Assembly: GCA_024645145.1 (NCBI GenBank)
Contig: JAHEGL010000027.1
Span: forward strand, 1-17,844
Reading direction: 5' to 3'
From: Planktotalea sp.
Lineage (GTDB): Bacteria; Pseudomonadota; Alphaproteobacteria; Rhodobacterales; Rhodobacteraceae
DNA: 17,844 nt
Shown here: positions 1-17,844 of the stretch, piece by piece
Numbering within the stretch: position 1 is the stretch's first letter
Layout of the letters: each line of letters starts with the position of its first letter
Made by a program: the position numbers and the translations under genes
The notes under the pieces: generated by a model
Told to the model about the DNA's origin: nothing
The model's input: only the letters and a program-made list of their open reading frames with translations
Database searches by the model: none

Positions 1-1
1 G

Positions 2-1051
2 CGGCTTGCCAAGAAGCGCTTGCCTTGGATGATCTTTGATTACATCGACGGATCGGCTGGAGAAGAGACAGGTGCACTACGTAATCGCGCAGCGCTTGAT
101 GCCGCAACTTTGCGTCCGCGTATTCTACGCGACGTGAGCGAACGCTCGCTCGCGACTACCCTCTTTGGTAAACCTGCTCAGCGTCCCTTTGGGATTGCGC
201 CGATGGGCATGTGTAACCTGTCTGGCGTCGGCGCTGACCTGATGCTCGCACGTCTGGCTGCGAAGTATGAAGTGCCGCATGGCGTCTCAACCGTTGCCTC
301 GACCCCTATGGAAAAAATTATCGAAGTTGCCGAAGGGCACGCATGGTTTCAACTCTATTTCAGTGGTGATGGAATTGGCACATTCAAGCTGGTCGAGCGC
401 GCGAAAGCGGCAGGCTATGAAACGCTGGTTCTGACCGCGGATGTGCCTGAGGTTGGGCGTCGCCCACGCGAATTGCGTCATGGCTTTAAGATGCCATTCA
501 AGATCGGCCCCAAACAATTTATCGACTTCGCGCTACACCCTCATTGGTCCTTATCAGCACTCTTTTCTGGCAAACCACAGATGGCGAATTTCGAGATGGA
601 CGGCTACGCGTTTGACCGCACAGAAAGTCGTGCGCGCGCGGATTGGGAGACGCTGAAACGCTTGCGTGATGCCTGGGACGGAAATCTTGTGGTCAAAGGT
701 GTGCTTGATGTTGAGGACGCTGTGGACCTGCAGAAAGCTGGTGTCGATGCTGTGCAAGTGTCCAGTCACGGTGCGCGCCAACTCGAAAGCGCGCCTTCTC
801 CCTTTAGCCTGTTGCCAGCCATGCGTACGGCCCTCGGGCCTGACTACCCTATCTTTTTTGACAGTGGCCTACGCTCTGGCGAAGATGCTTTGAAAGCACT
901 GCATGCGGGTGCCAGTTACACATTCTTCGGGCGCTCTTTACAGTTTGCAATCGCGGCTGGCGGTGAAGCGGGTCTCGCCAAGCTATGGGACGTGTTCAGC
1001 GATGAGCTTAGCATTGCCATGGCGCAAACAGGGTTTACAGAGCTTCCTTAG
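2..1051 (+). CDS. FMN-dependent alpha-hydroxy-acid dehydrogenase/oxidase (5' end outside window)
   Basis: Member of the lactate dehydrogenase (LldD)/glycolate oxidase family of TIM-barrel flavoenzymes, which oxidise L-2-hydroxy acids to 2-oxo acids. The reading frame is open from base 2, and the residues before the TTG at 20 (RLAKKR) fit the family's N-terminal helix, so the true start lies upstream and only about 10-15 residues are missing. Visible family blocks, numbered from that TTG, are YIDGSAGEE (8-16), the FMN-binding IAPMG (59-63), WFQLY (109-113), and the catalytic histidine H250 in SSHGARQLE. The usual form of that last block is SNHGGRQLD, so N and G are replaced by S and A. The phosphate-binding end FFGRSLQFAIAAGG is present. 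The substrate cannot be told from sequence; lactate, glycolate or mandelate-like acids are all possible. No partner gene is visible upstream. Confidence 0.9.
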   Translation, partial: RLAKKRLPWMIFDYIDGSAGEETGALRNRAALDAATLRPRILRDVSERSLATTLFGKPAQRPFGIAPMGMCNLSGVGADLMLARLAAKYEVPHGVSTVASTPMEKIIEVAEGHAWFQLYFSGDGIGTFKLVERAKAAGYETLVLTADVPEVGRRPRELRHGFKMPFKIGPKQFIDFALHPHWSLSALFSGKPQMANFEMDGYAFDRTESRARADWETLKRLRDAWDGNLVVKGVLDVEDAVDLQKAGVDAVQVSSHGARQLESAPSPFSLLPAMRTALGPDYPIFFDSGLRSGEDALKALHAGASYTFFGRSLQFAIAAGGEAGLAKLWDVFSDELSIAMAQTGFTELP

Positions 1052-1117
1052 CGCGAAATTATTGCTTTGTTGGATACGCTCGCCTACGCTCCTTCCAAAC
1101 TCCGACTGGAGCTTCAA

Positions 1118-1651
1118 ATGAAAAACGCCTTTCTTCTTTTTTCAGGCATCGCTCTTTCAGCCTGTGTGTCCTCCGGTGGGCCGCGTCAGGCGGTTACGGA
1201 GGTTACGTTCTCATCGCAAAGTTCCAATGCATTGTTTGGCTATGACGAAACGTTGGTTCAAGTTGTCGCTCCGCGTGATATGTCCAAGGTCATCTTGATC
1301 ATTGAACCCCAAAGCGGAGTGCCCTGTCAGTTACAAGGCGCGAATTTTACCGCGAGCTTTAGAACACCGGGCAAAGTTTTGTTGCCTGACTATGGTAACT
1401 TATCCCAGCCCGTCAAAGTGACCTGCACTTATCAGGGGATCACCCGCAGCGTGACAGCGAATGCCTTTGACGCAACTCGGGCAGAGGCTGTTGCGAACGC
1501 AACAGGTGATCAAGAAGACACGACCTTGGGTGGTGCTTTGTCAGGCGCGCTTGCTGGCGCGGTTGTTGGGCGTGATCGCAAAGGGCAGAACGATTGGAAG
1601 TACCCGACAATTTCGGTGAATTACCAGTCTATGGAAACGCGCAACCGTTAA
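1118..1651 (+). CDS. Small lipoprotein, unknown function
   Basis: 177 residues starting at ATG 1118, preceded by TGGAG at 1107-1111. An upstream in-frame TTG at 1067 would add an unrelated stretch before the signal peptide and is rejected. The N-terminus is a lipoprotein signal (MKNAFLLFSGIALSAC) with a lipobox LSAC, so the protein should be lipidated on Cys16 and anchored to a membrane. The middle is beta-rich with two further cysteines (PCQLQ and VTCTY) that could form a disulfide. Near the C-terminus a small-residue run, LGGALSGALAGAVVG, resembles a glycine-zipper segment. I do not recognise a named family. The gene follows the hydroxy-acid dehydrogenase by 66 nt and its stop codon shares a TTAA with the convergent GyrI-like gene. 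Confidence 0.75.
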   Translation: MKNAFLLFSGIALSACVSSGGPRQAVTEVTFSSQSSNALFGYDETLVQVVAPRDMSKVILIIEPQSGVPCQLQGANFTASFRTPGKVLLPDYGNLSQPVKVTCTYQGITRSVTANAFDATRAEAVANATGDQEDTTLGGALSGALAGAVVGRDRKGQNDWKYPTISVNYQSMETRNR

Positions 1652-2259
1652 ACGCGTTTGACGGGCTGTCGCAAGATAGTTTTCAGCTTTTCAGGGGCTG
1701 TCTTGCGCGGATCACCGAGATAGATCTCATGGTGTTGACCGTTCCAATCCAATCCATTGGCAAGCATGAATTCATCATGCAGATACGCGAGCGTCGGACC
1801 TTCAGCGCTATACGGTCCAACATGCAAAATCTGCGCGCTAAGTCCTTCCTCAAAGCTCTCCAAGCGAAGCGTTTCGGGTTTCTTTCCTAGCTTCCGAGTG
1901 GCCTTCTCGACGGCTTGCTCAAACATGTCTTCTCTAATCCAATCAGGCTGCATGATCATCATGCTCCACAGCCATTCTTCTTTGCGATCTTGTGTGAATG
2001 CGCTCATGTCTTCAGCCCACCACAGCCCTTCAAGCGGGGGGACGACATAATCTCTCTCAAAAAGCTGTTTAGACAGGAATTTTAGTGGGTAACTTACACT
2101 GTAGAGCCATGATACAGCATCCGAATAAATCGTTCCTTCTGGAACCCCATGGCCATCGATCATGATGAATTTCATCTTTGGCACGTCAACCAAAACGAAC
2201 TCTTTCGACTTTGGCGCATAGAGTTCTTTTAGCGACTTTTTAAAATCAATTTTCTGCAT
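1648..2259 (-). CDS. GyrI-like small-molecule-binding domain protein
   Basis: 203 residues beginning at ATG 2259, with no preceding DNA-binding domain, so it is a stand-alone GyrI-like (SOUL/BacT-fold) protein rather than a MerR or AraC regulator. It resembles the cytosolic family whose members start with a KxxKxLY segment followed by a conserved FIMIDGHGVPEG block; here these are residues 9-14 (SLKELY) and 31-42. Aromatic-rich EGLWWAED and a C-terminal HEIYLGDPRKTAPEKL segment are also typical. Members of the wider family bind small hydrophobic cations or hydrolyse cyclopropane-containing toxins. Whether this one is an enzyme or a binding protein is not visible. It is convergent with the lipoprotein gene and divergent from the gene at 2355. 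Confidence 0.8.
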   Translation of the reverse strand: MQKIDFKKSLKELYAPKSKEFVLVDVPKMKFIMIDGHGVPEGTIYSDAVSWLYSVSYPLKFLSKQLFERDYVVPPLEGLWWAEDMSAFTQDRKEEWLWSMMIMQPDWIREDMFEQAVEKATRKLGKKPETLRLESFEEGLSAQILHVGPYSAEGPTLAYLHDEFMLANGLDWNGQHHEIYLGDPRKTAPEKLKTILRQPVKRV

Positions 2260-2301
2260 TCTTCAGGTTCTATTTTTGAAGCTTCGAAGACAGTTTGCCA
2301 G

Positions 2302-2372
2302 AATTTCATGCTTATGAGCGATGAGAAGCGCAGCGGTGGGTTGAAAGGAAATTTGTGAGAAAATTTCATGCT
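2302..2372 (+). repeat. Exact 11-bp direct repeat flanking a GTG start
   Basis: AATTTCATGCT occurs at 2302-2312 and again at 2362-2372, 60 bp apart. The first copy lies in the 95-bp gap between the divergent GyrI-like and membrane-protein genes. The second lies inside the first codons of the membrane-protein gene, just after its GTG start. It could be a pair of operator half sites or chance; nothing else supports a function. Confidence 0.3.
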
Positions 2373-3341
2373 GTTTCGTTCGTAGTGTTTTTAAGCGTGT
2401 CGTCGGTTTTTGGGTCGATCGCATCGGCGCTGTGCGAAGAAAAACGCGCCTTCGATCAAGTGCGCATACAAACCACCGCGTTTTTTTTGACAGGTGCTCC
2501 GCTGAGTGAAACGCAAAACAGACTTCTAGGGCGCGGACTCTCACGACTAAATCTATTGACCATCTTTCCTGTTTTGGCAGCCAACAACCAAACCATACAT
2601 GCGCCGTTCTTGAACCGAATCCTTGATGAGTTTGCGGTCCTGCAGCTTTCAGGACGTCGCAACGCGCAGGTGCTAAGCGTGCGAAATATAGAAAAAGCAG
2701 CGCAAATATTTGAAGAGCTTTGCATAAGTCCTCAATTGATAAATCAGGCGTCTATAGGCGTGAATAAACGGCTCATTCTTGAGCGGTTTGATTTCAATTT
2801 CACAAATCCATTTCGCGGCTGGACGGGTGCTGATGCAAGGTCCTACTTCAACCTTTCACTCGTGTTTTTTGTGTTGCTTGGCTTGATCAGTTTGATTGTG
2901 TTCCTTTGGAAGGCCTATGTGCTGGCCTTCCCTTTCTTGGACAACAGAAGATACTGCAAAATTCCGGCTGTCCTATTTGTAAGACACATAGAAATCGCAG
3001 GGCACATTAGCATTTTAGGGTCATCCGCCGCGCGCTTCGTTCCGCTTCATGGCAGTTTGGAAATTGATGTTTTGGACGTGAAAGCAGCACCGGGAAATAT
3101 GCGACTGGTTGTCGGAACGCGAGAGTTTTCGGCCTCTTTGCAGAACTCTGTGAGTGAGTTCAGCATCATTACTTTTAGCGACAAACTCGATCGCAAAATC
3201 ATGAATGAGCTCTATCTGACGTCGGAAATTCAAACATGGTTTGCGTCAAACGCTGTGATGGTATCATCGCTAAAACCGAAAAGTAATGAAAAGCGTCCCA
3301 ATCAGGCTGGTCTTAAAACGCGAAAAGCCCCCGCCCTGTAG
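2355..3341 (+). CDS. Exported single-span membrane protein with possible PilZ-like C-terminus
   Basis: 328 residues from a GTG start preceded by AAAGGA (about 6 nt spacing). The N-terminus is a signal peptide ending near IASA at residue 25. Residues 26-165 would be periplasmic, a hydrophobic span covers about 167-192 (LSLVFFVLLGLISLIVFLW), and residues 198-328 would be cytoplasmic. The cytoplasmic part begins RRYCKIP and continues with HISILGSSAARF. This spacing recalls the RxxxR and D/NxSxxG motifs of PilZ c-di-GMP receptors, but the second arginine is Lys and the aspartate is absent, so binding of c-di-GMP is doubtful. I cannot name the gene. The coding sequence is more A+T-rich than its neighbours and contains a run of eight T at 2481-2488. 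Its stop codon lies in the loop of the hairpin assigned to ccrM. Confidence 0.7.
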   Translation: MRKFHAVSFVVFLSVSSVFGSIASALCEEKRAFDQVRIQTTAFFLTGAPLSETQNRLLGRGLSRLNLLTIFPVLAANNQTIHAPFLNRILDEFAVLQLSGRRNAQVLSVRNIEKAAQIFEELCISPQLINQASIGVNKRLILERFDFNFTNPFRGWTGADARSYFNLSLVFFVLLGLISLIVFLWKAYVLAFPFLDNRRYCKIPAVLFVRHIEIAGHISILGSSAARFVPLHGSLEIDVLDVKAAPGNMRLVVGTREFSASLQNSVSEFSIITFSDKLDRKIMNELYLTSEIQTWFASNAVMVSSLKPKSNEKRPNQAGLKTRKAPAL

Positions 3342-3353
3342 ACAAGGCGGGGT
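3321..3353 (-). terminator. Hairpin terminator downstream of ccrM
   Basis: CCCCGCC (3329-3335) pairs perfectly with GGCGGGG (3346-3352), leaving a 10-nt loop. Read on the minus strand the stem is followed by CTTTT, the layout of an intrinsic terminator for ccrM, whose stop codon is about 60 nt away. On the plus strand it follows AAAA but is trailed only by TTAG, so termination of the plus-strand gene would be weaker. The stem covers the last codons and stop of that gene. Confidence 0.65.
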
Positions 3354-3415
3354 TAGTAGGTGCTGCGAAGTCAGGACACAGGCACCGGCGGTGTTCTTTA
3401 AAAGTGTTGCTTTGT

Positions 3416-4621
<1,206 letters not shown>

Positions 4622-4631
4622 AATAAGTTAG

Positions 4632-5258
4632 TTATTTTTCTTGATACAAGATGTTGTGTACTGGTTTGAACGAACGTCTATGGTGTGGGGTGGCACCCAG
4701 TTTTTCCAATGCAGATTTGTGACTTTTTGACGGGTAACCTGCGTTCGTTTCCCAGCCATATCCACGGTAGTGTTGCGCCAAATCCCACATGACATAATCT
4801 CGACAGATTTTGGCCACAATTGAGGCAGCAGAAATCGACACGGAACGACTATCTCCCTTCACAATCGCTTCGGTTGAGCCGGTCAAACCGCGCGGAATCA
4901 TGTTTCCATCAATCAAAAGGTGATCTGGCTGCTGTTTCAGTCCCGCAACCGCCCGCTCCATCGCAAGATGAGAGGCGCGCAAGATGTTTAACTCATCAAT
5001 CTCTTCTACGCTCGCATGCGCGATACTCACGTCCGCACAAAGCAAAAGTTCGTCATGCAGCGCTTGGCGCTTTTTGGCGGTAAGCTTTTTGCTGTCGTTC
5101 AAACCCTGTGGAATGCGCATAGGATCAAGGATAACCGCCGCAGCTGTCACGGGACCTGCCAGCGGGCCGCGCCCGACCTCATCAACGCCAGCCACAATGG
5201 GTAGCCCTTGCGCTTGTGCTCTCTGTTCAAACGAATAATCTGGCCCTACGATGCTCAT
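4632..5258 (-). CDS. rnhB: Ribonuclease HII
   Basis: 208 residues. It cleaves the RNA strand of RNA-DNA hybrids and removes misincorporated ribonucleotides from DNA. All four catalytic acidic residues are in place: D26 and E27 in AGVDEVGRGPLAG, D117 in LIDGN, and D136 in VKGDSR. The conserved ISAASIVAK (142-150) and the C-terminal HHRRSFKPV block are also intact. Start ATG 5258 (MSIVGPDY) is preceded by GAAAGG at about 7 nt spacing. The frame remains open for another 99 nt upstream, but those residues are not like the family and would give an overlong protein. It is upstream of ccrM in the same direction, and divergent from the hydrolase pseudogene. Confidence 0.96.
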   Translation of the reverse strand: MSIVGPDYSFEQRAQAQGLPIVAGVDEVGRGPLAGPVTAAAVILDPMRIPQGLNDSKKLTAKKRQALHDELLLCADVSIAHASVEEIDELNILRASHLAMERAVAGLKQQPDHLLIDGNMIPRGLTGSTEAIVKGDSRSVSISAASIVAKICRDYVMWDLAQHYRGYGWETNAGYPSKSHKSALEKLGATPHHRRSFKPVHNILYQEK

Positions 5259-5339
5259 GGGATGCCTTTCAAGCCTGTGACCTAGTGCATTCCATTTAAG
5301 ACGTCGCACATTGAACGAAAAGCAAAGAGTGATCTGTAT

Positions 5340-6245
5340 ATGAACCCGGACTCTCATTCACCGGAACTACGGGCTGCCAACAAAAGGCTCCGGCGAACCC
5401 TCAAACCGATACTGCAGTTCATCCCGTCACAACGCTTCATCAATTGGCTGACAAATAAGCGCGCGCCCGCAAAGGGTCCGCACTATGAGGTTGCGACATC
5501 GACCTCAATGAAATTAGGTGACATCTAGTGTTTGCGTGTCACGCCTAATATGCTCAAAGAAAAATCTACGGATCAGAACGTTTGCATCCTTTATTTCCAT
5601 GGTGGCGCTTAGACTTTTGGTAGTCCGCGTGCGAACGAAGATGATGCGCGTCGACTTGCGATCAGCTGCGCTGCGATGGTGATTTCTGCGAAATACACTA
5701 CAGCGATTAACGCGCCTTACCCTGCGGCTGTGGATGATGCTGAAGCCGCCTACGAAGCGTTGCGCGCGAGCGGGGTCGCTGCCGATAGGATCGTGCTTGC
5801 AGGGACAAGCGCGGGTGGGGGTCTGGTACTTGCCTTACTCCACCGATTGCTCGCAAAGCAAAGACCGATGCCTGCTTGCGCGGTGACGCTGTCCCCTTGG
5901 CTTGATCTAAACATGTCTTATCCGTCTGTAGATGAGCTGAGCGCACAGGATGTGATTCTCTCACGTGCTTGGACCACGCGCGCAGCAAAGATGTATGCAG
6001 GGCAGACTGCGATCAACGCGCCTGAGATTTCGCCGGAAAATGGTAGCTTTGAAGGCGCACCCCCTAATCTTATCCTTTATAGCAAAGTGGAGATCTTCAG
6101 GGACGAGATTGAGAGTTTTGCAAATGTGCTTCACCGCTTTGGTGTCGAGGCGGAGTTTCATGCGCACAACGTCGCGCCGCATGCGTGGCCGATGGTAGTT
6201 GAAGATGCGCCCGAAACTGAGGAAGCATTCCGCTTAATCGCGTAG
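5340..6245 (+). pseudogene. Alpha/beta-hydrolase (HSL/esterase-lipase family), two in-frame TAG stops
   Basis: One continuous reading frame runs from ATG 5340 to the TAG at 6243-6245, broken only by TAG at 5526-5528 and TAG at 5610-5612; there is no frameshift. Across the breaks it reads as a hormone-sensitive-lipase-family hydrolase. The oxyanion motif HGGA immediately precedes the second stop (then TFGSP), which occupies a position normally held by an aromatic residue. Then come YPAAVDDAEAAYEAL, the nucleophile motif GTSAGGG (usually GDSAGGG), and HAWP carrying the likely catalytic histidine. The block normally reading YRLAPEHP is YTTAINAP here. The catalytic-aspartate region is altered as well (SKVEIFRDE). 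Loss of several motif residues in addition to the stops argues for a decaying gene. The 3' piece alone (from ATG 5676) lacks the oxyanion hole and is unlikely to be active. A hairpin follows at 6280-6309. Confidence 0.85.
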
Positions 6246-6271
6246 TTCGTGTTCAAACACACCGCTTAGAT

Positions 6272-6312
6272 AAAGAAAAAAGCGCGCAGCCATGTCCTAC
6301 TGCGCGCTTCCT
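6272..6312. terminator. Bidirectional intrinsic terminator
   Basis: A perfect 10-bp stem, AAGCGCGCAG (6280-6289) with CTGCGCGCTT (6300-6309), encloses a 10-nt loop. A-rich sequence precedes it (AAAGAAAAA, 6272-6280) and TTCCTTT follows. It lies between the convergent hydrolase pseudogene and the histidine-rich gene and could serve both; the minus-strand tract (TTTTTCTTT) is the stronger. Confidence 0.75.
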
Positions 6313-6358
6313 TTGCGCCCGACGCTCGAAGTGTGCGCCAGGCTCTGCTCAAGCGATA

Positions 6359-6856
6359 TTAGTGACGGCCGCGGTGGTGGCGTGGACCGTGTGGATGCTT
6401 GTGACCATGGCCATTGCCGTGACGGTGCCATTCATTTGCACGCTGATTGTTGTGGGCACGTTGTTGGCGGTGACCGTTATGTCCGTTGCGCACGCCATGA
6501 CCACGGCGGTCATTGTCGTACCAATTGTTGCGATGGGAGCGCTGCGCGTTTTGATGTCTGGAACCGTGTCCACGCTTATGCGCTTTTTGCTTATTATGGG
6601 TCACTTGTGGCCGCGCATAGTCTTTTTCTTTGCGATGATTTTTACTGGACCGCTTCTTGTTGTTTTCGATTGCTTTACCGACAATCACCAAAGCAGCGAT
6701 CCCAGCAATGGTTGCAGCAACTGGATCGACATGGGTTTGAGAGCGTGGCTGGGGTGCTGGCACATAGCGGTATTCACCCGCTTGAGCCATGCTCGATGTA
6801 ATGCCTGTGAAAGCGAGAGCCGTTGCGACAACTGTAGAAATAAAAGCACGATGCAT
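6359..6856 (-). CDS. Histidine-rich exported protein
   Basis: 165 residues. A signal peptide (cleavage likely after AQA at residue 26) is followed by a short GEYRYVPAPQPR segment and then a hydrophobic stretch (about 44-63, DPVAATIAGIAALVIVGKAI) that could be a membrane anchor. Residues 74-165 hold 19 histidines mixed with Arg, Asn, Gly and Lys, ending HHRGRH, with repeats such as GHGHKHPHG and NGHNGH. The composition suggests binding of a transition metal (Ni, Zn, Cu or Co) in the periplasm, but this is inferred from composition only. ATG 6856 has AGGA eight nt upstream. Its leader carries large inverted repeats (6859-6941). It is divergent from the small periplasmic protein and membrane wHTH pair. 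I do not recognise a characterised family. Confidence 0.75.
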   Translation of the reverse strand: MHRAFISTVVATALAFTGITSSMAQAGEYRYVPAPQPRSQTHVDPVAATIAGIAALVIVGKAIENNKKRSSKNHRKEKDYARPQVTHNKQKAHKRGHGSRHQNAQRSHRNNWYDNDRRGHGVRNGHNGHRQQRAHNNQRANEWHRHGNGHGHKHPHGPRHHRGRH

Positions 6857-6858
6857 GT

Positions 6859-6941
6859 GTTTGATCCTGACTTGGTTGGTGCCTGCCAGTGATTGGCGGG
6901 CTTGATGGGATCAAACTGGGGGCAACCCGCTTTGGCAGGCA
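6859..6941 (-). promoter_or_regulatory. Structured 5' leader with possible ribosome-site sequestration
   Basis: Upstream of the histidine-rich gene three stems are nested: TGCCTGCCA/TGGCAGGCA (6880-6888 with 6933-6941, 9 bp), GCGGG/CCCGC (6896-6900 with 6926-6930), and TTGAT/ATCAA around GGG (6902-6906 with 6910-6914). In addition GGATCAAAC at 6908-6916 is the exact reverse complement of GTTTGATCC at 6859-6867, which in the transcript contains the AGGA ribosome site and the spacer before the start codon. Pairing of the inner arm with its hairpin partner or with the ribosome site is mutually exclusive. This layout fits a translational switch. A protein-binding operator is an alternative. The match to any known riboswitch class was not established. 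Confidence 0.5.
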
Positions 6942-7026
6942 ATATCATCGCATTGTTATCGAATAGCAGTCCTCTAAACACCCAATGTTATTGAAAAACA
7001 TCGCTGCACGGCGCATTTAGGGTGTC

Positions 7027-7266
7027 ATGAAGCATTGTATCACACCCCTAGTCCTGGCCAGCGCGCTTTCGCTTTTTGCAAGCGCTGCTTTGGCTGACTG
7101 TACCGCGGTTTATAAGGCCAAGCAGGACAACCCTTTGCGCCTTGAACAAAGCTCGATCACTGTATCTGGCCCTTGCACGATTGCGGCTGCAGAGGCGATA
7201 GTAAAAGCAGAACTGGCTGCAAAAGGCTGGACATTGCTGAAGGTTTTGTCAGTCTCCGAGAGCTAA
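7027..7266 (+). CDS. Small periplasmic protein, unknown function
   Basis: 79 residues with a clear Sec signal peptide (MKHCITPLVLASALSLFASA, cleavage after ALA at residue 23), giving a mature protein of 56 residues. The mature part starts DCTAVYKAKQDNPLRL, contains a second cysteine in SGPCTIAAAEA that may pair with the first, and ends GWTLLKVLSVSES. This pattern resembles small conserved exported proteins that I recall from roseobacters, none with an assigned role. A short AGGG sits just before the ATG. The stop is 14 nt before the start of the membrane wHTH gene, so the two are very likely one operon. Confidence 0.7.
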   Translation: MKHCITPLVLASALSLFASAALADCTAVYKAKQDNPLRLEQSSITVSGPCTIAAAEAIVKAELAAKGWTLLKVLSVSES

Positions 7267-7280
7267 GCAGGAGATCGATT

Positions 7281-7991
7281 TTGCAAGACGAACCAGCAAC
7301 AGCAACAGCGGCCGCATCGCGGCGGACAGGTAATCGGATCGTCGTCATTGGTTTGGCGGCGATTGTTGGTATTTTGTTGATCGCAGCGATCATCTTATTT
7401 GCGACCCTGCCAGATGCGAATGCGTTTAATCTGCGGGTGGAACAGATCTTTGTCGAGAATGATGATCTGAGCAGTCAGGCTGAGATCAAGCTGCTTGAAA
7501 TTTTGGCACAATCAGGCACGTCGTTTTCAGAAACTCTTGCGTCATACCGTTTCGTAATTTTCGTTTTGCTGCTTTTTGCGACGTCATTGCTTATCGCGGC
7601 AGTTGTGTTTTTGGTGATGCTGATCGTGTTAAACCGCCGAATGGCGCAAATTGAACGTTCGGGGATTCAAGTGTCTTCGCTTTTGATCTCGCGTGAGGAG
7701 AAGACGGTCTACCTCAACAACATGGGTTTCAAGCTGACGGACGCCGCGATGGAGACTTTGTCGGTTTTGGCCGAGGCTCGCATGGATGACGAAGTGATGA
7801 CCGGCGTTGAGATAGAAGCTGTCATTTCTGGGCGTAGCAGCACAGATTGCGAAGAAGCAGCGGGTGCGACGCGGATTAAGCGGTTGCGAGACGGGCTTGG
7901 CAATCAGATGGTGAGTGAGCTGTTGGTGAAGAACATCGCGCGCAAAGGATATATGCTCGCGATTGATAAGGACGTCATTAAAGTTCTTTAA
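7281..7991 (+). CDS. Two-span membrane protein with OmpR-like winged-helix C-terminal domain
   Basis: 236 residues from TTG 7281, chosen because AGGAG (7269-7273) stands 7 nt upstream. The longer frame from 7173 would overlap the preceding gene by 94 nt. The N-terminus is short and basic (RRTGNR), TM1 is about 20-42, a loop of about 48 residues follows (43-90), TM2 is about 91-117, and NRR comes next. By the positive-inside rule both termini are cytoplasmic. Residues about 138-229 resemble an OmpR/PhoB trans_reg_C winged helix: KLTDAAMETLSVLAEA, then TRIKRLRDGLG as recognition helix, then NIARKGYMLAID as the wing hairpin. A DNA-binding domain placed C-terminal to two spans differs from ToxR/CadC, where it is N-terminal. 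The fold call is made by eye and moderately sure. It probably senses something through the periplasmic loop, perhaps with the small exported protein encoded just upstream. Confidence 0.65.
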   Translation: MQDEPATATAAASRRTGNRIVVIGLAAIVGILLIAAIILFATLPDANAFNLRVEQIFVENDDLSSQAEIKLLEILAQSGTSFSETLASYRFVIFVLLLFATSLLIAAVVFLVMLIVLNRRMAQIERSGIQVSSLLISREEKTVYLNNMGFKLTDAAMETLSVLAEARMDDEVMTGVEIEAVISGRSSTDCEEAAGATRIKRLRDGLGNQMVSELLVKNIARKGYMLAIDKDVIKVL

Positions 7992-7998
7992 GGTATTT

Positions 7999-8042
7999 CG
8001 GATTGCTTGAGCAATCCGACCGGCTGGGGGTTTCACCCCCAG
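7999..8042 (+). terminator. Tandem hairpins after the wHTH gene (terminator / dispersed repeat)
   Basis: Two adjacent perfect hairpins lie here. CGGATTGC/GCAATCCG (7999-8006 with 8011-8018) has a TTGA loop, and CTGGGGGT/ACCCCCAG (8024-8031 with 8035-8042) has a TTC loop. They are followed by ACCCCCAAGAATATTT. The G-run hairpin followed by CCCCCAAGAATATTT resembles intergenic palindromes common in Rhodobacteraceae, as I recall them. There is no long T-run directly after either stem. They may end transcription of the 7027-7991 operon. Confidence 0.55.
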
Positions 8043-8124
8043 ACCCCCAAGAATATTTAGTGAGAGGGGAAGAATTTTTTGCGAATGACTCGCAATTGAT
8101 GAGTAGCGTCCCCATATAGTCAGC

Positions 8125-8547
8125 ATGAATAGACGAACATTCAATACAACTCTTTTTGGTGGTGCTGTTGCGATGGCTTTACCGCTTCCTCTGCCGGCTA
8201 AGGCGACGAGCGCTGTAAAGACGGGCCCACTGTATGCATGGGCCGTCGCGATTAAGCGTGCGCAAAACAGGGCATCGCCTGCCTTGCTCGCGCAGCAGCT
8301 TGGTGTTTCGCAAACTGTCGCGGCGGATCTTTACGCGAGCATGTTGGCGAATGGTGTCGTTCGTGCGCCCTTGTTTGGTGGGCTAGCGCGTGCGGCGAAA
8401 CCCTTGTTCAAAAGTGGCAACATCGCTGCAGCGAAAACGTTTGCCCTGAGCGGCCCAAGAGCCAAGATCATTGATATCAAGCGCGGCGTTGAGACGTGGG
8501 TGAAACGAGATCTTGTTGAAGATAAAAATGAGGATCAGGCGACCTGA
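8125..8547 (+). CDS. Small Tat-exported protein, unknown function
   Basis: 140 residues. The N-terminus [19 protein letters not shown] carries a twin-arginine motif (RRTFN) ahead of a hydrophobic stretch and a likely cleavage site near AKA, suggesting export by the Tat pathway. The mature part includes ARAAKPLF and a helical [20 protein letters not shown] segment that looks like a small helix-turn-helix-like bundle. Similar short proteins occur in roseobacters as I recall, but no function is known to me. The ribosome site before ATG 8125 is weak. Its last 13 bases overlap the convergent acyl-CoA dehydrogenase gene. Confidence 0.65.
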
Positions 8548-9674
8548 TCCAGGTTTCGCGCGATGACAAGGCGTTGGATGTCGCTGGTTCCCTCATAAAT
8601 TTGGCAGATCCGTACATCTCGGTAGATGCGTTCAACAGGGTAGTCGGACAAGTAGCCATAGCCACCATGGATTTGGATCGCATCTGAGCAGACGCGTTCT
8701 GCCATTTCTGAGGTGAAAAGTTTCGCCATGGACGCTTCATTGAGGCAGGGAATACCCGCCTCTTTCATTGCGGCTGCGTTCAGGACGAGTTGACGCCCTG
8801 CTTCCACTTGCGTCGCCATGTCCGCCAATTTGAAACCAACGGCTTGGTGATTGGCAATAGCAGTGCCGAACGCAGTGCGCTCTGTCGCGTAATCACGCGC
8901 GGCTTTTAGTGCGGAGCGCGCCATGCCAACAGCTTGCGCCGCGATGCCGATGCGTCCGCCCTCCAGATTGGCGAGTGCAATTTTGTAACCTTGGCCCTCT
9001 TCACCCAGCATATTTTCGACAGGGATGCGCATATCATTGAAGGCCAACTGACACGTATCGGTGCAATTCAGGCCTAGTTTATCCTCCACGCGGACAACTT
9101 CATAGCCGGGCGTATCTGTCTCGACGATGAAAGCACTAATGCCGCGCTTGCCTGCGTCTTTGTTCGTGACGGCAAAAACGATGATCATGCTGCCGTTCTT
9201 GCCAGAGGTGATGAACTGCTTGGCCCCGTTAAGCACATAGTGATCCCCATCGCGCACGGCAGTCGTTCGAAGATTAGAGGCGTCAGAGCCTGCTTGCGGT
9301 TCGGTAAGTGCAAAGCCACCAACCCATTCGCCGCTTGCTAATCTGGGCAGGTATTTTTGTTTTTGCGCCTCTGTCCCGTAGTTCAAGATTGGCACGCAGC
9401 CGACAGAACTGTGCACAGACAAAATTGTGGATACAGGGCCATCGCCGGCTGCGATTTCTTCAAGCGCCAAAGCATATGCGACAGCGCCTGTTTCAGAGCC
9501 GCCGTATTCTTCGGGAACCAACATGCCCATGAGGCCAAGTTCCCCCATTTGATCAATCTCTGCGCGTGGAAAGGCACTTGTGCGGTCACGCTCAGGCGCA
9601 GTAGGCCAGAGCACATTCTGTGCAAACTGGCGGGTCATTTCGCGGATCGCGTCTTGGGTTTCGTTCAGGATCAT
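8535..9674 (-). CDS. Acyl-CoA dehydrogenase
   Basis: 379 residues, a full-length FAD-dependent acyl-CoA dehydrogenase introducing the alpha-beta double bond into acyl-CoA and passing electrons to ETF. FAD-binding and signature blocks are seen: [57 protein letters not shown]. The catalytic base is E361 in [11 protein letters not shown], the position used by short-chain and most bacterial enzymes rather than the isovaleryl type. Chain-length specificity cannot be read reliably; short or branched substrates fit. ATG 9674 overlaps the stop of the upstream thiolase gene in an ATGA, so the two are translationally coupled. Together they cover the oxidation and thiolysis steps, but the hydratase and hydroxyacyl dehydrogenase are not in this window. 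Confidence 0.94.
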
Positions 9675-10861
9675 TGCATCATCTCCAATGCGACTGCTGT
9701 TGCTTCGCCGCCACCAATGCAGACGGAGGCTATGCCGCGTTTCATATCTTTTGCTTGTAGCGCGCCGATGAGCGTCACCATGATGCGCGCGGCAGAAGCA
9801 CCAATGGGGTGGCCAAGGGCACAGGCACCGCCGTGCACGTTCACTTTATCATGTGGCAAATCTAGTGCGTGCATCGCGGCCATTGGGACAACGGCGAAGG
9901 CTTCGTTGATTTCAAATAGATCGACGTCAGACAACGCCCATCCAGTTTTGTCCGCCAGCTTCGTCAATGAGCCGATCGGCGCGGTTGGAAATAGCCCTGG
10001 TTTATCCGCATAGCTCGCGTGGCCAACCATGCGTGCGAGCGGGGTTAGTCCGCGTTTTTCCGCCTCTGACGCGCGCATCATAACTAGTGCAGCGGCACCG
10101 TCCGAAATCGAAGAAGAGTTCGCTGCAGTCACTGTACCATCTTTGCGAAAGGCGGGCCGCAGCTTGCGGATCTTATCGCGTTTGGCCTTGGCGGGTTGCT
10201 CATCGGTTGTTATCAGCACGTCTTCAAAGCGAGACTTGACCGAAACGGGTGTGACTTCTGCATCGAAATACCCACCGTCAATTGCGGCGACCGCGCGATC
10301 CAACGAAGCGAATGCATAATCATCCTGTGCCTCACGGGTGAATTTGAAACTTTCAGCGCAATCCTCTGCAAATGTCCCCATGAGGCGTCCCTTGTCGTAG
10401 GCGTCCTCTAATCCGTCAAAGAACATGTGATCCTTGAGTTCGGCATGCCCCATGCGCAAACCTGCGCGGGCTTTGGGCATCAGGTAGGGTGCATTTGACA
10501 TGCTCTCCATTCCTCCCGCTAGAATCATATCAGCGGAGCCAGCAACCAACATATCATGAGCGTACATCGCAGCTTTCATGCCAGAGCCACACATTTTGTT
10601 CAGGGTCGTACACGTCGCACCAAGAGGAAGGCCCGCGGCTAGAGCAGCCTGTCGAGCAGGGGCTTGGCCTTGGCCTGCACTCAAGACATTGCCAAAGGCG
10701 ACTTCTTCCACGTCCTCAGGGGCGATACCTGCGCGCGTGACGGCGGCTTTGATCGCAGCAGATCCAAGTTCAGCAGCGGTGACGGAGGCGAAATCACCTT
10801 CAAATCCACCCATAGGTGTGCGTGCTGAAGATGCGATAACGATTGGGTCAATGGCGCTCAT
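9671..10861 (-). CDS. Acetyl-CoA C-acyltransferase (thiolase)
   Basis: 396 residues, thiolase II type, which condenses two acetyl-CoA or cleaves 3-oxoacyl-CoA. The acylated cysteine is C91 in [12 protein letters not shown] follows, the catalytic histidine is H351 in GHPIGAS, and the second cysteine is C381 in SVCIGGGEA. It is close in length and motifs to AtoB/PhaA acetyl-CoA acetyltransferases. ATG 10861 has AAGGA 8 nt upstream. It is the first gene of a two-gene operon with the acyl-CoA dehydrogenase, and divergent from an AraC-type regulator. Pairing with an acyl-CoA dehydrogenase rather than with phaB or phaC favours a degradative role. Confidence 0.94.
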
Positions 10862-10890
10862 GGGTGCGTTCCTTTGCGGTGTGTCGTGTG

Positions 10891-10940
10891 ACTATAGACG
10901 AGGAGAAAGTGGCAAACTATGATCAATTAAATTCAATTAA
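10891..10940 (-). promoter_or_regulatory. Candidate thiolase promoter with a 10-bp-phased direct repeat
   Basis: On the minus strand TATAGT (10896-10891) is a good -10 box with no convincing -35 at 17 bp. TCAATTAA is present twice in direct orientation on the plus strand at 10923-10930 and 10933-10940, exactly 10 bp apart. From an estimated start near 10884 the repeats fall at about -39 to -56, where an activator substitutes for a poor -35. They also lie only 10-28 bases before the AraC gene start, so the same protein could repress itself. The -10 and the repeats are seen; the roles are inferred. Confidence 0.4.
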
Positions 10941-10950
10941 GTGAGCTATT

Positions 10951-11949
10951 ATGCCATGCGATATTCACGTGTCTGAAACGTTCATTTCCAACGCATTTGT
11001 CAGTGAAGCGCTGGACTGCGCACGGCGTGGCAACGTCGATATCAACGCACTTCTCGCACGGGCACAGATTGATGCCCCTAGTGGTGGGAAGGTGAGTCCA
11101 GAGGCGTTTGGTCGCTTGTGGCTTGGAATTGCGGAGGCGATGAACGATGAGTTTTTCGGCAACGCCGCGCGCCCGATGCGCCCGGGCAGCTTCACCCTAA
11201 TGGCACATGCTGTTCGTACCGCGCCCACTGTCGAAGTCGCTTTACAGCGAGCGCTTAGGTTTCTCAAAGTTGCAATTGATGAGCCCTATGGGACGCTTGA
11301 TGTGATCCAAGGTACGGCGCAAATCACGCTTCATGATAGCCGAGATAACCGCAGTGCCTTCGCCTATCGCACCTATTGGGTGATTTTGCATGGTTTAACT
11401 TGTTGGTTGGCGGATGCACGTATCCCGTTGCAATCGCTTAGTTTTACATGCATCGCACCATGGCACAAAAAGGACTACCGGCAGTTTTTCGGCGCGCCTG
11501 TCGAATTCAAAGCACCGATTGGCGCGCTCCGATTTGACGCGAGCTATCTCAAGCGGCCCGTGAACAGAAGCGAGGCTGCTTTGAAGCGTTTCCTCCATGC
11601 TGCGCCGGGGACGTTTTTGATAGGATACAAGTTCAATGAGGGAACGGTGAGCGCTGTGATGAAAGTGCTCAAGGCAGAAGAACCAATGGACTGGCCGACG
11701 CTGCCAAATCTCGCGCAGCGGCTTGATATGTCTGCGGCGACATTGCGACGTCAGCTTGCGCAGCAAGGCCATAGCTATCGTAGCCTCAAGGCCGATCTCA
11801 AACGGGAACGTGCGCAGACGCTATTGCGCGAAACGCATCTGCCGGTGAGCGAGATTTCCAATCGTTTGGGCTATGCTGAACCTAGCGCATTTTTTCGGGC
11901 ATTTCGCGCGTGGAGTGGTCAAACGCCCGAAGCGTGGAGGAAAAGTTAG
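10951..11949 (+). CDS. AraC-family transcriptional regulator (Arabinose_bd-type sensor domain)
   Basis: 332 residues. The N-terminal part (about 20-205) matches the layout of the Arabinose_bd domain found in AraC relatives of the OruR/ArgR type, including the AHAVRTAPTVEVALQRALRF block and the FTCIAPWHKKDYRQFFGAPVEF block. The C-terminal 100 residues are the double helix-turn-helix: LAQRLDMSAATLRRQL as the first and VSEISNRLGYAEPSAFFRAF as the second, closing with the family-typical WSGQTPEAWRKS. It is divergent from the thiolase/acyl-CoA dehydrogenase operon with an 89-bp gap, so that operon is the probable target. The inducer is unknown. Start ATG 10951 has GTGAG a few bases upstream. Confidence 0.93.
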   Translation: MPCDIHVSETFISNAFVSEALDCARRGNVDINALLARAQIDAPSGGKVSPEAFGRLWLGIAEAMNDEFFGNAARPMRPGSFTLMAHAVRTAPTVEVALQRALRFLKVAIDEPYGTLDVIQGTAQITLHDSRDNRSAFAYRTYWVILHGLTCWLADARIPLQSLSFTCIAPWHKKDYRQFFGAPVEFKAPIGALRFDASYLKRPVNRSEAALKRFLHAAPGTFLIGYKFNEGTVSAVMKVLKAEEPMDWPTLPNLAQRLDMSAATLRRQLAQQGHSYRSLKADLKRERAQTLLRETHLPVSEISNRLGYAEPSAFFRAFRAWSGQTPEAWRKS

Positions 11950-11969
11950 CGACGCCATGTGTCGTTTTT
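11948..11969 (+). terminator. Short intrinsic terminator after the AraC gene
   Basis: AGCGAC (11948-11953) can pair with GTCGTT (11961-11966), including one G-U pair, around a 7-nt loop. The 3' side runs into TTTTT at 11965-11969. It begins at the stop codon of the regulator gene and would insulate it from the downstream dehydrogenase gene. The stem is short, so the efficiency is doubtful. Confidence 0.4.
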
Positions 11970-12037
11970 GGATTAGAGTGGAAACAGACGACCTTTGAAC
12001 ATGTCCACTGAGTGCGACGTTTGAAAAGGGCCTTATC

Positions 12038-14443
12038 ATGAAATCTCATTACAGAGTTGTTGTTATTGGTGGGGGCGTTGTTGGCACCTCTGTTCTCTAT
12101 CACCTTGCAAAAATGGGTTGGTCTGATGTGTGTCTGATTGAACGTTCTGTTCTCACAGCGGGCTCGTCTTGGCATGCCGCAGGTGGCATTCATGCGCTCA
12201 ACGCCGATCCAAATATCGCGCAATTGCAGGCCTATACGATTGATCTGCTCAGCGAGATCGAGCGAGAAAGCGGCCAGAACATTGGGCTGCACATGACAGG
12301 TGGCCTGACAATGGCAGGTACGCCAGATCGTTGGGAATGGTTGCAATCTGCGTATCGCACTTTCCAATCCATCGGGATTGAGGATTGTCGTCTTGTTTCA
12401 GTCGAAGAAGCGGTCGAACTAAATCCGATCATGTCAGGCGAAGGTCTGCTTGGTGGTATGTGGGCAGATCGCGAAGGATACGTTGATACGACTGGAACAG
12501 TGCATGCCTATGCAGGGGCCGCTAAAAAATATGGTGCTGAAGTTGTAGAGCACAACCGTGTTCTGGAATTGAACCAGACCCTTGAAGGCTGGGAAATTGT
12601 GACTGAGAAGAGCACGATAACCTGCGAACACGTGGTCAATGCAGCGGGCCTTTGGGCCAAGCAAGTTGGGCGCATGGCTGGCATTGAACTACCGGTTTCA
12701 CCGCTCAATCATCATTATCTGGTGTCCGATACCATCCCCAAACTGGAAGAGCTGGATTTCGAGGTTCCAATGACCGTGGACCTCGAAGGGTTCACCTATA
12801 TGCGGCAAGATCAGAAAGGTCTGTTGCTTGGCATATATGAAGTCGACCATCAGCACTGGATGATGGATGGCGCACCTTGGGAATACGGTTTCGAGCTGCA
12901 ACAGGAAGATACCGATCGTATCGAGAAAGAGCTGATCCTGGGCTTTGAACGCTACCCAGATTTGCAAAACGTAGGTGTTAAAACATGGGTGAATGGTGCG
13001 TTTACGTTTTCACCTGATGGCAACCCACTGGTTGGTCCGGTGCCGGGCAAGCGTGGATATTGGTGTGCTTGCGCTGTTATGGCGGGCTTCTTGCAAGGTG
13101 GCGGTGTTGGTAAATCGCTGGCAGAATGGATCATCAATGGCGAACCGGAGGCGGATGTCTACGGTATGGATGTCGCGCGTTACGGTGTCTGGGCTGAAAA
13201 CAAGCAGTATATCAAAGAAACAACGGGTCAGTTCTACACGCGCCGTTTCGTGATGACCTATCCGAATGAACAACTTCCTGCAGGTCGTCCTTTGAAAATG
13301 GCGCCTGCGTATAGTGATATGACAGAAGCGGGTTGTCAGTGGGGCCAAAGCTGGGATTTAGAAGTACCGCTTTATTTCGGGGGCAAAGGATTTGAAGAAA
13401 CGCCTTCGCTTAAGCGTTCCAATGCGTTCGATATTGTCGCGGCAGAATGCAAAGCCGTGCGTGAAAATGTGGGTCTCTTGGACATCTCAGGCTTTTCGCG
13501 CTTTGAAGTGTCGGGCGAGGGCGCTGAAACGTGGCTCAATACCATTTTTGCGACCAAATTACCCAAGCCAGGGAGATCACGACTGGCTGTCGCGCTGGGC
13601 GAAGATGGTCGCCTCAAAGGTGATCTTACCCTGTTCAACTGGGGCGATGGCACATGGTGGATCATGGGCAGCTACTACTTGCGCCGTTGGCACATGCGCT
13701 GGTTTGACGATCACATGGGCGCTGATGTACAAGTAAAAGACTTGGGCGATGAAATGTGCGGCTTCTCGCTCTCTGGTCCGAATGCAAGCAAGGTTATTGA
13801 AAAGCTCAGTGACGGCCCTGTCGGTGCGCTGCCTTTCATGGGATGTGGCGCATTCGATATCGGGATGCTGCGCTGCAAGGTTGGGCGCATGTCGGTGACC
13901 GGTGAGCTGGGGTATGAAATTCATTGCCGCATGGGCGACCATATCACCCTGCGCAAAACCCTGTTGGCAGCTGGCGCTGATTTGAACATCAAAGAGATCG
14001 GCTTTAACGCAATGATGAGTTTGCGTTTGGAGAAATCATATGGCGTTTGGTCTGCTGAATTCACCCAAGGCTACACGCCCGGCATGACCGCGATGGATCG
14101 TTGGATCGACTTTGATAAAGAAGGGTTTGTTGGCCGCGACGCTGCGATTGCAGAGCGTGACGGCAACGGCCCTGCGCAGGTCCAAGTCACGCTTGAGGTG
14201 GACGCAGATGGTGCAGACGCAAGTGGCTATGAACCGATCTGGGATCAGGGCAAGAAGGTTGGCTTTGTGACTTCTGGTGGCTACGGCCATACGCTTGGAA
14301 AGTCTTTCGCGATGGCCTTGGTCGATGCAGGGAGTGCTAACATCGGCGCTGAGCTGAGTGTGCATATTGTCGGTGTTGAACGCGCGGCAAAAGTTATTGT
14401 GCCGTCGCCTTATGACTCTGCTGGCAAAGCGATGCGCGTGTGA
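12038..14443 (+). CDS. FAD-dependent oxidoreductase fused to GcvT domains (dimethylglycine/sarcosine dehydrogenase family)
   Basis: 801 residues. The N-terminal half is a DAO-type flavoprotein: dinucleotide fold VVVIGGGVVGTS (7-18), then SSWHAAGG in which H46 is at the place of the histidine that carries covalent FAD in dimethylglycine and sarcosine dehydrogenases. It continues through NAAGLWAKQVGRMAG to TWVNGAFTFSPDGNPLVGPVPG and an FAO_M-like linker. The C-terminal half (about 430-790) is aminomethyltransferase-like (GcvT), containing ENVGLLDISGFSRFEVSG, TGELGYEIHC and a final GCV_T_C barrel. Enzymes of this build oxidatively demethylate N-methyl amino acids and load the one-carbon unit on tetrahydrofolate. 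The exact substrate is not determinable. ATG 12038 has AAAAGGG 7 nt upstream. The gene ends in a GTGA overlap with the MttB homologue, so the two are made together. Confidence 0.88.
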   Translation: MKSHYRVVVIGGGVVGTSVLYHLAKMGWSDVCLIERSVLTAGSSWHAAGGIHALNADPNIAQLQAYTIDLLSEIERESGQNIGLHMTGGLTMAGTPDRWEWLQSAYRTFQSIGIEDCRLVSVEEAVELNPIMSGEGLLGGMWADREGYVDTTGTVHAYAGAAKKYGAEVVEHNRVLELNQTLEGWEIVTEKSTITCEHVVNAAGLWAKQVGRMAGIELPVSPLNHHYLVSDTIPKLEELDFEVPMTVDLEGFTYMRQDQKGLLLGIYEVDHQHWMMDGAPWEYGFELQQEDTDRIEKELILGFERYPDLQNVGVKTWVNGAFTFSPDGNPLVGPVPGKRGYWCACAVMAGFLQGGGVGKSLAEWIINGEPEADVYGMDVARYGVWAENKQYIKETTGQFYTRRFVMTYPNEQLPAGRPLKMAPAYSDMTEAGCQWGQSWDLEVPLYFGGKGFEETPSLKRSNAFDIVAAECKAVRENVGLLDISGFSRFEVSGEGAETWLNTIFATKLPKPGRSRLAVALGEDGRLKGDLTLFNWGDGTWWIMGSYYLRRWHMRWFDDHMGADVQVKDLGDEMCGFSLSGPNASKVIEKLSDGPVGALPFMGCGAFDIGMLRCKVGRMSVTGELGYEIHCRMGDHITLRKTLLAAGADLNIKEIGFNAMMSLRLEKSYGVWSAEFTQGYTPGMTAMDRWIDFDKEGFVGRDAAIAERDGNGPAQVQVTLEVDADGADASGYEPIWDQGKKVGFVTSGGYGHTLGKSFAMALVDAGSANIGAELSVHIVGVERAAKVIVPSPYDSAGKAMRV

Positions 14444-15963
14444 GACAGGGACGCAAGGCTCGGCGTGCCGCTGATGCGACGCCAAAGCGCAAAGTCGATT
14501 ATCGCAATCTGAAAAACCCGTTCCAGCCGATGAAAGCGTTCAGCGACGATCATATTGCGCAAATGCATAATGCGGCTTTGGACATGCTTGAAATTCTAGG
14601 CATCAAAGTGCTCTTACCCGAGGCGCGTGACATTTTTCGACAAGGTGGCGCGAAGGTCGATGACAGCACTGAAATGGTCTTCATTGGTCGTGAGATCATA
14701 GAGGCAGCTCTCGCGAGTGCACCTAAATCGATCGCAGTTGCAGGTGGTGCGCGGGATCGTGATATTGTTCTTGAGTTGGGCAGTCTGGTCTTTCAACCTG
14801 GGGCCGGTGCACCCCACGCAACGGATCGGGTAAAAGGGCGTCGCCCAGGCACTTGGCAAGACTACCAAGATCTCACGCGGTTGACCCAGCATTTCGATGT
14901 CATGCACATGATCCCGCCTTTGATTGAACCACAGGACATCCCAATCCATTTGCGTCACTACGCGACGATGGAAGCACAGATGACCCTCACAGATAAAGTT
15001 CCATTCGTGTTTTCGCGTGGCACCCCGCAAGTAGAGCAGAGCTTTGAGATGCTGCGTGGTTTTCGTGGCTTATCAGACGCTCAATTCGCCAGTGGCGCGC
15101 AGTGTTACACGATCATCAATACCAATTCACCGCGCACCATTGATATTCCAATGGCGCAAGGCTTGATCGATTTTGCGAAGGCAGGTCAGCTCAGTATCGT
15201 GACGCCCTTTACGTTGATGGGTGCGATGGCCCCTATCACAGTAGCAGGGGCGATTACGTTGAGCCATACAGAAGCTCTGGCTGCAATCGCTTTAACGCAG
15301 CTTAGTAATGCAGGGGCACCTGTGTGTTACGGTACATTCACGTCTAATGTTCATATGAAGTCAGGCGCACCTGTTTTCGGCACGCCCGAACATTTTCGCG
15401 CGTCTTTGGCTACGGGGCAACTTGCCCGTTTGATCGGTTTGCCTTGGCGCTCTGCTTCGGGAAGTGCGGCAAACCTCAATGATGTTCAGGCGGCCAATGA
15501 AACGCAGTTTGGCACATGGGGTTGTCTCATGGCGGGGGCGACCGTGATCATTCATGCTGCGGGTTGGCTTGAGGGCGGTTTGACCGTGTCGTACGAGAAA
15601 TTGATCACAGATATGGAAGTGCTGCAGATGGTGGCAGAGCTTTGCGCTGCGGGCGAGACTGCGGGTGCAGACCTTGGCCTTGATGCCATAGCCGATGTGC
15701 AACCCAGCGGCCACTTCTTTGGCACACCGCACACGATGGAGCGGTATCAAACCGAATTCTATGAGCCTCTCGTCGCGGATTATTCCAACTACGGCACGTG
15801 GCAAGAGCGCGGTGAACTTGATGCGACTACCCGTGCTACTGGAATTTGGCAGGATATCCTTGCGCAGCCGAATGATTTGGAGCTGGATGATCAGGCAGTT
15901 GGTGATTTGAAAGATTACATCGCCAAAGCGACCGAAGCAGGTGGTGCGCCGCCCGTAAGTTAA
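14440..15963 (+). CDS. Trimethylamine methyltransferase (MttB) family protein, non-pyrrolysine
   Basis: 507 residues from GTG 14440, sharing GTGA with the previous gene's stop. It has the MttB superfamily barrel: NAALDMLEILGIKVLLPEAR at the start, then QPGAGAPHATD, TIINTNSPRTID, TPFTLMGAMAPITVAGAI, and SNVHMKSGAPVFGTPEHF. In archaeal MttB an in-frame TAG encodes pyrrolysine, roughly in the region after GTPE where this protein reads GLPWRSASGSAANLNDVQA. There is no TAG inside this frame, so it belongs with the non-Pyl members, some of which demethylate glycine betaine, proline betaine or carnitine to a corrinoid protein. No corrinoid protein or RamA-like activase is in the window. The basic N-terminal stretch (RKARRAADATPKRK) may belong to an extension. 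Substrate unknown; a quaternary amine is the best guess from family and context. Confidence 0.88.
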   Translation: MRQGRKARRAADATPKRKVDYRNLKNPFQPMKAFSDDHIAQMHNAALDMLEILGIKVLLPEARDIFRQGGAKVDDSTEMVFIGREIIEAALASAPKSIAVAGGARDRDIVLELGSLVFQPGAGAPHATDRVKGRRPGTWQDYQDLTRLTQHFDVMHMIPPLIEPQDIPIHLRHYATMEAQMTLTDKVPFVFSRGTPQVEQSFEMLRGFRGLSDAQFASGAQCYTIINTNSPRTIDIPMAQGLIDFAKAGQLSIVTPFTLMGAMAPITVAGAITLSHTEALAAIALTQLSNAGAPVCYGTFTSNVHMKSGAPVFGTPEHFRASLATGQLARLIGLPWRSASGSAANLNDVQAANETQFGTWGCLMAGATVIIHAAGWLEGGLTVSYEKLITDMEVLQMVAELCAAGETAGADLGLDAIADVQPSGHFFGTPHTMERYQTEFYEPLVADYSNYGTWQERGELDATTRATGIWQDILAQPNDLELDDQAVGDLKDYIAKATEAGGAPPVS

Positions 15964-16739
15964 TTGCTGTGCAATTCTGACAATTTCTCTGCCGCATTTT
16001 TGAGGTCGGGCAAAAACTTCGCCAAATCCGCGACAGAATGGCGTTGTTCGGGCGCGTGAACGGACAAAGTCGCCATCAAGCGGCCCGTGCTGTCGTTCAC
16101 TGGCACGGCGATAGCTGTCATGCCCAACATAAATTCTTCATCGTCTTGCGAGTATCCCCGCTTTCGTGTGTCTGCCAATTCTTGTCGCAGTCCATCGTGT
16201 GAAACGATGGTGCGCTCGGTCAAGCTTTCCAATGGCCGCGAATTCAAAACAGCATCCAAGGTACTTTCGCGCAGTGTCGAGAGATACATTTTGCCACTGG
16301 CAGTGCAATGGAATGGTACTTGCGTGCCGATAGGAAGCTGAATGCGCAAAGGCCATTTCGTTTCGACACGATCAAGATAAGTCATACCTTCGCGATCCGG
16401 TGTCGCGAGGTTGCAGGTCTCGCCAATCTCTTCAGCAACGGATTTGAGGATTGCCAAACGCCCTGTACGTAACCGTTCAGACGACATCGTGTGCACTGCA
16501 ATCTGGCGAAGTCGCGGACCTGGCCCATAAGAACGCCCATCAAGATCACGCTGTAGAAATCCTTCGGCCTCTGCAGTTTGCAAAAGCCGATGGATGGTTG
16601 GTTTAGGAAGCCCAAGCGCGCCACTCAGCTGCATGGGCTTCAAAGGAGTACCTGCCTTGGCGATTTCTTCAACCACTAGCAAAAGGCGCAGGTTCGTAGG
16701 AATCTGCGTCTCTTGCGTTTTTTGAAGGTCGTCAGGCAT
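15960..16739 (-). CDS. IclR-family transcriptional regulator
   Basis: 259 residues. An N-terminal winged helix-turn-helix (about 17-75, with LSGALGLPKPTIHRLLQTAE as the recognition unit) is followed by the IclR effector domain (about 80-255) with TYLDRVET, PFHCTASGK, and the ending GMTAIAVPVNDSTGRLMATLSVHAP. ATG 16739 lies 9 nt after the TRAP permease stop, with AAAGAG as ribosome site, so it is probably co-transcribed with the transporter genes. It most likely controls the transporter and the convergent demethylation genes in response to the transported compound. Its stop shares a TTAA with the MttB stop. Confidence 0.94.
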   Translation of the reverse strand: MPDDLQKTQETQIPTNLRLLLVVEEIAKAGTPLKPMQLSGALGLPKPTIHRLLQTAEAEGFLQRDLDGRSYGPGPRLRQIAVHTMSSERLRTGRLAILKSVAEEIGETCNLATPDREGMTYLDRVETKWPLRIQLPIGTQVPFHCTASGKMYLSTLRESTLDAVLNSRPLESLTERTIVSHDGLRQELADTRKRGYSQDDEEFMLGMTAIAVPVNDSTGRLMATLSVHAPEQRHSVADLAKFLPDLKNAAEKLSELHSN

Positions 16740-16748
16740 CAGAACTCT

Positions 16749-17844
16749 TTATCTACTCGGCACCAAGTATAGCGCCAAATCTGGGACAAGTGCGACTGTA
16801 ATCCAAACAGTGATCAACGCCACAAGGTACAACGTGGAATACCGAAGTAGCCTGAAATACGGAACCCCAGTTACACCGGATGCGACATAAAGGTTCAGAC
16901 CGTAAGGCGGTGTGATGAAGCCAATCGATGCACCCACTAGGAAGATCACCGAGAAGTGGATCGGATCAACACCAACGCTTGCCGCGATAGGGGCCAAGAT
17001 CGGTGCGAGAATGATCGTCACAGGCAGGGATTCAAGTACCATGCCAGCCACGAAAACAATCGCCATCGCGGTGAACAGAACAGGGTAGTAGCCACCCATG
17101 CCCGTCACAAAGCCGCCAATCACTTCCTGCGCCCCAAGGAGCGACAGGATTTGCTGCATCACAACAGACACAGCAATCAGCGGCGCCAAGATGCCAGAGA
17201 TCTGAGCCGAGCGCACAACAACTGACGGGATGTCTTTCAGCGTAAAGCCTTCAACAACGAACATCGAGCTGATGGAACGTTCCTCGATTGGTGTGTCCTC
17301 AGTCGTGCCCATGATCTTGTTCAGCGGATAACTGGCAAGGGCGACGATGATACCAAAGCCAACGGTTACGCCAGCAGCCTCAGTGGGTGAGAACTTACCA
17401 GTGTAAATCCCCCAAAGAACCAGACCGATTGCGAAGAAGCCAAGCCATGCGCCAACTGCTGTTTTCAAGACGCGCGTGAAAGACAGTGCAATGATGATGC
17501 CCCAACCGTTGATAGAGCAAACGACGAAACACGTCGCCATCATAGCCAGAACCATCAAGGCCCCGGGTACGATGCCCGCGATGAACAGATCAGAGATCGG
17601 CAAGTTCATCAGGAAGCCGTAAACGATAAAAATGATCGAAGGTGGAATAATGATACCCACCGTGCCTCCCGCAGCAGCAGTCGCTGCCGAGAAGCGCTCA
17701 TCATAGCCGCCTTTGACCATTTCAGGGTGCAACATCGAACCGATAGTAGCCGTCGTTGCTGCGTTCGATCCGGAGATCGCCGCTAACAATCCGCAAGCAC
17801 CAATCGCAGCCATCGCCAGACCACCACGGATCCAGCCAAGGCAG
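16749..17844 (-). CDS. dctM: TRAP transporter large permease subunit (DctM), N-terminal part outside window
   Basis: The frame is open to the window edge (GWIRGGLAMAAIGACG...), so the N-terminal part is missing. It shows the DctM signature AISGSNAATTATIGS, then IIIPPSIIFIVYG, then KFSPTEAAG, AGMVLESLPVTIILAPILAP and GFITPPYGLNLYVASG near the end, with many hydrophobic spans. TRAP systems use an ion gradient together with a periplasmic binding protein (DctP) and a small subunit (DctQ) to import organic anions or related small molecules; those genes would lie upstream, beyond the window. A hydrophilic stretch (GTTEDTPIEERSISSM) in the middle is a cytoplasmic loop that seems longer than in typical DctM. 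It precedes iclR by 9 nt. Confidence 0.94.
   Translation of the reverse strand, partial: CLGWIRGGLAMAAIGACGLLAAISGSNAATTATIGSMLHPEMVKGGYDERFSAATAAAGGTVGIIIPPSIIFIVYGFLMNLPISDLFIAGIVPGALMVLAMMATCFVVCSINGWGIIIALSFTRVLKTAVGAWLGFFAIGLVLWGIYTGKFSPTEAAGVTVGFGIIVALASYPLNKIMGTTEDTPIEERSISSMFVVEGFTLKDIPSVVVRSAQISGILAPLIAVSVVMQQILSLLGAQEVIGGFVTGMGGYYPVLFTAMAIVFVAGMVLESLPVTIILAPILAPIAASVGVDPIHFSVIFLVGASIGFITPPYGLNLYVASGVTGVPYFRLLRYSTLYLVALITVWITVALVPDLALYLVPSR

Follow-up and report, generated by a model that had tools for sequence, protein, structure and literature searches.

A putative divergent, operator-controlled promoter in Rhodobacteraceae and its complementarity to the ribosome-binding region of the gene it would drive

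The region studied here lies in a 17,844-nt stretch of Planktotalea sp. DNA (the window, taken at its full length), between a leftward gene for a histidine-rich exported protein and two rightward genes, and it appears to be a divergent, operator-controlled promoter, not the leader of a riboswitch. A segment of the leftward promoter that ends at the predicted transcription start is complementary to the Shine-Dalgarno (SD) region of the gene; judging from the loci compared, this complementarity is conserved in the family and is not an accident of one genome. Our preferred reading, which we hold at about even chances, is that the segment is an arm that hides the SD of read-through RNA (fold-back inhibition). 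The leftward promoter, with its putative +1 at position 6906, is well supported by the family alignment and stands more firmly than this insulating function, for which the balance is close to level.

Locus layout, operator-like sites and promoters

The histidine-rich gene diverges from the genes at 7027-7266 and 7281-7991, with the following elements in and around the interval.

6359 to 6856, minus strand: gene for a His-rich exported protein of 165 aa (open reading frame)
6857 to 6906, minus strand: predicted 50-nt 5' UTR of the His-rich gene, putative +1 at A6906 (conserved CA start)
6913 to 6918, minus strand: putative -10 element CAGTTT of the His-rich gene (A27 and T31 conserved)
6937 to 6942, minus strand: putative -35 element TTGCCT, overlapping O3 (profile of 101 loci)
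6934 to 6946, no strand assigned: operator-like site O3, consensus GnTATTGCCTGtC read on the minus strand (profile)
6955 to 6967, no strand assigned: operator-like site O2, consensus GTTATCnGATAAC (profile)
6987 to 6999, no strand assigned: operator-like site O1, consensus GTTATTGAATAnC, in the window GTTATTGAAAAAC (profile)
6991 to 7019, plus strand: candidate small-gene promoter, -35 TTGAAA at 6991-6996, 17 bp, -10 CATTTA at 7014-7019 (family profile)
7027 to 7266, plus strand: gene for an exported 79-aa protein, probably leaderless (ATG-to-O1 spacing in 100 loci)
7281 to 7991, plus strand: gene for a 236-aa membrane protein with a probable C-terminal winged helix, likely the regulator (conservation and Trans_reg_C matches)

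The 165-aa product of 6359-6856 is 12.7% His and has a signal-like start, as judged by eye; Pfam gave nothing above cutoff for it. Its homologues sit behind the same promoter in other loci, and most of them are not His-rich (median 4.4% His, with 14 of 100 at 10% or above). At least three Cys after residue 30 are found in 72 of the 100 homologues and in none of six Planktotalea products, and the protein of the window carries a His-rich tail in place of the Cys-containing C-terminal part typical of most homologues. A 328-aa reading frame elsewhere in the window (2355-3341, plus strand) matched nothing in Pfam at E values up to 0.1.

When positions 6845-7040 were searched as DNA against 394 genomes of the family, the matches outside the genus at E<=0.001 all stopped at or before window position 6901, short of the SD; at the level of sequence, the conserved part is a set of short sites with a promoter stretch and not the whole leader. 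The 115 upstream regions were reduced to 102 by dropping 12 duplicates and one with too little upstream sequence, and 101 of the 102 outscore a shuffled control. Leaving out L109 and one other low-scoring locus gave a set of 100. The alignment of 101 regions shows GTTATCnGATAACA, then GnTATTGCCTGtC, then CCCAnnTT and CA. O1 is present at 9 or more of 11 matches in all 100 loci examined, and the distance between the outer sites is 33 bp in seven loci, 42-44 bp in 66 and 53-54 bp in 27. These distances are whole helical turns, as expected for proteins bound on one face of the DNA.

The leftward promoter is numbered here from the T of TATTG (position 1, window position 6944, minus strand). TTGCCT at 2-7 and CAnnTT at 26-31, with 18 bp between them, have the form of a -35/-10 pair. 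A27 and T31, the most important bases of a -10, are conserved in 95% and 93% of 74 dereplicated loci and in 90% and 83% of 94 independent ones, and A38 of the CA start, 7 nt past T31, in 86% of the former and 73% of the latter. The -10 of the window (CAGTTT) shares two of six bases with the E. coli consensus, and a scan of 6500-7300 for E. coli-type promoters found none. In the available text of PMC8407463, more than 60% of R. sphaeroides -10 elements are reported to lack T at -7, which makes the conserved T31 notable.

The rightward promoter has a similar profile, in which GTTATTGAATAnC carries TTGAAT and is followed after 17 bp by CAnnnT. The latter lies at O1+27 to O1+32, with the A in 93% and the T in 92% of 100 loci; the CATTTA of the window is missing the final T. 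Since the ATG stands 39 nt from the start of O1 in 56 of 100 loci and 40 nt from it in another 33 (together 89), the small gene looks leaderless. Both divergent promoters have the same layout, with the ATG of the small gene at the expected start.

Inverted repeats and the 9-nt complement in the window

The minus strand of the promoter and leader holds three nested repeats and two complementary segments.

6941-6933 / 6888-6880, minus strand: outer repeat, 9 bp, TGCCTGCCA / TGGCAGGCA
6930-6926 / 6900-6896, minus strand: middle repeat, 5 bp, GCGGG / CCCGC
6914-6910 / 6906-6902, minus strand: inner repeat, 5 bp, TTGAT / ATCAA
6908 to 6916, minus strand: anti-SD segment GTTTGATCC, overlapping the -10 and before the putative +1 (exact 9-nt complement of 6859-6867)
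6859 to 6867, minus strand: SD-side segment GGATCAAAC, with the SD core AGGA at 6868-6865 (covaries with the promoter segment)

A preliminary description of this DNA had pointed out three nested inverted repeats (9, 5 and 5 bp), and positions computed by script place them where it did, on the minus strand; the 9-nt complementarity that it gave for 6908-6916 and 6859-6867 is exact. Both features are real and are unlikely to have a chance origin. Shuffling the 86-nt stretch 2000 times with dinucleotides preserved gave 28 sequences with a perfect repeat of at least 9 and three with two or more 9-mer matches, as in the window. The RNA of 6840-6945 folds with z = -2.46 (2 of 200 shuffles are equally good), and its minimum-energy fold contains the outer and middle stems and not the anti-SD/SD pairing.

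Across six Planktotalea sequences, the outer stem keeps 9, 8, 7, 9, 9 and 6 of its 9 pairs and the middle stem 5, 4, 3, 4, 4 and 1 of its 5, and no two-sided compensatory changes are seen in either stem among the six; inner TTGAT/ATCAA is the sole repeat kept in all of them. The view of the nested stems as a conserved, functional fold was rejected because the genus does not preserve the outer and middle ones. The same loss tells against the stems themselves being a protein operator, as do the arm/SD pairs, which vary between loci both in sequence and in distance (5' UTR of 41-78 nt). We regard such an operator as very unlikely, even though the inverted repeats adjoin the operator-like sites and the outer 5' arm overlaps O3.

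Rfam gave no match at the gathering threshold in the whole window and none at E<=1 in 6700-7100, and the preliminary description could not match it to a known riboswitch class. The further suggestion of a metal-responsive RNA drew on the product, which is indeed His-rich in this genome; it is not supported, given the missing Rfam match, stems that are not maintained, homologues that are mostly not His-rich and the position of the region inside a putative promoter, and we consider it scarcely credible. A metal riboswitch or other known RNA family was set aside, on the Rfam result and because His-richness is not general.

With the +1 at 6906, the transcript of the gene should contain the 3' arms of the three repeats but neither their 5' arms nor the anti-SD segment 6908-6916, all of which would lie upstream of it. 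The preliminary description had named a start downstream of the stems as evidence against its reading, and the promoter profile places the putative start there. Its idea of a switch, in which the inner segment competes for the ribosome-binding site, fares better in one respect, since the complement covaries with the SD region family-wide, and worse in another, since the arm lies upstream of the putative +1. Because the arm ends at that start, transcripts begun there would be without it and transcripts from further upstream would carry it.

Covariation of the promoter segment with the SD region

Loci were taken as usable when an ATG behind an SD-like word lay at least 38 nt after the +1, which left 94 of the 100 loci, and 74 after dereplication of near-duplicates. 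A new set came from 128 loci that form part of the 315 regulator-carrying genomes; five loci without the operator were left out, and of the remaining 123 the same steps kept 107 and then 94, unlike the first set and unlike each other. In a swap test, the pairing of the stretch before the +1 with the SD region within loci was compared with that between loci.

In the 74 loci, the mean Watson-Crick run is 4.27 for native and 3.66 for swapped partners (0 of 2000 swaps), with controls at z 1.7 (complement without reversal), 1.4 (reverse) and 0.8 (same-strand match); without Planktotalea (72 loci) the test gives z 5.2. In the 94 new loci, z is 3.3 for runs (3 of 5000) and 4.5 for duplex energy (0 of 5000), with complement alone at 1.6. 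An intended control window, 14-25, proved positive in this second set (z 5.8), as four other control windows did not, and the arm was then widened from 26-37 to 12-37. The interim reading of a promoter only, with the complement as a chance match, was dropped once swap tests proved positive. A window scan over 168 loci shows a single block, promoter positions 12-41 against the SD and start codon, above a background whose z has a median of 0.8 and a spread of 1.2; overlap between windows accounts for at least part of a second peak, at 42-53. An inner pairing of 42-54 with -40 to -19 (p=5.6e-9) was discarded since the windows overlap in short leaders and non-overlapping windows give p=0.061.

Because related loci inherit chance pairs, partners were also exchanged between near relatives, with 201 loci paired by neighbouring gene and native compared with exchanged partners. 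The signal persists for 12-37 against SD positions -25 to +3 (p=2.2e-6, 89 pairs), for 26-37 (p=4.3e-7, 88 pairs) and for 12-25 (p=0.0021), and with the SD narrowed to -18 to -3 the 26-37 test falls to p=0.011, or to p=0.0043 when runs are scored. In the same test there is no signal for transcribed 38-50 (p=0.98), upstream -14 to 11 (p=0.8) and -40 to -15 (p=0.12), coding +4 to 30 (p=0.62) or complement without reversal (p=0.58), nor in controls with the SD of the regulator gene (p=0.19), direct-repeat orientation (p=0.73) or a shuffled segment (p=0.47); reversing the promoter segment gives a nominally positive result (p=0.042). Sixteen 12-nt windows place the signal between 8-19 and 32-43 (p from 0.039 to 5.1e-6); at 36-47 it has disappeared (p=0.42), and an isolated positive window stands at -4 to 7 (p=0.007). 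The covariation is confined to one block and stops at the putative +1. The complementary pairs differ by locus, for example TTTGATCC/GGATCAAA, ATTCCTTTC/GAAAGGAAT, TCGGTCC/GGACCGA and TTCGTGA/TCACGAA, and the distance between arm and SD is variable, with 5' UTRs of 41-78 nt (5th to 95th percentile).

Covariation of the arm with the SD, and its reach back to about 8-19, would also suit a leader switch, in which transcription starts near 6932 or before and an anti-SD hairpin in the main mRNA acts as a thermometer-like or protein-controlled gate. This is improbable in our estimation: A27, T31, C37 and A38 stand at promoter spacing and match the layout of the divergent promoter, the G+C-rich -35/-10 spacer shows no further conservation of -10 type, and no Rfam family corresponds.

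The effect itself is moderate. Duplexes of -9 kcal/mol or better occur in 70 of 201 loci against 41.4 expected, and the SD is unpaired with a mean probability of 0.483 when the promoter segment is native, 0.530 when it is foreign and 0.579 when it is left out. In the window, SD accessibility is 0.25 for the long and 0.39 for the short RNA in one set-up and 0.25 and 0.26 with other transcript ends, the difference depending on the ends chosen because other pairings compete. In strand tests, sense and antisense energies fit equally well, and G-U and A-C mismatches are equal in number (18 and 18), which leaves room for an origin at the level of DNA or mutation. A promoter with operators and nothing more, its complementarity a functionless product of a mutational process (such as template switching at a promoter stretch that is often melted) or of residual relatedness, is a serious alternative, though on the unlikely side. 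The indifference of the strand tests, the moderate effect, the small general positive background and the one nominally positive control all agree with it; a signal that sits in one block, ends at the putative +1 and survives near-relative exchange does not.

Proposed mechanism, known systems and the candidate regulator

Under the reading that we prefer, the O1-O2-O3 array would control two promoters, the leftward one (+1 at about 6906) driving the exported His-rich protein and the rightward one driving the small gene and probably the regulator gene as well. The membrane-anchored winged-helix protein of 7281-7991 probably binds the array. The leftward promoter would also serve as the anti-SD arm, from its -35/-10 spacer up to the last base ahead of the +1. 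RNA started at the leftward promoter would be without the arm and translatable, and RNA entering from upstream would carry it and could hide its own SD; the read-through RNA and the effect on translation are both presumed here. The simplest guess for the upstream RNA guarded against is that it starts on the side of the small gene, by divergent or antisense initiation. More tentatively, and with somewhat less confidence than we give to the mechanism at this locus, the family may use its own promoter as a translational insulator: the segment from spacer to discriminator would coevolve with the SD of the gene driven, messages would be well translated only if started there under a dedicated membrane-bound winged-helix regulator, and stray, antisense-derived or divergent transcripts would silence themselves. 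If this is true, selection could act on -10 and discriminator sequences for an RNA pairing in which their own transcript takes no part, and genes shielded from transcriptional noise could be found from sequence alone.

Phage genes and a transposon, whose untimely expression does harm, provide known cases of fold-back inhibition. In the IS10/Tn10 transposase gene, read-through RNA hides the SD and native RNA does not; that system belongs to a mobile element and takes its arm from the end of the element, unlike the present one. For T4 gene e, the available portions of the sources describe long early RNAs in which the SD is hidden, and free RNAs that come from late promoters in the 5'-strand region (PMC3014915, PMC2988022). 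As far as those portions go, the inhibitory leaders of T4 gene e (lysozyme), I-TevI and Aeh1 mobE have, as here, an upstream strand complementary to the SD/start region, and a promoter in the 5'-strand region gives a proper transcript without the strand. The present locus has such a strand, by its 9-nt complement and covariation; a promoter inside the arm region is suggested by the conserved -10 and CA, which would put the +1 at 6906, and the consensus scan was negative. In contrast to those leaders, this one belongs to a chromosomal gene of a bacterial family, its start site, its upstream transcripts and its function are putative, and it pairs less strongly, in some loci without a clear duplex. 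The mechanism, if real here, is already known in phages. Searches of open-licence literature found no chromosomal, family-wide form with promoter/SD coevolution, nothing on read-through with internal promoters, and no paper on the regulator or the operator array.

The protein of 7281-7991 was found in 315 of 394 genomes of the family (E<=1e-30), and a profile search of 240 genomes across the class gave three matches; all three genomes belong to the same family, and one is that of the window. The protein appears to be family-restricted. A homologue of 62-78% identity lies near the sites in 22 of 23 loci of other genera whose match covers the sites; the fetched stretch of the remaining one (L010) holds none, and that genome has a copy elsewhere. 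Its position and its co-occurrence with the sites make it the likely regulator of the array, and the locus offers a testable, family-restricted membrane regulator together with an operator array.

A C-terminal winged helix is probable for this protein. Among the best 120 matches listed, the source names include winged helix-turn-helix, OmpR/PhoB-type protein and hypothetical protein, and Pfam Trans_reg_C matches 27 of 28 members at E<=0.01 (best 8.7e-5); the window copy scores 16.8 bits against a curated cutoff of 26.2. The match covers residues 151-226 of 236 and is preceded by two hydrophobic segments, as seen by eye in the alignment. An AlphaFold model is poor (pLDDT 61.8), and sequence search found no solved structural relative. 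ToxR-like proteins run from an N-terminal winged helix through one membrane segment to a periplasmic C-terminus. The protein of the window has the reverse order, its probable winged helix being C-terminal after two hydrophobic segments. What it would have in common with ToxR/CadC-type regulators, described in the available text of PMC5430869 as membrane proteins with an OmpR-type winged helix, is the membrane location and the probable winged helix of that type.

A search for the operator with its proper spacing found it in 17 of 120 genomes, one site in each. Single operator-like palindromes were seen away from the regulator gene in L262 (site 1982), L268 (site 2015), L263 and L269. Those of L262, L268 and L263 lie 50-160 bp before genes whose products resemble, by eye, glycine-zipper lipoproteins or envelope proteins, and that of L269 lies 50-160 bp before a gene for a product that by eye is curlin-like; an envelope regulon is possible. 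In L254 we further note a second composite operator (site 2008), more than 400 kb from the regulator gene of that genome and close before a gene whose product resembles, by eye, a MeaB/ArgK-type GTPase.
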